From assembly GCA_016191205.1 (NCBI GenBank), contig JACPPB010000017.1, forward strand, positions 1 to 64,000: a stretch of 64,000 bases of DNA, in the 5' to 3' direction. Positions 1 to 64,000 of the stretch are shown piece after piece (position 1 is the stretch's first letter; every line of letters begins with the position of its first letter). The notes beneath the pieces were generated by a model. That model was not told the DNA's origin. It was given only the letters and a program-made list of their open reading frames with translations, and did no database searches. This DNA is from Gammaproteobacteria bacterium. Lineage in GTDB: Bacteria; Pseudomonadota; Gammaproteobacteria; Pseudomonadales; Porticoccaceae. The position numbers and the translations under genes are program-made.

Positions 1-22
1 GCCCGCCGGGCTGGGTCTCGAC

Positions 23-310
23 TCAAACGACCGCGGGCATGATCTGGATGCCCGGCGCGCCGGCGAGAAACTGGCCCAGCTTGCCGCCCAGGGTTTTGAA
101 GTGCGGAGTTTCGCGGTGCGTGGCGAGATCCGCCTTGCTCTTGTACTGCTCCAGCATCACATAGGTGGTGGGGTCGTCGGTCTTGTGCAACTGATAGAAG
201 GTGCATGCGGGCTCATTGGCGCGCACGGCGGCGGTGAGTTCTTTCATCAGCGCTTCAAAGCCGGCTTGTTTGCCGTCCTGGATTTTCAGGGTTGCGATGA
301 CACCGATCAT
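23..310 (-). CDS. ABM-domain (antibiotic biosynthesis monooxygenase-like) small protein
   Basis: A 95-residue protein that fills a single ABM/YgiN-type alpha-beta barrel domain. It opens with a beta strand (MIGVIATLKIQDGK) and carries the family pattern of a central YVMLEQYKSKADLATH segment followed by a HFKTL helix. Family members are small dimeric, cofactor-free oxygenases of quinols or related aromatics, or have unknown roles; the substrate here cannot be read. A good AGGAG ribosome binding site lies just upstream of the ATG. The next minus-strand gene upstream encodes a luciferase-like monooxygenase, so a shared catabolic role is plausible but inferred. Confidence 0.85.
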   Translation of the reverse strand: MIGVIATLKIQDGKQAGFEALMKELTAAVRANEPACTFYQLHKTDDPTTYVMLEQYKSKADLATHRETPHFKTLGGKLGQFLAGAPGIQIMPAVV

Positions 311-419
311 GGGTAGCTCCTCTTGCTTTGGGTTATGGGAAGGACATTGTTATAAAACGGGCGTCCGCACTATACCCCGCGCTCCGCGCACGGTCATCCC
401 GACGCGGAGCGCAAGGCGC

Positions 420-1355
420 CTAGCGCAGCAGCGGCAGAACCTCGGTGGCGAAACGCTCGATCTGGTCCTGACGTTCGCCCGGCGGGCTCACCGCGTCGAG
501 GATCAGATGGCGCACGCCGGCCTCGCGAAAGGCATTGATGCGCGCGGCGACATCCTCGGGCCGCCCCAACGCGCAATACTTCTTCGCCGGGCCGCGGAAG
601 TCGCTGGCGTAGCGCTCGGAGAGGTGCTCCGTGGCCACGTCCCAGGCGGTCTCGAAACTGTTGTCGATGCGGAAAAACAGCAGGTGCGCGGTATCGAAGC
701 GATCGATTGCACGTTTGGCGGCGGCGGCGCTTTTTTCGATGGTTTGCAGAAAACCGGCGAACATCTCCGGCGTCACCACGTAGGAGACATAGCCGTCGGC
801 GAGCCGTCCCGCGCGCGCCAGGGCGGCCTCGGAGCGCCCGCCGCACCAGATCGGCGGGCCACCCGGTTGCAGCGGCGCGGGCAGCATCTGCACATTCTCG
901 AACGGGTAGAACCGGCCCGCGTGGCTGACGCGCGCGCCGCTCCAGAGTTTGCGCAAGACTTCGATCCCCTCGGACAGGCGCGCGCCGCGCTCCTTGACCG
1001 GCACGCCGCAGGCGGCGTACTCGTTGGGGAATTCACCGCCGACACCGACACCGAACAACAACCGGCCGGAGGTCAGGCGATCCAGGGTCGCCACCTGCTT
1101 GGCCACCGCGACCGCGTGGCGCAGCGGCAACAGGTACACCGAGGTGCCCAGCAGCAGGCGGTCGCTCAGAACCGCCGCCTGGGCGAGTTGCAGGAGCGGG
1201 TCCATGATCGGTACCGCGAAGGCGATGTGGTCGCCCACCCAGAGGGAATCGAGCCCGATGCGCTCGGCGAGCGCCACCACCTGGCGCACACGGGCGGCGC
1301 TGTCCATGCTGGTCATCCAGCCGTAACGCATGTCGTTCGCAAGGGGCAAGGTCAT
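420..1355 (-). CDS. Luciferase-like (LLM class) flavin-dependent oxidoreductase
   Basis: A 311-residue TIM-barrel protein of the bacterial luciferase / F420-or-FMN-dependent oxidoreductase superfamily. Family hallmarks visible are AERIGLDSLWVGDHIA near residue 30, the AVAVAKQVATLDRLTSGRLLFGVGVGG block near residues 85-110, and a C-terminal GRPEDVAARINAFREAGVRHLIL segment. These enzymes use reduced FMN or F420 to oxidise organic substrates. FMN versus F420 use and the substrate cannot be told from the sequence. It lies downstream of the dedA-like gene on the same strand with an 87-bp gap holding a short GC-rich palindrome, so co-transcription is uncertain. Confidence 0.88.
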   Translation of the reverse strand: MTLPLANDMRYGWMTSMDSAARVRQVVALAERIGLDSLWVGDHIAFAVPIMDPLLQLAQAAVLSDRLLLGTSVYLLPLRHAVAVAKQVATLDRLTSGRLLFGVGVGGEFPNEYAACGVPVKERGARLSEGIEVLRKLWSGARVSHAGRFYPFENVQMLPAPLQPGGPPIWCGGRSEAALARAGRLADGYVSYVVTPEMFAGFLQTIEKSAAAAKRAIDRFDTAHLLFFRIDNSFETAWDVATEHLSERYASDFRGPAKKYCALGRPEDVAARINAFREAGVRHLILDAVSPPGERQDQIERFATEVLPLLR

Positions 1356-1442
1356 CCTGTTCTCCAGTCGAGATTCGAGTTGTAGAGGCGCTGGCTCGAT
1401 TGTAGGGCGGATACTGCCGGGTTCAACCCGGCGCCAGCGCCA

Positions 1443-2087
1443 TCAGCGAGGCACGCCACCCGCGGCCGAGCGGCGCCCTTGCAGATAAGCCACCAGCGCG
1501 GGCAGCAGGCTCAGCACGATGATGCCCAGCAGCACCCAGGTGAAATGCTCCTTCACGCCGGGCAGGTTGCCGAAGAAATAGCCCAGGCCGACAAAACCGC
1601 CGACCCAGAACAGCGCGCCCAGAATATTGAACATCAGGAAGCGCGCGTAAGGCATGCGACTCGCCCCGGCGACGAAGGGCACGAAGGTGCGCAGAAACGG
1701 CGCGAAGCGCGCGATCAGCACCGACTTGCCGCCGTGGCGTTCGAAAAATGCCCGCGCCCGATCGAGGTGATCGCGGCGGATCCAGCGCGAATCCCGCGCA
1801 TAGACCGCCGCTCCGATGCGCGAGCCGACGTAGTAATTGCAGCTGTCGCCCAGCGTCGCCGCCACGAACAGGCTGGCGCCGAGCACCAGGGGATCCAGGC
1901 TGCCGACACCGGCCAGCGCCCCGGCCGCGAACAGCAGGCTGTCGCCCGGCAGAAAGGGCATCACTACCAAGCCGGTTTCGACGAAGACGATCAGGAACAG
2001 GATGCCGTAGACCCACAGCCCGTACTGCCCGATCAGGCCCAGCAGATGGCGGTCGACGTGCAGAATGAAATCGATCAGATCCATCAT
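1443..2087 (-). CDS. DedA family inner-membrane protein
   Basis: A 214-residue polytopic membrane protein of the DedA/VTT superfamily. Conserved landmarks read directly: E-x-G-L-V-V-x-P-F-L-P-G-D-S-L-L near residues 37-52, the GDSCNYYVGS motif near residue 80, and the re-entrant FERHGGKSVLIARFAPFLRTFVPFVAGASRM block near residues 112-144, followed by two C-terminal membrane segments. DedA proteins act as lipid or undecaprenyl-phosphate carriers/scramblases and affect envelope homeostasis and drug tolerance. There are two adjacent methionines at the start and either could initiate. Length is normal for the family. Confidence 0.9.
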   Translation of the reverse strand: MMDLIDFILHVDRHLLGLIGQYGLWVYGILFLIVFVETGLVVMPFLPGDSLLFAAGALAGVGSLDPLVLGASLFVAATLGDSCNYYVGSRIGAAVYARDSRWIRRDHLDRARAFFERHGGKSVLIARFAPFLRTFVPFVAGASRMPYARFLMFNILGALFWVGGFVGLGYFFGNLPGVKEHFTWVLLGIIVLSLLPALVAYLQGRRSAAGGVPR

Positions 2088-2138
2088 GGCGCAAGTCCGG
2101 CAAAGGACGCGACCATACCGGTAGCGGAGCGCGGGCGC

Positions 2139-2163
2139 AAAAAAAGGCGGGGATGCCCCCGCC
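2139..2163 (-). terminator. Rho-independent terminator of the luciferase-like gene at 2187-3524
   Basis: On the minus strand the sequence forms a perfect 7-bp stem GGCGGGG / CCCCGCC with a 4-nt loop, followed directly by seven T residues. It sits 24 bp past the stop of the minus-strand luciferase-like gene, just upstream of the dedA-like gene, so it separates the two transcription units. Confidence 0.85.
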
Positions 2164-2186
2164 CTGGTGATGGCCGCAAGACCGGC

Positions 2187-3524
2187 TCAGGAGACCCGCA
2201 AACCCAGTTGCGCCATGCCGGCGCGGTCGCACACCGGTGCCCGCCGGGAACCGGGAGCCAGTGGCACGGACCCCGGCGTGCGTTCGAAGGAGTCGAACAG
2301 CCCGATGCTGTTGGAGTACTCGCGCAGCTCCGGGATGACATGCTTGCCGATCAGTTCGATGGAGCGGTTGCGCTGCTGGTCGGACGCCACGCCCTGCACA
2401 TTGAAGAACGTGAAGGAACCCGGACGGATCACGCTCAGGATTGCCTTGATCTTCGGAATCACCTGCTCCGGGGTTCCCACCACGATTTGCAGGTTTTCCT
2501 GCGCGCGCTGGTAGGAATTCCAGAGTTTTTCCTTGATCACGTCGAAATCCTGTTCCTCCTGCCACTTCCCGCTGCGCGCCGCCGCCAGCTTGTCCTTGCT
2601 GACGCCGAGCCAGGAACCGCCCGGCGCCTTGGCCAGAATGCGGGTCGCGGTCTTGGAGTTGTAGCCCGGCGGCAAGGTGTGCTCGGGACGGCTGAAGCCG
2701 TTCTGGCCGCCGCCGAAGGCGTAGCCGCGCCCGATCTGCTGAGCTTCCGCTTCGTTGTCGGAGACGAACACCGGCAACAGATAGCCGAAGTTCTCCGGGC
2801 CGGCCTGGTAGCCCAGCTCGGCGGCGGTGTCGGCGTAGAGATCCCAGAGATCGCAGGTGGGGCCGAGCGCTGAACCCAGTCCGATGTAGGGGTAGCGTTT
2901 CTGGGCACACCAGATCACGGTCTCGGGCGAGAGCACGCCGGGAATCCACTGCTGGGGATAGGGCTCCTGCAGCGGCAGCGCCCAGGGGTTCACATGACGG
3001 TAGTGGAAATGCTTGCCCTCGTAGCGCCAGGGGCCGGGCCGGGTCCAGGCCTGGATGATGAAGTCGTGGGCTTCATTGAACATCTCGCGGTTGTAGGAGG
3101 GGTTGGCGTTGTTGAAGAACTGTTCGGAGCCGGCGCCGCGCACCCAGCCCGCCACCAGACGGCCGCGGGAGATGAGGTCGATCTCCGCCAGTTCCTCGGC
3201 CATCCGCAACGGGTGCTTGATCACCGGCAGCGGGTTGCCCACCAGAATGATCTTGGCCTTGCGGGTGGCGCGCGCCAATACGGCGGCCTCGGTATTGATC
3301 ACGTTGCCCATGCAGTAGGGGTTGCCGTGATGCTCGTTCAGCGCCAGCCCGTCGAAGCCGACTTCCTCGGCAAAACAGTATTCGTCGATGAACTGGTTGT
3401 AGTCGTCCGCCGCCTTCTTGCGATCGAAATAGCGGTTGGAAACGCCGAAGAACGCCTTGTTGGCGAGCACGACGTTTTCGTCGATGTGGCGATAGGGACG
3501 CTCGGTGAAATAGCCGAATTTCAT
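2187..3524 (-). CDS. Luciferase-like monooxygenase (alkanal-monooxygenase type, 445 aa)
   Basis: A long member of the bacterial luciferase-like flavin monooxygenase superfamily. Motifs include FAEEVGFDGLALNEHHGNPY near residues 51-70 (the EHH flavin/substrate motif), HPLRMAEELAEIDLISRGRLVAGWVRG near residues 105-131, and a C-terminal VGTPEQVIPKIKAI segment near residue 360. About 40 residues past the usual end are proline- and arginine-rich and probably form a tail. The adjacent upstream minus-strand gene (103 bp away) encodes an ACMSD-type amidohydrolase; in degradation clusters this pairing suggests oxidative attack followed by hydrolysis or decarboxylation, which is inference. A terminator follows the gene. 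Confidence 0.88.
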   Translation of the reverse strand: MKFGYFTERPYRHIDENVVLANKAFFGVSNRYFDRKKAADDYNQFIDEYCFAEEVGFDGLALNEHHGNPYCMGNVINTEAAVLARATRKAKIILVGNPLPVIKHPLRMAEELAEIDLISRGRLVAGWVRGAGSEQFFNNANPSYNREMFNEAHDFIIQAWTRPGPWRYEGKHFHYRHVNPWALPLQEPYPQQWIPGVLSPETVIWCAQKRYPYIGLGSALGPTCDLWDLYADTAAELGYQAGPENFGYLLPVFVSDNEAEAQQIGRGYAFGGGQNGFSRPEHTLPPGYNSKTATRILAKAPGGSWLGVSKDKLAAARSGKWQEEQDFDVIKEKLWNSYQRAQENLQIVVGTPEQVIPKIKAILSVIRPGSFTFFNVQGVASDQQRNRSIELIGKHVIPELREYSNSIGLFDSFERTPGSVPLAPGSRRAPVCDRAGMAQLGLRVS

Positions 3525-3627
3525 GGTGGGAAATCTCCTCTGGACAATCGGTATGCAGTCAGCTCGCGCGGGGAAACCGCCCCGGCGTCACGCACGGACG
3601 CCGGGGCAGTTCCATCGGTACCGCGCC

Positions 3628-4761
3628 TCAGTGGCGGGCCGGGACCGGGATCGGCAGATTGAACAGTTCGATGCAGTTGAGCCCCATGGCCTGTTCGCGC
3701 ACTTCCTCGGACACGCCCGCGGTGTGGTTGGCGAGCATCTCCTGCGACCAGGGCCAGGTGGAATCGCTGTGGGGGAAGTCGTTGGCCCACAGCAGACGCT
3801 TGGAGTTCATGCGGTGCGCGCAGGCAAAGGCTTCCCAGTCGTCCTGGAAGGTCAGCCAGACGTTTTCCCGGATGTACTCGCTCGGCGGGCGCGGCAACAC
3901 GGGACCGTGCTTGCCGTGGCCGTGCCGGTAGGCGGCGCGATTGATGCGGTGCATGTAGTGGGGCAGCCAGCCGGCGTCGCCCTCGGCGCCGACGAACTTG
4001 AGCTCGGGGTGGCGCTCGAACACGCCGCCCAGGACGAACAGGCCGACCATATCCTGGATGCCGCGGATGAGTTTCAGGAAGCTGTTGAGTTTGTGGCCGC
4101 GATACTCGGTCAACGCCGCCGCACTCTCCCGCGAGGTGAGGATGTGGAAACACAGCGGCAGGTCGAGGTCGGTCGCGCACTCCCAGAGGGCGTCGTACAT
4201 GGGGTGGTCGTAGTCCTCCTCGACCGGCCGGCCGGGCATCATCACACCCACGAAACCCGCCGCCTTGATGCGGCGAAAATCCTCGATGGCGGAGTCCACC
4301 GACAGCACAGCGGTCTGGCCCAACCCGAACAGGTTTTTCGGCGCCGCGCTGCAATAGCCTTCGAGCCAGCGGTTGTAGGCCTTGAAGCAGGCATCCTTGT
4401 AGAGCGCATCCTTGAGGTTGCACAGCACCATGCCGACCGAGGCGTAGATGACTTCGCCATCGACGCCGTCGCGCTTCTGGTCCTCGACGCGGTTGGTCGG
4501 ATCCCAGCCGCTCTGGTGCATGTCATAAAACTTGCGGTGCGGCCCCAGCTTGGGCATGACTTCGTCGGGAATGCCGGCGGCGGACATCAGGCCGATCTCG
4601 AGGGGCCGCTTGTAGCCCTCGATGGCGTAGGCGTCGCCGCCTTTCCCGTCATCGACCAGATAGGGCGCGCGATCGCGGTATTTGGGGTCGATGAAATCCC
4701 GGTAACACTCGGGCGGCTCGACGATATGGGAATCGGCGGAAACTACAGGTGCGCGCAGCAT
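3628..4761 (-). CDS. Amidohydrolase family 2 (ACMSD-like) metal-dependent hydrolase
   Basis: A 377-residue amidohydrolase-2 (PF04909) TIM barrel. The N-terminal strand carries ADSHIVEP (D10, H12), the form of the HxH metal motif typical of the ACMSD-like branch. Further metal/active-site elements are LCFHILTSRE near residue 203 and LLWANDFPHSDSTWP near residue 338, which supplies the conserved aspartate. Enzymes of this branch decarboxylate or hydrolyse aromatic and ring-cleavage products. Many are annotated only as 'amidohydrolase' beside luciferase-like monooxygenases, as here. The true substrate is unknown. Confidence 0.88.
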   Translation of the reverse strand: MLRAPVVSADSHIVEPPECYRDFIDPKYRDRAPYLVDDGKGGDAYAIEGYKRPLEIGLMSAAGIPDEVMPKLGPHRKFYDMHQSGWDPTNRVEDQKRDGVDGEVIYASVGMVLCNLKDALYKDACFKAYNRWLEGYCSAAPKNLFGLGQTAVLSVDSAIEDFRRIKAAGFVGVMMPGRPVEEDYDHPMYDALWECATDLDLPLCFHILTSRESAAALTEYRGHKLNSFLKLIRGIQDMVGLFVLGGVFERHPELKFVGAEGDAGWLPHYMHRINRAAYRHGHGKHGPVLPRPPSEYIRENVWLTFQDDWEAFACAHRMNSKRLLWANDFPHSDSTWPWSQEMLANHTAGVSEEVREQAMGLNCIELFNLPIPVPARH

Positions 4762-4876
4762 GAATACCCCCAGTAAAAAGATCGGAACAGTGAATCGGAT
4801 GGTTAAAAAATGTGTCGTGCCCTAGTGGATTCCAACGAGGGGTAAAAATCAAGCCGCGCCCCGCACTACCGATGAC

Positions 4877-6103
4877 TCAGAGCAAGTCATCGAATGGCAA
4901 AACCTGCACCATCTCGCCAGTCGCGATCGCTCCGCTGCCCGCGGGCACCAGGATAAAAGCGTTGCAACGTGCCAGGGAGGCGAAGGCGCCCGAGCTCTGC
5001 TGCGGGTCCGGCAGTGCCCGCCAGCCGCCGGCGCCATCCGCTTCGAGACGGCCGCGCAAGAGTTCCAGTCGGGTGCGGTTGCGGCGCAGGGGCGCACCGG
5101 CGCTGGCGCTGATACAGAGCGGCGCGGGGTCATCGGCACCCTGAAGTTTGCGGATCGCCGGCGCCACCAGTTGATGAAAGGTCACCAGTGCCGACACCGG
5201 ATTGCCCGGCAGGCCGCACACAAATGCCGTACCCAGACGGCCAAAAATAAACGGCTTGCCGGGTTTGAGTGCCACTTTCCAGAAGCCCACTTCGCCCAGT
5301 TCGTCGAGCAGGGCGCGGACGTGATCCGCCTCGCCCACGGAAGCACCACCACAGGTGATGACCAGGTCGGTGTTCGCGGCGCCCTGCACAAAGGCGGCGC
5401 GCAACCGTTGCGGATCGTCGCGGACGATGCCCAGATCGAGCACCTCCGCACCCAGGCGGTCGAGCATTGCCGCGATCACATAGCGATTGCTGTCGTGAAT
5501 CTGTCCCGGCGCGAGGGCTTCGCCGGGCGGGCGCAGTTCATCGCCGCTGGCAAAGAGGGCGACCCGCAGCCGGCGCCGCACCGTCGCGGCCGCCAACCCC
5601 AGCGTCGCCAGCACGCCGATCTCGATGGCGCCGAGGCGCCGACCGGCCGGCAGCACCCGTTCGCCGCGCGCCACGTCTTCGCCGGCCCGACGCACATTGG
5701 CGCCGCGCTCACCCAGCTCCGCCGTCAACCGCACCTGATCGCCGGTCCGCTCGACATCTTCCTGAATCACCACCGTGTCCGCCCCCGCCGGCAGATTGCC
5801 GCCGGTGGTGATGCGCACGCATTCACCCGCGCGGACCGTGCCGGCAAAGGGCGCGCCGGCCAGCGCGCTGCCGATCAGCCGCAACCGGACGTCGGGCGCG
5901 AGATCGGCATGGCGCACAGCGTAACCGTCCATGGCGGAGTTGTCGGCCGGCGGCAGATCCTGGGGCGCATGGACGGCGCGGGCAAGAATCCGGCGCGAGA
6001 GTGCGGCGAGCGGAATGTCTTCCGTTTCCGCCACCGGAACCACTTCCGCGAGCATCCGGGCACGCGCGTCGTCGAGCGTCAACAAAGGTGTTTTGGGGGT
6101 CAC
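4877..6103 (-). CDS. moeA: Molybdopterin molybdenumtransferase MoeA
   Basis: MoeA inserts molybdate into adenylylated molybdopterin in the last step of molybdenum cofactor synthesis, in the cytoplasm. Landmarks are DARARMLAEVVPVAETE at the N terminus, PADNSAMDGYAVR, the MoaB/Mog-like domain with TCGGASVGEADHVR, and KPGKPFIFGRLGTAFVCGLPGNPVSALVTF, then domain IV. The open frame extends upstream to 6280, but the upstream part is unlike MoeA. I choose the GTG at 6103, which gives 408 residues, close to the E. coli length; an ATG at 6178 is the alternative. No other cofactor gene is adjacent. It is divergent from the GST gene. Confidence 0.9.
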   Translation of the reverse strand: MTPKTPLLTLDDARARMLAEVVPVAETEDIPLAALSRRILARAVHAPQDLPPADNSAMDGYAVRHADLAPDVRLRLIGSALAGAPFAGTVRAGECVRITTGGNLPAGADTVVIQEDVERTGDQVRLTAELGERGANVRRAGEDVARGERVLPAGRRLGAIEIGVLATLGLAAATVRRRLRVALFASGDELRPPGEALAPGQIHDSNRYVIAAMLDRLGAEVLDLGIVRDDPQRLRAAFVQGAANTDLVITCGGASVGEADHVRALLDELGEVGFWKVALKPGKPFIFGRLGTAFVCGLPGNPVSALVTFHQLVAPAIRKLQGADDPAPLCISASAGAPLRRNRTRLELLRGRLEADGAGGWRALPDPQQSSGAFASLARCNAFILVPAGSGAIATGEMVQVLPFDDLL

Positions 6104-6252
6104 GGTCTGCTCGGAACTCGGGTCATGGTTTACTCCGTGGTGTGCCCCGTGGTCTGGACAGGAGGCCGCTGCTACCATGCGGCAAAGCGACACCCGAAGG
6201 CAACGCCGCTTGCGGCGCTGCGCGCATCCCACCTCTGCAAGGATAATAAGAC

Positions 6253-6888
6253 ATGAAACTCTACGACTACCCCCAGGCACCCAATCCCCGTCGCGTGAAC
6301 ATTTTTCTGGCCGAAAAAGGCATTGCGGTGGAGCGCATTCCCGTCGATCTGATGAAAGGCGAACAACTGCGCCCCGAATACCGCGCCAAGAATCCGGCCT
6401 GCGACATCCCCATGCTGGAACTGGACGACGGCACCTGCATCAGCCAGATCCGCGCCATCTGCCGTTACTTCGAGGAGATTCATCCCAAGCCCGCGCTGCT
6501 GGGCAGCACCCCGACCGAGAAAGCCCTGTGCGAGATGTGGGATCACCTCGCCTTCATGAACGGCCTGCTCGCGGTGGCCGAAGTGTTCCGCAACACCGCC
6601 AAGGGCTTCGCGGATCGCGCGGTGGTGGGGCCGCACTCCTATCCGCAATCGGCGGAACTGGCCGAGCGCGGCCGTGCGCGGGTCGGGAATTTTTTCGCGG
6701 ACTTCGAGCAGCGACTGACCGGCCGCCCCTATGTCGCCGGCGACTTCTATTCCGTCGCGGACATCACCACGCTGGTCACCTGCGACTTCGCCAAGTGGAT
6801 CAAGGCGGAAATTCCCGCCGAGTGCGTCAACCTCAAGGCCTGGTACGACCGGGTGTCGGCGCGCCCGGCGGTACAGGCCAACCGCTGA
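6253..6888 (+). CDS. Glutathione S-transferase family protein
   Basis: A 211-residue protein with an N-terminal thioredoxin-fold domain (MKLYDYPQAPNPRRVNIFLAEKGI, then the cis-proline region NPACDIPMLELDDGTCISQIRAICRYFEE) and an all-helical C-terminal domain with the N-capping segment RPYVAGDFYSVADITT. That fits cytosolic GSTs, which conjugate glutathione or isomerise and reduce substrates. No catalytic Cys/Ser/Tyr assignment is certain from sequence. A strong hairpin starts two bases after the stop codon. The gene stands alone between divergent moeA and the flavin-reductase gene. Confidence 0.88.
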   Translation: MKLYDYPQAPNPRRVNIFLAEKGIAVERIPVDLMKGEQLRPEYRAKNPACDIPMLELDDGTCISQIRAICRYFEEIHPKPALLGSTPTEKALCEMWDHLAFMNGLLAVAEVFRNTAKGFADRAVVGPHSYPQSAELAERGRARVGNFFADFEQRLTGRPYVAGDFYSVADITTLVTCDFAKWIKAEIPAECVNLKAWYDRVSARPAVQANR

Positions 6889-6890
6889 GC

Positions 6891-6923
6891 CAGCGCCCGC
6901 GGGTGCGGCACCCGCGGGCGCTG
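6891..6923 (+). terminator. Perfect 15-bp hairpin after the GST gene (possible terminator, no U tract)
   Basis: CAGCGCCCGCGGGTG and its exact reverse complement are separated by a 3-nt loop, starting 2 bp after the GST stop codon. The stem is very stable, but only TGCTAAATTGG follows, not a run of Ts. It may slow or end transcription, or protect the mRNA 3' end. Confidence 0.5.
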
Positions 6924-7029
6924 TGCTAAATTGGCCCGCCTCCAGGGCGAGTGACGCCGTGCCGGCCGGCATCGGCGTCCTACTCGAAACCGAATTCATT
7001 CAACACTCCATTTGAGAGGGGACACCACC

Positions 7030-7506
7030 ATGAGTCTTGATCAACGCCAATTCCGGGATGCACTCGGTGCCTTCCCCACCGGCATCACCGTCGTCACCGC
7101 CAAGGATGTCGACGGCAAGCCGGTCGGCGCCACCGCCAACAGCTTCTCCTCGGTATCCCTGGATCCGCCGCTGGTACTGTGGAGTGTCGCCAAGACCGCC
7201 AACTGCTACAACGCGTTCATGAAGGCGAAACACTTCGCCATCCACATCCTCCACGCGGGCCAGGAAAACATCAGCCGCCTGTTTGCCACCAAGGAAGCCG
7301 ACAAGTTCGCCAACCTGCAGTGGTACGAGAGCGTCCAGGGCGCGCCCCTGCTGGCTGACTTCAGCGTGCGCTTCGAATGTTCGACCGAGAACCTCTACGA
7401 AGGTGGCGACCATATCATCGTCGTGGGCCGGGTCCATGAGATGAGTGTGCAGGAGTGCGAACCCCTGGGCTTCTACAAAGGCAAGTACGCGAAAATCGTC
7501 GTCTGA
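7030..7506 (+). CDS. Flavin reductase family protein (FMN-binding split barrel)
   Basis: A 158-residue protein of the flavin_Reduct (PF01613, HpaC/DIM6-like) family. Visible features are RDALGAFPTGITVVTA, the GATANSFSSVSLDPPLVLWSVAK flavin-binding block and the C-terminal HIIVVGRVHEM strand. Such enzymes use NAD(P)H to supply reduced FMN/FAD to partner monooxygenases. I start at the second methionine because GAGAGGGG lies at the right distance upstream. The luciferase-like monooxygenase at 8655 is two genes downstream on the same strand and is a natural recipient of the reduced flavin, by inference. Confidence 0.88.
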   Translation: MSLDQRQFRDALGAFPTGITVVTAKDVDGKPVGATANSFSSVSLDPPLVLWSVAKTANCYNAFMKAKHFAIHILHAGQENISRLFATKEADKFANLQWYESVQGAPLLADFSVRFECSTENLYEGGDHIIVVGRVHEMSVQECEPLGFYKGKYAKIVV

Positions 7507-7568
7507 CCGATCCGCCCGATTCCGTCCATGAACCACAATCCACGACCGCATAGCCCGGAGACCCGGCA

Positions 7569-8567
7569 ATGAGCGACACCTTCAATGCCCTGGTGCTCGA
7601 CCGCAACGAAGACAAGAGCGTCAGTGCCACCATCAAGCGCCTGACACTGGCCGACCTGCCCGACGAAGACGTGCTGGTGGATGTCGCGTATTCCACCGTC
7701 AACTACAAGGATGGCCTCGCCGTCACCGGTGCCTCGCCCATCGTGCGCAAATTCCCCATGGTGGCCGGCATCGATCTCGCCGGCACGGTAGCGACGTCCC
7801 GCGACAGCCGCTTCCAGCCTGGCGACCGCGTGCTGGTCAACGGTTACGGCCTGTCGGAGCGCTTCTGGGGCGGCTATGCGCAGCGCCAGAAGCTCAAGCC
7901 CGAGTGGCTGGTGCGGGTGCCGGACGCCTTCAGCCTCGAGGAGGCCATGGCGATCGGCACCGCGGGCTACACCGCGATGCTGTGCGTGCAGGCGATCCGC
8001 GACTGGGGCGTGAAGCCCGAGGCGGGCCCGGTGGTGGTCACCGGTGCCGCCGGCGGCGTCGGCACCGTGGCGATCATGCTGCTGGCCAAGCTGGGTTATC
8101 AGGTCACCGCCGTCACCGGCCGGGTTGAAGAGGCGCGCGCCTTGTTGGAACAACTCGGCGCCAGCGAGATCATTCCGCGCGCGGACCTGGCCCGCGACGC
8201 CGCGCCCCTGGAAGCCGAACGCTGGGCGGCAGCGGTGGATACGGTGGGCGCGAACACGCTCGCCAGCGTCATCGCCCAGACCCGCTACGAGGGCATCGTC
8301 ACCGCCTGCGGACTCGCCGGCGGCGCCGGGCTGCCCAGCTCGGTAATGCCCTTCATCCTGCGCGGCGTGACCTTGCGTGGCATCGACTCGGTGATGGCCG
8401 CGCAACCGCGCCGCCAGCGCGCCTGGGACGAACTCGCAAAACTGGTGGACCGCGCCCTGCTGCGCGCGATCTATGCAGTGGAGCCGTTGGCGCGGGTACC
8501 GGAACTCGGACGCGCCATTCTCGCCGGCGCGATCAAGGGCCGCGTGGTGATCGACGTCAATCGCTGA
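7569..8567 (+). CDS. Acrylyl-CoA reductase-like zinc-independent MDR oxidoreductase (YhdH/AcuI family)
   Basis: A 332-residue medium-chain dehydrogenase/reductase. The N-terminal pattern (FNALVLDR, then DLPDEDVLVDVAYSTVNYKDGLAVTG and FPMVAGIDLAGTV) and the nucleotide-binding VTGAAGGVGTVAIMLLAKLGY near residue 155 match the YhdH/AcuI family, which reduces acryloyl-CoA or quinone-like double bonds with NADPH. No structural zinc cysteine lobe is visible, as expected for this branch. It follows the flavin reductase gene by 62 bp on the same strand. A role in finishing degradation of short unsaturated acyl-CoA intermediates is inferred. Confidence 0.87.
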   Translation: MSDTFNALVLDRNEDKSVSATIKRLTLADLPDEDVLVDVAYSTVNYKDGLAVTGASPIVRKFPMVAGIDLAGTVATSRDSRFQPGDRVLVNGYGLSERFWGGYAQRQKLKPEWLVRVPDAFSLEEAMAIGTAGYTAMLCVQAIRDWGVKPEAGPVVVTGAAGGVGTVAIMLLAKLGYQVTAVTGRVEEARALLEQLGASEIIPRADLARDAAPLEAERWAAAVDTVGANTLASVIAQTRYEGIVTACGLAGGAGLPSSVMPFILRGVTLRGIDSVMAAQPRRQRAWDELAKLVDRALLRAIYAVEPLARVPELGRAILAGAIKGRVVIDVNR

Positions 8568-8654
8568 CCGCTCCGCCAAAGCGCGGCTGGCACCCGCGCC
8601 GGGGCGCACCTATCATCGGCGGCGATAAAAAAACCTGACAGAGGGGCGCCACCG

Positions 8655-9785
8655 ATGAAATTCAATCTGTTCATGTACGGGACCGTGGGTCGCCGCGCCG
8701 AGCTGGAAGCCGGCATGGCGGGCAAGGACCCGGCGCGCTACTGCCGCATGCTGGCGGAAATCGCCGAGCTCGCGCGGCTGGCCGACCGCTCCGGTTACTT
8801 CGGCTTCGGCCACCCCGAACACCACCTCCAGATCGAGGGCTTCGAGGCCGCCAACGACCCCGGCCTGATGGCCATGTGGCTGGGCCGCCACAGCGAAAAG
8901 CTGCGCATCATTCCGTGCGGTTTCGTCTCCACCACCAACAATCCGCTGGTCACCGCCGAAAAAATCGCCACCCTCGACTGCATGCTGGGCGGACGCCTCG
9001 GCGTCGGTCTGGTGCGCGGTTATCAGGCGCGCTGGCTGGAAAACTTCAAGATCCAGCCGCAACTGACCGCGGTCGGCCCCTGGAACAAAGGCTCCGCCGC
9101 CGACGAGGACAATCGCGAATACTTCGCCGAATTCGTGGACGTGGTGCTGAAAGCGCTGCGCGAGGACACCTTCAGCCATCGCGGCAAATACTGGCAGTTC
9201 CCGCCGCCGGGATTTCGCAATCCCCACCCGCACCCGGTGTATTCCCGCTACGGCCGGGGTGTCACCGAAGACATGCTGGTCGAGCAGATCGGCATCGCGC
9301 CGCGACCGTTGCAAGCCGAGATTCCGCTTTACGGCGGTTTCTCCCACAGCCTGCGTTCGGCCAAGTTCTGGGCGCGCCACAAGGGCCGCCCCATCGTGCT
9401 GGCCGACGATCTCGATTTTCTGCAACTGCTGTGGAAGGAATGGGGCGCGGAGGCCGACCGTCTCGACATCGCCTACCGGCCCGGCGAGCAAGCCTGCTGG
9501 GGCGGCATCATGGTGTGCGCCGAGACCGACGCCCAGGCGCGGGAGTGGTACGGCGAGATGGCCTGGCTGTGGGATCAGTGGATGAAGCCCTTCGGACAGG
9601 GCGTGCCCGAGCTGCTGGTGGGCAGTCCCGACACCCTGAACCGGCGCATCGAAGCCGTGGGCAAGGCGATCCCCCTCGATGAAATCTTTCTGCTGATTCC
9701 CCAGGGCATCCTGGCGCCGGACAAGCTGCTGCACAGCATCGACCTGTTCGCACGCCGCGTGCTGCCGAACTTTGCGGCGCGCTGA
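8655..9785 (+). CDS. Luciferase-like monooxygenase (376 aa)
   Basis: A flavin-dependent luciferase-like TIM barrel. It shows the flavin/substrate motif SGYFGFGHPEHHLQIEG near residues 45-60, NNPLVTAEKIATLDCMLGGRLGVGLVRGYQ near residues 95-125, and a C-terminal VGSPDTLNRRIEAVGKA segment. A GAGGGG ribosome binding site precedes the ATG. With the flavin reductase at 7030 it could form a two-component monooxygenase; this rests on proximity and family knowledge only. The substrate is unknown. Confidence 0.88.
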   Translation: MKFNLFMYGTVGRRAELEAGMAGKDPARYCRMLAEIAELARLADRSGYFGFGHPEHHLQIEGFEAANDPGLMAMWLGRHSEKLRIIPCGFVSTTNNPLVTAEKIATLDCMLGGRLGVGLVRGYQARWLENFKIQPQLTAVGPWNKGSAADEDNREYFAEFVDVVLKALREDTFSHRGKYWQFPPPGFRNPHPHPVYSRYGRGVTEDMLVEQIGIAPRPLQAEIPLYGGFSHSLRSAKFWARHKGRPIVLADDLDFLQLLWKEWGAEADRLDIAYRPGEQACWGGIMVCAETDAQAREWYGEMAWLWDQWMKPFGQGVPELLVGSPDTLNRRIEAVGKAIPLDEIFLLIPQGILAPDKLLHSIDLFARRVLPNFAAR

Positions 9786-9850
9786 ACACCGCCGCCCAGT
9801 CCCCCGCCCCGTACAATGACGGTCAGTAACGCGAGCCGGGAATCCCGCCC

Positions 9851-10597
9851 ATGCCGAAACGGCTGATCGTCGCCATCACCGGCGCCTCCGGTGCCATCTA
9901 CGGTGTGCGCCTGTTGCAGGTGCTGCGCGACCTGCCCGACGTCGAAACCCATCTGGTGCTGTCCCCGGCCGGTGCCGCCACCCTCCAGCAGGAACTGGGC
10001 ATGGAGCCGGCGGCGGTGAAGGCGCTGGCGACGGTCAGTCACGGCTACCGGGAGATCGGCGCGACCGTCGCCAGCGGCTCCTTTGTCACCGCCGGAATGG
10101 TGATCGCACCCTGCTCGATGAACACGCTGGCCGGCATCGCCCATGGCTTGGGCGGCAATCTCGTCACCCGCGCCGCCGACGTGACGTTGAAGGAGCGGCG
10201 CCGGCTGGTGCTGCTGACCCGCGAGACGCCGCTCACCCTCGTCCATTTGCGCAACATGACGGCTGTAACCGAAATGGGCGCGGTGGTGGCACCGCCGGTG
10301 CCGGCGTTCTATACCGCACCCGCCGGCATCGAGGATATCGTCAACCACACGGTCGGTCGCGCGCTCGATCACCTCGGTCTGGGAGAACTCCTGAGACGGT
10401 CCCCCGGTGGGAGACCGATCACCCGCACCGCAGCTTATCGTTTGGCGTGGGCGAGGATACGCTGCTGGGCGAGCTGGGTAAGCGTGATGGCCTTGGCGAC
10501 CTCCGCGCTCTTGCGGATATGGCGCTGTAACAGCTGCTTGGCGCCATCCACATCCCGCGCCAGCAGACATTGCACCACCTCATGGTGCTCCCGGTAA
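9851..10597 (+). CDS. ubiX: UbiX/Pad1 family flavin prenyltransferase with run-on C terminus
   Basis: UbiX makes prenylated FMN, the cofactor of UbiD-type decarboxylases (ubiquinone synthesis and aromatic acid decarboxylation). Residues 1-185 match the family: VAITGASGAIYGVRLLQVL, SFVTAGMVIAPCSMNTLAGIAHG, TLKERRRLVLLTRETPL and a typical end IEDIVNHTVGRALDHLGLG. The frame then fails to stop and continues about 60 arginine-, tryptophan- and serine-rich residues across the end of the convergent GntR gene, overlapping it by 163 bp. E. coli UbiX is about 189 residues, so the tail looks like read-through after loss of the stop codon or a small indel near 10400. No ubiD gene is nearby. Confidence 0.85.
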   Translation: MPKRLIVAITGASGAIYGVRLLQVLRDLPDVETHLVLSPAGAATLQQELGMEPAAVKALATVSHGYREIGATVASGSFVTAGMVIAPCSMNTLAGIAHGLGGNLVTRAADVTLKERRRLVLLTRETPLTLVHLRNMTAVTEMGAVVAPPVPAFYTAPAGIEDIVNHTVGRALDHLGLGELLRRSPGGRPITRTAAYRLAWARIRCWASWVSVMALATSALLRIWRCNSCLAPSTSRASRHCTTSWCSR

Positions 10598-11121
10598 GTC
10601 TGTTCGATGCGTGTGGGATCGGTGAAATCCAGCCGCCGCACGATATGGATGTGATCGTTGACATCCTTCAGGTAGCCGGCGAGCACGGCATTCCCGGTGC
10701 CTGCCGCCAGCGCCAGGTGAAAACTTTCGTCGCGCGCCACCATGGCCGCTACCGTCGGCGGCTTGCTGGGCACCTGCTCGGGATCCCAGGCGGCGGCCAG
10801 CTTTTTGAGCTGGCTGTCGGACATCGCCTGACAAGCGAGCTCCAGTGCCAGCATCTCCAACCCGATGCGTACATCGTAGTAGTGGTTGATCTCATCGATG
10901 TCGATATCGCGTACGAAGCAGCCCTGCTTGGGCAGGATCGTCACATAGCCCTCGGCCGCCAGGCGCTGGAGCGCCTCCCGCACCGGCGTGCGGCTGACGT
11001 GAAAGCGGTCAGCCAGTTCGTTTTCCGTCACCCGAACGCCGGGATAGAAGACAAAACTCAGGATCAGATCCTTCAGTTGCCGATAAATATCCGCGGGCGT
11101 TGCCTTGGTGGTTGACGACAT
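10435..11121 (-). CDS. GntR family transcriptional regulator (FCD/FadR subfamily)
   Basis: A winged helix-turn-helix N-terminal domain (LADRFHVSRTPVREALQRLAAEGYVTILPKQGCFVRDI) is followed by an all-helical FCD effector domain with the metal-ligand pattern around RDESFHLALA and REHHEVVQCLLARD. The longest frame begins at a TTG at 11166; I prefer the ATG at 11121, with GGATGGGG upstream. A perfect TTGTATACAA palindrome lies about 33 bp upstream of that start, fitting autoregulation. It is divergent from the hydrolase/permease/allophanate genes, so it probably controls them. The ligand is unknown; a ureido or nucleobase-like compound is a reasonable guess. Confidence 0.9.
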   Translation of the reverse strand: MSSTTKATPADIYRQLKDLILSFVFYPGVRVTENELADRFHVSRTPVREALQRLAAEGYVTILPKQGCFVRDIDIDEINHYYDVRIGLEMLALELACQAMSDSQLKKLAAAWDPEQVPSKPPTVAAMVARDESFHLALAAGTGNAVLAGYLKDVNDHIHIVRRLDFTDPTRIEQTYREHHEVVQCLLARDVDGAKQLLQRHIRKSAEVAKAITLTQLAQQRILAHAKR

Positions 11122-11153
11122 CTGATGCCCCATCCGACTCTCGATACGCACCA

Positions 11154-11163
11154 TTGTATACAA
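11154..11163. promoter_or_regulatory. Putative GntR operator (TTGTATACAA palindrome)
   Basis: A perfect 10-bp palindrome in the divergent region between the GntR gene and the carbamide-hydrolase operon. FCD-type GntR operators are short palindromes, often with a GTATAC core (family knowledge). Two related 10-mers occur at 11294 and 13655 upstream of cluster genes. Confidence 0.55.
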
Positions 11164-11293
11164 CAAATCGGACCAAAGTGGTGCGCCCGAGTTCGCATCT
11201 GTAACTCGCGAAGTCCGGTTACCGAGACCTGCCTACAGGATTTTCAGGCACCTGCGAGCCATGTGCGCCTTGGCACGCAAGTTGAATGCTTTG

Positions 11294-11303
11294 ATGTATG
11301 CAA
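11294..11303 (+). promoter_or_regulatory. Putative operator ATGTATGCAA upstream of hydrolase 1
   Basis: ATGTATGCAA lies 18 bp upstream of the chosen start of the first cysteine hydrolase. It matches the palindrome at 11154 at most positions, and its exact reverse complement is found at 13655 ahead of the porin gene. It is proposed as a weaker site for the same GntR regulator. Confidence 0.4.
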
Positions 11304-11321
11304 CATGCCCGGACGACTGCA

Positions 11322-12020
11322 ATGGCATCCGATCTGACCCCCGCGCTGGTCGAGATCCCCGCGACGCCCTACCCGCTGCATCTCAGGCTGGCGACGACGG
11401 CGTTGATCCTGATCGACATGCAGCGCGATTTTCTCGAACCCGGCGGTTTTGGTGCCATGCTGGGCAACGACGTGGCGCTGCTGCGCAGCGCCGTTGCCCC
11501 GTGCCAGCGCCTGCTGGCCGCGGCCCGCAACGCGGGACTGCTGGTCATCCACACCCGCGAGGGCCACGGGCCGGACCTCGCCGACGCACACCCCGCCAAG
11601 CTGGCGCGCGGCAAGGGGCCGCTCCGGATCGGCGATCACGGTCCCATGGGCCGCATCCTGATCCACGGCGAACACGGCCATGACATCATCCCCGAGCTGG
11701 CGCCCGCACCCGGCGAACCGGTGCTCGACAAGCCCGGCAAGGGTGCGTTCTACAACACCGATCTGGCGCTGATCCTCGCCAACCACGGCGTCCACACGCT
11801 GATCGTCGCCGGTGTCACCACCGAGGTATGCGTGCACGCCACCACGCGCGAGGGGAACGACCGCGGGTACGAGTGCCTGGTGGTGAGCGACGCCGTGGCC
11901 TCCTATTTCCCGGAATTTCACCGTGTGGCGCTCGAGATGATCGTCGCCCAGGGCGGCATTTTGGGCTGGGTCGCCGACTCGGCGGCCGTCTGCTCCGTCC
12001 TGACCCAGGCCAACGCCTGA
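11322..12020 (+). CDS. Isochorismatase-like cysteine hydrolase (BiuH/TrtA-type; candidate triuret or ureido hydrolase)
   Basis: A 232-residue cysteine hydrolase. The catalytic triad is clear: D32 in LIDMQRDF, K137 in LDKPGKGAF and C170 in [18 protein letters not shown], with almost the spacing of biuret hydrolase. It is a divergent paralogue of the better BiuH match at 16435, sharing [10 protein letters not shown] and the C-terminal VALEMI-x-QGG. Known relatives hydrolyse biuret, triuret or ureidoacrylate. With BiuH and allophanate hydrolase downstream, a step feeding biuret (for example triuret hydrolysis) is an attractive but unproven assignment. The frame has an earlier ATG at 11298; 11322 better fits the family start and leaves the 11294 motif non-coding. 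Confidence 0.85.
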
Positions 12021-12055
12021 TACCCCCGCCCCACCCATCCGCGAGGTTGCCTGCC

Positions 12056-13593
12056 ATGAACACCACCACCCCGAAACTCTGGACCAGCGGCGACTGGAAC
12101 GCCTTCTTCGGCTTCGGTACCAATATCCTGGTCAACGTGCTCACCCTCACCGCGCTGCTGCGCTACGTGCTGAAACTGCCGGACGACATCGTGTTCGGGC
12201 GCATCCTGCCCGCCACCGGCCTGACGCCTGGCTGGCCTATCAACTCGCCAAAAAGGAAGGCCGCGACACAGTCTGTGCCTTGCCTTCCGGAATTTCGGTA
12301 CCCCACATGTTCGTGGTGGTGTTCGTGATCATGCTGCCGATTGCAGCCAAGACCGGTAATCCCATCAAGGGCTGGGAAGCCGGCCTCACCTGGGTGTTCG
12401 TGCAGAGTTTCGTACTGATGGCAGGCGGCTTCATCGCGCCCTACATCAAGAAGATCACCCCGCGCGCCGCACTGATCGGCGCACTTGCCGGGGTGTCCAT
12501 CGCGTTCATCTCGCTCAAGCCTGCGCTCGACATGTACATGGACCCGATCATCGGCGTCGTGTGCTTTGCCATTCTGCTGGCAAGTTGGTTCGGTGGCGTC
12601 CGCTACTGGCGCGGCATTCCGGCGGGATTGGTGGCGATCGCCGTCGGCTCACTGATCGCCTGGGGTGGCCTGGCCTTTGGCTTCCACTTCGGTGGCATGA
12701 GTCTGGACAAACTCGGCGCCTCCTTCGCCGGTTTCGGCTTTTCGGTACCGCTGCCGGCGTTCGGTCATGTATTCGGCGGTTTCGAATATCTGGCCGTGAT
12801 CCTGGTCACCGCCATTCCCTTTGGTATCTACGACCTGGTCGAGGCCATGGACAACGTGGAAAGCGCCGAGGCCGGCGGCGACCGCTTCCCCACCACCCGC
12901 GTGCTGACCGCCGACGGCGTGGTCAGCCTGATCGGCTGCCTGCTGGGCAATCCCTTCATCAATGCCGTCTACATCGGTCATCCGGGCTGGAAGGCCATCG
13001 GCGGGCGCATCGGCTACTCGGCTGCCACCGGCGCGATGGTGCTGATCCTGTCCTGGTTCGGCATCGTGGCGGTACTGATGGCGCTGATTCCGGTGGTGGC
13101 GATCTCGCCGATCCTGCTCTACATCGGCATGCTGATCGGCGCCCAGGCCTTTCAGGAGACTCCCAAGGCGCATGCGCCCGCCATCATGCTGGCGCTGGTG
13201 CCCCAGGTGGCGGCCTGGGGCAAGCTGATGATCGACAACGCGCTGGGCGCCGCCGGCACCAACGCCGCCACCGTGGGCCTGGACAAGCTCGCCGGCACTG
13301 GGGTGCTGTACCACGGACTGCAAGTGCTGGGCGGCGGGGCGATCCTGGGCAGCCTGATCCTGGCGGGCATCACGGCCTGCATCATCGATCGGACCTTCGG
13401 CAAAGCCGCCGGGTTCGCGGCGGTGGGCGGCGTGTTGACCTTCTTCGGTTTCATGCACGGCGAAGCCATCGGCATCGGCCAGAGTCCTACCGTGGCCCTG
13501 GCCTACCTGATCGTCGCCGCGGTGCTCTACGGCTGCGCCCGGCAGTCCCTCAGCAAGCCGGTCGCAGCGCCCATAGCCCTGGCCGCTGACTGA
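12056..13593 (+). pseudogene. NCS2/AzgA-type nucleobase permease, disrupted by a frameshifting deletion
   Basis: The ATG at 12056 begins a permease N terminus (DWNAFFGFGTNILVNVLTLTALLRYVLKLPDDIVFGRILPATGL) that leaves frame near 12224 and soon reads nonsense. From about 12226 another frame reads AWLAYQLAKKEGRDTVCALPSGISVPHMF and continues for more than 430 hydrophobic residues to 13593. Together the two parts make one NCS2-family transporter of xanthine/uracil/adenine type, minus a few residues at the junction. The downstream part could only start independently at a TTG lacking a ribosome binding site. A recent deletion, or a sequencing/assembly error, fits best. If real, uptake by this carrier is lost. 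It lies 35 bp after hydrolase 1. Confidence 0.8.
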
Positions 13594-13654
13594 GACCGGG
13601 CCAATATCCCCTGCGGGCCAACGACTGGAACTGATCGAGCTTCACCGCCGCCAT

Positions 13655-13664
13655 TTGCATACAT
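13655..13664 (-). promoter_or_regulatory. Putative operator TTGCATACAT upstream of the porin gene
   Basis: This is the exact reverse complement of the 10-mer at 11294, located 42 bp before the start of the Tsx-like channel gene. It suggests the porin-allophanate hydrolase-BiuH segment has its own promoter under the same regulator. Confidence 0.4.
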
Positions 13665-13705
13665 GATCGTATTCAAGACGGCTCAACCCCACCAGGAGTC
13701 ATGCC

Positions 13706-14545
13706 ATGAGCACAGCACATCAAGTCAGCGTTCCTTCGACCCGCCAGCGCAGATCGCGCAACCTCGTCAGCGCCCTGGCGTTGGCGGCAGCCGGTTCCCT
13801 GCTGCCGGCCGCCGTCAACGCCGGGTCGGCCGATTTCGCAACCACCAACATCCAGTACCTGCACGGCGCCCATTATGCCGACTTCAATCCCAATGGCGGC
13901 TTCAGCCACAGCGATGAGGCCAGCATCGTCACCATCGAACACTTCGACGCCTGGAAATACGGCGACAATTTCCTGTTTGTCGACATCACCAATCCCGACG
14001 GCGAGGGCGACGGCTTCGGCACCACGGGCAAATCCAGCGGCAATTTCTACGCCGAAATTTCGCCTCGCCTGTCGCTGGGCAAGATCCTGGGGAAGGATCT
14101 GTCATGGGGGTTGATCCAGGACGTGCTGTTCACTTCCACACTGGAAATTCCCGAGTCGCCCGTCAAGCAGACCTGGCTGTATGGCGCCGCGGTGGATCTC
14201 AAGCTGCCGGGATTCCAGTTCTTCCAGGTGAACTGGTATATCCGCGACCCCCAGCAATCGGGAATCGATACCGGTCAACAGATCACGCTCGCCTGGGGTG
14301 CGCCCTTCAAACTGGGTCCGGTGCCCATGATGTTCGAAGGCTTTTTCGATTACGCCTGGGGCGTGGATCCGCTCAAGGACAACATCATCACCGCGCCGCG
14401 GCTGCTGGTCGATGTGGGTGATCTGATGGGCGTCGGCGCCGGCAAATTGCAAGCCGGCGTCGAATACCAGATCTGGCGCAACAAGTTCGGCATCAGCGGC
14501 ATGGACGAGGACGTTGCCCAGGCGATGATCAAATGGATCTGGTGA
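13706..14545 (+). CDS. Tsx-like nucleoside-specific outer-membrane channel
   Basis: A 279-residue protein with a signal peptide (arginine-rich start, hydrophobic LVSALALAAAGSLLPAAVNAG, cleavage near residue 40) and alternating beta-barrel strands. It ends in KWIW, an aromatic C terminus typical of outer-membrane barrels. Segments such as FATTNIQYLHGAHY, FVDITNPDGEGD, YAEISPRLSLGKI and FFQVNWYIRDP resemble the Tsx/nucleoside channel family (PF03502). It would let nucleoside- or nucleobase-like ureido compounds cross the outer membrane. AGGAG precedes the ATG. The last 13 bp overlap the start of the allophanate hydrolase gene, implying translational coupling. Confidence 0.85.
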   Translation: MSTAHQVSVPSTRQRRSRNLVSALALAAAGSLLPAAVNAGSADFATTNIQYLHGAHYADFNPNGGFSHSDEASIVTIEHFDAWKYGDNFLFVDITNPDGEGDGFGTTGKSSGNFYAEISPRLSLGKILGKDLSWGLIQDVLFTSTLEIPESPVKQTWLYGAAVDLKLPGFQFFQVNWYIRDPQQSGIDTGQQITLAWGAPFKLGPVPMMFEGFFDYAWGVDPLKDNIITAPRLLVDVGDLMGVGAGKLQAGVEYQIWRNKFGISGMDEDVAQAMIKWIW

Positions 14546-16359
14546 AGACCAACCCGGCCATCGGCACGGGCGCCAAGGCCGCGCCCCTGCCCACGCTGCA
14601 CGGGCTGCGCGCTGCGCTCGCCACCGGTCTGACCGCGCAAGCGGTCGCGGAACAGGTTATCGCCCGGCGCCGGGCGGTGACGGCCGAGGGAATCTGGATC
14701 ACGCCAGTATCCGACCAGGCGCTGCGCGAACGGGCACGGCAGCTCGATGCCGCCCCGCAAGGGCCGCTGTTCGCAATCCCCTTTGCGGTCAAGGACAATA
14801 TCGACGTGGCCGGCCTGCCGACCACCGCCGGCTGCCCGGCGTTCGCCTACACACCGGAAAGCACGGCGCCAGCGGTGCAGAAGTTACTGGACGCCGGCGC
14901 CATGCTCGTCGGCAAGACCAATCTCGACCAGTTCGCCACCGGCCTCACCGGCACCCGCTCGCCCTACGGCATTCCCGCCAACGCCTTCGATGCGGACTAC
15001 ATCAGCGGCGGATCGAGTTCCGGCTCCGCGCTGGCGGTGGCCCACGGCCTGGTGTGCTTCGCGCTCGGCACCGATACCGCCGGCTCCGGCCGCGTGCCGG
15101 CGGCGCTCGGCAATCTGGTCGGCCTCAAACCCAGCCGCGGTCTGGTGAGCGCGCGCGGTGTGCTGCCGGCGTGCCGTTCGCTGGACTGCGTATCGGTGTT
15201 CGCCCCGACCAGCGCGGATGCGCAGGCGGTGCTGGCGGTGATCGCCGGTGTCGACGTCGAAGATCCGTTTTCGCGAGTCTTCCCGGCCGCCGCCGCGACA
15301 ACGGGGACGCGGTTCCGCTTCGGTATCCCTCAGCCCGCACAGCGGGAGTTCTTTGCCGACGGCGCGAGTCTCGCGGCCTTCGAGCGCGCCATCGACACTC
15401 TGGTTGCGCTCGGCGGCGATCCGGTGGAAGTGGACTACGCGCCCTTTCGCGAAGCCGCCCGCCTGCTCTACGAGGGTCCCTGGCTGGCCGAGCGCTACCT
15501 CGCGATCCGCGAGTTCCTGGACCATCAACCGGAAGCGCTGTTACCGGTGGTACGACAGATCATAGAAGGCGGCAGTCGTTTCCGCGCCACCGATGCGTTT
15601 GCCGCGCAGTACCGGCTGCTCGCGCTGAGCCAGATGCTGCGGGCACAGTGGCTGGACATCGACCTGTTGGTCACCCCCACCATCCCGACCCCTTACACGC
15701 GCGCGGCGGTGCTGGCCGACCCGCTGACCCTGAACGACCGGCTCGGCTACTACACCAACCATGTGAATCTGCTCGACCTGTGCGCGGTGGCGGTCCCCGC
15801 CGGTTTCCTGCCCAACGGCCTGCCCTTTGGCGTCACCCTGCAGGCGCCCGCCGGAAACGACCGCGCACTGCTGCTGCGGGCCGACCGGCTGCACCGGGCC
15901 ATCAATGAAACACTCGGCGCCACCGGCCTGCCGCTCGCCGATACAGCGCCCATGACCGGGGCAATGGCGAACGCCGACGTGCTGGCCATCGCCGTCTGCG
16001 GCGGGCACATGCAGGGCCTGCCGCTCAATGCTGAACTCACCAGCCTGGGCGGCGAACTGCTCGCACGCACCCGCACCGCACCCGCCTACCGCCTGTACGC
16101 ACTGGCCGGCTTCAGCCCAGCGCGCCCGGGCCTGGTGCGCGATGCGGCCGGGGCGAGCATCGAGGTCGAGGTCTGGACCCTGCCGCTGGCCAACGTCGGC
16201 ACCTTCCTGGCGGGTGTGCCGGCGCCGCTGGCCATCGGCAGCGTGGAGCTGGCCGACGGCGGTCTCGTGAAGGGTTTCCTGTGCGAGGCGCACGCGATCG
16301 CGGGCGCCCGGGACATCTCCGCGCTGGGCGGCTGGCGGGCCTGGCTGGCGAATTCCTGA
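14533..16359 (+). CDS. atzF: Allophanate hydrolase
   Basis: Hydrolyses allophanate to ammonia and CO2, the last step of biuret and s-triazine catabolism. The N-terminal amidase-signature domain has the Ser-cisSer-Lys triad: K87 in PFAVKDNID, S161 in the GGSSSGSA motif and S185 in TDTAGSGRVPA. The spacing (74 and 24 residues) equals what I recall for Pseudomonas AtzF. A C-terminal domain of about 150 residues (from around NADVLAIAVCGGHMQGLPLN) is the allophanate-hydrolase-specific domain. At 608 residues it has normal length. No urea carboxylase gene is present, so the allophanate must come from biuret rather than urea. It overlaps the porin gene and is followed by biuH after 75 bp. Confidence 0.95.
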   Translation: MDLVKTNPAIGTGAKAAPLPTLHGLRAALATGLTAQAVAEQVIARRRAVTAEGIWITPVSDQALRERARQLDAAPQGPLFAIPFAVKDNIDVAGLPTTAGCPAFAYTPESTAPAVQKLLDAGAMLVGKTNLDQFATGLTGTRSPYGIPANAFDADYISGGSSSGSALAVAHGLVCFALGTDTAGSGRVPAALGNLVGLKPSRGLVSARGVLPACRSLDCVSVFAPTSADAQAVLAVIAGVDVEDPFSRVFPAAAATTGTRFRFGIPQPAQREFFADGASLAAFERAIDTLVALGGDPVEVDYAPFREAARLLYEGPWLAERYLAIREFLDHQPEALLPVVRQIIEGGSRFRATDAFAAQYRLLALSQMLRAQWLDIDLLVTPTIPTPYTRAAVLADPLTLNDRLGYYTNHVNLLDLCAVAVPAGFLPNGLPFGVTLQAPAGNDRALLLRADRLHRAINETLGATGLPLADTAPMTGAMANADVLAIAVCGGHMQGLPLNAELTSLGGELLARTRTAPAYRLYALAGFSPARPGLVRDAAGASIEVEVWTLPLANVGTFLAGVPAPLAIGSVELADGGLVKGFLCEAHAIAGARDISALGGWRAWLANS

Positions 16360-16434
16360 ACCCAGCACAAAAGTTGCTTGGCCATTGCGGTGACTGACCA
16401 CCAATGACACTTCACTCCCTTGAGAGTCGACACG

Positions 16435-17121
16435 ATGCCTGAACGCTACCTCGACGCCGACCCCTACCCCTGGCCCTTCGACGGCGACCTCCGCCCAGCC
16501 AACACGGCATTGATCGTGATCGACATGCAGACCGATTTCTGCGGTCCCGGTGGCTACGTGGATGCCATGGGCTACGACCTGTCGCTGACCCGCGCGCCCA
16601 TCGAACCGATCCGCGCGGTGCTCGCGGCCTTTCGGACCCGCGACTACCACGTCTTCCATACCCGCGAGGGCCACCGGCCGGACCTGTCCGACCTGCCGGC
16701 CAACAAGCGCTGGCGCTCACGGCGCATCGGCGCCGGCATCGGCGACGCCGGACCGTGCGGAAAAATTCTGGTGCGGGGCGAACCCGGTTGGGAGATCATC
16801 CCGGAACTGGCGCCCCTGCCCGGCGAGCCGATCATCGACAAGCCCGGCAAGGGCTCGTTCTGCGCCACCGACCTGGAACTGCTGCTGCACGTGCGCGGCG
16901 TGCGCAATCTGGTGCTGACCGGCATCACCACCGACGTGTGCGTGCATACCACGATGCGCGAGGCGAACGACCGTGGCTTCGAGTGTCTGCTGCTGGCAGA
17001 CTGTTGCGGGGCCACGGACCACGGCAACCACCTGGCGGCACTCGAGATGATCAAGATGCAGGGCGGAGTGTTCGGGGCAGTGGCCGAATCGTCGGCACTG
17101 CTCACCGGCCTGCGCGGATGA
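16435..17121 (+). CDS. biuH: Biuret hydrolase (BiuH), cysteine hydrolase family
   Basis: Hydrolyses biuret to allophanate and ammonia. The 228-residue protein closely follows Rhizobium BiuH as I remember it: [57 protein letters not shown] and [13 protein letters not shown]. The triad D30, K136 and C169 has exactly the spacing of D36/K142/C175 in that enzyme. I start at 16435, where TTGAGAG is suitably placed upstream. The stop codon overlaps the start of the cupin gene (ATGA), so the two are translationally coupled. Its product is the substrate of the allophanate hydrolase encoded just upstream. Confidence 0.93.
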
Positions 17122-17480
17122 CGGGGCATTCGCGTGCATTCACCGAGCTGTTGCAGCGCGCCGCGGACCCCGACCGACTGCGCTGGGAGCCGCTCCGTCC
17201 CGGGGTCGCGTTTCACGCCCTTTACGGTCAGCCCGGCCAAGGCCCCGCCGCCGCGCTGCTGCGCTATGACCCCGGCGCCTCGGTGCCGGAACATCGCCAC
17301 ATCGACTACGAGCATATTCTGATCCTGGAAGGCTCCCAGCGTGACGCCAACGGACTCTACCCGGCGGGCACCCTGCTGGTCAGCCCGCCCGGCAGCCGCC
17401 ACGCGGTGACCAGCGAGGGCGGCTGCCTGGTGCTTGCCATCTGGTCCGGGCCGCTCGATTTCGGGACCAACGACAACTGA
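17118..17480 (+). CDS. Small cupin (ChrR-like) protein coupled to biuH
   Basis: A 120-residue single-domain cupin. Metal-binding motif 1 is visible as [20 protein letters not shown] and motif 2 as [18 protein letters not shown]; the two histidines plus the glutamate of motif 1 and the histidine of motif 2 are the likely ligands. The fold resembles ChrR-type cupins, but there is no anti-sigma zinc domain. Its ATG overlaps the biuH stop codon. Function is unknown; a sensor or accessory enzyme for the carbamide pathway would fit the coupling, as inference only. Confidence 0.82.
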
Positions 17481-17693
17481 CCTTCCGCCGCCGCGGCTAT
17501 CGCGGCTGCGCTGCCGCAACGCTCTTGCCAGCAGCTTGTCACCATCCCCGTCGCGACTCCGTAACCGAGGTCCAGTCCGGACCTGCAGCCACGGATTGAT
17601 CTTCCCTGCGCCGATCGTCGGGTCTATGCTGGATCGCAGCCTGCTTGCTTTCCTGCCCAGCTTTTTTTCCAAAACAACCATCGGGGGTGAATC

Positions 17694-19424
17694 ATGTTGG
17701 ACTATCTGATCAAAGGCGGAACCATCGTCGACGGCACCGGCGCCGCGCGCTACCAGGGCGATGTCGGCGTCAAGAACGGTCGCATCGTGGCGGTGGGCAC
17801 AGTGAATGAACCAGCGACGGAAACCATCGACGCCACCGGTATGGTGGTATCCCCGGGCTTCGTCGATATCCACACCCATTACGACGCGCAGATATTCTGG
17901 GATCCGGCGCTGAGCCCGTCCTGCTATCACGGCGTCACCAGCGTGTTCGCCGGCAACTGCGGCTTCTCGGTCGCGCCCCTCACCGCCGACGGCGGCGACT
18001 ATCTGATGAAGATGCTGGCCCGGGTCGAGGGCATGCCGCTGCAAAGCCTGCGCGATGGCGTGCCCTGGAACTGGACCTCGTTCGGGAGCTACCTCGAACG
18101 CGTCGAGGAACGCCAGCCGGCGGTGAACGTCGGCTTTCTGGTCGGCCACTCGGCCCTGCGGCGCGCGGTGATGGGCGCAGCGGCGGTCGATCAGGTGGCG
18201 AGCCCGAGCCAGCTCGAAGCCATGCAAAAGCTGCTGCACCAATCGCTCAGCGAAGGCGGCATGGGCTTTTCGTCGTCCCAGGCGCCGACCCACAACGACG
18301 GCGCCGGCCACCCGGTACCCTCCCGCGCCGCGACCGGCCAGGAGTTGATCGCGCTGAGCCGCTGCCTGCGCGATCACCCCGGCACCCTGCTCGAATTCAT
18401 TCCGACAGTGGGTCCGTTCGAAGAAAAGCACATGCAGTTGATGACCGACATGTCGCTGGCAGCGCAGCGGTCGCTGAACTGGAACGTGCTGATCGTGAAC
18501 ACCGGCGCGCGCGCCATTTACGAGAGCCAGATCAAGGCGGCGGACTATGCCGCCGAGCGGGGCGCGACCATCCGCGCGCTGACCTTTGCGCAGCCGGTAT
18601 CGCTGCGTCTCAACCTGCTCAGCGGTTTCGGGCTCGATGCCCTGCCGGGCTGGGCCGCGGTGCTGGGCCTGCCGCTCGCCGAACGGATGGCGGCGCTGGC
18701 CGATCCCGCGACCCGCGCGCGCCTGGTCGAAAACGCCGCGCACCCGGACGTCCCGGTGCTGCTGCGCGCCATGGGCAACTTCAGCGCCATGACCATCGAG
18801 CAGACCTTTTCGCCCGCCACCAAGGCCTATCAGGGCCGCGCGCTCGCGGAAGTGGCGGCGGAGCGCAAGCAAAGTCCGGCCGATGCCTTTTTCGATATCG
18901 CGCTGGCCGATGAACTGAAAACCTGCTTCATGCCCCGCCTCGGCGGCGACGACGACGAGAGTTGGGCGCTGCGCGGGGCGGTGTGGAAGGATCCCCGCAC
19001 GCTGGTGGGCGCCTCCGATGCCGGCGCCCACCTGGACATGATCGACACCTTCGCCTTCAGCACCACCGTGCTGGGCGAGGGCGTGCGCAAGCGCAACCTG
19101 ATGACCCTGGAAGAGGGCGTGCATCAGATCACCGACCTGCCAGCCCGCTTCATGGGGCTCAAGGAGCGCGGTCGCATCGCGGTCGGCTGGCACGCCGATC
19201 TGGTGGTGTTCGATGCCGACCGCATCCGCAAGGGACCCATCCACATGCGCTTCGACCTGCCCGGCAATGCCGGCCGCCTCTACTGCGAAGCCGAAGGCAT
19301 TTCTCAGGTGCTGGTGAACGGCAAGGTGATCGTCCGCGACAACCAGCTCACCGGCACCCGGCCGGGAACGGTGCTGCGTTCCGGCCGCGACACCGAGACC
19401 GTGCCGATCCCCGCCGCGGGCTGA
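17694..19424 (+). CDS. Amidohydrolase of the N-acyl-D-amino-acid deacylase (D-aminoacylase) type
   Basis: A 576-residue amidohydrolase family 3 protein. It starts with the usual N-terminal beta subdomain (LDYLIKGGTIVDGTGAARYQGDVGVKNGRIVAVG) and the metal motif GFVDIHTHYDAQ (H60, H62, D64). It continues with GVTSVFAGNCGFSVAPL, which holds the bridging cysteine, and ends with VGASDAGAHLDMID, RIAVGWHADLVVFD and a C-terminal strand domain. Relatives deacylate N-acyl-D-amino acids or open cyclic ureides; the substrate here is unknown. A GGGGGTGA ribosome binding site precedes the ATG, and a strong terminator follows. It lies 213 bp after the cupin gene, so it may or may not be in the same transcript. 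Confidence 0.87.
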   Translation: MLDYLIKGGTIVDGTGAARYQGDVGVKNGRIVAVGTVNEPATETIDATGMVVSPGFVDIHTHYDAQIFWDPALSPSCYHGVTSVFAGNCGFSVAPLTADGGDYLMKMLARVEGMPLQSLRDGVPWNWTSFGSYLERVEERQPAVNVGFLVGHSALRRAVMGAAAVDQVASPSQLEAMQKLLHQSLSEGGMGFSSSQAPTHNDGAGHPVPSRAATGQELIALSRCLRDHPGTLLEFIPTVGPFEEKHMQLMTDMSLAAQRSLNWNVLIVNTGARAIYESQIKAADYAAERGATIRALTFAQPVSLRLNLLSGFGLDALPGWAAVLGLPLAERMAALADPATRARLVENAAHPDVPVLLRAMGNFSAMTIEQTFSPATKAYQGRALAEVAAERKQSPADAFFDIALADELKTCFMPRLGGDDDESWALRGAVWKDPRTLVGASDAGAHLDMIDTFAFSTTVLGEGVRKRNLMTLEEGVHQITDLPARFMGLKERGRIAVGWHADLVVFDADRIRKGPIHMRFDLPGNAGRLYCEAEGISQVLVNGKVIVRDNQLTGTRPGTVLRSGRDTETVPIPAAG

Positions 19425-19440
19425 GCAACCGAGCCACAAA

Positions 19441-19469
19441 CCCCCGGCAACGTCGCCGGGGGTTTTTTT
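19441..19469 (+). terminator. Rho-independent terminator closing the carbamide cluster
   Basis: CCCCCGGC pairs perfectly with GCCGGGGG across a 6-nt loop, followed by seven Ts, 17 bp after the amidohydrolase stop codon. This is a textbook intrinsic terminator. Confidence 0.93.
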
Positions 19470-19595
19470 ATGGAATCCGATCCAGGCCCGACTCCCGGGT
19501 GCCATGCCGCGCAAAGCCCGGCGTATATACTGTGACGGTTCGATGACACGCGGGCCGCGCGCAGCGGCCCCGTCCAGCTTTCCGATCCACAACCG

Positions 19596-21200
19596 ATGCC
19601 AGTGATGGGCCAACCGCCTCCCATTTCCCGTTCGATCTGGTCGCCGCTGGGATACCCGCTGTTCCGGGTGATGTGGCTGGGCATGACCGTGTCCAACATC
19701 GGCACCTGGATGAACGAGGTCGGCGTCACCTGGCTCATGGCCGGCATGGCACCCTCCAACCTGATGATTGCGCTGATCCAGACCGCGACCACCCTGCCGT
19801 TTTTTCTGCTGTCGTATCCCGCCGGCGTGATGGGCGACATCTGCAATCGCCGCACGGTGCTGATCGCGTTGCACGTCTGGCTGCTGATTTCGGCGGTGGC
19901 GCTCACCGTCCTCGCCCACCTGGAAATGACCACGGAGTGGTGGCTGTTGCTGCTCACCTTCTGCCTCGGCGCGGGCAACGCCATGATGCGCCCGTCGTGG
20001 AGCGCCAATATCCCCACCTTCGTGCCGCGCACCGAACTCAGCAACGCCATCACCCTGAATTCGCTGAGCACCAACATCAGCAAGGCGGCAGGCCCGACCA
20101 TTGGCGGACTGCTGCTCGCCGCCGCCGGGCCCGTGGCCGTGTTCGCGCTCAATGCGGCGAGTTTTGTGTTTGTGCTGGGCACCCTGGTGTTCCGCCACCC
20201 GCGCGCGTTCCACGTGCAGACGCAACTGCCGGCGGAATCCTTCGCCACCGCCCTGCGCGCCGGTTTTCGTTACACCCGCAACGATCCCGAACTGTTCGCC
20301 CTGCTGGTGCGCTGCATGGCCAGCTTTCTGTTCATCAGCGTGTTCTGGTCGATGCTGCCGGTGATCGTGCTGCGCCAGATGGGCGCCGGCCCCCAGATCT
20401 ACGGCCTGCTGGTGGGCGGTACCGGTATCGGCTCGCTGATCGGCGCCAATCTGTTGCCCCATCTGCTGCGCCGCGCAACCCGCAATCAGGTGTTTGGCGG
20501 CGCGACCTTCGTATTGGGCACGGCGCTGCTCGCCCTTGCCTGGACCCGCGACTACTGGCTGCTGGGACTACTGACGCTGGTGATCGGGATCTGCTGGATC
20601 ATGCTGTTTTCGTCGATCGTGGTGGCCTCGCAATCCACCGCACCCGGCTGGGTGATGGCGCGCGTGCTGGCGCTGGTGATGCTCGTCTACGGTGGCAGCG
20701 TCGCGGTGGGCAGCGCGCTCTGGGGTTATCTGTCGGACGCCTTCAGCGTGCAGGCGGGCATCGTCATCGCGGTGGCGGGGCTGCTGGCGTCGGTGCTGCT
20801 GGGCAAACGCTATCCCATTGCCCAGGAAGGCCATCGGGATCTGAGCCAACGACCCGCGGGGCCGCCCCCGGCCCACACCGCGAACCTCGCCCACGAACGC
20901 GGTCCGGTGATGGTGACGCTGGACTACCAGATCGATCCGGCGCGACGCGACGCGGTACTGGACCAACTCGCCCGGATGCGCATGATCCGGCAGCGCAGCG
21001 GTGCCTATTTCTGGGAAGTCTTCGACGCCCCCGACCGGCCGGACACCGTGCGGGAGACGTTTCTGGTGGAGTCGTGGCTGGAATACCTGCGTCAGCGCGA
21101 ACGCCTGACCGGGAACGACCACGCCGCGGAACAACGACTGCTGCAGCTCACCGGCTCGCCGCCGCGGGAGCGGCATTTTGTGGCAAGCCGCGCGCGGTGA
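19596..21200 (+). CDS. MFS transporter, EntS/DUF894 (MFS_3) type with cytoplasmic C-terminal domain
   Basis: A 534-residue major facilitator protein. The opening PLFRVMWLGMTVSNIGTWMNEVGVTWLM and the loop YPAGVMGDICNRRTVLI match the MFS_3 family of exporters, and twelve membrane segments run to about residue 410. The C-terminal ~115 residues (VMVTLDYQIDPARRDAVLDQLARMR onward) form the soluble ABM-like domain that full-length members of this family carry. Substrates in the family include siderophores and drugs; none can be assigned here. It follows the terminator at 19441, so it is its own unit. ATG codons at 19596 and 19605 are both possible starts. Confidence 0.85.
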   Translation: MPVMGQPPPISRSIWSPLGYPLFRVMWLGMTVSNIGTWMNEVGVTWLMAGMAPSNLMIALIQTATTLPFFLLSYPAGVMGDICNRRTVLIALHVWLLISAVALTVLAHLEMTTEWWLLLLTFCLGAGNAMMRPSWSANIPTFVPRTELSNAITLNSLSTNISKAAGPTIGGLLLAAAGPVAVFALNAASFVFVLGTLVFRHPRAFHVQTQLPAESFATALRAGFRYTRNDPELFALLVRCMASFLFISVFWSMLPVIVLRQMGAGPQIYGLLVGGTGIGSLIGANLLPHLLRRATRNQVFGGATFVLGTALLALAWTRDYWLLGLLTLVIGICWIMLFSSIVVASQSTAPGWVMARVLALVMLVYGGSVAVGSALWGYLSDAFSVQAGIVIAVAGLLASVLLGKRYPIAQEGHRDLSQRPAGPPPAHTANLAHERGPVMVTLDYQIDPARRDAVLDQLARMRMIRQRSGAYFWEVFDAPDRPDTVRETFLVESWLEYLRQRERLTGNDHAAEQRLLQLTGSPPRERHFVASRAR

Positions 21201-21489
21201 AGTGTCCGGGGCTATAAAAGACTCTGAAGTTGATCGCGGCTGATCTTCACATCGCAAAGTATTCGGGCAAGCAGTGCTGAACTCGGACGGCGCGACGAAG
21301 GAAGTGAGGTGAGCCGCTGGTGCGACACGTGCAGTCGCGGTAAAAGACTGACCCCATGCCGACAATATATGATTGCAATACCCCTATTTTTCCTGCGCCA
21401 TGTAGGCGGAATGTTACAATGAAAGACCTGACCCCCTTTCCTGCTTGACCCCCTTTCCTGCTAGCGACGCCGTCCAGTGGAAGCGGTTG
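21201..21489. other. Non-coding stretch with GACCTGACCCC-like motifs between MFS gene and DUF4145-like gene
   Basis: I see no gene here. The stretch includes a TAAAAGACTGACCCC motif near 21340 and a related GAAAGACCTGACCCCC motif near 21421 leading into the tandem repeat. Similar short motifs recur beyond the island gene near 22420. They look like remnants of a mobile or repeat element that marks one edge of the AT-rich island. Confidence 0.4.
21429..21462. repeat. Two tandem copies of a 17-bp unit TGACCCCCTTTCCTGCT
   Basis: Two exact head-to-tail copies of the 17-bp unit lie just outside the 3' end of the DUF4145-like gene. No spacer or further copies follow, so this is not a CRISPR array. 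Confidence 0.9.
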
Positions 21490-22170
21490 TTATGTGGCGG
21501 TATCCATATCGGCTAGGTACTGCGCCGTTAAGACATGATTTCTTATCCATGCCATGGTTAGCTCCAAAAGAATCTTCAGATCCTTTATCTCTTTATCTTC
21601 CCACTTACGAACGTAGTGAGATTCGTCATTGCCCAACCATGCCGCCCTCTTGGCGCATTCCTTAACGTTCGTATCATCAACGAATTCGTTGATGCAAGCA
21701 CCAAGGAATTTGGCCTTTATTTCTTGTTCTTTGTCGGGATTCTTGGAGATGCAATAGTCTTTAACCAAAAACTCCAAAGATTTTCGGTATCCAACACCAG
21801 CGATCTGGTTCAGTCCGTAATGCTCCGCTGTGTGTGCCTGGGAATAGATTTCAACGAAGTTAGCAGAGAGTTTTTTGACTTCTTCGGGTATTACTGGCTC
21901 TTTGCCGCGATATGGTGATGTATTTCTCAGAGAAAAATTCTTTTCCAGTGTTCCGCGAAAATCATGCCCCTGCCAGTACGTGGCAATAAATGCATGTTGG
22001 CAATCTTGTCGAGGACAACGAAAAATGAATTGAAGAATGTTGCCCCTGTGACCTTCTCTTTCGATGGCATTTGTGCCGATCAGCCGTGGATCGATGCCGT
22101 GATGACATAGGGGGCAGGTATCCGGAATGGAACTGTAAGGGTAGCGAATATTGTTAATGTCTATATGCAT
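21490..22170 (-). CDS. DUF4145-like protein with zinc-ribbon N terminus, in an AT-rich island
   Basis: A 226-residue protein with two cysteine pairs (CPLCHHG near residue 18 and CPRQDC near residue 52) that would form a zinc knuckle, followed by a helical region typical of DUF4145: AEHYGLNQIAGVGYRKSLEFLVKDYC, INEFVDDTNVKECAKRAAWLGNDESHYVRKW. DUF4145 domains are common in restriction-modification and other defence-linked proteins and in stand-alone proteins of unknown function. The gene is clearly richer in A and T than its neighbours, uses codons they avoid, and is flanked by short repeats, so it was probably acquired horizontally. No partner gene is visible. Confidence 0.75.
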   Translation of the reverse strand: MHIDINNIRYPYSSIPDTCPLCHHGIDPRLIGTNAIEREGHRGNILQFIFRCPRQDCQHAFIATYWQGHDFRGTLEKNFSLRNTSPYRGKEPVIPEEVKKLSANFVEIYSQAHTAEHYGLNQIAGVGYRKSLEFLVKDYCISKNPDKEQEIKAKFLGACINEFVDDTNVKECAKRAAWLGNDESHYVRKWEDKEIKDLKILLELTMAWIRNHVLTAQYLADMDTAT

Positions 22171-22678
22171 TCAGAGCCCCCTACCTGTGTGAGCCAGATA
22201 ACGTAAAGTTGAGGGGCGCGCCGCTTTTGGAGAGGCACAGGGGTCTGTTCTCGCATTGTTGCATTTAATCAAAGAACGTACTCTGTAGCGGTGCTTGCGG
22301 TCGCGGTAGCCATCCTTGCGGGCGCTTTTGGCGATGCCGGCCAGTTCCTCCAATTCGGGGGTCAATGGGGTAAGACTCGATTGATCTATAACCCCATTGA
22401 CCCATCTTGACCCACCCACTGACCCCAGATTTACACGCACGTGCTCAACCGGCGCGGGCTGGCAGTGCGAAGTACGCTGGAGCAGATCTGAACGGGAGGC
22501 GGCTGACATTGCCATTGAGAATGACGTTCCCTGTTGCGTGGCCCGACTGTAGCGGCTGGCGACACGGGAGGCAAATGCCGCGCGGCGGATCAGAAAAGCA
22601 GCGGGATCAGGGGCCACCGTAGCGAGCCTGCCATTCCGCCCTGCCGCCGACCATCCGTGGCCGGGCTCGCTTCCAGGA
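22171..22678. other. 508-bp gap, probable degenerate mobile-element remnant with 13-bp inverted repeat
   Basis: No convincing gene. A minus-strand frame near 22180-22360 reads a basic fragment (KSARKDGYRDRKHRYR) that looks like the end of a longer, lost protein, but I cannot name it. Within the gap, GGGTCAATGGGGT at 22359-22371 is exactly inverted at 22391-22403 around a 19-nt loop, and further GACCC-type motifs follow. This is the upstream edge of the AT-richer island. Confidence 0.5.
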
Positions 22679-23884
22679 TCACACCACCGGTTCATTCCGG
22701 CCGACACTACCCCGCTCCGGCGTCAGCGCAAGCAACCCAAAGGCAGCGATGCTGACCACACTGGCCAGCGCGAACACGGTGCGGTAGCCGGTGGCGATCA
22801 CCACGTGGCCGAGCACCAGCCCCGCCGCCGACAGCCCCAGATTGAACGCGCCGTTGTAGGCGGCCATGACCTTGCCGCGCTCGGCGGGGGTGGCGAGATC
22901 GATCGCCACTGCATTCAGCGCCGGATAGTAGATGCCCTGCGCCAGACCCAGCACGGCGCCGGCGATGAAGAGACCAAAATAATCCAGCCAGATCAGCGCC
23001 AGGGGCGCGAACACGTAGATCAGCAACATCGCGCGGACCACCCGCAACCGACCCAGGCGGTCGGCCAGACCGCCGCACAGCACGCGCACCGAGACCGCCG
23101 CCACCGCGTAGGCGACCAGATAAATCGCGACCTTCTTGATGCCAAGCGACAGCGCCCAGGGCTGGTAAAACGTGAACAGGGTGCCAAACGCCCAGCCCAC
23201 CATGGCCGAGGCCATGGTTACCGGCAGCATCCCTGGCCGTCGCAACACAGTGAGCAGGCTCGTGTGCTGTCCACCGGCCGGGGGGGCATGCCGCTGTTCG
23301 TGGATCAAACGCGAAAATACCGCGGCAAGCACCGACGTGGCGGCGGTCGCCGCGAACACCGTCTTCCAGCCGAAATGCTCCGATGTCCACTCCGCAAAGG
23401 CCGGCCCCACCGCGTTGGTGAAGATCATCACCGCGCCGAAGATACCGAGCGCCTGACCCAGGCGGGCGGGCGGCGAGATGTCCGTCGCAAGGGTGGCGAC
23501 CGCGACATAAAACAAGGTGAAACCGATGCCCTGGAGAATGCGCAACGTCCAGATCAGCGGCCCGACACTGTCGACCCACAGAAACCCGGCGCAGGACAGC
23601 GCGAGGATCAGGCCACCGGCGGCGGCAAAAACCTTGCGCCCGCGCCGGTCGATCTGGCCGCCGACAAAGGGCACCGTCAGTGCCGATGCCAGCCAGAAAA
23701 TAGTGGTCACGCTGCCGATGGTGACCGGGTCGGCGGCGAGCGCCACGGCCAGAAACTTGGGCAACAGAAAATAAGTGGAGAACGACAGGCCGAACAGCGT
23801 CGTCACCGCCAGCAGCAGCACAAACTGGGCGCTGAACAGTGATGCGCCGTATTCAGGTCCCGAAGGTGATTGCAGAACGCTCAT
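22679..23884 (-). CDS. MFS transporter (401 aa)
   Basis: A twelve-helix major facilitator protein with no extra domains. The conserved loop 2-3 motif is seen as VPFVGGQIDRRGRKVFAAAG near residue 75, and the second-half equivalent as LCGGLADRLGRLRVVRAML. It resembles drug or metabolite efflux members of the family; no substrate can be assigned. The longest frame begins at 24043, but the ATG at 23884 starts the family-like N terminus just before the first membrane segment. Its leader carries an imperfect tandem repeat. Confidence 0.85.
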   Translation of the reverse strand: MSVLQSPSGPEYGASLFSAQFVLLLAVTTLFGLSFSTYFLLPKFLAVALAADPVTIGSVTTIFWLASALTVPFVGGQIDRRGRKVFAAAGGLILALSCAGFLWVDSVGPLIWTLRILQGIGFTLFYVAVATLATDISPPARLGQALGIFGAVMIFTNAVGPAFAEWTSEHFGWKTVFAATAATSVLAAVFSRLIHEQRHAPPAGGQHTSLLTVLRRPGMLPVTMASAMVGWAFGTLFTFYQPWALSLGIKKVAIYLVAYAVAAVSVRVLCGGLADRLGRLRVVRAMLLIYVFAPLALIWLDYFGLFIAGAVLGLAQGIYYPALNAVAIDLATPAERGKVMAAYNGAFNLGLSAAGLVLGHVVIATGYRTVFALASVVSIAAFGLLALTPERGSVGRNEPVV

Positions 23885-23890
23885 AAGGGT

Positions 23891-23926
23891 TCTTCTGTTG
23901 TTGGCGCATCTTCTGTTTGTTGGCGC
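23891..23926 (-). repeat. Imperfect 17/18-bp tandem repeat in the MFS gene leader
   Basis: CTTCTGTTGTTGGCGCA and CTTCTGTTTGTTGGCGCA lie next to each other (plus-strand reading), ending 6 bp upstream of the minus-strand ATG at 23884. The repeat therefore occupies the ribosome-binding region and duplicates its AGAAG core. Confidence 0.8.
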
Positions 23927-24087
23927 AGCAGTTACCGAAATCGCCGGGGCAAGCGGTGACAGTACGGCAGTGTGATGACGGGCAATGTTGCCGGGGTGGT
24001 GCTCCCGGTGCGTCACTTTGCCACCGATGGCGGGCAATAGCATCGCCCCCGGCCGGCGCCATCATCCGTGGTGACGCCGCCGCCGGA

Positions 24088-25830
24088 TCACAGGATGTGT
24101 TCGATCAGCAACTGGAGGCTTTCCACGCCCCGAAAGCGGTTTACATCGAGCCGATAGACGATCCGGATGCGCTCCGGCAGTTGGGGCTTTTCCCCGGCGG
24201 CGACCGCGTTGAACGCGATGGCATCCAGCAGCCGATCGTCCACCAGCGGGCTGAGCGTCAGCTTGAGATGCGTGGCGCCAACCACACGCGCGTCGCGCAC
24301 CCGAAACTCGCCATGGAAACTGGGCTCGGGAAAATGCTGGCCCCAGGGACCGGCGGCGCGCAGTTGATAGGCATTCTCGATCGTTAATTCAGCGGCGGGC
24401 ACTTCACCGTCGTGAAGGATTTCGAGCTCCAGATCCGCAGGGACAAGCCATTCCCGCACCACGGTGTCGAAGGCGGTGGCGAAGGCGGCGAAGTTCTCGG
24501 CGGCGAGCGCCAGTCCGGCGGCGGCAGCGTGGCCGCCGAAGCGCCCGATCAGGTCGGGATGCCGGGCCGCGACCGCATCGAGCGCATCGCGGATGTGCAG
24601 TCCGGGTATCGATCGGGCGGAGCCTTTCAGTTCGCCGTTGTTGCCGTCGGCGAACGCGATCACGGGCCGGTGCACGCGCTCGCGCACCCGCCCCGCCAGC
24701 AGGCCGACCACGCCCTGATGCCAGCCGGGATCGTACAGACACAGGCCCCAGGGCAGGTCCTCGTCAAGCTGCAAGCGCGCGACGTGCTCCGTTGCTTCGC
24801 GCTGCATCTGGGCTTCGATGGCGCGGCGGTCGCGGTTCAGTTCGTCGAGCTGGGCGGCGAGGGAGCGCGCCAGCGCGCTGTCGTCAGCCAGCAGGCAGCG
24901 GATGCCGAGGCTGATGTCGTCGAGGCGGCCGGCGGCATTGAGGCGGGGGCCGGCGGCGAAGCCGAGGTCGGCGGCGACCGCGTGGCGAGGATCGCGACCG
25001 GCCACTTCCAGCAGGGCCAGCACCCCGGGGCGACAGCGCCCGGCGCGAATGCGGCGCAGCCCCTGGTGGACCAGGGTGCGGTTGAGGCGATCGAGGGGCA
25101 CCACGTCGGCCACGGTGCCGAGCGCCACCAGGTCGAGCCAGTCGGCCATCGCGGGCTCGGCGATGCCCTGCCGCGCAAACCAGTCGTCGGCCTTGAGCCG
25201 GCCGCGCAGCGCCGCCAGCAGATAGAACATCACGCCGACGCCCGCCAGCGCCTTGTGAGGGAAGCCGCACTCCGGCTGGTTGGGATTGACGATGGCGTCG
25301 GCCGCCGGCAGCACCCGTCCCGGCAGATGGTGGTCGGTGACCAGCACGCGAATGCCCGCGTCGCGTGCGGCGGCGACCCCGGCGATGCTGGAGATGCCGT
25401 TGTCCACGGTGATGATCAGGTCGGGGTTGCGGGTTTGCGCCAGCGCGACGATTTCCGGCGTCAGCCCGTAGCCGTACTCGAAGCGGTTGGGCACCAGGAA
25501 ATCCACCTGGGCAAAACCCAAGGCGCGCAACCCGAGCACGGCGAGCGCGGTACTGGTGGCGCCATCGGCGTCGAAGTCGCCCACGATGAGCAGCCGCGAC
25601 TGCCGCTGCAACGCCGCGACCAGCAACGCCAGCGCCGCTTCGATGCCGCGCAGGCCGGTGGCCGGAGGAATCCAGCCGAGCTGGAGATCCAGCGCATCCG
25701 GGGTCGCGGTGCGCGCCGCGTAAATGCGGCGCAACCACTGCGGAAGATCGTCGCCGAACGCGGTTTCGGGGCCGATCAGAGGTCGCGCCTTCAGCGCCAG
25801 GGCACGCTCCGGTATCGGCACCTCAGCCAT
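24088..25830 (-). CDS. recJ: Single-stranded-DNA-specific exonuclease RecJ
   Basis: A 5'-3' single-strand exonuclease of recombination and mismatch repair. The DHH phosphoesterase core is intact: VGDFDADGATSTAL (residues 83-95), VDNGISS near 142, LVTDHHLPG (DHH at 166-168) and, in the DHHA1 domain, IGRFGGHAAAAGLAL. The C-terminal OB-type domain follows. At 580 residues it matches the usual length. It is the last gene of the minus-strand series after thrC, a placement seen in other Gammaproteobacteria. Confidence 0.95.
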   Translation of the reverse strand: MAEVPIPERALALKARPLIGPETAFGDDLPQWLRRIYAARTATPDALDLQLGWIPPATGLRGIEAALALLVAALQRQSRLLIVGDFDADGATSTALAVLGLRALGFAQVDFLVPNRFEYGYGLTPEIVALAQTRNPDLIITVDNGISSIAGVAAARDAGIRVLVTDHHLPGRVLPAADAIVNPNQPECGFPHKALAGVGVMFYLLAALRGRLKADDWFARQGIAEPAMADWLDLVALGTVADVVPLDRLNRTLVHQGLRRIRAGRCRPGVLALLEVAGRDPRHAVAADLGFAAGPRLNAAGRLDDISLGIRCLLADDSALARSLAAQLDELNRDRRAIEAQMQREATEHVARLQLDEDLPWGLCLYDPGWHQGVVGLLAGRVRERVHRPVIAFADGNNGELKGSARSIPGLHIRDALDAVAARHPDLIGRFGGHAAAAGLALAAENFAAFATAFDTVVREWLVPADLELEILHDGEVPAAELTIENAYQLRAAGPWGQHFPEPSFHGEFRVRDARVVGATHLKLTLSPLVDDRLLDAIAFNAVAAGEKPQLPERIRIVYRLDVNRFRGVESLQLLIEHIL

Positions 25831-25911
25831 TGCCGCGACCGCGCCGACCGGGCGTCGCGGCGTACCGTGTCGCGAAGCAACGGACTGCGCGTGCGCCGGG
25901 TGCGGTCAGCA

Positions 25912-27309
25912 TCAGGCGGTCAGGTTGTCCGCGATGTGGCGGTGCAGCGGCGCAAGTTCATTGGGCAACACCTGGTAGCGCTCCGTGCGCTTGAACAGAT
26001 CGGCCATGTGATGGGGCAGCGGCGGTGCGCCCTGATAACCGGCCTGTTGCACGGCGTCGGGGAATTTGGCCGGATGCGCGGTGGCCAGGCACACCACGGG
26101 CGTCTCCCGATCGCGACGGCAGTGCCGCGCCGCCGCGACACCGATGGCGCTGTGGGGATCGAGCAGGTATTCGCTCGCTTCGTATTCGGCGCGGATCGTC
26201 GCCACGGTGTCCGCGTCGTCCACGCGATGGCTGTGAAACAGGGTGCGGGCGTGGCCCAGAGCCCTGGGGTCCAGGGTCGCCGCGCCGGTTTCGAAGCCGG
26301 CCATCAGCGCCGCCAGCGCTTTACCATCGCGCTCGTACAGATCGAACAGCAGGCGCTCGAAGTTGCTGGAAATCATGATGTCCATGCTGGGCGACAGCGT
26401 ATGCAGCAGCGGGTGGCGACTGTAGTCGTTGCCGCTGATGCAGCGGTGCAGGATGTCGTTGGCGTTGGTGGCGATGATGAGTTGTTGCACCGGCAGCCCC
26501 ATGCGGTGTGCCAGATAACCCGCGAAGATGTCGCCGAAATTCCCGGTCGGCACCGAAAAGCTCACCGGTCGCTGCGGCGCACCCAGGGCGAGCGCGGCCC
26601 AGAAATAGTAGACGATCTGGGCCATGATCCGCGCCCAGTTGATGGAGTTGACCGCCACCAGTTGCCGCCCTGCGGGCAGAAACGCCTGTGCCGAAAAGCT
26701 CGCCTTCACCAAACGCTGGCAGTCGTCGAAATTACCCTCGATGGCGATGTTGTGAATGTTGTCGGCCAGCACCGTGGTCATCTGCCGGCGCTGTACGTCC
26801 GACACCCGGTTGTGGGGGTGGAGGATGAAAATGTCGAGGTTGCGGCAGCGGCGGCAGCCCTCGATGGCGGCGGATCCGGTATCGCCCGAGGTAGCCCCGA
26901 GGATCACCACCTTCTGGCCGCGCCGCTCCAGCAGATGATCCAGCAGGTTGCCGAGAAACTGGAGCGCGAAATCCTTGAAGGCGAGCGTCGGGCCGTGGAA
27001 CAGCTCCAGCACCCATTCGTTGTGGCCGGTCTGCACCAGGGGCGCGATGGCACGGTGGCGGAAGTCGCGGTACGACTGCTGGATGATCCGCTCCAGATCG
27101 GCGGCCGGCACCTCATCGCCCACGAAGGGCGCCATCACCCGCTGCGCGAGCTGGGGATAATCCAGTCCGCGCCAGGACGCGATTTCAGCGGCGCTGTAGG
27201 ACGGCACGCGCTCGGGCACGAACAGGCCGCCATCGGGCGCGAGCCCGGTCAGCACGGCTTCGGTGAACGACTGCGGCGCACAGCCGCCACGGGTGCTGAT
27301 GTACTTCAT
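25912..27309 (-). CDS. thrC: Threonine synthase
   Basis: A PLP enzyme converting O-phosphohomoserine to threonine. The N-terminal MKYISTRGG and the PLP lysine motif HGPTLAFKDFALQF (K112) are diagnostic, as are ILGATSGDTGSAAIEG and FSVPTGNFGDIFAGYLA. The 465-residue length is that of the long gammaproteobacterial form. It starts 27 bp after hom ends, so the two form an operon. No thrB is present in the window. Confidence 0.96.
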   Translation of the reverse strand: MKYISTRGGCAPQSFTEAVLTGLAPDGGLFVPERVPSYSAAEIASWRGLDYPQLAQRVMAPFVGDEVPAADLERIIQQSYRDFRHRAIAPLVQTGHNEWVLELFHGPTLAFKDFALQFLGNLLDHLLERRGQKVVILGATSGDTGSAAIEGCRRCRNLDIFILHPHNRVSDVQRRQMTTVLADNIHNIAIEGNFDDCQRLVKASFSAQAFLPAGRQLVAVNSINWARIMAQIVYYFWAALALGAPQRPVSFSVPTGNFGDIFAGYLAHRMGLPVQQLIIATNANDILHRCISGNDYSRHPLLHTLSPSMDIMISSNFERLLFDLYERDGKALAALMAGFETGAATLDPRALGHARTLFHSHRVDDADTVATIRAEYEASEYLLDPHSAIGVAAARHCRRDRETPVVCLATAHPAKFPDAVQQAGYQGAPPLPHHMADLFKRTERYQVLPNELAPLHRHIADNLTA

Positions 27310-27336
27310 GTGTGGGTCTCGCGGAACAGGCGGCGG

Positions 27337-28644
27337 CTAGGCATCGTCCAGGGACTCCTTGCGCAGATGGACGACCGGACCGGACACGGATTCGAGCCTC
27401 TCGATGGCGCCGATGGCGGCGCGCACTTCGCTCTCCCGGGTGCGGTTGGTGAGCATGATGAGGGGCACATGGTCCTGGCCCGGCGCGGGTTCTTTCTGGA
27501 TGATCGCTTCGATACTGATGCCGTGGGCGCTGAGAATCTGCGCGAGCTGCGACAGCACTCCGGGTCTGTCGAGGGCCGACACACGCAGGTAGTGGGCGCT
27601 TTCGGCGGCCGCGATGTCGAGCACTTCGAGCGGCTCCGCGGCATCCGGTCCACCACCCGGCACCGGCGTGGCGTCGCGGCCACCGCCATCCAGGCGGCGC
27701 GCGATATCGAGAATATCGGCAATCACGGCGGACGCCGTGGGTTCGGCGCCGGCGCCGGGGCCGCAATACAGCGTGGCACCCACGGCGTCGCCCTTGACCA
27801 TGATGGCATTCATCACGCCGTGCACTTGCGCGATCAGGCTGCGCTCGGGCACCAGCGTGGGATGCACGCGCAACTCGATGCCCCGGCCGTTACGGCGCGC
27901 CACCCCCAGGTGCTTGATGCGGTAGCCGAGCTCGCCCGCATAGACCACGTCCTCGGGCTGAATGGCGGTAATGCCTTCGATGTACACCGCATCCGGGCGC
28001 AGCGGCATGCCGAAGGCCAGCGCCGCCAGAATCACGAGTTTGTGGGCGGCGTCGATACCTTCCACGTCGAGCGTGGGATCGGCTTCGGCATAGCCGAGCA
28101 ATTGCGCCTCCGCCAGTACATCGGCGAACTGGCGGCCTTTGTCGCGCATCTCGCTGAGAATGAAATTGCTGGTGCCGTTGATGATGCCGGCCAGCCAGCG
28201 GATGCGGTTGGCGGCCAAACCCTCGCGCAGCGCCTTGATGATGGGAATGCCGCCGGCGACCGAAGCTTCATAGGCCACGGTGACGCCGCGTGCGCGCGCG
28301 GCGGCAAAAATCTCGTTGCCGCAGGTCGCAATCAGCGCCTTGTTGGCGGTCACCACCTGCTTGCCGTGGGCGATGGCGGTCAGCACCAGCTCCCGCGCCG
28401 GCTCGATGCCCCCGATCAGTTCGACCAGGATATCGACTTCGGGATTGGTCGCGACGGCGAAAATATCGCGGGTGAACGGAATGGCGCCGGTATCCGCGTC
28501 AGGAACCGCGTTGCGCGCACCGATCTGCACGAGTTCGATGCCGATGCCGCTGCGCCGGGCCAGCACATCGGCGTTGCGGGACAGCACCCGCACCGTACCG
28601 CGCCCGACCGTTCCCAGGCCGCACAAACCGACCTTGACCGGCAT
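27337..28644 (-). CDS. hom: Homoserine dehydrogenase (monofunctional, ACT domain)
   Basis: Reduces aspartate semialdehyde to homoserine. The NAD(P)-binding GLCGLGTVGRGTV lies at residues 6-18. The catalytic domain has TANKALIA, YEASVAGGIPII and GTSNFILSEM, and ADPTLDVEGIDAAHKL. A C-terminal ACT domain (YLRVSALDRPGVLSQLAQILSAHGISIEAI) allows feedback inhibition by threonine. There is no aspartokinase domain, so this is the Pseudomonas-type enzyme of 435 residues rather than the fused E. coli ThrA. Confidence 0.96.
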   Translation of the reverse strand: MPVKVGLCGLGTVGRGTVRVLSRNADVLARRSGIGIELVQIGARNAVPDADTGAIPFTRDIFAVATNPEVDILVELIGGIEPARELVLTAIAHGKQVVTANKALIATCGNEIFAAARARGVTVAYEASVAGGIPIIKALREGLAANRIRWLAGIINGTSNFILSEMRDKGRQFADVLAEAQLLGYAEADPTLDVEGIDAAHKLVILAALAFGMPLRPDAVYIEGITAIQPEDVVYAGELGYRIKHLGVARRNGRGIELRVHPTLVPERSLIAQVHGVMNAIMVKGDAVGATLYCGPGAGAEPTASAVIADILDIARRLDGGGRDATPVPGGGPDAAEPLEVLDIAAAESAHYLRVSALDRPGVLSQLAQILSAHGISIEAIIQKEPAPGQDHVPLIMLTNRTRESEVRAAIGAIERLESVSGPVVHLRKESLDDA

Positions 28645-28686
28645 TCATCGTCCCCCAGAAAAAAGCGGCACCCCTGGAGGCGCCCG

Positions 28687-29460
28687 TTAATGCGCGGGCG
28701 GCGTCGTGTCCACGCCCAGGATGCTGGCAATATCGGCCGCGCTGCGGAAGCCGGGAATCAGGGTGCCGTCGCTGAGAATGCTGGCGGGGGTACCGCTCAC
28801 GCCCAGCTCCTGTCCAAGCTCGAACTGGGCCGCCACGGGATTGTTTTCACACAGCTTTTCCGGCACATCTTCGCCGTTTTTAAGGCGTGTGAGGGCTTCC
28901 TGGCGGTTGTCGGAACACCAGGCGGTAACGGCCTTGCGGTAGGAGCCCGAACCGAGACCCGCACGCGGGAACGCCAGGTACCGAACCTCGATACCCATGG
29001 CATTGAGCTCGGGCACCGATTTGTGCAGCTTGCGGCAAAACCCGCAATCGACGTCCGTGAAGACCGTGAGCGTCGCTTTGGGTTTGCCGACGGGCGAATA
29101 CACGATCATGTCACTCACCGGAAGCGCAGCGAGCGCCTGCTTGCGCTTCTCGACCAGATCCTGCTCGCGCAAGTTCACAAACATGCCGGGGCGCGCCTGG
29201 TAGAGCGCGCCATCGAAAAAGTATTCACCGCCTTCACGTACATAGAGCACCGGCCCGCCGGCGACCTGAACTTCGTAAAACCCCGGGATCGGACTGGGCC
29301 TGAGCACCTGATAGCCGAGGTCCGGGCGCGCCGCCTGCATTCTGGCGACAATGGCCTTGGCGATGGCGGGATCGACCGCCGGGACGGTATCCGCGGCCCT
29401 CGCCTGAAGCGCAGCACCGGACAGCAGCAGGGCAACACAGACGGCGAGAAAATGGTTCAC
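28687..29460 (-). CDS. dsbC: Thiol:disulfide interchange protein DsbC
   Basis: A periplasmic disulfide isomerase. A signal peptide of about 22 residues (MNHFLAVCVALLLSGAALQARA) precedes an N-terminal dimerisation domain and a thioredoxin domain with the active site CGFC (C139, C142) in VFTDVDCGFCRKLH; E. coli DsbC has CGYC. The segment SGTPASILSDGTLIPGF carries the cis-proline. A second cysteine pair lies near residues 183-205. It sits between xerD and hom, as in Pseudomonas. Confidence 0.94.
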   Translation of the reverse strand: MNHFLAVCVALLLSGAALQARAADTVPAVDPAIAKAIVARMQAARPDLGYQVLRPSPIPGFYEVQVAGGPVLYVREGGEYFFDGALYQARPGMFVNLREQDLVEKRKQALAALPVSDMIVYSPVGKPKATLTVFTDVDCGFCRKLHKSVPELNAMGIEVRYLAFPRAGLGSGSYRKAVTAWCSDNRQEALTRLKNGEDVPEKLCENNPVAAQFELGQELGVSGTPASILSDGTLIPGFRSAADIASILGVDTTPPAH

Positions 29461-29541
29461 GGACGGCTCCCGGGAGCTGGGCAGGCAAGGGTGCGGATTA
29501 TAGCCCCAGGGGCGGCTGAAAAACCGTCAACGCCACGCTTA

Positions 29542-30447
29542 TCAGCCGCGCGGATGGTGGCGCGCGTGGAGCTCCCGCAGGCGCGTCTGCGCCACATGGG
29601 TGTAGATCTGGGTGGTCGAGAGATCGCTGTGACCGAGCAGCAACTGCACCACACGCAGATCCGCCCCGTGATCGAGCAGATGCGTCGCAAACGCGTGGCG
29701 CAGTGTGTGGGGCGACAGGGGTTTGTCGATACCCGCGCACTGCGCCCAGTGCCGTATCCGGTACCAGAAGGCTTGCCGGGTCATGCCGCTGCCGCGCGGC
29801 GTGAGGAAACAGGCATTGCTCTGCCGGGCTCCCAGGAGTGCGGCACGGGCGTCACGCAGATAGGCTTGCAACCAGTGCATCGCCTCCTCGCCCATCGGCA
29901 CCAGGCGTTCCTTGCTACCCTTGCCCAGCACCCGCACCACGCCTTGCCGTAAATTGATCTGATCCAGCGAGAGGCCGGTCAGCTCACTCACCCGCAGCCC
30001 GGTGGCGTACAGCAGCTCCAGCATCGCGCGGTCGCGCAGCCCGATGGTCTGCGTGATGTCCGGCGCATTGAGAAGTTTCTCGACGTCGATTTCGGAAAGA
30101 AACTTGGGCAGCGGGCGCCCCTGCTTCGGGCTGCTGACGCCGGCCATGGGGTGCCGCGTGAGGGTTCCGGAACGCAATTGCGCATCGTAGAAGCCGCGCA
30201 GACAGGACAGCGCGCGCGCCACCGAACGTGGACTCGCGCGTTGCCGATAGCGGTCGGCGAGGTATTCCTGGATCCGGACGGGATCGGCGCCGAGCAGGCC
30301 GCTGGCGGGCCCGGGGGCCGCTTCGGCGAGCCAGCTCGCGAATGCATTGAGGTCGCGTCGATACGCGGCAAGACTGTTGTCGCTCAGGCCCTTTTCGAGC
30401 CAGAGGGCATTGAGGTGATCGTCGATAAGGCGCGCGTCGGGAGTCAT
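29542..30447 (-). CDS. xerD: Site-specific tyrosine recombinase XerD
   Basis: Resolves chromosome dimers at dif together with XerC. All catalytic residues are visible in the 301-residue protein: R152 in ATGLRVSEL, K176 in VLGKGSKERLVPMG, H247 and R250 in SPHTLRHAFATHLL, H273 in LLGHSDLSTTQ, and Y282 in IYTHV. The N-terminal SAM-like core-binding domain covers residues 1-105. I use the ATG at 30447 rather than the longer frame because MTPDARLIDDHL fits the family start. Location next to dsbC rather than near an integrated element supports XerD, not a phage integrase. Confidence 0.95.
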   Translation of the reverse strand: MTPDARLIDDHLNALWLEKGLSDNSLAAYRRDLNAFASWLAEAAPGPASGLLGADPVRIQEYLADRYRQRASPRSVARALSCLRGFYDAQLRSGTLTRHPMAGVSSPKQGRPLPKFLSEIDVEKLLNAPDITQTIGLRDRAMLELLYATGLRVSELTGLSLDQINLRQGVVRVLGKGSKERLVPMGEEAMHWLQAYLRDARAALLGARQSNACFLTPRGSGMTRQAFWYRIRHWAQCAGIDKPLSPHTLRHAFATHLLDHGADLRVVQLLLGHSDLSTTQIYTHVAQTRLRELHARHHPRG

Positions 30448-30503
30448 GGCGCCAGTCTCGCGCACCCCGAAGCTGCCGGCCACCACAGTGGCCGGCAAAC
30501 AGT

Positions 30504-30857
30504 TCAGCCGAGGCGTTCCTTGATCCGGGCCGCCTTGCCGGAAAGGTCGCGCAGATAATAGAGCTTGGCCTGGCGAACATCGCCGCGACGGACAACTTTC
30601 ACGCTGTCGATGTGCGGGCTGTAGGTCTGGAACGTGCGCTCCACGCCGATGCCGTTGGAAATTTTGCGCAGGGTGAACGCGGAATTGAGCCCACGATTGC
30701 GTCTGGCGATGACGATGCCTTCAAACGCCTGCAGACGCTCGCGGGTGCCTTCCACGACTTTCACCTGCACGAGCAGGGTATCGCCGGGACGAAACTCCGG
30801 GATTTCCTTGCCCATTTGCTCGGTTTCGATCTGCGCGATAATTGGGTTCTTGCTCAT
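30504..30857 (-). CDS. rplS: 50S ribosomal protein L19
   Basis: A 117-residue ribosomal protein at the 30S/50S interface. [66 protein letters not shown] and the C-terminal [18 protein letters not shown] are typical. The longer frame upstream is discarded; the ATG at 30857 follows a GGGAGAAGA ribosome binding site. It is the last gene of the rpsP-rimM-trmD-rplS operon. Confidence 0.97.
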
Positions 30858-30990
30858 CGTCTTCTCCCGCGTAATGCCGTCATGTGGTTTTGGTCGGTGT
30901 CCGCTTTCCCCCAACCGGGAGACCGGATCCTGACCGCCACTGTTTAGTGCAATTCGTTAACGGAATTCCCGTCACTCATTCAATGCGCCG

Positions 30991-31674
30991 CTAGCGTCCT
31001 GCCAGCAGGTCCGGACGCCGCGCCAGCGTGCGCGCCTGCGCCTGCTGGCGCCGCCAGCGCTCGATGGCGCCGTGGTCGCCGGACAACAGCACCTCCGGCA
31101 CACCGAGACCCCGGTATTCCGGCGGCCGCGTATAGTGCGGACAATCCAGCAGCCCCGCAACAAAAGAGTCCTGCTGGGCCGAGTCGGCGTCGCCGAGTGC
31201 TCCCGGCAGTTGCCGGATCAGCGCATCCAGCAGCACCATGGCCGGCAATTCTCCGCCGCTCAATACATAGTCGCCGATGGACCATTCCTCATCGACTTCG
31301 AGCGCAACGATGCGCTCGTCGATGCCTTCGTAACGGCCCGCAATCAGGATCAGATCCCGCGCGGCACCCACCATCTCCATCACGGCGGCGTGGCGCAGCA
31401 CCCGGCCTTGCGGCGACAGGTAGAGCACCCGCGCGCCCTCCGTCCAGCCCCGCGCTTCGGTGATCGCCGCGCCCAGGGGCTCGGGTCGCATCACCATGCC
31501 GGGGCCGCCACCGTAGGGACGATCATCCACCGTCTGATGGCGGTCCAGGGTGTAGTCGCGCGGATTGAAGCACTGGATGTCCAGCAAACCAGTGCGCACC
31601 GCGCGACCGCTGACGCCGTAATCGACCAAGGCTCCGAACATTTCCGGAAACAACGTCACTACCGCGACTTTCAT
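30991..31674 (-). CDS. trmD: tRNA (guanine-N1)-methyltransferase
   Basis: Methylates G37 of tRNA at N1. The SPOUT trefoil-knot signature is present: [25 protein letters not shown] and [19 protein letters not shown]. The N terminus ([22 protein letters not shown]) and [13 protein letters not shown] are diagnostic. It is 227 residues long, slightly shorter than E. coli. It lies 15 bp downstream of rimM. Confidence 0.97.
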
Positions 31675-31689
31675 GGCTGCGCCGACCCT

Positions 31690-32244
31690 TCAGTAATCGG
31701 GATCCCAGTCCACATCCAGGGTGCCCGCCGCGCGATCGATCGCCAGCACCACCTGGTTGACATAGGGAATCAGCCGCTCCGCACGATCCCGGCTCTGGTC
31801 GTCACCGCGCACCACCAGCACATCGTTGGCCCCGGTCTCGAGCAGCGAAGTCACCGTGCCCAGTCGCACCCGGCATCCGTCGGCGCGCCCATACACCGCG
31901 AGCCCGATCAACTCATGCCAGTAATATTCATCATCGGGAAGCGCCGGCAGTTGGGCCAGCTCGACATGGATGTCCAGCCGGCAGTAGCGCCGCGCCTGAT
32001 CCCGATCATCCACCCCCGCCAGATGGGCCACCACCTGTTGGCCTTGCACCCGTCCGGCATCGTGCGCCACGGTCCGCCAGACACCGGCTTCGCACAGCCA
32101 CCAAGGCCGATAGTTCAGGATATTGCCGGCCGGCGCGGTGCTGGATTCGATTTTTACCCAGCCCTTGATGCCGTACACGCCCGCGATACGGCCAATTTTC
32201 AGGGGCTGCTTCGGCGCCGCCTGCGGATTCGCCGGGCGCAACAC
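31690..32244 (-). CDS. rimM: Ribosome maturation factor RimM
   Basis: A 16S-processing factor that binds S19 in 30S maturation. LKIGRIAGVYGIKGWVKIES opens the N-terminal RimM domain, and the C-terminal PRC-barrel contains EYYWHELIGLAVY, GTVTSLLETGANDVLVV and LIPYVNQVVLAIDRAAGTLDVDW. Starts in this frame are all GTG codons. I choose the one at 32244, giving 184 residues and beginning just after the rpsP stop codon; a GTG at 32289 would overlap rpsP. Confidence 0.94.
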   Translation of the reverse strand: MLRPANPQAAPKQPLKIGRIAGVYGIKGWVKIESSTAPAGNILNYRPWWLCEAGVWRTVAHDAGRVQGQQVVAHLAGVDDRDQARRYCRLDIHVELAQLPALPDDEYYWHELIGLAVYGRADGCRVRLGTVTSLLETGANDVLVVRGDDQSRDRAERLIPYVNQVVLAIDRAAGTLDVDWDPDY

Positions 32245-32248
32245 GGGC

Positions 32249-32515
32249 TCAGGCGGTGGCTTGCGCCGCAGCACCCTTGCCGGCTTCACGCACCAGATCG
32301 GCGACCCGCGGCGTTACCTGCGCACCCAGCTTGCACCAGTGCTCGACACGCGCGGCATTGACGCGCAAGCGCTCTTCACCGCCTTTTGCGATGGGATTGA
32401 AAAACCCCACGCGCTCGATGAAACGGCCGTCACGCGCCGTTCTGTCGTCAGTGACAACCAGATGATAGAAGGGACGTTTTTTCGCCCCACCACGAGCCAA
32501 TCGAATCTTTACCAT
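32249..32515 (-). CDS. rpsP: 30S ribosomal protein S16
   Basis: An 88-residue ribosomal protein. [25 protein letters not shown] and [16 protein letters not shown] are the conserved S16 start; [17 protein letters not shown] closes the domain. It is the first gene of the rpsP-rimM-trmD-rplS operon. Upstream on the same strand lies an unrelated esterase instead of the ffh often seen there. Confidence 0.97.
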
Positions 32516-32637
32516 GACATGTCCTGGTGTGTGTTCTAGTCTGCGTCCGCACCTGCACGGCGCGGTGAAGGCGCGCGATTCTACGCCAACGGCCCGGGAA
32601 TGGAAACCTTCCTGAGTCTGATGGTGTGGCGCCGCCC

Positions 32638-33711
32638 TCAGCTCACCCGGCGGGGGCGCACCGCCAGCGCCTCGAACCAGGGCAGCACCCGCTCGCGATG
32701 GATGCGATACGGGTAGGCGTGGCCCCAGTCCGGCAGCTCGTCGAAGCGGATGTCGTATCCCAGATGGGTCAGCAGCCCGCAGGTACTGCGCACGGTCTGG
32801 ATCGGGAAGATGTGGTCGTGCGCGCCATGCACCACCAGCAGCGGCACTTCGCGGCCCTCGCGGCGGCGCAGCAAAGGCTCGGCGACCTGGCTCAGCTCAC
32901 CGGCGATGGGCGCCACGCCGGCGAAGTACTCCGGTGCCAGGAACGCGAGCAGATAGCTGAAGGTCGCGCCATCCGAGAGTCCGGTCAGCAACACCCTGTT
33001 GTGGTCGATCCGATATTCGGCCAGCGCCCGGTCGATGGCGCCGGTGACGGAGGCCACGTCGATGTGGGGCTCAAGGACCGACCAGGTGATTTCGGTCGAT
33101 TTCGGCGCCAGCACCAGATAGCCGTGCTCGGCGGCGAGCCGCTGCCAGGCCCACAGGTATTCCCGGCCGCTGCCGGAAGCGCCGTGCAGGGCGACGATCA
33201 GCGGCCAGTCGCGATCCGGCGTGTAAGCGTCCGGCACATAGAGCGCGCAGGCTTCGTGTTCCTCGCAGGGCTCCCACGCGATCAGTCCAGTTCCGGGATG
33301 GCCGCCGGCCAACGCCGGGTTGGCGCCGAAATGGGCACCCAGCACCGGCAGTTGCGCGCGCAGGGGATAGAGCTCCTCCAGCGTCTGCACCAGCATTTGC
33401 CGGCATTGCACGAAGTTGTTGATGAAGGTCGCGCCCCGGCCCTGCCACCAGAGCTGTGCGGCGTCCTCGCAGCGACTTGCGGCGGCGAGCATCCGCCGCT
33501 GGAGATCGGCGCGCTCCGGCGGCGGGTCGAGCGCTTCCAGGCCATGCCGGGTGGCGGGGATCAGCGGCTCCAGCGCCGTTCGCAAGCGCTCCTGCGAAAC
33601 CGCGAGATCGCCAAACCGCAGCTCCTCGAATTCGGTCTCGAACGCTTCGAGCGTCAGCAGCAGATAATGCTCCAGCAGGCGCAACCGGGTGGCGTACTCA
33701 TCTGCATTCAT
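32638..33711 (-). CDS. Alpha/beta-hydrolase (phospholipase/carboxylesterase-like) with N-terminal helical extension
   Basis: A 357-residue protein. The C-terminal ~220 residues are an alpha/beta-hydrolase: strand plus [10 protein letters not shown], nucleophile elbow [14 protein letters not shown], the acid region [15 protein letters not shown] and the histidine in [11 protein letters not shown]. The first ~140 residues are mainly helical with no match I recognise. It resembles phospholipase/carboxylesterase and LpqC/poly(3-hydroxybutyrate)-depolymerase-like esterases. Ester substrates made by the Baeyer-Villiger monooxygenase encoded just upstream are a reasonable idea: 63 bp and the same strand separate the two genes. 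Confidence 0.83.
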
Positions 33712-33774
33712 GCCCGTGTCCTTATCGTTGTTGACAGGCTCTGCGGTTCATCGTCCAGCCGCTGCGCGCTCCGA

Positions 33775-35595
<1,821 letters not shown>

Positions 35596-35749
35596 TTTTC
35601 GGACTCCCCTGGTAATGAAAAATTGCTCGATGAATTCTGGCGATCTTGCTGGTGATGTTTCCGGCGGTATCTTTATTCCCGGCATCGCGCCAGTCGATTG
35701 ACCCCACCGGGCCAAGCTGGTTTGATCCCGCGTCCCATCTCTTCATTCC

Positions 35750-35809
35750 TTTTTACCACAGACCTTTTCACAACAAATCTTTTTACAACAGACCTTTCTA
35801 CCAAAGAGG
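35750..35809 (+). repeat. Four tandem imperfect 15-bp repeats in the SDR leader
   Basis: Units TTTTTACCACAGACC, TTTTCACAACAAATC, TTTTTACAACAGACC and TTTCTACCAAAGAGG follow each other without gaps. The last supplies the AGAGGA ribosome binding site of the dehydrogenase gene at 35819. The tract is AT-rich in a GC-rich setting and unstructured, as in a translation enhancer or slippage-prone leader. Confidence 0.85.
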
Positions 35810-35818
35810 AAAACAGCC

Positions 35819-36643
35819 ATGAACGAACTCCAGGGCAAGGTGGCGTTGATCACCGGCGGTGCCAGCGGCATCGGCGAGGGCACGGTGCGGCATTTCGTCG
35901 CCGAGGGCGCGCGCGTCGTCATCGCCGACATGCAGCGGGAACGCGGCGAAAAACTCGCGGCCGAACTGGGCGCCGACACGCTGTTCGCGGCGGTGGATGT
36001 CACCCAGGAAGACCAGGTCAAGGCCGCGATTGCCAGTGCCGTGACGCGCTGGGGCCGGCTCGACTGCATTTTCAACAACGCCGGTTTCGGGGGCGCCATC
36101 GGGCCGCTGGAAGACACCCCGGTGGAAGACTACGACATCACCTTCGATGTGCTGCTGAAAGGCGTTTTTCTGGGCATGAAGCACGCGATCCCGGTCATGA
36201 AACGCCAGGGCGGCGGCAGCATCATCAACACCGCCAGCGTCGCCGGCCTGATCGCCGGCCATACCCCGCACCTGTACTCGGTCGCCAAGGCGGCGGTGAT
36301 CCATCTCACCAAATCCGTGGCGCTGGAAGTGGGCGAAAACAGTATCCGGGTGAACGCCATCTGCCCCGGCTTCATCGCCACTCCGCTCGCCACCAACACC
36401 GTGGGCCGCGACGAGAAGATGGCCGATCTCGACTACAAGATCACCCAGCCCATTCCCCGCGTGGGCCAGCCCCAGGACATCGCCGCCATGGCCGGCTGGC
36501 TCGCCGGCGATCAATCGACCTTCGTCACCGGCCAGGCGATCGCCGTGGACGGCGGCATCAGCGCCGGCCTGCGCTGGGCGAAGCAGCCCGCGTATCACAA
36601 GAGCTACCGGCCGATCAAAGTCTACCGCCCGCCGAGCCGCTAG
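35819..36643 (+). CDS. Short-chain dehydrogenase/reductase (SDR)
   Basis: A 274-residue classical SDR. Cofactor motif ITGGASGIGEGTV lies near residue 12, with D in VVIADMQ favouring NAD. NNAG lies near residue 87, and the catalytic Ser...YxxxK is SVAGLIAGHTPHLYSVAK. These enzymes oxidise alcohols or reduce ketones. It is divergent from the Baeyer-Villiger monooxygenase gene; together an alcohol to ketone to ester route can be drawn, by inference. AGAGGAAAAC lies just upstream of the ATG, at the end of a 15-bp tandem repeat. Confidence 0.9.
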   Translation: MNELQGKVALITGGASGIGEGTVRHFVAEGARVVIADMQRERGEKLAAELGADTLFAAVDVTQEDQVKAAIASAVTRWGRLDCIFNNAGFGGAIGPLEDTPVEDYDITFDVLLKGVFLGMKHAIPVMKRQGGGSIINTASVAGLIAGHTPHLYSVAKAAVIHLTKSVALEVGENSIRVNAICPGFIATPLATNTVGRDEKMADLDYKITQPIPRVGQPQDIAAMAGWLAGDQSTFVTGQAIAVDGGISAGLRWAKQPAYHKSYRPIKVYRPPSR

Positions 36644-36756
36644 CGGTCGGCAGGGGATGCCAGCCCGCCAGACACCATCCGGCGGGCTGGAGCAAGTCTT
36701 TACCTTTCGGGCCGCCTCACTTAGGGTAACCGTCCGCCACTCACGACCGGCACCCA

Positions 36757-37268
<512 letters not shown>

Positions 37269-37296
<28 letters not shown>

Positions 37297-38150
37297 GATC
37301 GCACAGGGCTGCCAGCAAAAAACGCATCCAGCCGCCGCGCCACTTCCGGTGCGGGTTCTTCCATGTGGAAATGATGGCCGCCGCGCACTTCGGCGATTTC
37401 CATGTCCCGCGCGTGAGCCTCCATGCCGTAGAAACGCTCCACACGTCCAATGTCCGACAACAACAACAGGAGTTGACATTCGATGCGCTCGACGAAGCTG
37501 CGTACCAGTTCCGGCGTCAGCTTGATCTCGGAATCGAGCTTGAGTTTTTCATCGCTGCGCCAGCGATAGCCGCCCTCGACCTGTTCCATACCGCGCGCCA
37601 CGATGTCGGGAGCGGATAGCGCCGACAGCGGCGAGAGCCCCCGCAACCGGGTCGCTGTCAGCGCCTCGATGTCCGGGTACAGACGCGGCATCTGAGCGCG
37701 GCGTGCCGCGCGGTCGAGGATGGCGCCGCGCAACTGTTCGGGCTCGTCGGCGGTCGCCACCGTCGCCGGGACGAAGCTGTCGAGCAGCCCGAGATGACTG
37801 ATCCGCTCGGGAAACGTCCCGGCGGTCAGGGTGCAGATCATGGCGCCGCGCGAATGGCCGAGCAGCGCGAAGCGCTCCCAGCCCAGTTGCTCGGCGACTC
37901 CATGTATCACGCCCACGTCCTGCCAGATGTTGTAGGTGCCGTCCGCGGAGCGGTGGCTGCTGTGGCCGTGGCCGGGCAGGTCGAGCGCGATCAGGCGCAC
38001 CTGCCGCAGCAAGCGGCCCAGCGGTGCGAAGCTGCCGCAGTTGTCGAGCCAGCCGTGCAGGGCCAGCACCGGGGTGCCGGCGGGATCGCCCCATTCGGTG
38101 GCGGCGATGCGCAGGCCATCGTAGGAAAATGCGTGTTCGACAGGTCTCAT
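37269..38150 (-). CDS. Alpha/beta-fold hydrolase
   Basis: A 293-residue hydrolase. Oxyanion region [13 protein letters not shown] lies near residue 33, nucleophile motif LLGHSRGAM near residue 100, and the C-terminal histidine in [13 protein letters not shown] cap-domain insertion follows the nucleophile. It resembles epoxide hydrolase/haloperoxidase-like alpha/beta-hydrolases; substrate unknown. The frame extends upstream across sixA, but the ATG at 38150 gives the family start. It overlaps the 3' end of folE by 28 bp and lies 43 bp downstream of sixA. Confidence 0.87.
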
Positions 38151-38193
38151 GAGAGGAGCTCGTACCGCGGAAAATTTGGCGTCCGGCGCTGGC

Positions 38194-38655
38194 TCAGCCG
38201 GGCGGACGTTCGAGCCAGAGCAGACGCGCCCCGCCGCGCGCGCAGGCGGTGATGTCCAGCGCCGCCAGACAGGCGGTGTCCATGGAGCCAACGTCCTCGC
38301 TGTCGGTGAGATAACGCAGCAACTCGCCCACCAGCGGCTGGTGGCTGACCAGCAGCAGCGCCTCGCTGCCGAGCGCATCGATCAGTGCCGCGACCTGCCC
38401 GGCATCGCCCGCCGGGGTGAGTGCGGCCTCGACCAGGAGCTCACCGGAGAAATTCAGCGTGCGCATCAGTTCCGCCGCCGTCTGCCGCGCGCGCTGATAG
38501 GGGCTGGTGACGACACGCTGCAACCCGGCGAGCCGTTGCGCACAAGCCTGTGTTACCGCCCGCACCTCGGCCTCGCCCCGGGGCGTCAGCCGGCGCGCCG
38601 CATCCGAGGGCGCAAGGGGTTCGGCCTCGCCATGGCGCAATACATAAAGCTTCAT
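38194..38655 (-). CDS. sixA: Phosphohistidine phosphatase SixA
   Basis: A 153-residue histidine phosphatase. The catalytic RHG motif is at MKLYVLRHGEAEP (R7, H8, G9), with R in SPYQRARQTA and the second histidine in LLVSHQPLVGEL. SixA removes phosphate from phosphohistidine, for example on ArcB or PtsO-type carriers. Its ATG is 22 bp from the end of a 141-bp MITE that separates it from gpsA, so the element may have altered its expression. Confidence 0.9.
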   Translation of the reverse strand: MKLYVLRHGEAEPLAPSDAARRLTPRGEAEVRAVTQACAQRLAGLQRVVTSPYQRARQTAAELMRTLNFSGELLVEAALTPAGDAGQVAALIDALGSEALLLVSHQPLVGELLRYLTDSEDVGSMDTACLAALDITACARGGARLLWLERPPG

Positions 38656-38677
38656 GACGTCGCCTCGTGCGAGTTAG

Positions 38678-38818
38678 CAGGTTGCTGAAAAACTGCTGCG
38701 GGCACCGCCTGCTTCGTTGCGCGGTGCCCGCTCCCTCGCCTATCTACTTGATATGTCTCGGTCGCTGCGCTCCGTGCGCCTCGCATCTGGCCCCCTCGCG
38801 ACGTTTTTCAGCAACCTG
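38678..38818 (+). mobile_element. 141-bp MITE copy 1 with 16-bp terminal inverted repeats and TTAG target duplication
   Basis: The element starts CAGGTTGCTGAAAAAC and ends with its perfect reverse complement. It is flanked by TTAG on both sides (38674-38677 and 38819-38822). It has no coding capacity. A second copy, inverted, lies at 40901. A 4-bp target of form YTAR fits the IS5 group of transposases from family knowledge. It lies between gpsA and sixA. Confidence 0.92.
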
Positions 38819-38825
38819 TTAGGGT

Positions 38826-39842
38826 TCAGCCGACCCGGAATTCGACGTCGTCGCTGCGCTCCGACACCGCCATTCCGGCCAGTACCCGCGAAATCGACCG
38901 GCCCTCGAACAGCACGGCGTGCAGCGCGCTCGCCAGCGGCATGTAGATGCCCAGCTCGTCCGCCTTGCGCTTGACGATGCGGGTGGTGTTGATGCCCTCC
39001 GCCACCTGACCGATCGCCGCTACCGCCGCCTCCAGCGAATCGCCCGCCGCCAGCGCCCGACCGATGCGGAAATTGCGGCTGAGCGGTGACGTGCAGGTGA
39101 CGAACAGATCGCCGACGCCGCCGAGCCCCAGAAATGTCATGGGATTGGCGCCGAGGGTCGCGGCAAAGCGCGTCATTTCCGCCAGGCTGCGCGTCAGCAG
39201 CACCGCCATGGTGTTCTGCCCGAGGCCCATCTGGGTCGCCATGCCGGCTTCGATCGCATAGATGTTCTTGAGCGCGCCCGCCAGCTCGACGCCGAACACA
39301 TCCGGGTTCGCATAGACCCGAAAATAGGGCGTGACCAGCAGCGCCTGCACCAGCGCGCAGACTTCCGGATCGGCGCTCGCGATCACCGTCGCCGTGATGG
39401 CATGGCGCGCCACCTCCCGCGCCAGATTGGGCCCGCTGATGACGCCGATGCGGGCGCCGGGAAGTTCCTCGGCGAGCACTTCGCTCATCCGCAGGAAGCC
39501 TTCCGGCGCGAAGCCCTTGGCGGTGCTGATGACCACGGTCCCCGCCGCAATGTGCGGCGCGGCCAGCCGCGCCACGGCGCGAAAGGCGGTGCTCGGCACC
39601 GAAAAGAACACCAGCCGGGCACCGGCCAGCGCCGCGGCAAGATCGGCGGTAATGGACAGATTGGGATCGAGCGGGTAGTCGGGCAGATAACGGGGGTTGC
39701 TCCGCGACGCCTGACACTGGGCGGCGTAGGCGGCGTCGCGCATCCACAGCACCGCCTCGTGACCGTTGCCGGCGACCATGTTGGCGATGGCGGTGCCGAA
39801 GCTGCCACCGCCGAGCACGGCGATCCTTACCGCTGCAGCCAT
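38826..39842 (-). CDS. gpsA: Glycerol-3-phosphate dehydrogenase [NAD(P)+]
   Basis: Reduces dihydroxyacetone phosphate for phospholipid synthesis. NAD motif VLGGGSFGTAIANMV lies near residue 9; conserved blocks VFFSVPSTAFR, STAKGF, ISGPNLAREVA, GVELAGALKNIYAIEAGM (catalytic lysine) and GLGGVGDLFVTCTSPLSRN follow, and RVLAGMAV closes. At 338 residues it is normal. Its stop codon is 7 bp from MITE copy 1. In many Gammaproteobacteria gpsA lies next to secB, which is absent here. Confidence 0.95.
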   Translation of the reverse strand: MAAAVRIAVLGGGSFGTAIANMVAGNGHEAVLWMRDAAYAAQCQASRSNPRYLPDYPLDPNLSITADLAAALAGARLVFFSVPSTAFRAVARLAAPHIAAGTVVISTAKGFAPEGFLRMSEVLAEELPGARIGVISGPNLAREVARHAITATVIASADPEVCALVQALLVTPYFRVYANPDVFGVELAGALKNIYAIEAGMATQMGLGQNTMAVLLTRSLAEMTRFAATLGANPMTFLGLGGVGDLFVTCTSPLSRNFRIGRALAAGDSLEAAVAAIGQVAEGINTTRIVKRKADELGIYMPLASALHAVLFEGRSISRVLAGMAVSERSDDVEFRVG

Positions 39843-40051
39843 GCTGATTCACTACGAAGGACAGACGCCATTATCGGGTGCGCCAAAAACGCATTGCAAC
39901 CGCCGCCCCGCCCGCCGCGCCACTGGTTGGCTGGCGCTACGACCGGACGGTGAACCAATCCGCACCGGCGGCATCGAACCACGCGACCACGCGGCCGGAT
40001 TCTGAAGTAATCTGGCGCGCACAAAACCGCTGTTTGAACAGGAAATCCGCA

Positions 40052-40900
40052 ATGCCCGCTCGGCACCGAACATATGTTATCTCAACCATCGTCGGCCTGG
40101 TTTTCGCCCTCGCGTTTACCCAGATGGCCGATGCCAGAAGTCTCAGCGGGGGGCGCTCCATGGGACGTCAGTCCAGCACCTACAGCCAGCGGCAGGCGGC
40201 GCCCACGGCAACGCCGCCGCCGCGCAATCGCTGGCTCGGCCCCCTCGCGGGCCTCGCCACCGGGTTGGGGATCGGCGCACTGATGTCGCATTTCGGCATG
40301 GGAGGCGGTTTGGGGGGCGGCATGGGCGGCCTGTTGCTGATGGCCGGCTTGGTGATGGGCGGGATCTTTTTGTACCGGCGGTTTTTCGCCACACCGCCGA
40401 CGGGAAGCTACAACGGTTCGCCCACGCCCTGGCGGGACAATAGCCCTCCCGTCACAGCGTCGGCCGCGCCCCAGGACGCGGTCGCCGCGCAACCGGAAAC
40501 GAACTGGGCGATTCCCACCGAATTTGACACCGCAGGATTCCTGCACCTGGCCAAGGTCAACTTCATCCGCTTGCAGGCGGCCTGGGATCAGGCAGACCTC
40601 GACGACATCCGCGAATTCACCACGCCGGAGATGTTTGCGGAAATCAAACTGGAACTCAATGACCGCGGCACGGCAACCAATCACACCGATGTGGTCAGTT
40701 GCACCGCCGAACTGCTCGGCATCGAAACGCTCGCCAACGGCTCGCAACTGGCGAGCGTGCACTTCTCCGGCATGATGCGCGAGGACGTCGGCGGCCCGGC
40801 CAATGCTTTCAAGGAGGCATGGAATTTCCTCCGCCTTGATGGCCATCAACCCGCCTGGCTGGTGGCCGGGATTCAGCAGGACTTCGTGCCGGTGCACTAA
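40052..40900 (+). CDS. Tim44-like domain membrane/exported protein
   Basis: A 282-residue protein with a signal-like N-terminal hydrophobic segment (YVISTIVGLVFALAFTQMADA). It then has a polar Ser/Gln/Pro-rich stretch, a glycine-rich membrane segment (residues ~75-110) and a C-terminal Tim44-like domain of ~130 residues (GFLHLAKVNFIRLQAAWDQADLDDIREFTTPEMFAEI). Bacterial members of this family are of unknown function. AGGAAA precedes the ATG. Its stop codon TAA is part of the 4-bp CTAA target duplication of MITE copy 2, so the element landed exactly at the end of the gene without changing the protein. Confidence 0.85.
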   Translation: MPARHRTYVISTIVGLVFALAFTQMADARSLSGGRSMGRQSSTYSQRQAAPTATPPPRNRWLGPLAGLATGLGIGALMSHFGMGGGLGGGMGGLLLMAGLVMGGIFLYRRFFATPPTGSYNGSPTPWRDNSPPVTASAAPQDAVAAQPETNWAIPTEFDTAGFLHLAKVNFIRLQAAWDQADLDDIREFTTPEMFAEIKLELNDRGTATNHTDVVSCTAELLGIETLANGSQLASVHFSGMMREDVGGPANAFKEAWNFLRLDGHQPAWLVAGIQQDFVPVH

Positions 40901-41041
40901 CAGGCTGCGGAAAAACGTCGCGAGGGGGCCAGATGCGCGGCGCCCGGCGCGCAGCGACCGAGACATATCAAGTCGATAGTTGAGGGAGCGAGCACCGCGC
41001 AACGAAGCAGATGGTGCCCGCAGCAGTTTTTCAGCAACCTG
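40901..41041 (-). mobile_element. 141-bp MITE copy 2 (inverted) with CTAA target duplication
   Basis: It is the reverse complement of copy 1 at 38678, with about 11 mismatches over 141 bp by hand alignment. It is flanked by CTAA at 40897-40900 and 41042-41045. One terminal repeat carries two changes relative to the other. Same length and same kind of target as copy 1 show two separate insertions of one family. Confidence 0.92.
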
Positions 41042-41210
41042 CTAACCGCGCGAAATTACTGCCGGTAGATCTGCCGGCGGCCGATCAATACCGTGGAAGT
41101 ACCGCTCGCCCGTGCCTCGCGCCCCATCTCGCCCGTCGCCTGCGGGTCGCGTATGCTCGCGCCAGCAGCGCACGCCATCCCGGCCGGAGCGCTCCGCGGG
41201 AGGACAATAA

Positions 41211-42644
41211 ATGGCCCAACAACTTCACCTCAAAAGCATCACCGCGCCCCAGACCGAAGCCGAGCGCGTTCTCAAGCTCCAGAAGGACGCCTGTCGCGCC
41301 CAGCCCTACCCGTCGCTCGCGGTACGACTCGACCTGCTGACCCGGCTGGAGCAGTTGCTCGCCACCCATGCCGACGCCATCGCGGCGGCGATCGCCACCG
41401 ACTTCGGCCACCGCAATCCGACCGAAACCAAACTGGTGGAAATCTTCGGCTCGCTGAGCGCGATCCGGGAGACTCGCAAGCACCTCAAACGCTGGATGCG
41501 GCCGCAGAAGCGCAAAACCTCGGTACTGTTCCTCACCGGCCGCAATCGGGTGATCCCGCAGCCCAAAGGCGTGGTGGGCATCGCCACACCCTGGAATTAC
41601 CCGCTTTATCTCTCGGTCGGCCCGATCATCAACGCGCTCGCGGCCGGCAACCGCTGCATGGTCAAACTCGCCGCCAATTCACAGAACCTCTGCCGCCTGA
41701 TGCAGCAACTCTGCCGCGATGCTTTCGGCGACGACACCCTGGCCTATCTGCCGGACGTGAGCGGCAGCGAGTTTTCCAATCTGCCGTTCGATCACATCGT
41801 CTACACCGGCTCCGCCGAGAGCGGCCGCAACGTGATGCGCGCGGCGGCGGAAAACCTGTGTCCCGTGACCCTGGAGCTGGGCGGCAAATCGCCCACCGTG
41901 ATCTGCGACGACTTCGATCTGCGGGAAGCCGCGAGCCGCCTGCTGTACGGCAAGTTCGTCAACGCCGGCCAGACCTGCGTGGCGCCGGACTACCTGTTTG
42001 TGCCGCGCGCCAAGGTGGAGAGTTTCGTCACCGTCGCCGGCGAGATCATGCGCCAGCGCTACCCGGACATTCACAATTCCGACTACACCTCCATCATCGA
42101 CCGGCGCTCCTATGTGCGGCTGCGGGAGACGCTGGACGACGCCGTGGCCAAGGGCGCCCGCGCCGTCAGTCTCGTGGACGGCGATTACCACGACGCGCTG
42201 CGCAAGATTCCGCCGCACCTGGTGCTCGACGTGAATCCGGCAATGCGCATCGTTCAGGAGGAAATCTTCGGCCAGCTGCTGACCGTGATGCCCTACGACA
42301 GCCTCGACGAAGTGCTCGATTACATCAACGCCGGCGAGCGGCCGTTGGCACTCTATCTGTTCAGCAACGACCGGGCCGTGCAGGAGCGCGTGCTGTACCA
42401 GACCCTGTCCGGCGGCGTGACCATCAACCACTGCATCTTCCATGTGCTCCAGCACGGCATTCCCTTCGGCGGCGTGGGCGCCAGCGGCATGGGTCACTAC
42501 CACGGCCACGACGGCTTTCTGGAAATGAGCAAGCTGCGCCCGGTGTTCACTTTCCCGAAGGTGGGCAGGCCGGAGCTGTTCTACCCACCCTACGGCAAAT
42601 CCCACGACCTGCTCTACCGGGTGCTCAACCGGCTGGGCTTGTAG
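41211..42644 (+). CDS. Coniferyl-aldehyde-dehydrogenase-type aldehyde dehydrogenase
   Basis: A 477-residue NAD(P)-dependent aldehyde dehydrogenase. GIATPWNYPLYLSVGPIINALAAGN near residues 123-147 and TGSAESGRNVM form the cofactor site. E222 in LELGGKSP and C256 in NAGQTCVAPDY are catalytic. The C-terminal region (GGVTINHCIFHVLQHGIPFGGVGASGMGHYHG) resembles fatty- and coniferyl-aldehyde dehydrogenases (CalB type) without the membrane tail. CGGGAGGAC precedes the ATG. The 3' end overlaps the convergent dinB by 20 bp. Confidence 0.9.
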   Translation: MAQQLHLKSITAPQTEAERVLKLQKDACRAQPYPSLAVRLDLLTRLEQLLATHADAIAAAIATDFGHRNPTETKLVEIFGSLSAIRETRKHLKRWMRPQKRKTSVLFLTGRNRVIPQPKGVVGIATPWNYPLYLSVGPIINALAAGNRCMVKLAANSQNLCRLMQQLCRDAFGDDTLAYLPDVSGSEFSNLPFDHIVYTGSAESGRNVMRAAAENLCPVTLELGGKSPTVICDDFDLREAASRLLYGKFVNAGQTCVAPDYLFVPRAKVESFVTVAGEIMRQRYPDIHNSDYTSIIDRRSYVRLRETLDDAVAKGARAVSLVDGDYHDALRKIPPHLVLDVNPAMRIVQEEIFGQLLTVMPYDSLDEVLDYINAGERPLALYLFSNDRAVQERVLYQTLSGGVTINHCIFHVLQHGIPFGGVGASGMGHYHGHDGFLEMSKLRPVFTFPKVGRPELFYPPYGKSHDLLYRVLNRLGL

Positions 42645-43734
42645 CCGAAGGCTCCGTACCGGCGGCAAACAGATCACCCTGCTGCGGTTCGGAACCCGCG
42701 CGGTCACCGAGCCGCACGCCCAGGCCCAGCAGGCGCACAGGCCGCGTGCGGCGCATCCATCCTTCTTCACACAAACGCCGGTAGCCCGCCAGCGCCGTGC
42801 CCTCGGGCAGGGCGCGCTCGATGGTGGTGGCGGTGAAATCATCGAAACGCAGTTTCAGAAAATGGCGTTCGATGCGGTAACTGGTATCGAGCCGCGCCAG
42901 ACGCCGTTCCAGTTCGCCGTGGAGTTCGGCCAGCGCATCGAGACAGGCCGCCAGCCCCGGCAGATCCTGCGCAAACGTGGTCTCGACGCTGAGGGATTTG
43001 GAGCGCCGATCCGCCAGCACCGGACGCTGGTCGATGCCGCGACAGAGTTCGTACAGGCGCTGCCCCAGGGCACCGAAATGTTCGGCGAGCAAGGGTCGCG
43101 ACAGGACGCGCAGATCGTCGCAGGTTTCGATCCCGAGTCCGGCCAGCTTTTTGGCGGTGGCGGCGCCGACGCCGAACAGCCGCGCCACCGGCAGCGCGCG
43201 CACGAAGGCATCGACCCGCTCCGGGGTGATCACGAACAGGCCGTCCGGCTTGCGCCATTCGCTGGCGATCTTGGCGAGAAACTTGTTGGGCGCGACGCCC
43301 GCCGACACCGTGATGCGCACTTCGCCGCGCACCCGCGCACGGATTTCCCGGGCGATGCGGATCGCGCTGCCGCCGGCGGCACTCACACCGGTGACATCGA
43401 GGAAGGCCTCGTCCAGCGACAGCGGCTCGACGTGCGGCGTGTAGTCGAGAAAGATGTCGCGGATCTGTTCCGCCGCCTGGCGATAGCGGGTGAAATCCGG
43501 CGGCAGCACCACCAGTCCGGGACAGCGGCGCAGCGCCTGCGCCATGGACATCGCCGAGCGGATGCCGAAGGCGCGCGCCTCGTAATTGCAGGTCGCGACC
43601 ACGCCGCGCCGCTCGGGCGGCCCGCCCACCGCCAGCGGCCGGCCGGCGAGGCCGGGATCGTCGCGGGTCTCGACGGCGGCATAGAAGCAGTCGCAATCGC
43701 AGTGAATGATCTTGCGCGGTTCGGGCAATTCCAT
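42625..43734 (-). CDS. dinB: DNA polymerase IV
   Basis: A Y-family translesion polymerase of 369 residues. The catalytic motif IIHCDCDCFYAAVE (D13) has cysteine at two positions where HVDMDCF is common. The second carboxylates are in PLSLDEAFLDVTG. ISAGVAP-like VSAGVAPNKFLAKIASEWRKPDGLFVI, the helix-hairpin-helix GVGAATAKKLAGLGI and a C-terminal little-finger domain complete it. No beta-clamp motif is certain at the C terminus. The frame continues upstream of the ATG but without similarity. Confidence 0.95.
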   Translation of the reverse strand: MELPEPRKIIHCDCDCFYAAVETRDDPGLAGRPLAVGGPPERRGVVATCNYEARAFGIRSAMSMAQALRRCPGLVVLPPDFTRYRQAAEQIRDIFLDYTPHVEPLSLDEAFLDVTGVSAAGGSAIRIAREIRARVRGEVRITVSAGVAPNKFLAKIASEWRKPDGLFVITPERVDAFVRALPVARLFGVGAATAKKLAGLGIETCDDLRVLSRPLLAEHFGALGQRLYELCRGIDQRPVLADRRSKSLSVETTFAQDLPGLAACLDALAELHGELERRLARLDTSYRIERHFLKLRFDDFTATTIERALPEGTALAGYRRLCEEGWMRRTRPVRLLGLGVRLGDRAGSEPQQGDLFAAGTEPSATSPAG

Positions 43735-43869
43735 GCCGTCATTATCGCGGGCGGGAGCCCGCCAACAACAAGGGCGGCGCGCCACGGGTGCGACAATTTG
43801 CCGCATCGACAGGAGTCGTCCGCGCCGGTAGTTTGCGGGCCGCCAATCGCCATCCCGCAGGAGTCCGCC

Positions 43870-44889
43870 ATGCCCAACCTTGTACGCCACAGCGCAGGCG
43901 CCATCGCACTGCTCGCGAGTCTCGGTCTGACCGCCGCCGCCTCCGCCGATCACGCTTCCGTCGGTCTGGGTGGCAGCGCCGGCAGTCCGATCTACACCGA
44001 GTCCGCCATCACGCTGCCGACGGGCCGCTGGAGTGTCAGTCTGCGTTCGGAGTACAACAATTTTTCCCGGTTTTCCGACCACCGGCTGGCGGACACTGAA
44101 CTGCACAGCGTCGACATTCTGTCATCGACCGCGCTCGGACTGAGCTATGGTGTTACCGACGACCTGACCCTTGGACTGCGCCTGCCCTATATCCAACGCC
44201 AGAACGTCAGGGAAGCGGATCATCACGTCTACGATCACGGCGCCGGTGCCCACGGGCACGCAGACCGGATCCTGAATCTGGGCGACCCCGAAGGTCTCGG
44301 CGACGCCACCCTGTTCGGGGAATACCGTTTCCTGCGCAGCGCGGACCAGCAAACACACCTCGCCGCGCTGTTCGGGGTCAAGCTGCCCACGGGGGAGACC
44401 AACCGCAAGAGCGGCGGCGAACGTCTGGAGACTGAGTTCCAGCCCGGCTCGGGCTCCACCGACGGCCTGCTGGGAGTCGCGGCGACGCACCTGTCCGGCG
44501 CGCTGTCCTACGATGCCAGCCTGCTCTATTCCGCCGTCACCACCGGCGCCCAGCACACCGACCTGGGTGATGTCCTCAGCTACAATCTGGCGATGTCCTA
44601 CCGGCTCGGCGGCGAGCGCCCGGCCAATCCCTACGATCTGATGCAGTCGCACGCCTGGGATCTGATTCTGGAGCTCAATGGCGAGCACCGGGAGCGCGAG
44701 CAGATCCACGGCCAGCGCGACGAAAATTCCGGCGGCAATATCGTCTATCTGTCGCCCGGCGTGCGCTACCTGAACAAGACGGGCTGGGGCCTGGCGCTTT
44801 CCCTGGGCGTTCCGGTGGCGGAAAACCTCAACGGCACCCAGGCGGACCCGGACTATCGGGTGCTAAGCTCCCTGAATGTCGCGTTCTGA
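43870..44889 (+). CDS. Outer-membrane beta-barrel protein (Phenol_MetA_deg-like transporter)
   Basis: A 339-residue protein with a signal peptide (AGAIALLASLGLTAAASA) and alternating strands of an outer-membrane barrel: ALGLSYGVTDDLTLGLRLPYIQR, GDATLFGEYRF, HLAALFGVKLPTGETN and a C-terminal VLSSLNVAF ending in phenylalanine. A histidine-rich loop HHVYDHGAGAHGHADR lies near residue 120 and could bind metal. It resembles PF13557-type 'transporter' proteins of unknown substrate. CAGGAG precedes the ATG. The next gene starts 16 bp later on the same strand. Confidence 0.8.
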   Translation: MPNLVRHSAGAIALLASLGLTAAASADHASVGLGGSAGSPIYTESAITLPTGRWSVSLRSEYNNFSRFSDHRLADTELHSVDILSSTALGLSYGVTDDLTLGLRLPYIQRQNVREADHHVYDHGAGAHGHADRILNLGDPEGLGDATLFGEYRFLRSADQQTHLAALFGVKLPTGETNRKSGGERLETEFQPGSGSTDGLLGVAATHLSGALSYDASLLYSAVTTGAQHTDLGDVLSYNLAMSYRLGGERPANPYDLMQSHAWDLILELNGEHREREQIHGQRDENSGGNIVYLSPGVRYLNKTGWGLALSLGVPVAENLNGTQADPDYRVLSSLNVAF

Positions 44890-44905
44890 TCCGCATCGCA
44901 ACACC

Positions 44906-46054
44906 ATGACCCGACGCAAGCACACGCCCTGGTCCGCACTGGCGTGTGCTTGCGCGTGCGCGCTGCTGTTCGGCGGCCACGCCAGCGCCCGCGCGGAGCC
45001 CGCTTTTCAGCTCGCCGTGACGGCGGCCTTCGCTCCCGATGGCCGCCTGTGGCGCCTGCGCAGCGACGGCCATCAGGTGTACGCCGATCATTCCGACGAT
45101 TTCGGCACAACGTTCAGCAAACCCGTGCCCGTGAACGCCGAGCCCCAGCCGCTCGCGGTCTCCGTCGAAGAGCGCGCCGGCATCGCCTTCGCCGGCGACA
45201 CCGTGCATGTCGTCTATCCGGTGGCGGCCGGGACCGGCACGGCACGCCTGTTTCACGCGCTGTCAACGGATACCGGGCGCAGCTTTTCGATCCCGCAGCC
45301 CCTGGCACAGGCGCCCGGTCGGCTGCACCGATTTGCGGTGAACAGCGCCGGCGAACCCCAGCATTTCTGGTACCAGGAAGCGGCACCGGGCGCGCCCACG
45401 GCGCTGTATCGCGCGACCGCGGACCTGCCGCAGCAACTGTTGGCCACCGGCCTGTGCGACTGCTGCCGGCCCGCGCTGGCTTTCGACCCGCAGGGGCAGG
45501 CGGTCATCGCCGCGCGCTTTGTGTATCCCGGGAACATCCGCGACCACGGCCTGATTCGCGTACCCGCAGCCGGGCCAGCGATGGTACAGCGCGTCACTTT
45601 CGATCAGTGGCGGATCGCGGCCTGCCCGACCCAGGGGCCGGCGCTCGCGATCACCCCGGCTGGCCGCCTTCACCTCGCCTGGTTCACCCTCGGCGCTCAC
45701 CGGGGACTGTTCCGATCGTACTCCGATGACGCCGGCGCGCATTTCTCGGACCCCGAAGCGTTCGGCGATCCCGACGCCTACGCCATCAATCCGGCGGTCG
45801 CGGCCGAGGCGGACGCGGTGGTGCTGCTCTGGCAGGAGTACCGCGGCGGCAGCATCCGCGTGCTGACCCAGCGTTCGGCGGATCGCGGTGCGAACTGGGG
45901 TCCGGCGCGCGAACTCGCCACCGCCACGGGAACTGCCGACCGCCCCGAACTGCTGGTCCATGAAAACCGGTTTTACCTGTCCTGGCACACCCGTGGTTCG
46001 GGTTACCGGCTGCTGCCGATTCCAGCGGAGCCCTGCTGCAAGGATGTCCCCTGA
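44906..46054 (+). CDS. Exported BNR/sialidase-like beta-propeller protein with CDCC motif
   Basis: A 382-residue protein with a signal peptide (RRKHTPWSALACACACALLFGGHASARA) and repeated Asp-box-like strands (SDDFGTTF, STDTGRSFS, SDDAGAHFSD, SADRGANWG) as in sialidase-type propellers. True sialidase catalytic residues are not recognisable, so it is probably not a sialidase. A CDCC cluster near residue 183 and a C-terminal CC pair hint at disulfide or metal binding. A start at 44876 is possible, but 44906 gives a proper signal peptide. Together with the preceding barrel and the following selO it forms a run of same-strand genes. Confidence 0.75.
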   Translation: MTRRKHTPWSALACACACALLFGGHASARAEPAFQLAVTAAFAPDGRLWRLRSDGHQVYADHSDDFGTTFSKPVPVNAEPQPLAVSVEERAGIAFAGDTVHVVYPVAAGTGTARLFHALSTDTGRSFSIPQPLAQAPGRLHRFAVNSAGEPQHFWYQEAAPGAPTALYRATADLPQQLLATGLCDCCRPALAFDPQGQAVIAARFVYPGNIRDHGLIRVPAAGPAMVQRVTFDQWRIAACPTQGPALAITPAGRLHLAWFTLGAHRGLFRSYSDDAGAHFSDPEAFGDPDAYAINPAVAAEADAVVLLWQEYRGGSIRVLTQRSADRGANWGPARELATATGTADRPELLVHENRFYLSWHTRGSGYRLLPIPAEPCCKDVP

Positions 46055-46066
46055 TACAATAAAGCC

Positions 46067-47518
46067 ATGCAGGGACTTCATTTCGATAACCGCTTTCACA
46101 GTCTGGGCGATGCCTTCTACACGGCGCTCGCGCCCACCGGGTTTGCCAATCCGCATCGGGTGGCGACGAATCCTGCGGCGGCGGAGTTGCTCGGCCTGGC
46201 GCCGGACGTGCTGGAGAGCCCGGAGTTCCTCGCCTGGGCCAGCGGCAATGTCACCGCGCCCGGCAGCGCGCCGCTCGCCATGGTCTACGCCGGCCACCAG
46301 TTCGGCGGGTACAGTCCGCAACTGGGCGACGGCCGCGGCCTGCTGCTCGGACAGGTGCGAACCCGCGCCGGCCTGCTCGATCTCCATTTGAAGGGTGCCG
46401 GCAAGACGCCCTACTCGCGCTTTGCCGACGGCCGCGCGGTGCTGCGCTCGACCATCCGCGAATACCTCGCCGGCGAAGCGCTCCATGGCCTCGGCATTCC
46501 CAGCACGCGCGCGCTCGCCATCATCGGCAGCGACGAGCCGGTACTGCGCGAGCAGGTGGAAGCCGGCGCCATGTTGATCCGGGTGGCGCGTACCCACATC
46601 CGTTTCGGTTCCTTCGAGTATTTTCATCACCGCCAGCGTCCCGATGCAGTGCGTGCGTTGGCCGACCATGTGATCGCCACCTATCTTCCCGAACTCGCGG
46701 CGGCCGCCCAACCCCATCTGGAACTGTTCCGCCACGCCGTGCACGCCACCGCGCGCCTGATCGCGCAGTGGCAGACCGTGGGTTTCTGCCACGGGGTGAT
46801 GAACACCGACAACATGTCGATTCTGGGCGAGACCCTCGACTTCGGGCCTTACGGTTTTCTGGACGCCTACGATCCCGGGCACATCTGCAATCACTCCGAC
46901 CACGAAGGCCGCTACGCCTACCACCGCCAACCGGCGATAGGGCTGTGGAACTGCAACGCCCTGGCGCACGGACTGAGTTCGCTGATCGCGGCCGAGGACC
47001 TGCGCACCGTGCTGCTGGAATACGAGCCGCTGCTGCTCGCGGAACTGCGCCGCCGCCAGCGCGACAAGCTGGGCCTGGCACTGGAACTCCCCGGCGATAC
47101 CGCCCTGATCGACGATCTGCTCGCCCTCCTTGCCAACGGCGGCGTCGACTACACGCTGTTTTTCCGCCACCTCTGCGACTTCGTGCCCGACGCGGCCAAC
47201 ACGCCACTGCGCGATCTGTGCCCCGATCGCGCCGCCTTCGCGGCCTGGGCGGCGCGTTACAGCACGCGGCTCGGCGCGGAAACCCGCGGCGCGCCAGAGC
47301 GCCGTGCCGCCATGCGGCAGATCAATCCCGCCCTTGTGCTGCGCAACTATCTGGCCGAAACCGCGATCCGCGCGGCGGTCGACCAGGGTGACTACCGCGA
47401 AATCGACAACCTGCGCCGGGCGCTGGCGCAGCCGTTCGAGCCGCCACCCGAATTCGCCCGCTACGCGGCGCCACCCCCGGACTGGGGCAGAGGCATCGCG
47501 GTCAGTTGTTCATCATGA
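46067..47518 (+). CDS. selO: Protein adenylyltransferase SelO (YdiU/UPF0061)
   Basis: A 483-residue pseudokinase-fold AMPylase. Signature blocks are YAGHQFGGYSPQLGDGRG, LHLKGAGKTPYSRFADGRAVLRSTIREYL, GVMNTDNMSILGETLDFGPYGFLD and QPAIGLWNCNALAHGL. The C terminus ends in VSCSS, the conserved tail whose cysteine is selenocysteine in eukaryotes. SelO AMPylates redox-related proteins such as glutaredoxin. The stop codon overlaps the start of the next gene (ATGA), giving translational coupling. Confidence 0.95.
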   Translation: MQGLHFDNRFHSLGDAFYTALAPTGFANPHRVATNPAAAELLGLAPDVLESPEFLAWASGNVTAPGSAPLAMVYAGHQFGGYSPQLGDGRGLLLGQVRTRAGLLDLHLKGAGKTPYSRFADGRAVLRSTIREYLAGEALHGLGIPSTRALAIIGSDEPVLREQVEAGAMLIRVARTHIRFGSFEYFHHRQRPDAVRALADHVIATYLPELAAAAQPHLELFRHAVHATARLIAQWQTVGFCHGVMNTDNMSILGETLDFGPYGFLDAYDPGHICNHSDHEGRYAYHRQPAIGLWNCNALAHGLSSLIAAEDLRTVLLEYEPLLLAELRRRQRDKLGLALELPGDTALIDDLLALLANGGVDYTLFFRHLCDFVPDAANTPLRDLCPDRAAFAAWAARYSTRLGAETRGAPERRAAMRQINPALVLRNYLAETAIRAAVDQGDYREIDNLRRALAQPFEPPPEFARYAAPPPDWGRGIAVSCSS

Positions 47519-49368
47519 AGGGCACGCCCCCGCCCCGCGCCCGCGTTCACCGCTTCGGCACCCTGCTGGCCCGCGGATTGCTGCTGACGTGCGCCCTGCT
47601 CGCGCCGAAAACCTACAGTGCCGACGTCGCCGTACCCCTGACGATCGACGGGCGCTACCTCGACAATGCCGTCGCATTCGCCCTCCACATGGACGCAGAG
47701 CGTCGCGCGACCCTGGCGGAGAACGCCTGCAACCGGGTCGAGGTCGCCGATCCCAAAGTCCATACCGACCAGGGATCGCTCGAAGTCGAGCTCAGGTTGG
47801 TGGTGACGACCGCGCTCGAGGTCATGGGCGAGTGCCGCGGTCCCGAGCCCTGGCACGGCCAGATGACCGTCGAACTCAGGCCCCGGACCGACGATTCCGG
47901 CCTTGCGGTGGTGTTCACGCCGCTCGGCGCGCAGGTGTGGCGTGGCGACGGCACCGAGGGTCTGCTGAGCCAGCCGGCGAAAGTGCTCGCGGAAAAACTG
48001 ATTCTGCCGCAACTGGGTCAGGTGCGGGTGGATCTGGCCGAGCCGCTGCGCGCCATCGACGCCCTGCTGGTGGAACTGCAAAAAACCGGCGCGGAAGCCC
48101 CGCCGCCGCTGGTGAAGCGCAGCCACATCCAGTCGCTTGCGGTACTCCCTGAAGGCTTGCGCGCCACGCTCGGTTTCGCGCTGGCACCCCGTCCGGTCGC
48201 CGCCGGCCCCGAACCGGTTCTCACCCCGGAAGAACTCGCCGAATGGGCGCGTGTCGAGGACGAGCTGGACGGCTTTCTGACCACCATCATCGCGATGCTC
48301 GCGGAAACAGCGGATTCGCGTGATCTGCGTTTCGAGCTGCTGGGCGTGCTGCTGGACGCGCGCTACGCCATCGCCCAGGCGCTCACCGAGAATCATCCGG
48401 GCGGCGATCCGGTGCGGAAACTGTTCGCCGATACCTGGGATCGCCTGCGCCCCCACCTTGCGACGCTCGCGCGCGCCAATCTGCCCGCGCTCGGCAACGA
48501 CTTGCACCTTGCCGGATTCATCGCCGGCGGCGACGCGCTGCGGGCACTCGACGGGCTCGGTCCGGAATACGGCATCGAGATCACCCGCGACGGCCTGCGC
48601 CGGCTCGCCCGCATGCTGCTCGCCGACGCCGCACCTGCTTCGTTCACGCCCTTGCCGCTGGAGGTGGACCAGCGACTGCGGAACCTGTTCTTGCTGGAAG
48701 ATCCCGAGACCAGTCGCGTCCGCCCGATGTTCCAGAATCTGGTGCAGTGGCTGGTGCCGGCGGCGCAGGCGGCCGAGTCCGCGCCGCGGCTCGAAACCAA
48801 GGTACCCCGCCCCGGGGAGATCGAGACCTACCTCAAACAGGTCGCCGCGATCCTGGACGACAAGGCCAACGCCCGCCTGGGCAAGGACTCCCATCTGCCG
48901 CTGCGTCTGGCCAAATCGTTCACTCCCCTGGTGCGCGCCACCGCCTGGAAGGAATCCTGCTGGCGCCAGTTCGTCGGTACCGCGGCGAAACCCGAGGTGC
49001 TGAAATCCCCCGTCGGAGCCGTCGGCATGATGCAGATCAACGGCCGCGTGTGGCGCGGGCTCTACGACCTCAAGCGCCTGAACGACGAGGCCGACTACAA
49101 CATCGCGGCGGGGACCGAGATTCTCGAACACTATCTGGTCGATTACGCCCTGCGGCGCGGCGAGAATCGGCGTCCCGGCGGCGACGACAACCTGATTCGC
49201 GCGACCTACGCCGCCTATAACGGCGGCCCCGGGCAGCTCTCCCGCTACCGGCGCACCGACACGCCGCAGTGGCAGCGCGCCATCGACAACGCCTTCTGGG
49301 ATCACTACCAGCAGATAAAGACGAAAGGCTGGCCGGATGTCACCAGTTGTTATCCGGAAGTCAGCTGA
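47515..49368 (+). CDS. Lytic transglycosylase (SLT domain) exported protein
   Basis: A 617-residue protein with an N-terminal signal peptide (LLARGLLLTCALLAPKTYSA). A long region of ~420 residues without a match I recognise follows, then a C-terminal SLT/goose-lysozyme fold: the catalytic glutamate in ATAWKESCWRQF, PVGAVGMMQINGRVW, YNIAAGTEIL and ATYAAYNGGPGQLSRYR. It would cleave murein in the periplasm. It is translationally coupled to selO (ATG overlapping TGA), an unusual partnership. Confidence 0.87.
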   Translation: MKGTPPPRARVHRFGTLLARGLLLTCALLAPKTYSADVAVPLTIDGRYLDNAVAFALHMDAERRATLAENACNRVEVADPKVHTDQGSLEVELRLVVTTALEVMGECRGPEPWHGQMTVELRPRTDDSGLAVVFTPLGAQVWRGDGTEGLLSQPAKVLAEKLILPQLGQVRVDLAEPLRAIDALLVELQKTGAEAPPPLVKRSHIQSLAVLPEGLRATLGFALAPRPVAAGPEPVLTPEELAEWARVEDELDGFLTTIIAMLAETADSRDLRFELLGVLLDARYAIAQALTENHPGGDPVRKLFADTWDRLRPHLATLARANLPALGNDLHLAGFIAGGDALRALDGLGPEYGIEITRDGLRRLARMLLADAAPASFTPLPLEVDQRLRNLFLLEDPETSRVRPMFQNLVQWLVPAAQAAESAPRLETKVPRPGEIETYLKQVAAILDDKANARLGKDSHLPLRLAKSFTPLVRATAWKESCWRQFVGTAAKPEVLKSPVGAVGMMQINGRVWRGLYDLKRLNDEADYNIAAGTEILEHYLVDYALRRGENRRPGGDDNLIRATYAAYNGGPGQLSRYRRTDTPQWQRAIDNAFWDHYQQIKTKGWPDVTSCYPEVS

Positions 49369-49384
49369 CTTCCCGCAGCGGACT

Positions 49385-49714
49385 TCAGCCGCCCAGGGAG
49401 CGGGAAAAAACCTGCAACACCGCGACGCCGGCCACGATCAGGGCGAGTCCGATCAGGGCCGCGACATCCAGGGTCTGGCCGAACAGTACCCAGCCGATCA
49501 CGGCGATCAGCGCGGTCCCGACTCCGGACCAGATGGCGTAGGCGACCCCCACCGGGACAACTTTCAGGGTCAGCGACAAAAAATAAAACGCGACCCCATA
49601 GCCCAGCACCACGAACAGCGCAGGCCAGGGCCGGGTGAAGCCTTCCGCTGCCTTCAGCGCCGAGGTGGCGACCACCTCGGCGACGATGGCCAGCGCGAGA
49701 TACAGCCAGTGCAT
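49385..49714 (-). CDS. Small multidrug resistance (EmrE/QacE) transporter
   Basis: A 109-residue, four-helix SMR protein. The essential membrane glutamate is E13 in YLALAIVAEVVATSALKAAEGF; the conserved AYAIWSGVGTALIAVIGWVLFGQ is present. The sequence favours the multidrug (Qac) branch over guanidine exporters, a call made on overall resemblance. It begins 19 bp after the O-methyltransferase gene ends, so both are probably co-transcribed. Confidence 0.92.
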   Translation of the reverse strand: MHWLYLALAIVAEVVATSALKAAEGFTRPWPALFVVLGYGVAFYFLSLTLKVVPVGVAYAIWSGVGTALIAVIGWVLFGQTLDVAALIGLALIVAGVAVLQVFSRSLGG

Positions 49715-49733
49715 GGCGCGCCGTTGCGGCCGG

Positions 49734-50396
49734 TCAGCGTTTGCGCAGCAGGCTGAGCCCGTCGCCGATGGGCACCAGGCTCAGGTCCACCCGCACATCC
49801 CGGTGGATACGGCGATTGAACGCCCGGATCGCGCGCGTGTCGGCATCGGCGGTCGCCGTATCCAGCACCCGGCCACCCCACAGCACGTTATCGACCACGA
49901 TCAGTCCGCCCGGCCGCAGCAGCGCCAGGCACTGTTCGTAGTAGCCGGCGTAGCCGGTCTTGTCGGCGTCGATGAAGGCGAGGTCGAAGCTGCCCGCGGC
50001 GCCCTCGGCGAGCAGCGTCGCCAGGGTTTCGGACGCGGGGGCAAGGCGCAGGTCGATGCGGTCGGCGACGCCGGCGCGGGCCCAGTATTCCCGCGCAATA
50101 CGGGTGTATTCGGCGCTGATGTCGCAGGCGATCAAACGGCCGTCGGCGGGCAGCGCGGACGCCACGCAGAGCGCGCTGTAGCCCGTGAAGACGCCGATCT
50201 CCAGCGCCTGCCGCACCCCGAGCAGGCGCGCCAGCAGCGTCATGAACTGACCCTGCTCGGGCGCAATCTGCATTCTGGCTTCCGGCATCTGGCGGGTGCG
50301 GTCGCGCAACTCCTGCAACAGATCCGACTCCCGCAGCGAGACCTCGAGCAGATACGTGTAAAGTTCGGGCGTGAGCTGGATGCTCTGATTGGACAT
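49734..50396 (-). CDS. Class I SAM-dependent O-methyltransferase
   Basis: A 220-residue enzyme of the caffeoyl-CoA/catechol O-methyltransferase family (PF01596). SAM motif EIGVFTGYSALCVASALP, the metal-binding FIDADKTGYAGYYEQC and PGGLIVVDNVLWGGRV are clear. Family members methylate catechols and similar hydroxylated compounds with Mg2+. It precedes the SMR efflux gene, suggesting modification and export of one compound, as inference. It is divergent from the disulfide-reductase fusion gene. Confidence 0.9.
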   Translation of the reverse strand: MSNQSIQLTPELYTYLLEVSLRESDLLQELRDRTRQMPEARMQIAPEQGQFMTLLARLLGVRQALEIGVFTGYSALCVASALPADGRLIACDISAEYTRIAREYWARAGVADRIDLRLAPASETLATLLAEGAAGSFDLAFIDADKTGYAGYYEQCLALLRPGGLIVVDNVLWGGRVLDTATADADTRAIRAFNRRIHRDVRVDLSLVPIGDGLSLLRKR

Positions 50397-50552
50397 GACG
50401 CGTTCCCGACCGGATGGGTTGGCACTCTAGCACCCTCGGTATCCGCGCGTAATCAATGCGGTCCGGGCCGCGACCACTGTATGCGGAGTTTGCCGCACCG
50501 ACCCCGGCATACCGACCCTCTCCTGCCGACAGTGACGGACCCGACGACGACC

Positions 50553-52694
50553 ATGACCAAACGTCTTGCCCTCTGGATGCTCGTCGGCCTGGCCGTGATC
50601 GCCTTTCTTGCGCTCGATCTCGGCCACTGGCTGTCATTCGAATATCTACAGAGCCAGCGCGCGACCCTGGTGGGTTACCGGGACGCGCATCCGTTCCTGT
50701 GTACCGCGTTCTTCTTCGCCCTGTATGTGGTGGCCACCGGTCTCTCGCTGCCCGGGGCGACCGTACTCACCCTCGCCGCCGGCGCCATCTTCGGCTTGCT
50801 GTGGGCGACGCTGCTGGTCTCCTTCGCATCGAGCCTTGGCGCCACCCTGGCGTTTCTGATCGCGCGTTACCTCGTTCGCGATCCCATCCAATCCCGCTAC
50901 GGAAGCCGTCTCCAGGCCATCGATGCCGGCATCGCCCGCGACGGCGCGTTTTACCTGTTCACCCTGCGGCTGGTGCCGCTGTTTCCATTCTTTGTCATCA
51001 ACCTGCTGCTCGGCCTGACCGCGATGCGCACCCGGACCTTCTACTGGGTGAGCCAGCTCGGGATGTTGCCCGCGACGCTGGTCTATGTGAACGCCGGTAC
51101 CCAGCTCGGCCAACTGGCGTCGCCCACCGGTATTCTCTCGCCGCAGTTGCTCGGCGCGTTCGCGCTGCTGGGCCTGTTTCCGCTGCTTGCCCGCACGCTC
51201 GTGGCGCGCATCCGGGCGCGACGCCAGTACGCGGACTTCGCCAAACCCAAACGTTTCGACCGCAACCTGATCGTGATCGGCGCCGGCAGCGCCGGCCTGG
51301 TGAGTGCCTATATCGCCGCAGCGGTGAAAGCGAAGGTCACGCTGATCGAAGCGCACCGGATGGGCGGCGACTGCCTCAATACCGGCTGCGTGCCTTCGAA
51401 AGCGCTGCTGCGCGCGGCGAAACTTGCCCACGAACTCGGCCGCGCCGAGGAATTCGGTTTCGCTGCCGTGCAGGCCGTGCCGGATTTCGCGCGGGTCATG
51501 GCCCGGGTGCGGGAAGTGATCCGGGCTGTCGAACCCCATGATTCGGTGGCGCGTTACGAAGCGCTCGGCGTCGAGTGCCTGCGGGGCCATGCCCGGCTGG
51601 TCGATCCCTGGACGGTGGAAGTCGATGGCCAGCGTCTGAGCGCGCCCAATATCGTGCTCGCCACCGGCGCGCGACCCTTCGTGCCACCGTTGCCCGGGCT
51701 CGCGGAAGCCGGCTATCTCACCTCCGACAACCTCTGGGAGCTGCGCGAACTGCCGCCGCGCCTGGTGGTGCTGGGCGGTGGTCCCATCGGCTGCGAACTG
51801 GCGCAGGCCTTCGCCCGCCTGGGCAGCAAAGTGACCCAGGTGGAGATGCTGCCGCGCCTGTTGATCCGCGAAGACCCCGAGGTATCGGACACCCTACAGG
51901 CGCGGTTTGCCGCCGAAGGCATCACTGTGCTGCTGGATACCCGGGCGATCCGCGTCGAGATGATCGCCGATCAAAAAACCCTGATCTGCGCCCGCGCCGG
52001 ACAGGAGCTCCGGATTCCCTGCGATCAGATCCTGGTCGCCGTGGGCCGCGCCGCCCGCCTCGAAGGTTATGGCCTGGAGGAACTCGGCGTGAAAACCGGC
52101 AAAACCATTGAAGTGAACGAATTCCTGCAAACCAGCTTTCCCAACATCTACGCCTGCGGCGATGTCGCCGGGCCCTACCAGTTCACCCACACCGCCGCCC
52201 ACATGGCCTGGTACTGCGCGGTGAACGCCCTGTTCGCGCCCTTGTTGAGACTGCGCGGCGGCAAGTTCCGGGTCGACTATTCGGTGATTCCCTGGGCCAC
52301 CTTCACCGACCCCGAAGTGGCGCGCGTGGGACTCAACGAGACCGAAGCGAAAGCGCGCGGCATTCCCCACGAAGTCACGCTATTTCCCCTGGCGGACCTG
52401 GATCGCGCCATCGCCGAGGGCGCCACCGAGGGCTTCGTCAAGGTGCTCACGGTACCCGGCCGCGACCGCATTCTGGGCGCCACCATCGTCGGGGCTCACG
52501 CGGGGGAACTGATCGCCGAATTCGTGCTGGCGATGCGCCAGCGCATCGGACTCAACAAGATCCTCGGCACCATCCACATCTATCCCACCCTGGCGGAAGC
52601 CGGCAAATACGCCGCCGGGCGCTGGAAACAGGCCCACCAGCCCGCGGCCCTGCTGCGCTGGGTGGCGCGCTTTCACCGCTGGCGACGGCGCTGA
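50553..52694 (+). CDS. TVP38/TMEM64 membrane domain fused to a mercuric-reductase-like flavoprotein disulfide reductase
   Basis: A 713-residue fusion. Residues 1-225 are a VTT/DedA-like membrane domain with ATVLTLAAGAIFGLLWATLL and the signature RLVPLFPFFVINLLLGLT. From residue ~237 a pyridine-nucleotide disulfide oxidoreductase follows: FAD motif VIGAGSAGLVSAY, redox CLNTGCVPSK (C274, C279), NAD motif LGGGPIGCELAQAF, GDVAGPYQFTH and the dimerisation domain with HIYPTLAEA. There is no N-terminal heavy-metal domain and no C-terminal vicinal cysteine pair, so mercury reduction is not supported. Electron transfer to a membrane or periplasmic thiol, perhaps the CPAC protein encoded next, is possible. 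Confidence 0.9.
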   Translation: MTKRLALWMLVGLAVIAFLALDLGHWLSFEYLQSQRATLVGYRDAHPFLCTAFFFALYVVATGLSLPGATVLTLAAGAIFGLLWATLLVSFASSLGATLAFLIARYLVRDPIQSRYGSRLQAIDAGIARDGAFYLFTLRLVPLFPFFVINLLLGLTAMRTRTFYWVSQLGMLPATLVYVNAGTQLGQLASPTGILSPQLLGAFALLGLFPLLARTLVARIRARRQYADFAKPKRFDRNLIVIGAGSAGLVSAYIAAAVKAKVTLIEAHRMGGDCLNTGCVPSKALLRAAKLAHELGRAEEFGFAAVQAVPDFARVMARVREVIRAVEPHDSVARYEALGVECLRGHARLVDPWTVEVDGQRLSAPNIVLATGARPFVPPLPGLAEAGYLTSDNLWELRELPPRLVVLGGGPIGCELAQAFARLGSKVTQVEMLPRLLIREDPEVSDTLQARFAAEGITVLLDTRAIRVEMIADQKTLICARAGQELRIPCDQILVAVGRAARLEGYGLEELGVKTGKTIEVNEFLQTSFPNIYACGDVAGPYQFTHTAAHMAWYCAVNALFAPLLRLRGGKFRVDYSVIPWATFTDPEVARVGLNETEAKARGIPHEVTLFPLADLDRAIAEGATEGFVKVLTVPGRDRILGATIVGAHAGELIAEFVLAMRQRIGLNKILGTIHIYPTLAEAGKYAAGRWKQAHQPAALLRWVARFHRWRRR

Positions 52695-52802
52695 AATGCG
52701 GCAAACAAGCCGGCACAGATGCTCGGGTGCTACGCTGGAGCGGCGCTACAATCAACTTCCGGCGCCCCGACCGCTCACCACCCCGCCGCAGGAGACTCTC
52801 CG

Positions 52803-53204
52803 ATGTCCGCACTTCCCGCCCGTCGCTTCTGGCTCGCCGCCCTGCTCGCGCTGGCGGCCGCGGCAGCGACCGCCGCGCCCTCGACCGGGCCCTACACCAA
52901 CCGGCGTTTCCAGGCCTTGCAGGACGAAAATGCCCTGATTCTGGTGGCCGTCACCGGACCCGGCTGCCCCGCCTGCCGGGCGCAGCGCGCGCTACTGGAC
53001 AGCTTCCAGAAGCAGCATCCGGAAGCCGACCTGAACATCCTGTGGGTCGACTACGATAACCAGAAGCGCGTGCTCAAGTATCTGAATGCAAGCATCGCCG
53101 GGACGCTGATCCTGTTTCGCGGCACCGAGCGACTCGGGTCGACGGTAGCGAAGATGCAGGAAGATGCGATCATCGCGCCGATCCTCCGCGCCGCCGAACG
53201 TTAA
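52803..53204 (+). CDS. Exported thioredoxin-like protein with CPAC active site
   Basis: A 133-residue protein with a signal peptide (RRFWLAALLALAAAAATAA) and a thioredoxin fold. The active site is C55-P-A-C58 in VTGPGCPACRAQRALL, and the cis-proline position is replaced in IAGTLILFRG (a Thr where TP is usual). CAGGAGAC precedes the ATG. It lies 108 bp after the membrane disulfide-reductase fusion on the same strand, so it is a candidate redox partner. Confidence 0.85.
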   Translation: MSALPARRFWLAALLALAAAAATAAPSTGPYTNRRFQALQDENALILVAVTGPGCPACRAQRALLDSFQKQHPEADLNILWVDYDNQKRVLKYLNASIAGTLILFRGTERLGSTVAKMQEDAIIAPILRAAER

Positions 53205-53248
53205 CCGCGCGGCGCACCGCCATTGGCCCGACGGCGCCGACCGCCGGT

Positions 53249-54346
53249 TCATTGCCCGGTGTCGGGTTTGTGCTCCGGCGGCTGCGGCTCAGGCGCGGTC
53301 GCCGCGACCGCCGCCGGCATCAGCGCCACGCCCTGACCGAGCATCACGCCGATCCAGCGGGTGCCGGGATCGCTCTCCAGCGCGATCTTGACCAGGATGG
53401 TGAGCGGAACCGAAAGCAGCATGCCGATCGGCCCCAGCACCCAGCCCCAGAACACCAGGGACAGGAACACCACCAGCGGCGACAGGTTGAGTCCGCGGCC
53501 CATCCAGCGCGGCTCCAGCACATTGCCAATCACCACATTGATGACGATCTGAACGCCGGCGGCGAGCCCCGCCGTCACCGGCCCGACCTGCACCAGCGCC
53601 AGCAGCACCGGCGGCGCCGCCGCCAGAATCGATCCGATGGTGGGCACGAAATTGAGCAGAAAGGTGAGCAGCGCCCACATCACCGGGTAGCCGACACCCA
53701 GCAGCCACAGCGCCAGCCCCACCAGCACACCGGTGAGCAGGCTGGTCAAGGTTTTGAGTCCGACGTAGTGATTGACGCTCTCGGTAAAGCGGCCGATCGC
53801 CGCGAGCGAATCGCGCGGCACGCTGCGCGCCTGGGCGAGCTTGTCGCGAAACCCCACCTGCTCGGCGAGGATGAACACCACGGTGATCAGGATCATGAAA
53901 CCGTTGGTGGTGATACCGCCGAGCGACGCCAGCGTATTGCCGGCAAGCTGCATCACCGCGCTGGGGTTGACGCTGTCGCGCCAGTCGCCGATATCGAAAA
54001 CCATCCCGCGTCCCGCGAGCCATTGCTGCAAGCCCGCCGTCATCTCGATGAGCCGCTTCTCATAGAACGGCAGATCGGTGCGGAAATCCCGGATCGAGGT
54101 GCCGACCAGGGTGCCCACCAGGGCGGCGGCGATGATGATCGCCAACACCATCACCGCAATGGCCGCCCAGCCCGGCAAGCCGCGCCCCTTGAGCCAGGCG
54201 ACCGGCGGCACGCAGATGAGCGCGATGAAAATGGACAGCAGGAAAGGCACCAGCAGCGAGGCTGCCGCCTTCATTCCGGCTACCACCACGATGAAGGCGG
54301 CGGTGTAGAGCAGAAACCGCGCGGCGACGGACAATCTGAAACCCAT
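53249..54346 (-). CDS. AI-2E family transporter (YdiK/PerM type)
   Basis: A 365-residue polytopic protein of PF01594. SLLVPFLLSIFIALICVPPVAWLKGRGLP starts the first helical pair; the hallmark C-terminal segments LNFVPTIGSILAAAPPVLLALV, VIGNVLEPRWMGRGLNLSPLVVFLSLVFWGWVLGPIGMLLSVPLT are intact. Family roles include autoinducer-2 export and Na+/H+ antiport; neither can be chosen here. The second of two close ATGs (54346) has correct AGGAG spacing. Confidence 0.92.
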   Translation of the reverse strand: MGFRLSVAARFLLYTAAFIVVVAGMKAAASLLVPFLLSIFIALICVPPVAWLKGRGLPGWAAIAVMVLAIIIAAALVGTLVGTSIRDFRTDLPFYEKRLIEMTAGLQQWLAGRGMVFDIGDWRDSVNPSAVMQLAGNTLASLGGITTNGFMILITVVFILAEQVGFRDKLAQARSVPRDSLAAIGRFTESVNHYVGLKTLTSLLTGVLVGLALWLLGVGYPVMWALLTFLLNFVPTIGSILAAAPPVLLALVQVGPVTAGLAAGVQIVINVVIGNVLEPRWMGRGLNLSPLVVFLSLVFWGWVLGPIGMLLSVPLTILVKIALESDPGTRWIGVMLGQGVALMPAAVAATAPEPQPPEHKPDTGQ

Positions 54347-54383
54347 GGTCATCTCCTGATGTTTTTTGCGCCCTGTCAGGCCA

Positions 54384-55163
54384 TTACCGCATCCACAGCA
54401 GACGCGCCGCGACGGCAACGGTGACCACCACGATCACCGGCTGCACCAGCCGGGTGCCGCGCCGGATCACCAGTCCCGACCCGAACCAGGCACCCAGCAT
54501 CTGGGCGGCGGCCATGGTCAGCGCCAGACCCCAGACCACCCGATCGGTCGCCGCAAACAGCAGCGCCGAGGTCCCGTTGATGGTCAGCACCAGCGCCTTG
54601 GTGTGAGCGGTGGCCTTGCGCAGGTTGTAGCCGCGCAGACTGACCAGCAGAAACGGAAAAACCGAGCCCATGCCGGGACCAAAGAAGCCGCCGTAGAAAC
54701 CCATTGCCGGCGCGCCAGCGTAGTCGAAAACGCGCGGCGACACCCGCCGGGGCGTGTCCTCGTCCCCAATTCGGGGCGAGATCAGGAAATACAGCGCGAT
54801 GGCGATCATCAGCAGCGGCAGCAGGGGTTCCAGCACGGCGTTCGACAGACGCTGGACAACCCAGGTGCCGAGCACCGCGCCGCCACTGGCCATCAGCAAT
54901 CCGGTGCGGGCGACGCGCAGATCCAGATGCCCGGAACGCACGAACTTGATGGTCGAGACGAGGGTGCCGAGCGCGCTCTGCACCTTGTTGCTCCCCAGCG
55001 CGGCCAGCGGCGGCAGACCGGCCCAGAGCAGTGCGGGCAGTGTGATGAGCCCACCCGCCCCGGCCATGGACGAAACAAAGCCGGCGCAGAAAGCCACGCC
55101 CACCAGCAGGCTGATCACTGGGATGGTCAGTTCCGGCATCAGGATGACAAACCCACCAATCAA
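54384..55163 (-). CDS. TauE/SafE family sulfite/organosulfonate exporter-like membrane protein
   Basis: A 259-residue, eight-helix protein. The repeated family motifs are GFVSSMAGAGGLITLPALLWAGLPPLAALGSNKVQSALGT in the first half and GFYGGFFGPGMGSVFPFLLVSLRGYNLRKATAHTKALVLTIN in the second. The family exports anions such as sulfite or sulfoacetate; the substrate here is unknown. An alternative ATG at 55139 would trim eight residues. It lies upstream of the AI-2E gene on the same strand with a short gap. Confidence 0.9.
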   Translation of the reverse strand: MIGGFVILMPELTIPVISLLVGVAFCAGFVSSMAGAGGLITLPALLWAGLPPLAALGSNKVQSALGTLVSTIKFVRSGHLDLRVARTGLLMASGGAVLGTWVVQRLSNAVLEPLLPLLMIAIALYFLISPRIGDEDTPRRVSPRVFDYAGAPAMGFYGGFFGPGMGSVFPFLLVSLRGYNLRKATAHTKALVLTINGTSALLFAATDRVVWGLALTMAAAQMLGAWFGSGLVIRRGTRLVQPVIVVVTVAVAARLLWMR

Positions 55164-55200
55164 CAGCCCGCGATGGTAGCAGAGCCCGTTCCGGCTCCGT

Positions 55201-56205
55201 TCAGGGGTCCGCGCGCCACTGCATCAACAGCGCCAGCGCGCGGCGGCGCAGGCTCTGGTCATGGATATCGCAGGTGAACATCAGTTCGTCCGCACCGATC
55301 CGGACGAGCAGGTTTTCGAGATGGGCACACACCGGCTCGCGCCCGCCGATGGCGGCGAGGCCCAGCAACCCCTGCACCGCCGCCCGCTCGCCCGGCGACC
55401 AGAGCGCATCGAGATCCGCCATCGGCGGTCGCAGGCGCAGACTCTGACCGCGCAGCAGCGCCAGCGCGCGCTGCTTCAGACTGGTGGCGAGGTATTCGGC
55501 TTCCGCGTCGGTCAGCGCCGCGATCAGCGGTACGCCCGCCATCGCATAGGGCTGTGTCAGCGCGGGCGACGGTTGAAAATTGCGCCGGTAAAGCGCGAGC
55601 GCCTCTTCCAGATGGTGCGGCGCGAAATGCGAAGCGAAGGCGTAGGGCAGGCCGAGCGCGGCCGCCAGCCGGGCGCTGTAGAGGCTCGACCCCAGCAGCC
55701 AGATGGCGACGCCGCTGTTCGTTCCCGGTATCGCCTGTAACTGCTGTCCTGCCAGCGCCGGCCCCAGCAGGCGCTGCACTTGCGCGACTTCGGCGGGGAA
55801 ATCCTCCACCCCACCGGGGCGGTCCCGGCGCAATGCACGCGCGGTGAATGGATCGGTGCCGGGCGCGCGCCCGAGCCCGAGGTCGATGCGGCCCGGATGC
55901 AGCGCATCCAGGGTGCCGAACTGTTCGGCCACCACCAGCGGCGGATGGTTGGGGAGCATGACTCCGCCCGCGCCCAGGCGCAGCCGCGTGGTGCCGGCGG
56001 CGAGGTGGGCGATCAGCACCGCCGGCGCGGAGCTGGCGATGCCGTCCATGTTGTGGTGCTCGGCGACCCAGAAGCGGGTGTAGCCCAGTTCCTCGGCACA
56101 GCGCGCAAGATCGAGGGCGTCGCGCAGGGCGCTGCCGGCATCGCCGTCGGCGCGGATGGGTGCCAGATCCAGAATGGATACGGGAATCGCGGCGAGCCGG
56201 CTCAC
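55201..56205 (-). CDS. Luciferase-like monooxygenase (YhbW-like, 334 aa)
   Basis: An FMN-dependent luciferase-like protein of the single-subunit YhbW type. The start [11 protein letters not shown], then [76 protein letters not shown] and [28 protein letters not shown] are typical of this group. Function in the family is poorly known. It lies 28 bp downstream of the DUF1326 gene on the same strand, probably in one operon with it. Confidence 0.92.
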
Positions 56206-56233
56206 TCCCCCATGGTCTCCATCCTGACGCGGC

Positions 56234-56854
56234 TCAAGCCTGATTGCTCCAGTCGAAGTCGTAGAGGATCCAGTTGCTGGCGTCGAACTTCATGTGGATG
56301 CCCTCGGCGGCAACCTCGAAGCTGCCCTGACCGCAGTCGCCGCGCTTCCAGATGAAGCCCTGGTCGAGGTCGATGGCAACCCGGTGCTCTGCCCCCGTCA
56401 CCGGATTTTTGAGGCTGGTGCCTTGCGCCTGCCCCACGCCAGGAATCGAAAACCCGCTGTGAATCCCGTTCTCGGTGATGGTCACCGGCGCACGCACCAC
56501 GCCCGCGACCTGATAAGTGGTGCCCAGAATCGCCCAGGGCATGCCACCGAGCTGGCCGGTGAAAATCTGCGCCAGGGCACCCAGCTGCGCATCGCTGACC
56601 GCGGGCGGGACCACGAACACCGCCTTGCCGTTGCCATCGTGAATCGCCTTCGGCCAATCCAGGAGGGCGACCGCGTCGATGCCCGACAAATCCACATTGC
56701 CACAGCGGCCGGAAGTGATCCGGGTCGCCACGGCCGCCTTGCAACTGCCGTCCGGCGAGGTGGGAAAACCGGAAAAATTGCAGGTACAGCCGGGCTGGCA
56801 GTTGCAGAATTCAAAGCCCTTGCCCTTGAGTTGCCATGGAGTCGCGGTAGTCAT
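56234..56854 (-). CDS. DUF1326 family protein
   Basis: A 206-residue protein beginning [26 protein letters not shown], where C17, C19, C23 and C25 could bind a metal. The body is beta-rich ([33 protein letters not shown]). DUF1326 proteins have no established function but are often encoded beside DUF2182 membrane proteins, as here, 27 bp apart. A link to metal handling is inferred from the cysteines and the partner. Confidence 0.9.
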
Positions 56855-56881
56855 GATTCAGATCCTCGGTCCGGTGGACGA

Positions 56882-57655
56882 TCAGTTCAGGTAGGTGAGT
56901 AACCCGGGATCGAACAGCAGCGCCATCCCGGCGAGCGCAAACACCACCGCTCCGAGGATGGCGATGCGCTCACCTCCCGGGGCGATTTTTTCCAGAAAGA
57001 TCAGCACGCTCAGCGCCAGCATCCAACCCAGGCTCATGGTGCCCAGGGCGACCAGCACCGCCATCATCGCCCAGCAGCAGCCGAGACAGAACAGGCCGTG
57101 CGCGGCGCCCATGCGAAACGCGCCGAGCGGCCGTGCGGCGCCACCGCCATATTGCATGAAGAAGGACAGCGGCGAGCGGCAATGGCGCAGACAGGCCGCC
57201 TTCAGCGGAGTCAGTTGCCAGATGGCGGCGACGGCCAGTACGCCGCCGGCGAGACGGGCGGCCCAGGGCGCACCTTGCAGCAACGGTGTTTCGAGCCAGC
57301 GCCAGACCGAATAGGCGGGGATGGCAGGCAGCGTCCATATCACCAGATAGGCCACCACGAAGAACGGCAGTGGCGCCACCCGGCCATGGGCGGCGGCGAG
57401 TGCATAGAGCCGCAGCACTGGCGTGATGGCGGGCAGCATCATCGCCGCCATCATCGCCAGCCAGGCCAGTACGAAGCCGCCAAACGACAGCATCTGGCCC
57501 ATGGTCATGCCGGCCATGGCGGGATCCCCGGCGCCCATGTCGGCGGCCATTCGCAGCGACCACCACCAGCCGGCGGCGGCGGTTATCAGCAGCGCGGCCG
57601 GTACGCCCAGCCGCAGCTGCAAGTCGGTGATCCCGGGGCTCGGTGTTGCCGTCAT
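56882..57655 (-). CDS. DUF2182 predicted metal-binding integral membrane protein
   Basis: A 257-residue membrane protein rich in methionine: AMAGMTMGQMLSFGGFVLAWLAMMAAMMLP near residues 45-75, then CLRHCRSPLSFFMQYGGG and GAAHGLFCLGCCWAMMAVLVALGTMSLGWM. Met, Cys and His residues in or near helices are the basis of the family's 'metal-binding' label. I start at 57655 because the longer frame overlaps the next gene. It is the first gene of a DUF2182-DUF1326-luciferase-like run. Confidence 0.88.
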   Translation of the reverse strand: MTATPSPGITDLQLRLGVPAALLITAAAGWWWSLRMAADMGAGDPAMAGMTMGQMLSFGGFVLAWLAMMAAMMLPAITPVLRLYALAAAHGRVAPLPFFVVAYLVIWTLPAIPAYSVWRWLETPLLQGAPWAARLAGGVLAVAAIWQLTPLKAACLRHCRSPLSFFMQYGGGAARPLGAFRMGAAHGLFCLGCCWAMMAVLVALGTMSLGWMLALSVLIFLEKIAPGGERIAILGAVVFALAGMALLFDPGLLTYLN

Positions 57656-57764
57656 GGCTGGAACCTCTGCCTGGCATTGGCACCGATCATAGACCGCGCC
57701 ACCGCCATTTCCCGCAAAAGCCTCGGCCAGGAACAATCCCCGGTGCTGCGGGTGCCAACATTCC

Positions 57765-60227
57765 CTACCATTGCCGGCGCAGCGGCAACAGGGCCGCGAT
57801 CTCGACCGCCGGCAGCGGCCGCCCCAACAAGTAACCCTGTGCCCGGTCGCAGCCGTTGGCGCGCAGAAAATCCAGCTGCGCCTCCGTTTCCACGCCCTCG
57901 GCGACCACGGCGAGGCCCAGCTTGTGCCCGAGTGAGATACTGGCCTCCACGATGACGGCATCGCCGGGATCCTCGGTAAGGTCGCGAATGAACGTCTGAT
58001 CGATCTTGAGCACGTCCAGCGGGAAATTCTTGAGGTAGGAGAGCGACGAATAGCCGATACCGAAATCGTCGACGGCGACGCTGATGCCCAGGGCCTGCAA
58101 CGCGCGCAGCGTCTCGCCCGCGAGCACCGGATCGCGCATCATCAGATTCTCGGTAATCTCCAGTTCGAGACTGCCGGCGGGCATCCGCTCCTCGTTCATT
58201 ATCCGCCGCATCGTGGCAGGCAGCTTCGGATCGGTGAACTGGAGGGCGGAAACATTGACCGACACCCGCAGCGGGTGCGGCAACGACGCACACCAGGCGC
58301 GGGCATCGACACAGGCGCGGCGGAACACCCACTCTCCCACCGGCAGGATCAGCCCGCTATCTTCCAGCAGCGGCAGAAATTCGGCCGGTGCTACCAGACC
58401 GCGCTCCGGGTGGCGCCAGCGGATCAGTGCCTCCAGCGCGACGATGGCGCCGGTGTGCAGATCCACCTGGGGCTGATAAAACAGCTGAAACTGTTCCTGT
58501 TCCAGCGCCCGCCGCAAGCCCGCCTCCAGCGCCAGCAGTTCGTGGCCGCGCGCGTTCATGTCGGGAGCATAGAAGCGGTACTGATTGCGCCCCCCCGCCT
58601 TGGCCCGGTACATGGCGGTGTCGGCGTTGCGCAACAGATCCTCGACGCTGGTGCCATCGTGGGGGAACAGGGCGATACCGATGCTGAAGGTCGCGAACAC
58701 CTCGTGACTGCCCGCGTGCAGAGGACGCTCGAACGCCGCCCGGATCTTGCGCAGCACCGCGAGCACGTCCTCGACCCGGTTCAGATCGCCGACCGCGGCG
58801 GTGAATTCGTCACCACCGTGACGCGCCACTGTATCCGTGGGTCGCAGGCAGCACTGCAACCGCGCCGCGACCTGTTGCAGCAGGGCATCGCCGACCGCAT
58901 GCCCCAGGCTATCGTTGACCCGCTTGAAATTGTCCAGATCCAGAAACATCACCGCCACATGACCGCCGTGCCGGCGCACATGGGCCAGTTCCGCTCCCAG
59001 ACGATCGGCGAGCAGAAAACGGTTGGGCAGTCCGGTGAGGCGGTCGTGGGTGGCCTGGTGCTGCAATTCCGCCTCCAAACGCTTGCGCTCGGAAATATCG
59101 CGCGCGACCGTCGACAGGTAATCGACCGAACCATCCTCGCCGCGGTGCGCCAGGACCACCTGCGAGAAAGGGATGTCCGCCACCGCGTCCGGCGGCCGCA
59201 CCGTGGTTTCCCCCGACCAGAAACCCTCACGGCAGGCGACGGGAAAGGCTTCCGCGAACAGGTGTTCCGCGACATGTTCCGGAAAAATATCGCGCAGGCA
59301 ACGCCCGGCCAGCTCGGTATCGGCACCCAGACCGAGCAGTCGGCGCCCGGCGCCGTTGAGATAGTCCAGAACGCCATCGGGCGCCACTATGGCCACCAGG
59401 TCCGGCGTCGCCTCCAGAATTGCCACCAGCCGCGCGCGCTCGTTCTCGGCCTGCACGCGGGCGGTGATATCCCGCCCGGTGGACACAAAGTGGGTAATCC
59501 GACCCCGTTCGTCCAGCAGTGGCGCAATCACCTTGTGTTCGTGGAACAGACTGCCGTCCTTGCGTTTGTTGACCAGAACACCTTCGTACGCCACGCCGCC
59601 CGATACCCGCTCCCAGAGCTCGCCGTAAAAAGCGTCAGGGTGATGCCGCGAACGGAACAGGCTGGGAAAGTTTCCCACCGCCTCGGCACTCCGATAGCCC
59701 GTCAACCGCTCGAACGCGGGATTGACGTATTCGATCCGCCCATCCCGATCGGTGACAAACACCGCGTCCGCGGCCTGCTTCACCACTTGCGACAACTGCC
59801 GCAAAGTCTGGTCGGTCCGCCGCCGCTCGCGGCGTTGCCCTGCCTCCCGCAGTTCACGATCGATGGCGGGGATCAGGCGCGTCAGGCTGTCTTTCATGAC
59901 GTAATCCTGGGCCCCGGAGCGCATCGCTTCGACCGCGGTCTCCTCGCCGATGGTGCCGGACACAAAGATCAGCGGGACATCGGGATCCCGCCCCCGCACC
60001 AGCTCCAGCGCGCGAACCCCGTTGAAACCGGGCATGGAGTAGTCCGAGAGCACCAGATCCCAGGGCTGCTCCAACGCGGCCACCAGTTCCTCCTCGCCCT
60101 GGACCCGCCGCCAGTCCGTGCTGAAGCCACCACTTTCGAGGTGATCAATCAGCAGCAGCGCGTCGTCTTCGCGGTCTTCGACCATCAGAACCCGCAACGG
60201 CTGGCGGGAACTTCGAGGTTCCTCCAT
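57765..60227 (-). CDS. REC-PAS-PAS-GGDEF-EAL response regulator (c-di-GMP turnover)
   Basis: An 820-residue signalling protein. An N-terminal receiver domain (D62 in LVLSDYSMPGF) is followed by two PAS domains (near residues 145-265 and 270-390) and GGDEF (RHGGDEF intact, near residue 478). The EAL domain has EAL in VALEALIRWRHPE, LELEITEN, VDDFGIGYSSL, VLKIDQTFI and AEGVETEAQL, all needed for phosphodiesterase activity. Both cyclase and phosphodiesterase signatures look intact. AGGAG precedes the ATG at 60227; the gene follows the single-domain regulator by 20 bp in a three-gene operon. Confidence 0.94.
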   Translation of the reverse strand: MEEPRSSRQPLRVLMVEDREDDALLLIDHLESGGFSTDWRRVQGEEELVAALEQPWDLVLSDYSMPGFNGVRALELVRGRDPDVPLIFVSGTIGEETAVEAMRSGAQDYVMKDSLTRLIPAIDRELREAGQRRERRRTDQTLRQLSQVVKQAADAVFVTDRDGRIEYVNPAFERLTGYRSAEAVGNFPSLFRSRHHPDAFYGELWERVSGGVAYEGVLVNKRKDGSLFHEHKVIAPLLDERGRITHFVSTGRDITARVQAENERARLVAILEATPDLVAIVAPDGVLDYLNGAGRRLLGLGADTELAGRCLRDIFPEHVAEHLFAEAFPVACREGFWSGETTVRPPDAVADIPFSQVVLAHRGEDGSVDYLSTVARDISERKRLEAELQHQATHDRLTGLPNRFLLADRLGAELAHVRRHGGHVAVMFLDLDNFKRVNDSLGHAVGDALLQQVAARLQCCLRPTDTVARHGGDEFTAAVGDLNRVEDVLAVLRKIRAAFERPLHAGSHEVFATFSIGIALFPHDGTSVEDLLRNADTAMYRAKAGGRNQYRFYAPDMNARGHELLALEAGLRRALEQEQFQLFYQPQVDLHTGAIVALEALIRWRHPERGLVAPAEFLPLLEDSGLILPVGEWVFRRACVDARAWCASLPHPLRVSVNVSALQFTDPKLPATMRRIMNEERMPAGSLELEITENLMMRDPVLAGETLRALQALGISVAVDDFGIGYSSLSYLKNFPLDVLKIDQTFIRDLTEDPGDAVIVEASISLGHKLGLAVVAEGVETEAQLDFLRANGCDRAQGYLLGRPLPAVEIAALLPLRRQW

Positions 60228-60247
60228 GACACTTCTCCTGTCCGAGT

Positions 60248-60691
60248 TCAAGACACCGAAGGTGGGGGCGCATTCAGCAGCAGCCAGTAAAGCCCGAGCT
60301 GTCCCGCCGCCCGTACGAATTCGTCAAAATCCACCGGCTTGCGCACATAGCTGTTGGCGCCCAGCGCATAGCCCTTGAGACGATCCTCGTCTTCGTTCGA
60401 GGAGGTAAGAATCACCACCGGCAACAACCGAGTACGCGAGTCGGCGCGCAGACGCCGCAACACCTCCAGCCCGTCGATCCGGGGCAGTTTCAGGTCCAGC
60501 AGCACCACGGTCGGCAACGCACTGACATCCCGGCCGGCATGGATTCCGGTTCCGAACAGGTAATCGAGCGCCTCGACCCCGTCCCGTACCACCACCACCG
60601 GATTCCTGATCTGGTTGGAATCCATTGCATGCAGCGTCAGTGCCGCATCGTCGGGATTGTCTTCCACCAGCAGAATCGTCTGCTCGCTCAT
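60248..60691 (-). CDS. Single-domain response regulator (Rcp1-like)
   Basis: A 147-residue stand-alone receiver. Acidic pocket LLVEDNPDDAAL (D11-D14 region), phosphoacceptor D66 in VVLLDLKLPRIDG, switch residue in VILTSSNEDED and lysine in YVRKPVDF. There is no output domain, so it acts by protein contact or as a phosphate relay/sink. Its ATG overlaps the stop codon of the kinase gene (ATGA), and it lies between kinase and GGDEF-EAL protein. Confidence 0.94.
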   Translation of the reverse strand: MSEQTILLVEDNPDDAALTLHAMDSNQIRNPVVVVRDGVEALDYLFGTGIHAGRDVSALPTVVLLDLKLPRIDGLEVLRRLRADSRTRLLPVVILTSSNEDEDRLKGYALGANSYVRKPVDFDEFVRAAGQLGLYWLLLNAPPPSVS

Positions 60692-63282
60692 ATTCCCTCC
60701 GCTGTTCCCAGGGTGAAGTAAAAGGTTGCGCCGGCGCCGACCTTGGCGTCGGCCCAGATGCGCCCGCCATGCTTGTGAATCACCCGCTGGGCGGTCGCGA
60801 GACCTATACCGGTGCCGGAAAACTCGCGCGCGTCGTGGAGTCGCTGAAAGGCCCCGAACAGCTTGTCGGCATAGGCCATGTCGAACCCCACACCATTGTC
60901 GCGGACACGATAGACCACGCCATCCGCCCCGGTATCGGCGCCGAACTCGACCGCCGCATCGGCCCGTGGACCAGTGAATTTCCAGGCATTGCTCAGCAGA
61001 TTATCGAGCACCACCCGCAGCAGGCGGACATCGCCCCCGACCTGGATGCCGGGCTGGATCAGACAGCGCACCCTGCGCTCCGGCTCGGACCTCCGCAGCT
61101 CCGCCACGACTTCGGTGGCGAGCGCGCTCAGGTCGACCGGCTCCAGCGTGAGCTCCGCGCGGCTGACCCGCGCCAGTTTCAACAGGTCGTCGATGAGCGC
61201 CGCCATATGCTGGGCAGCGGCGCGCACCCGGCCGAGGTGCTCCCGGCCCCGGTCATCGAGGCGGGGACCATAGTCCTGAATCAGAATGCGGCTGAAGCCG
61301 TCCACTGCCCGCAGCGGCGCGCGCAAATCGTGGGATACCGAATAACTGAACGCCTCCAGTTCGCGGTTGGCGACCTCCAGGGCGGCGGCACGCGCGCGCA
61401 CGGCGTCGTGGAGCCGCGCCACCTCGCGCTCGCTGTGCTTGCGGGCGCTGATGTCCGCGACCGCCCCATCGACATACTGACCGTCGAGGCCTGTCTTGAT
61501 CACTCCCGACAGCGCTGCATCGAACTCCCGCCCGCGCAGGGTAACCATTACCAGTTCGCGCGCGCTCACGATGCCCGTCTGTTTCAGTTGCTCTACCACC
61601 TCTGCCCGCACCGATTCATCCCGATACAGTCGCGCCGGATGCACCGCCAGCAACTGCTCGACCGACTCCGCCTCGAACAGGGCCGCCAAAGCCGGATTCA
61701 CCTCCAGAAACCGGCGCGGCTCCGAGATACTGCTCCGGTATATTCCTACCGGCAGGTTATCCACCAGTTCCCGATAACGGGCGAGGGCTGTCTCCCGCGC
61801 CCGCTCGAGCCGGCGTCGTTCCGACACATCGCGGATGATGGCAGTCACGAGATTCCCGTCGCCAGTCGCCGTGGAGCTCAGGCTGATCTCGACCGGCAGC
61901 TCGCTGCCGTCCCTGCGCCGCGCCACGAGTTCCTGGCCGATCCCCATGGCTCTCGCGGTGGGTGCCGCCTGGTAGCCGGCGCGGTGAAGCCGATGTTGAT
62001 CGCGCAGGCGCTCCGGAATCAGGAGCTCGATCGGTTGATCCAGAAGTTCCTCGCGCCCATAGCCAAGCCACTCCTCGGTGCGGCTGTTGACCAGCCTGAT
62101 CTTGCCGTCTCCATCCACGATCACCACTGCGTCGGGCGCCGACTCCAAAAACCCGCGCAATTGCACCTCCCCGGCGCGTACCCGCGCTTCTGCCTGTCGC
62201 CGCCGCACGCGGTAATGGGCCACGGCGAGCGCGGCAACCAAGGTCCCGGCGGCCAACGCCGCAAACCCCGCGAGCAGTAGCCGACGTTCGTCTGCAAAGG
62301 CTGCCGCCAGCGTGGCCGCGGGTACCCGCGACACCAGCAGCCAGCCCGCCGCCCCCGGACCGGTCAGCGTCCAGTTTTCGACGGGTCCGGACGGGCGCGC
62401 CCGGTGCCAGGTGAAGAGGTCGCCGGCAACCATCGTCTGTCCGGCATCCTTCCCGCCCGCGTGCCCAATTTGCGCCCAGGCGGCCGGGTAGCGGTCCTGG
62501 AAGCGCGCCCCGCTGCTTTCGGAGAACATGAAACCCCAGAGCTCGTCAGGTTGCTCGCCCAGCAGCCAATAACCTTCGGGATCCAGGAGCCACAGACCCG
62601 ACCCCGACGCATCGAGTGCGAGCGCCGCCAGACGATCCAGCAGCCGCTGGCCGAGATAATTGATGGTGACCAGACCGCGCGATTCCCCGTTCGGGCTCAG
62701 CACCGGCGTACCGAATCTGAGCATGGGCCGAAAGGGCCGCTCGATCACGCCGTCATCGACATTCAGATCGAACCGGGATACGTGGATGGCGCCCGGGGGC
62801 TGAGCCAGGCCAGCCTGGACGAAATAGCGGCTGGCCTTGTTCTGGAGACGGTCCCGCGGGACCAGTTCCGCTCCCCCAGCCTGCCCGTTGGTCCGTACCA
62901 GTTCGGCACCCTGGGCGCTGAAGAGGCGAATCTTGGCGTAGGTATCCCGGTGGCGGGCCAGCGTGAGAAAGCTTCGTCCAAGCCGATCAAGCGCTTCCGG
63001 ACTCGCATCCGCGAGCCAGGCCCGCAACGCCGGCAGGTCGGCAAGATAGGGGAGGTCCGCGACCGGCAACCTGAGCTCGGCAGCGGCGATATCAGCGCCG
63101 AGGCCCACGACGGCGCGTTCACGGGCGCCGATCCTGTCCATCGCCGCCGTGTCCTGATTGCGCTCCAGCAACCAGAACAGCGTCGCCAGCAACCCCAGCG
63201 CGAGCAGCCACAGGAACGCCGCGTGCGTGGTTACCGCCCTGACCGGATAATCGCGAGCGTTGCGCTCGACCAGTGGTGCCAT
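60688..63282 (-). CDS. Membrane PAS-domain sensor histidine kinase
   Basis: An 864-residue kinase. A first membrane helix (AAFLWLLALGLLATLFWLLE) precedes a periplasmic sensor region of about 250 residues with a dCache-like pattern (FRPMLRFGTPVLSPNGESRGLVTINYLG, LDASGSGLWLLDPEGYWLLGE). A second helix, at least two PAS domains, the HisKA box YSVSHDLRAPLRAVDGFS and a HATPase with LDNLLSNAWKFTG, DNGVGFDMAYADKLFGAF and SGTGIGLATAQRVI follow. The frame extends upstream, but ATG 63282 follows GGGAG. It is coupled to the receiver gene and probably phosphorylates both downstream receivers. Confidence 0.93.
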   Translation of the reverse strand: MAPLVERNARDYPVRAVTTHAAFLWLLALGLLATLFWLLERNQDTAAMDRIGARERAVVGLGADIAAAELRLPVADLPYLADLPALRAWLADASPEALDRLGRSFLTLARHRDTYAKIRLFSAQGAELVRTNGQAGGAELVPRDRLQNKASRYFVQAGLAQPPGAIHVSRFDLNVDDGVIERPFRPMLRFGTPVLSPNGESRGLVTINYLGQRLLDRLAALALDASGSGLWLLDPEGYWLLGEQPDELWGFMFSESSGARFQDRYPAAWAQIGHAGGKDAGQTMVAGDLFTWHRARPSGPVENWTLTGPGAAGWLLVSRVPAATLAAAFADERRLLLAGFAALAAGTLVAALAVAHYRVRRRQAEARVRAGEVQLRGFLESAPDAVVIVDGDGKIRLVNSRTEEWLGYGREELLDQPIELLIPERLRDQHRLHRAGYQAAPTARAMGIGQELVARRRDGSELPVEISLSSTATGDGNLVTAIIRDVSERRRLERARETALARYRELVDNLPVGIYRSSISEPRRFLEVNPALAALFEAESVEQLLAVHPARLYRDESVRAEVVEQLKQTGIVSARELVMVTLRGREFDAALSGVIKTGLDGQYVDGAVADISARKHSEREVARLHDAVRARAAALEVANRELEAFSYSVSHDLRAPLRAVDGFSRILIQDYGPRLDDRGREHLGRVRAAAQHMAALIDDLLKLARVSRAELTLEPVDLSALATEVVAELRRSEPERRVRCLIQPGIQVGGDVRLLRVVLDNLLSNAWKFTGPRADAAVEFGADTGADGVVYRVRDNGVGFDMAYADKLFGAFQRLHDAREFSGTGIGLATAQRVIHKHGGRIWADAKVGAGATFYFTLGTAEGI

Positions 63283-63621
63283 TCCATGCTCCCAGGTGCC
63301 CTTCCCGGGACCACGGTCGGCACCCGGACATCGAAGGTCATCTATATTGCCCGACAGCGGATTGCCGTCCTCCGTAAATACTCTCTGCCTGACGCAGGAT
63401 AGTCTCCGTCGGCACCGCAACAAGATGCCGTCCACCGCAGTGTGACCAAATGCCCGGATGTGGCACCCAGCGGTGTGCCAAACGCCATTTATCGGCGCCG
63501 GCCGGCGTCAGCCGCACCCGCCGCCGACTTCAATTTCCGTCCGGCCGCCGGGCTACAATCGCCGGCGAACCACGCCTGACGGATTTCAGGTTACCTGACT
63601 CTCCTCGAGGAACGACATCGC
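63283..63621. other. 339-bp divergent intergenic region
   Basis: The stretch lies between the divergent kinase and cyclotransferase genes. I see no gene or convincing RNA structure. It must hold both promoters, but I cannot place -35/-10 boxes with confidence. A GAGGAAC ribosome binding site lies at its right end. Confidence 0.5.
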
Positions 63622-64000
63622 ATGATGTTTCTCGCCGTAGCCGCGCATCGCCGCACTGCCAGCCGACGCCCGCTGCGCCACGCCCGCGGCAGAGCCACCG
63701 GCGGCGCGCGCGCGCTGGTTATCTGGATAGCGCTTTCCGGGGGCGCGGCAGCGATGGCGGCACCCGGCATGCAGGCCGCCCCGCACTACGGCTACGAGAT
63801 CGTTCACAGCTATCCCCATGACCCGGAGGCTTTCATCCAGGGCCTCGCCTGGGCGGATGGCAGACTGTTCGAAAGCACGGGGCAGCTCGGACACTCCAGC
63901 CTGCGCGAAATCGAGCTGACCACCGGCCGGGTGCTGAGACGGACCGCGCTCGCGCCCTGGCTGTTTGGCGAAGGGATTGCGGTGGTCGGCGACCGCATCG
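63622..64000 (+). CDS. Glutaminyl-peptide cyclotransferase (partial, continues past the window)
   Basis: The 5' end of a glutamine cyclotransferase (PF05096) gene; 126 residues are visible. A long arginine-rich leader and hydrophobic signal segment (ALVIWIALSGGAAAMAA) precede the mature start YGYEIVHSYPHDPEAFIQGLAWADGRLFESTGQLGHSSLREIEL, which is highly characteristic of the family. It forms N-terminal pyroglutamate on exported peptides. ATG codons at 63622 and 63625 are both possible. Confidence 0.88.
   Translation, partial: MMFLAVAAHRRTASRRPLRHARGRATGGARALVIWIALSGGAAAMAAPGMQAAPHYGYEIVHSYPHDPEAFIQGLAWADGRLFESTGQLGHSSLREIELTTGRVLRRTALAPWLFGEGIAVVGDRI

Follow-up and report, generated by a model that had tools for sequence, protein, structure and literature searches.

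In a 64,000-nucleotide stretch of the gammaproteobacterial assembly GCA_016191205.1 (the window), two similar, mutually inverted sequences bracket gpsA and a gene for a Tim44-like domain protein. This arrangement raises the question of whether the two sequences move as one unit with the genes between them or were inserted separately, and of what the centre of so short an element does.

Two copies of a repeated short element

An inverted-repeat search of positions 36000–44000 ranked the pair formed by copies A and B first, with arms at 38673–38822 and 40897–41046 (150 nt, 93% complementary, the target duplications being counted in). The copies are each 141 bp long and 92.2% identical; the termini of copy A form perfect 16-bp inverted repeats, and both copies are flanked by perfect 4-bp duplications (Table 1). 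The preliminary description of two inverted 141-bp elements, about 92% alike and bounded by TTAG and CTAA duplications, was thus confirmed; its span of 38674–41045 counts the duplications in. When up to two mismatches were allowed, GTTGCTGAAAAAC had 11 occurrences in the window, where 0.68 were expected. The exact matches, three in number, all fall at element ends; the remaining end, at 40904, differs at two positions.

Table 1. Features around copies A and B (window coordinates), and three probable scar loci elsewhere in the same genome (G000).
Feature	Position	Strand	Remark
sixA, phosphohistidine phosphatase	38194..38655	-	context
Target duplication TTAG	38674..38677	.	left flank of copy A; identical to 38819-38822
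MITE copy A, 141 bp	38678..38818	-	in the sixA-gpsA junction; both genes on the minus strand
Terminal inverted repeat CAGGTTGCTGAAAAAC, copy A left	38678..38693	+	
Terminal inverted repeat, copy A right	38803..38818	-	
Target duplication TTAG	38819..38822	.	right flank of copy A
gpsA, glycerol-3-phosphate dehydrogenase	38826..39842	-	context
Tim44-like domain protein	40052..40900	+	context; not found in three same-genus genomes
Target duplication CTAA	40897..40900	.	left flank of copy B; includes TAA stop of the Tim44-like gene
MITE copy B, 141 bp	40901..41041	+	between the Tim44-like and aldehyde dehydrogenase genes
Target duplication CTAA	41042..41045	.	right flank of copy B
Aldehyde dehydrogenase	41211..42644	+	context
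Scars L067, L068, L069 (probable)	G000 C8:208426, C49:488, C74:30229		

Both copies are short and non-coding, with terminal inverted repeats and target duplications, as is characteristic of a MITE. Two further MITE characters are many copies and an autonomous relative with the same ends, the latter found in other genomes. A BLAST search of the genome itself (2.52 Mb in 76 contigs, a 90.9% complete MAG) gave 40 matches ranging from full copies down to fragments, with at least two pairs being pieces of one place; the best other copy is 97% identical. The search for further copies of the terminal repeat that had been proposed was thereby answered, and a lack of other copies in the genome, which had been named as evidence against the assignment, was not what we observed. 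Both ends could be placed in 26 own-genome copies. Identical 4-bp flanks were present in 13 of these, 11 of the 13 following the YTAR rule of the IS5 group (PMC10359306), and in five more the flanks differ by a single base.

Among 58 genomes of the family and order (own included), the three same-genus genomes gave six, three and no element matches, and the 54 remaining genomes gave none. Since copies L001–L016 average 92.8% pairwise identity, the spread was not all recent. With copy A as the query, a plasmid search returned one matching record, from Nitrosomonas, and a phage search returned none; a search of E. coli with L003 and a plasmid search with L159 were also without a match. For the analyses of placement, 37 own-genome loci were aligned, and L027 and L028, which have neither end, were dropped to leave 35. 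Four copies in the same orientation throughout (L024, L002, L012 and L008) were observed within 13 kb at C6:59482–72391, and the two ends of L012 are of different variants, as recombination would leave them.

Separate insertion, joint movement and the source of transposase

The sixA-gpsA junction is without the element in all three same-genus genomes (G001–G003). The two frames overlap in G002, lie ~10 bases apart in G001 and are separated by ~110 bases of other sequence in G003, and an ancestral YTAR site is not visible at these junctions. Copy A was therefore inserted in its own lineage, between two same-strand genes. The preliminary description had suggested examining relatives for empty sites and had held that conserved structured RNA at orthologous sites, with no empty sites, would contradict a MITE. 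This was not the outcome, and the junctions without the element, together with the copy number, bear out the assignment. The site of copy B is without a counterpart for comparison, as the search for the Tim44-like gene in G001, G002 and G003 was negative; upstream of gpsA in G001 and G002 there is instead an endonuclease/phosphatase-like frame, as judged from translations.

The inverted placement of the copies 2.1 kb apart, and the failure to find the Tim44-like gene in the three sister genomes, would fit a composite or invertible segment in which A and B carry or flip gpsA and the Tim44-like gene jointly. However, the outer flanks, TTAG (38674) and CTAA (41042), do not make the single direct repeat that is looked for beyond both outer ends of a composite transposon. 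Moreover, among the 28 copies aligned the nearest to A is L002 (97.2%) and the nearest to B is L003 (95.0%), so that A and B are not mutually closest, and the order and orientation of sixA and gpsA equal those in the sister genomes. The duplications are uninformative on inversion because TTAG read on the opposite strand is CTAA. We consider such a segment highly improbable, and the earlier suggestions of inversion of the gpsA-Tim44 segment and of joint transposition found no support. Copies A and B are, with a probability of about 0.85, independent insertions of a 141-bp non-autonomous IS5-type element (MITE). An IS5-type transposase with these ends would have moved them in trans; that transposase would now be lost or unassembled in the own genome and decayed in a sister genome.

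Pfam DDE_Tnp_1, the one model used to test the window for a transposase, matched the genome twice, both times on contig C11, in agreement with the statement that the window holds no transposase. An IS5-family element of the own genome, L051 (C11 about 2600–3900; C11:3113), scored 336.6 bits with NF033581; it has CTAA on both sides, the same target as the MITE, and different ends, like GGAAGCGCTGATTTATT. Scanning the named genome contigs for exact YTAR followed by CAGGTTGCTGAAAAACG gave 82 stretches, and a slightly shorter YTAR-end pattern was found in one viral contig. Eight loci from other genomes (L098, L099, L119, L125, L148, L158, L174 and L175) have inverted ends 1.14–1.32 kb apart and identical YTAR flanks, the weaker end having 0–2 mismatches of 16. 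Their longest transposase-like stop-free stretches, alike by eye, run from 257 (L148) to 389 codons. The two that were tested, L119 and L175, scored 243 and 291 bits with NF033581 (IS5 family, cut-off 140), and their proteins carry DUF772 and DDE_Tnp_1; in both, the ends are held in common with an IS5-family transposase gene.

When the L119 protein was compared with 19 genomes, two matched (G001 and G010). The two partial matches in G001 belong to one decayed element, which has the end CAGCTTGTTGAAATAC, one base different from a MITE end variant, after TTAG and no matching duplication on the other side. In G010 the matches are close to contig ends and are preceded by YTAR and then CAGGCTGTTGAAAAACCCC. 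A transposase matching the L119 type was not found in the own assembly (91% complete). The assignment from the YTAR target to the IS5 group was upheld by these IS5-family elements elsewhere, with the same or near-same ends and YTAR duplications. The proposal that a parent elsewhere mobilizes the copies held in part: IS5-type elements with these ends exist in other genomes, but none was found in the own assembly, where the suggested check for an IS with the same ends was negative. Because no matching-end transposase was found in this incomplete assembly, present mobility of the MITE in the own genome is unproven. Twelve IS-element loci showed no MITE centre; a model including the ends gave four weak matches (best E 0.025), at the ends of L098 and L148. 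Two other candidate parents were rejected: the IS701 family, with weak matches in 3 of 19 genomes (own included, without a match) and none above the cut-off, and an IS1182-type element at C11:30834, which has GAGGCTGTAGAAAAACC ends without YTAR flanks.

Target sites and comparison with known elements

YTAR sites in the window number 30 as against about 206 expected from dinucleotide frequencies, a count that keeps the four duplications of A and B and omits element interiors. Only three of the 30 lie inside genes, as called by a crude home-made caller that miscalls folE. YTAR is thus rare and nearly always extragenic or within TAA/TAG stops in this GC-rich genome, which accounts for the intergenic placement of the copies. 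Since TAR is a stop codon and gets duplicated, insertion leaves the gene whole, as in the case of the Tim44-like gene. The YTAR count hence offers a simple reason for multiplication with little harm in a GC-rich genome. Of the 35 copies, two extend into a called gene: L015, by its decayed end, and the fragment L034.

A stop codon is abutted by 15 of the 35 own-genome copies versus 8 of 27 non-coding YTAR sites (p = 0.10; the background retains the four duplications of A and B), so that availability suffices and a special stop-codon preference was rejected. Enrichment at convergent gene pairs was likewise dismissed, as the copies (n = 27; 14 convergent, 9 tandem, 4 divergent) resemble the YTAR background of the window (12 convergent, 14 tandem, 1 divergent, besides the three inside genes), in which 9 of the 12 convergent sites form one cluster. 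One convergent intergenic region of 0.8 kb (21461–22265) was observed to hold nine of the 30 sites.

Among known systems, MITEPsy1 of Pseudomonas syringae is 100 nt long, bears terminal repeats of 18 nt and inserts behind CTAG or YTAA, which it duplicates; it probably derives from the IS5-family ISPsy2, and has a demonstrated transposition and a somewhat restricted distribution (PMC3189936). It is like the present MITE in being short, with terminal repeats, a YTAR-type duplication and an IS5-family origin, and unlike it in the sequence and size of the terminal repeats; the accessible portion of that paper describes no core between different ends. MITEAba12 of Acinetobacter (about 113 bp, attributed to the resident ISAba12, in 31 Moraxellaceae genomes) also has no orientation preference, whereas its duplications are 9 bp, and conservation is highest at its ends while its centre varies, the opposite of the pattern in the present MITE (PMC6382973). 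Chunjie of Geobacter uraniireducens is a multi-copy MITE of variable size (178–235 bp; review PMC10969869), larger than the present 141 bp and likened to it by description only; going by the title of the original report it sits in an operon without disturbing it, which is comparable to the position of copy A in the sixA-gpsA junction. Insertion sequences of the IS5 group that duplicate YTAR share the 4-bp target, but are autonomous, with a transposase gene and without the MITE core (PMC10359306). The literature searched, mostly without subscription papers, contained no description of this MITE family or its core, which may be described elsewhere.

The core, its differing ends and minimal forms

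The finding at this locus is of an ordinary kind, an IS5-type MITE. The part worth following, and the new part, is a core that occurs across families, partly between different terminal repeats. The core of L003 (104 bases, ends excluded) matched 25 of 369 class genomes, own included, with at most two candidates scored per genome; the core-carrying genomes span 14 other families by their labels, the weakest genome (G411) being doubtful. From other genomes 28 core loci were taken and eight further matches were excluded. Of the 28, 19 entered alignment A3, and L216, L222, L224, L225, L228, L233, L234, L236 and L239 were left out for poor ends, a weak match, a large insert or near-duplication.

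The ends around the core include CAGGCTGTTGAAAAAC with CTAA (G147), CAGGTTGCTGAAAAAC with CTAG (G351), GGAAACTCTGAATAAG with CTAA (G085) and GGACATCTCGAAAAAAC with CTAA (G325), as well as CAGGTTGC and GGAARCGCTGAT types; others occur without perfect duplications. Identical YTAR flanks were present at 7 of the 26 core loci examined for ends, the end-finding, which credited matching flanks and TA, being uncertain for several loci. CAG-type ends with identical YTAR flanks were seen in L214, L215, L236, L237 and L232, and clearly different ends with perfect YTAR duplications in two loci only, L227 and L229. The Nitrosomonas plasmid copy ends in GGAAACGCTGATTAATT, like the own-genome element L051, and is flanked by CTAA left and right, provided that one additional C is assigned to the element. 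At a limit of 5 mismatches in 16, the 24 ends of A3 fell into eight groups, of which about six would be fairer since L211, and L226 with L220, separate by register alone. The reverse case was also found, the same ends framing unrelated-looking centres. In 83 loci chosen by their ends, a core-only model, applied to look for a relation to Deltaproteobacterial elements, gave 14 matches (E 2.7e-4 to 0.078), 13 of them inside end-bounded elements from five MAGs and one, in L100, outside; this is no more than suggestive of such a relation. The exact apex pattern was absent from the viral contigs.

The centre of ~104 bp is an imperfect palindrome with covarying stems. Its core model, trained on close relatives of copy A, matched copy A at 38695–38800 on the minus strand (100.8 bits) and copy B at 40919–41024 on the plus strand (97.4 bits); these are the P strands, on which the core alignment is written. 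Across 27 core pairs in the 24 sequences of A3, 94.6% of cells were paired; shuffles gave 80.0%, and stems slid out of register 49% at most; 17 pairs and 84 cells had changed on both sides. The covariation score was 0.412 versus 0.155, and none of 500 shuffles reached any of five measures, tests which are inflated by relatedness and by a core structure derived from the same alignment. The end stems scored 0.740 versus 0.244, their number of doubly changed pairs being reached by 32 of 500 shuffles. The minimum-energy RNA fold was one long rod in copy B, L003 and seven of nine other copies, and branched in copy A, L227 and L220. Compared with shuffles, the DNA fold of copy A was exceptional (z -7.2) and that of copy B unremarkable (z -1.57, 15 of 200 shuffles as good). 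The P strand folded better in six of nine copies and the complement in three, which leaves the strand unsettled by energy. Mean column identity was 0.79 at the apex (columns 58–100) and 0.48–0.49 at the ends, a comparison that the core-based search biases toward the core. On one strand the apex, GAGACATATCA....GATAGGCGAGG, is almost invariant, and predicted folds place G.A opposite G.A at spaced positions. Rfam gave no match above the gathering threshold in the whole window, six at E up to 5 in 38600–41100, none at the elements, and one tRNA, away from the element, in 20 loci at E up to 0.1. WATCAA is half of an IHF site; an IHF site at the apex was rejected because this half is missing from some copies.

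Bacterial MITEs are usually read as insertion sequences with the middle deleted and are defined by their ends. A conserved, covarying middle with differing ends would, if true, mean that the middle has a function. The centre may assist transposition structurally, folding or bending so as to bring the ends of a very short element together, while the ends track or swap among IS5-type elements. This is a possible reading that we hold tentatively, and a role in transposition is favored because movement by IS5-type transposases would be the context common to the copies. The centre may also be an independently inherited structured module that has persisted in about a dozen bacterial families by taking its frame from the ends of various IS5-type elements, and that is needed for movement or acts as RNA, a reading whose chances approach even without reaching it; the identity of a MITE lineage would then, with the same reserve, reside in the folded core, not in the ends. 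The case for this module is weakened by the occurrence of perfect YTAR duplications with clearly different ends in only two loci, and by a fold that favors one strand only slightly.

That the core is a structured RNA carried by the element, or a signal for RNA processing or stability, of use to host or element, is rather unlikely. Covarying stems with near-invariant positions outside them, including G.A opposite G.A, on the P strand, the copies directly behind stop codons and the better folding of the P strand in most copies would suit it. Nevertheless, the complement folds better in the remaining third, the elements have no Rfam match, and orientation to genes is random (eight P-left and eight P-right at stops; five sense and four antisense at nine tandem sites). 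A cis-acting RNA shown by orientation was hence rejected; random orientation argues against a role at the level of the message and leaves DNA folding, protein binding or RNA in trans. Palindromes are prone to arm-to-arm template switching and can covary thereby. Covariation may accordingly have arisen without selection, the arms being copied and the fold a by-product, as would befit terminal repeats whose two copies alter together in the same element (CAGGTTGCTG to CAGCTTGTTG). Template switching would tend to erase mismatches, some of which are nonetheless conserved, and the apex hardly varies between families, in part through selection of matches via the core; we find this explanation as doubtful as the RNA one. 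The core family, if true, would be a testable case for the movement of elements whose length approximates the stiffness length of DNA.

At three places in the own genome (Table 1), YTNR is followed by 18 bases of one end and again by YTNR, with the same four bases on each side. These 18-bp remnants are probably deletion scars of the MITE, which would have formed by loss of the hairpin between the short CTGCT(G) repeats found at either end of it. When two mismatches were tolerated, the scar pattern had 27 own-genome matches, mostly the ends of full copies, and its reversed control had none; two further candidates are at C8:217937 and, in G002, at C143:4815. Separately, 34-bp elements made up of nothing but two back-to-back ends, separated by two bases, were observed in Candidatus Muproteobacteria RIFCSPHIGHO2_01_FULL_65_16 (L126, L153 and L155), L153 having CTAA on both sides; they may represent such an element in its shortest form.
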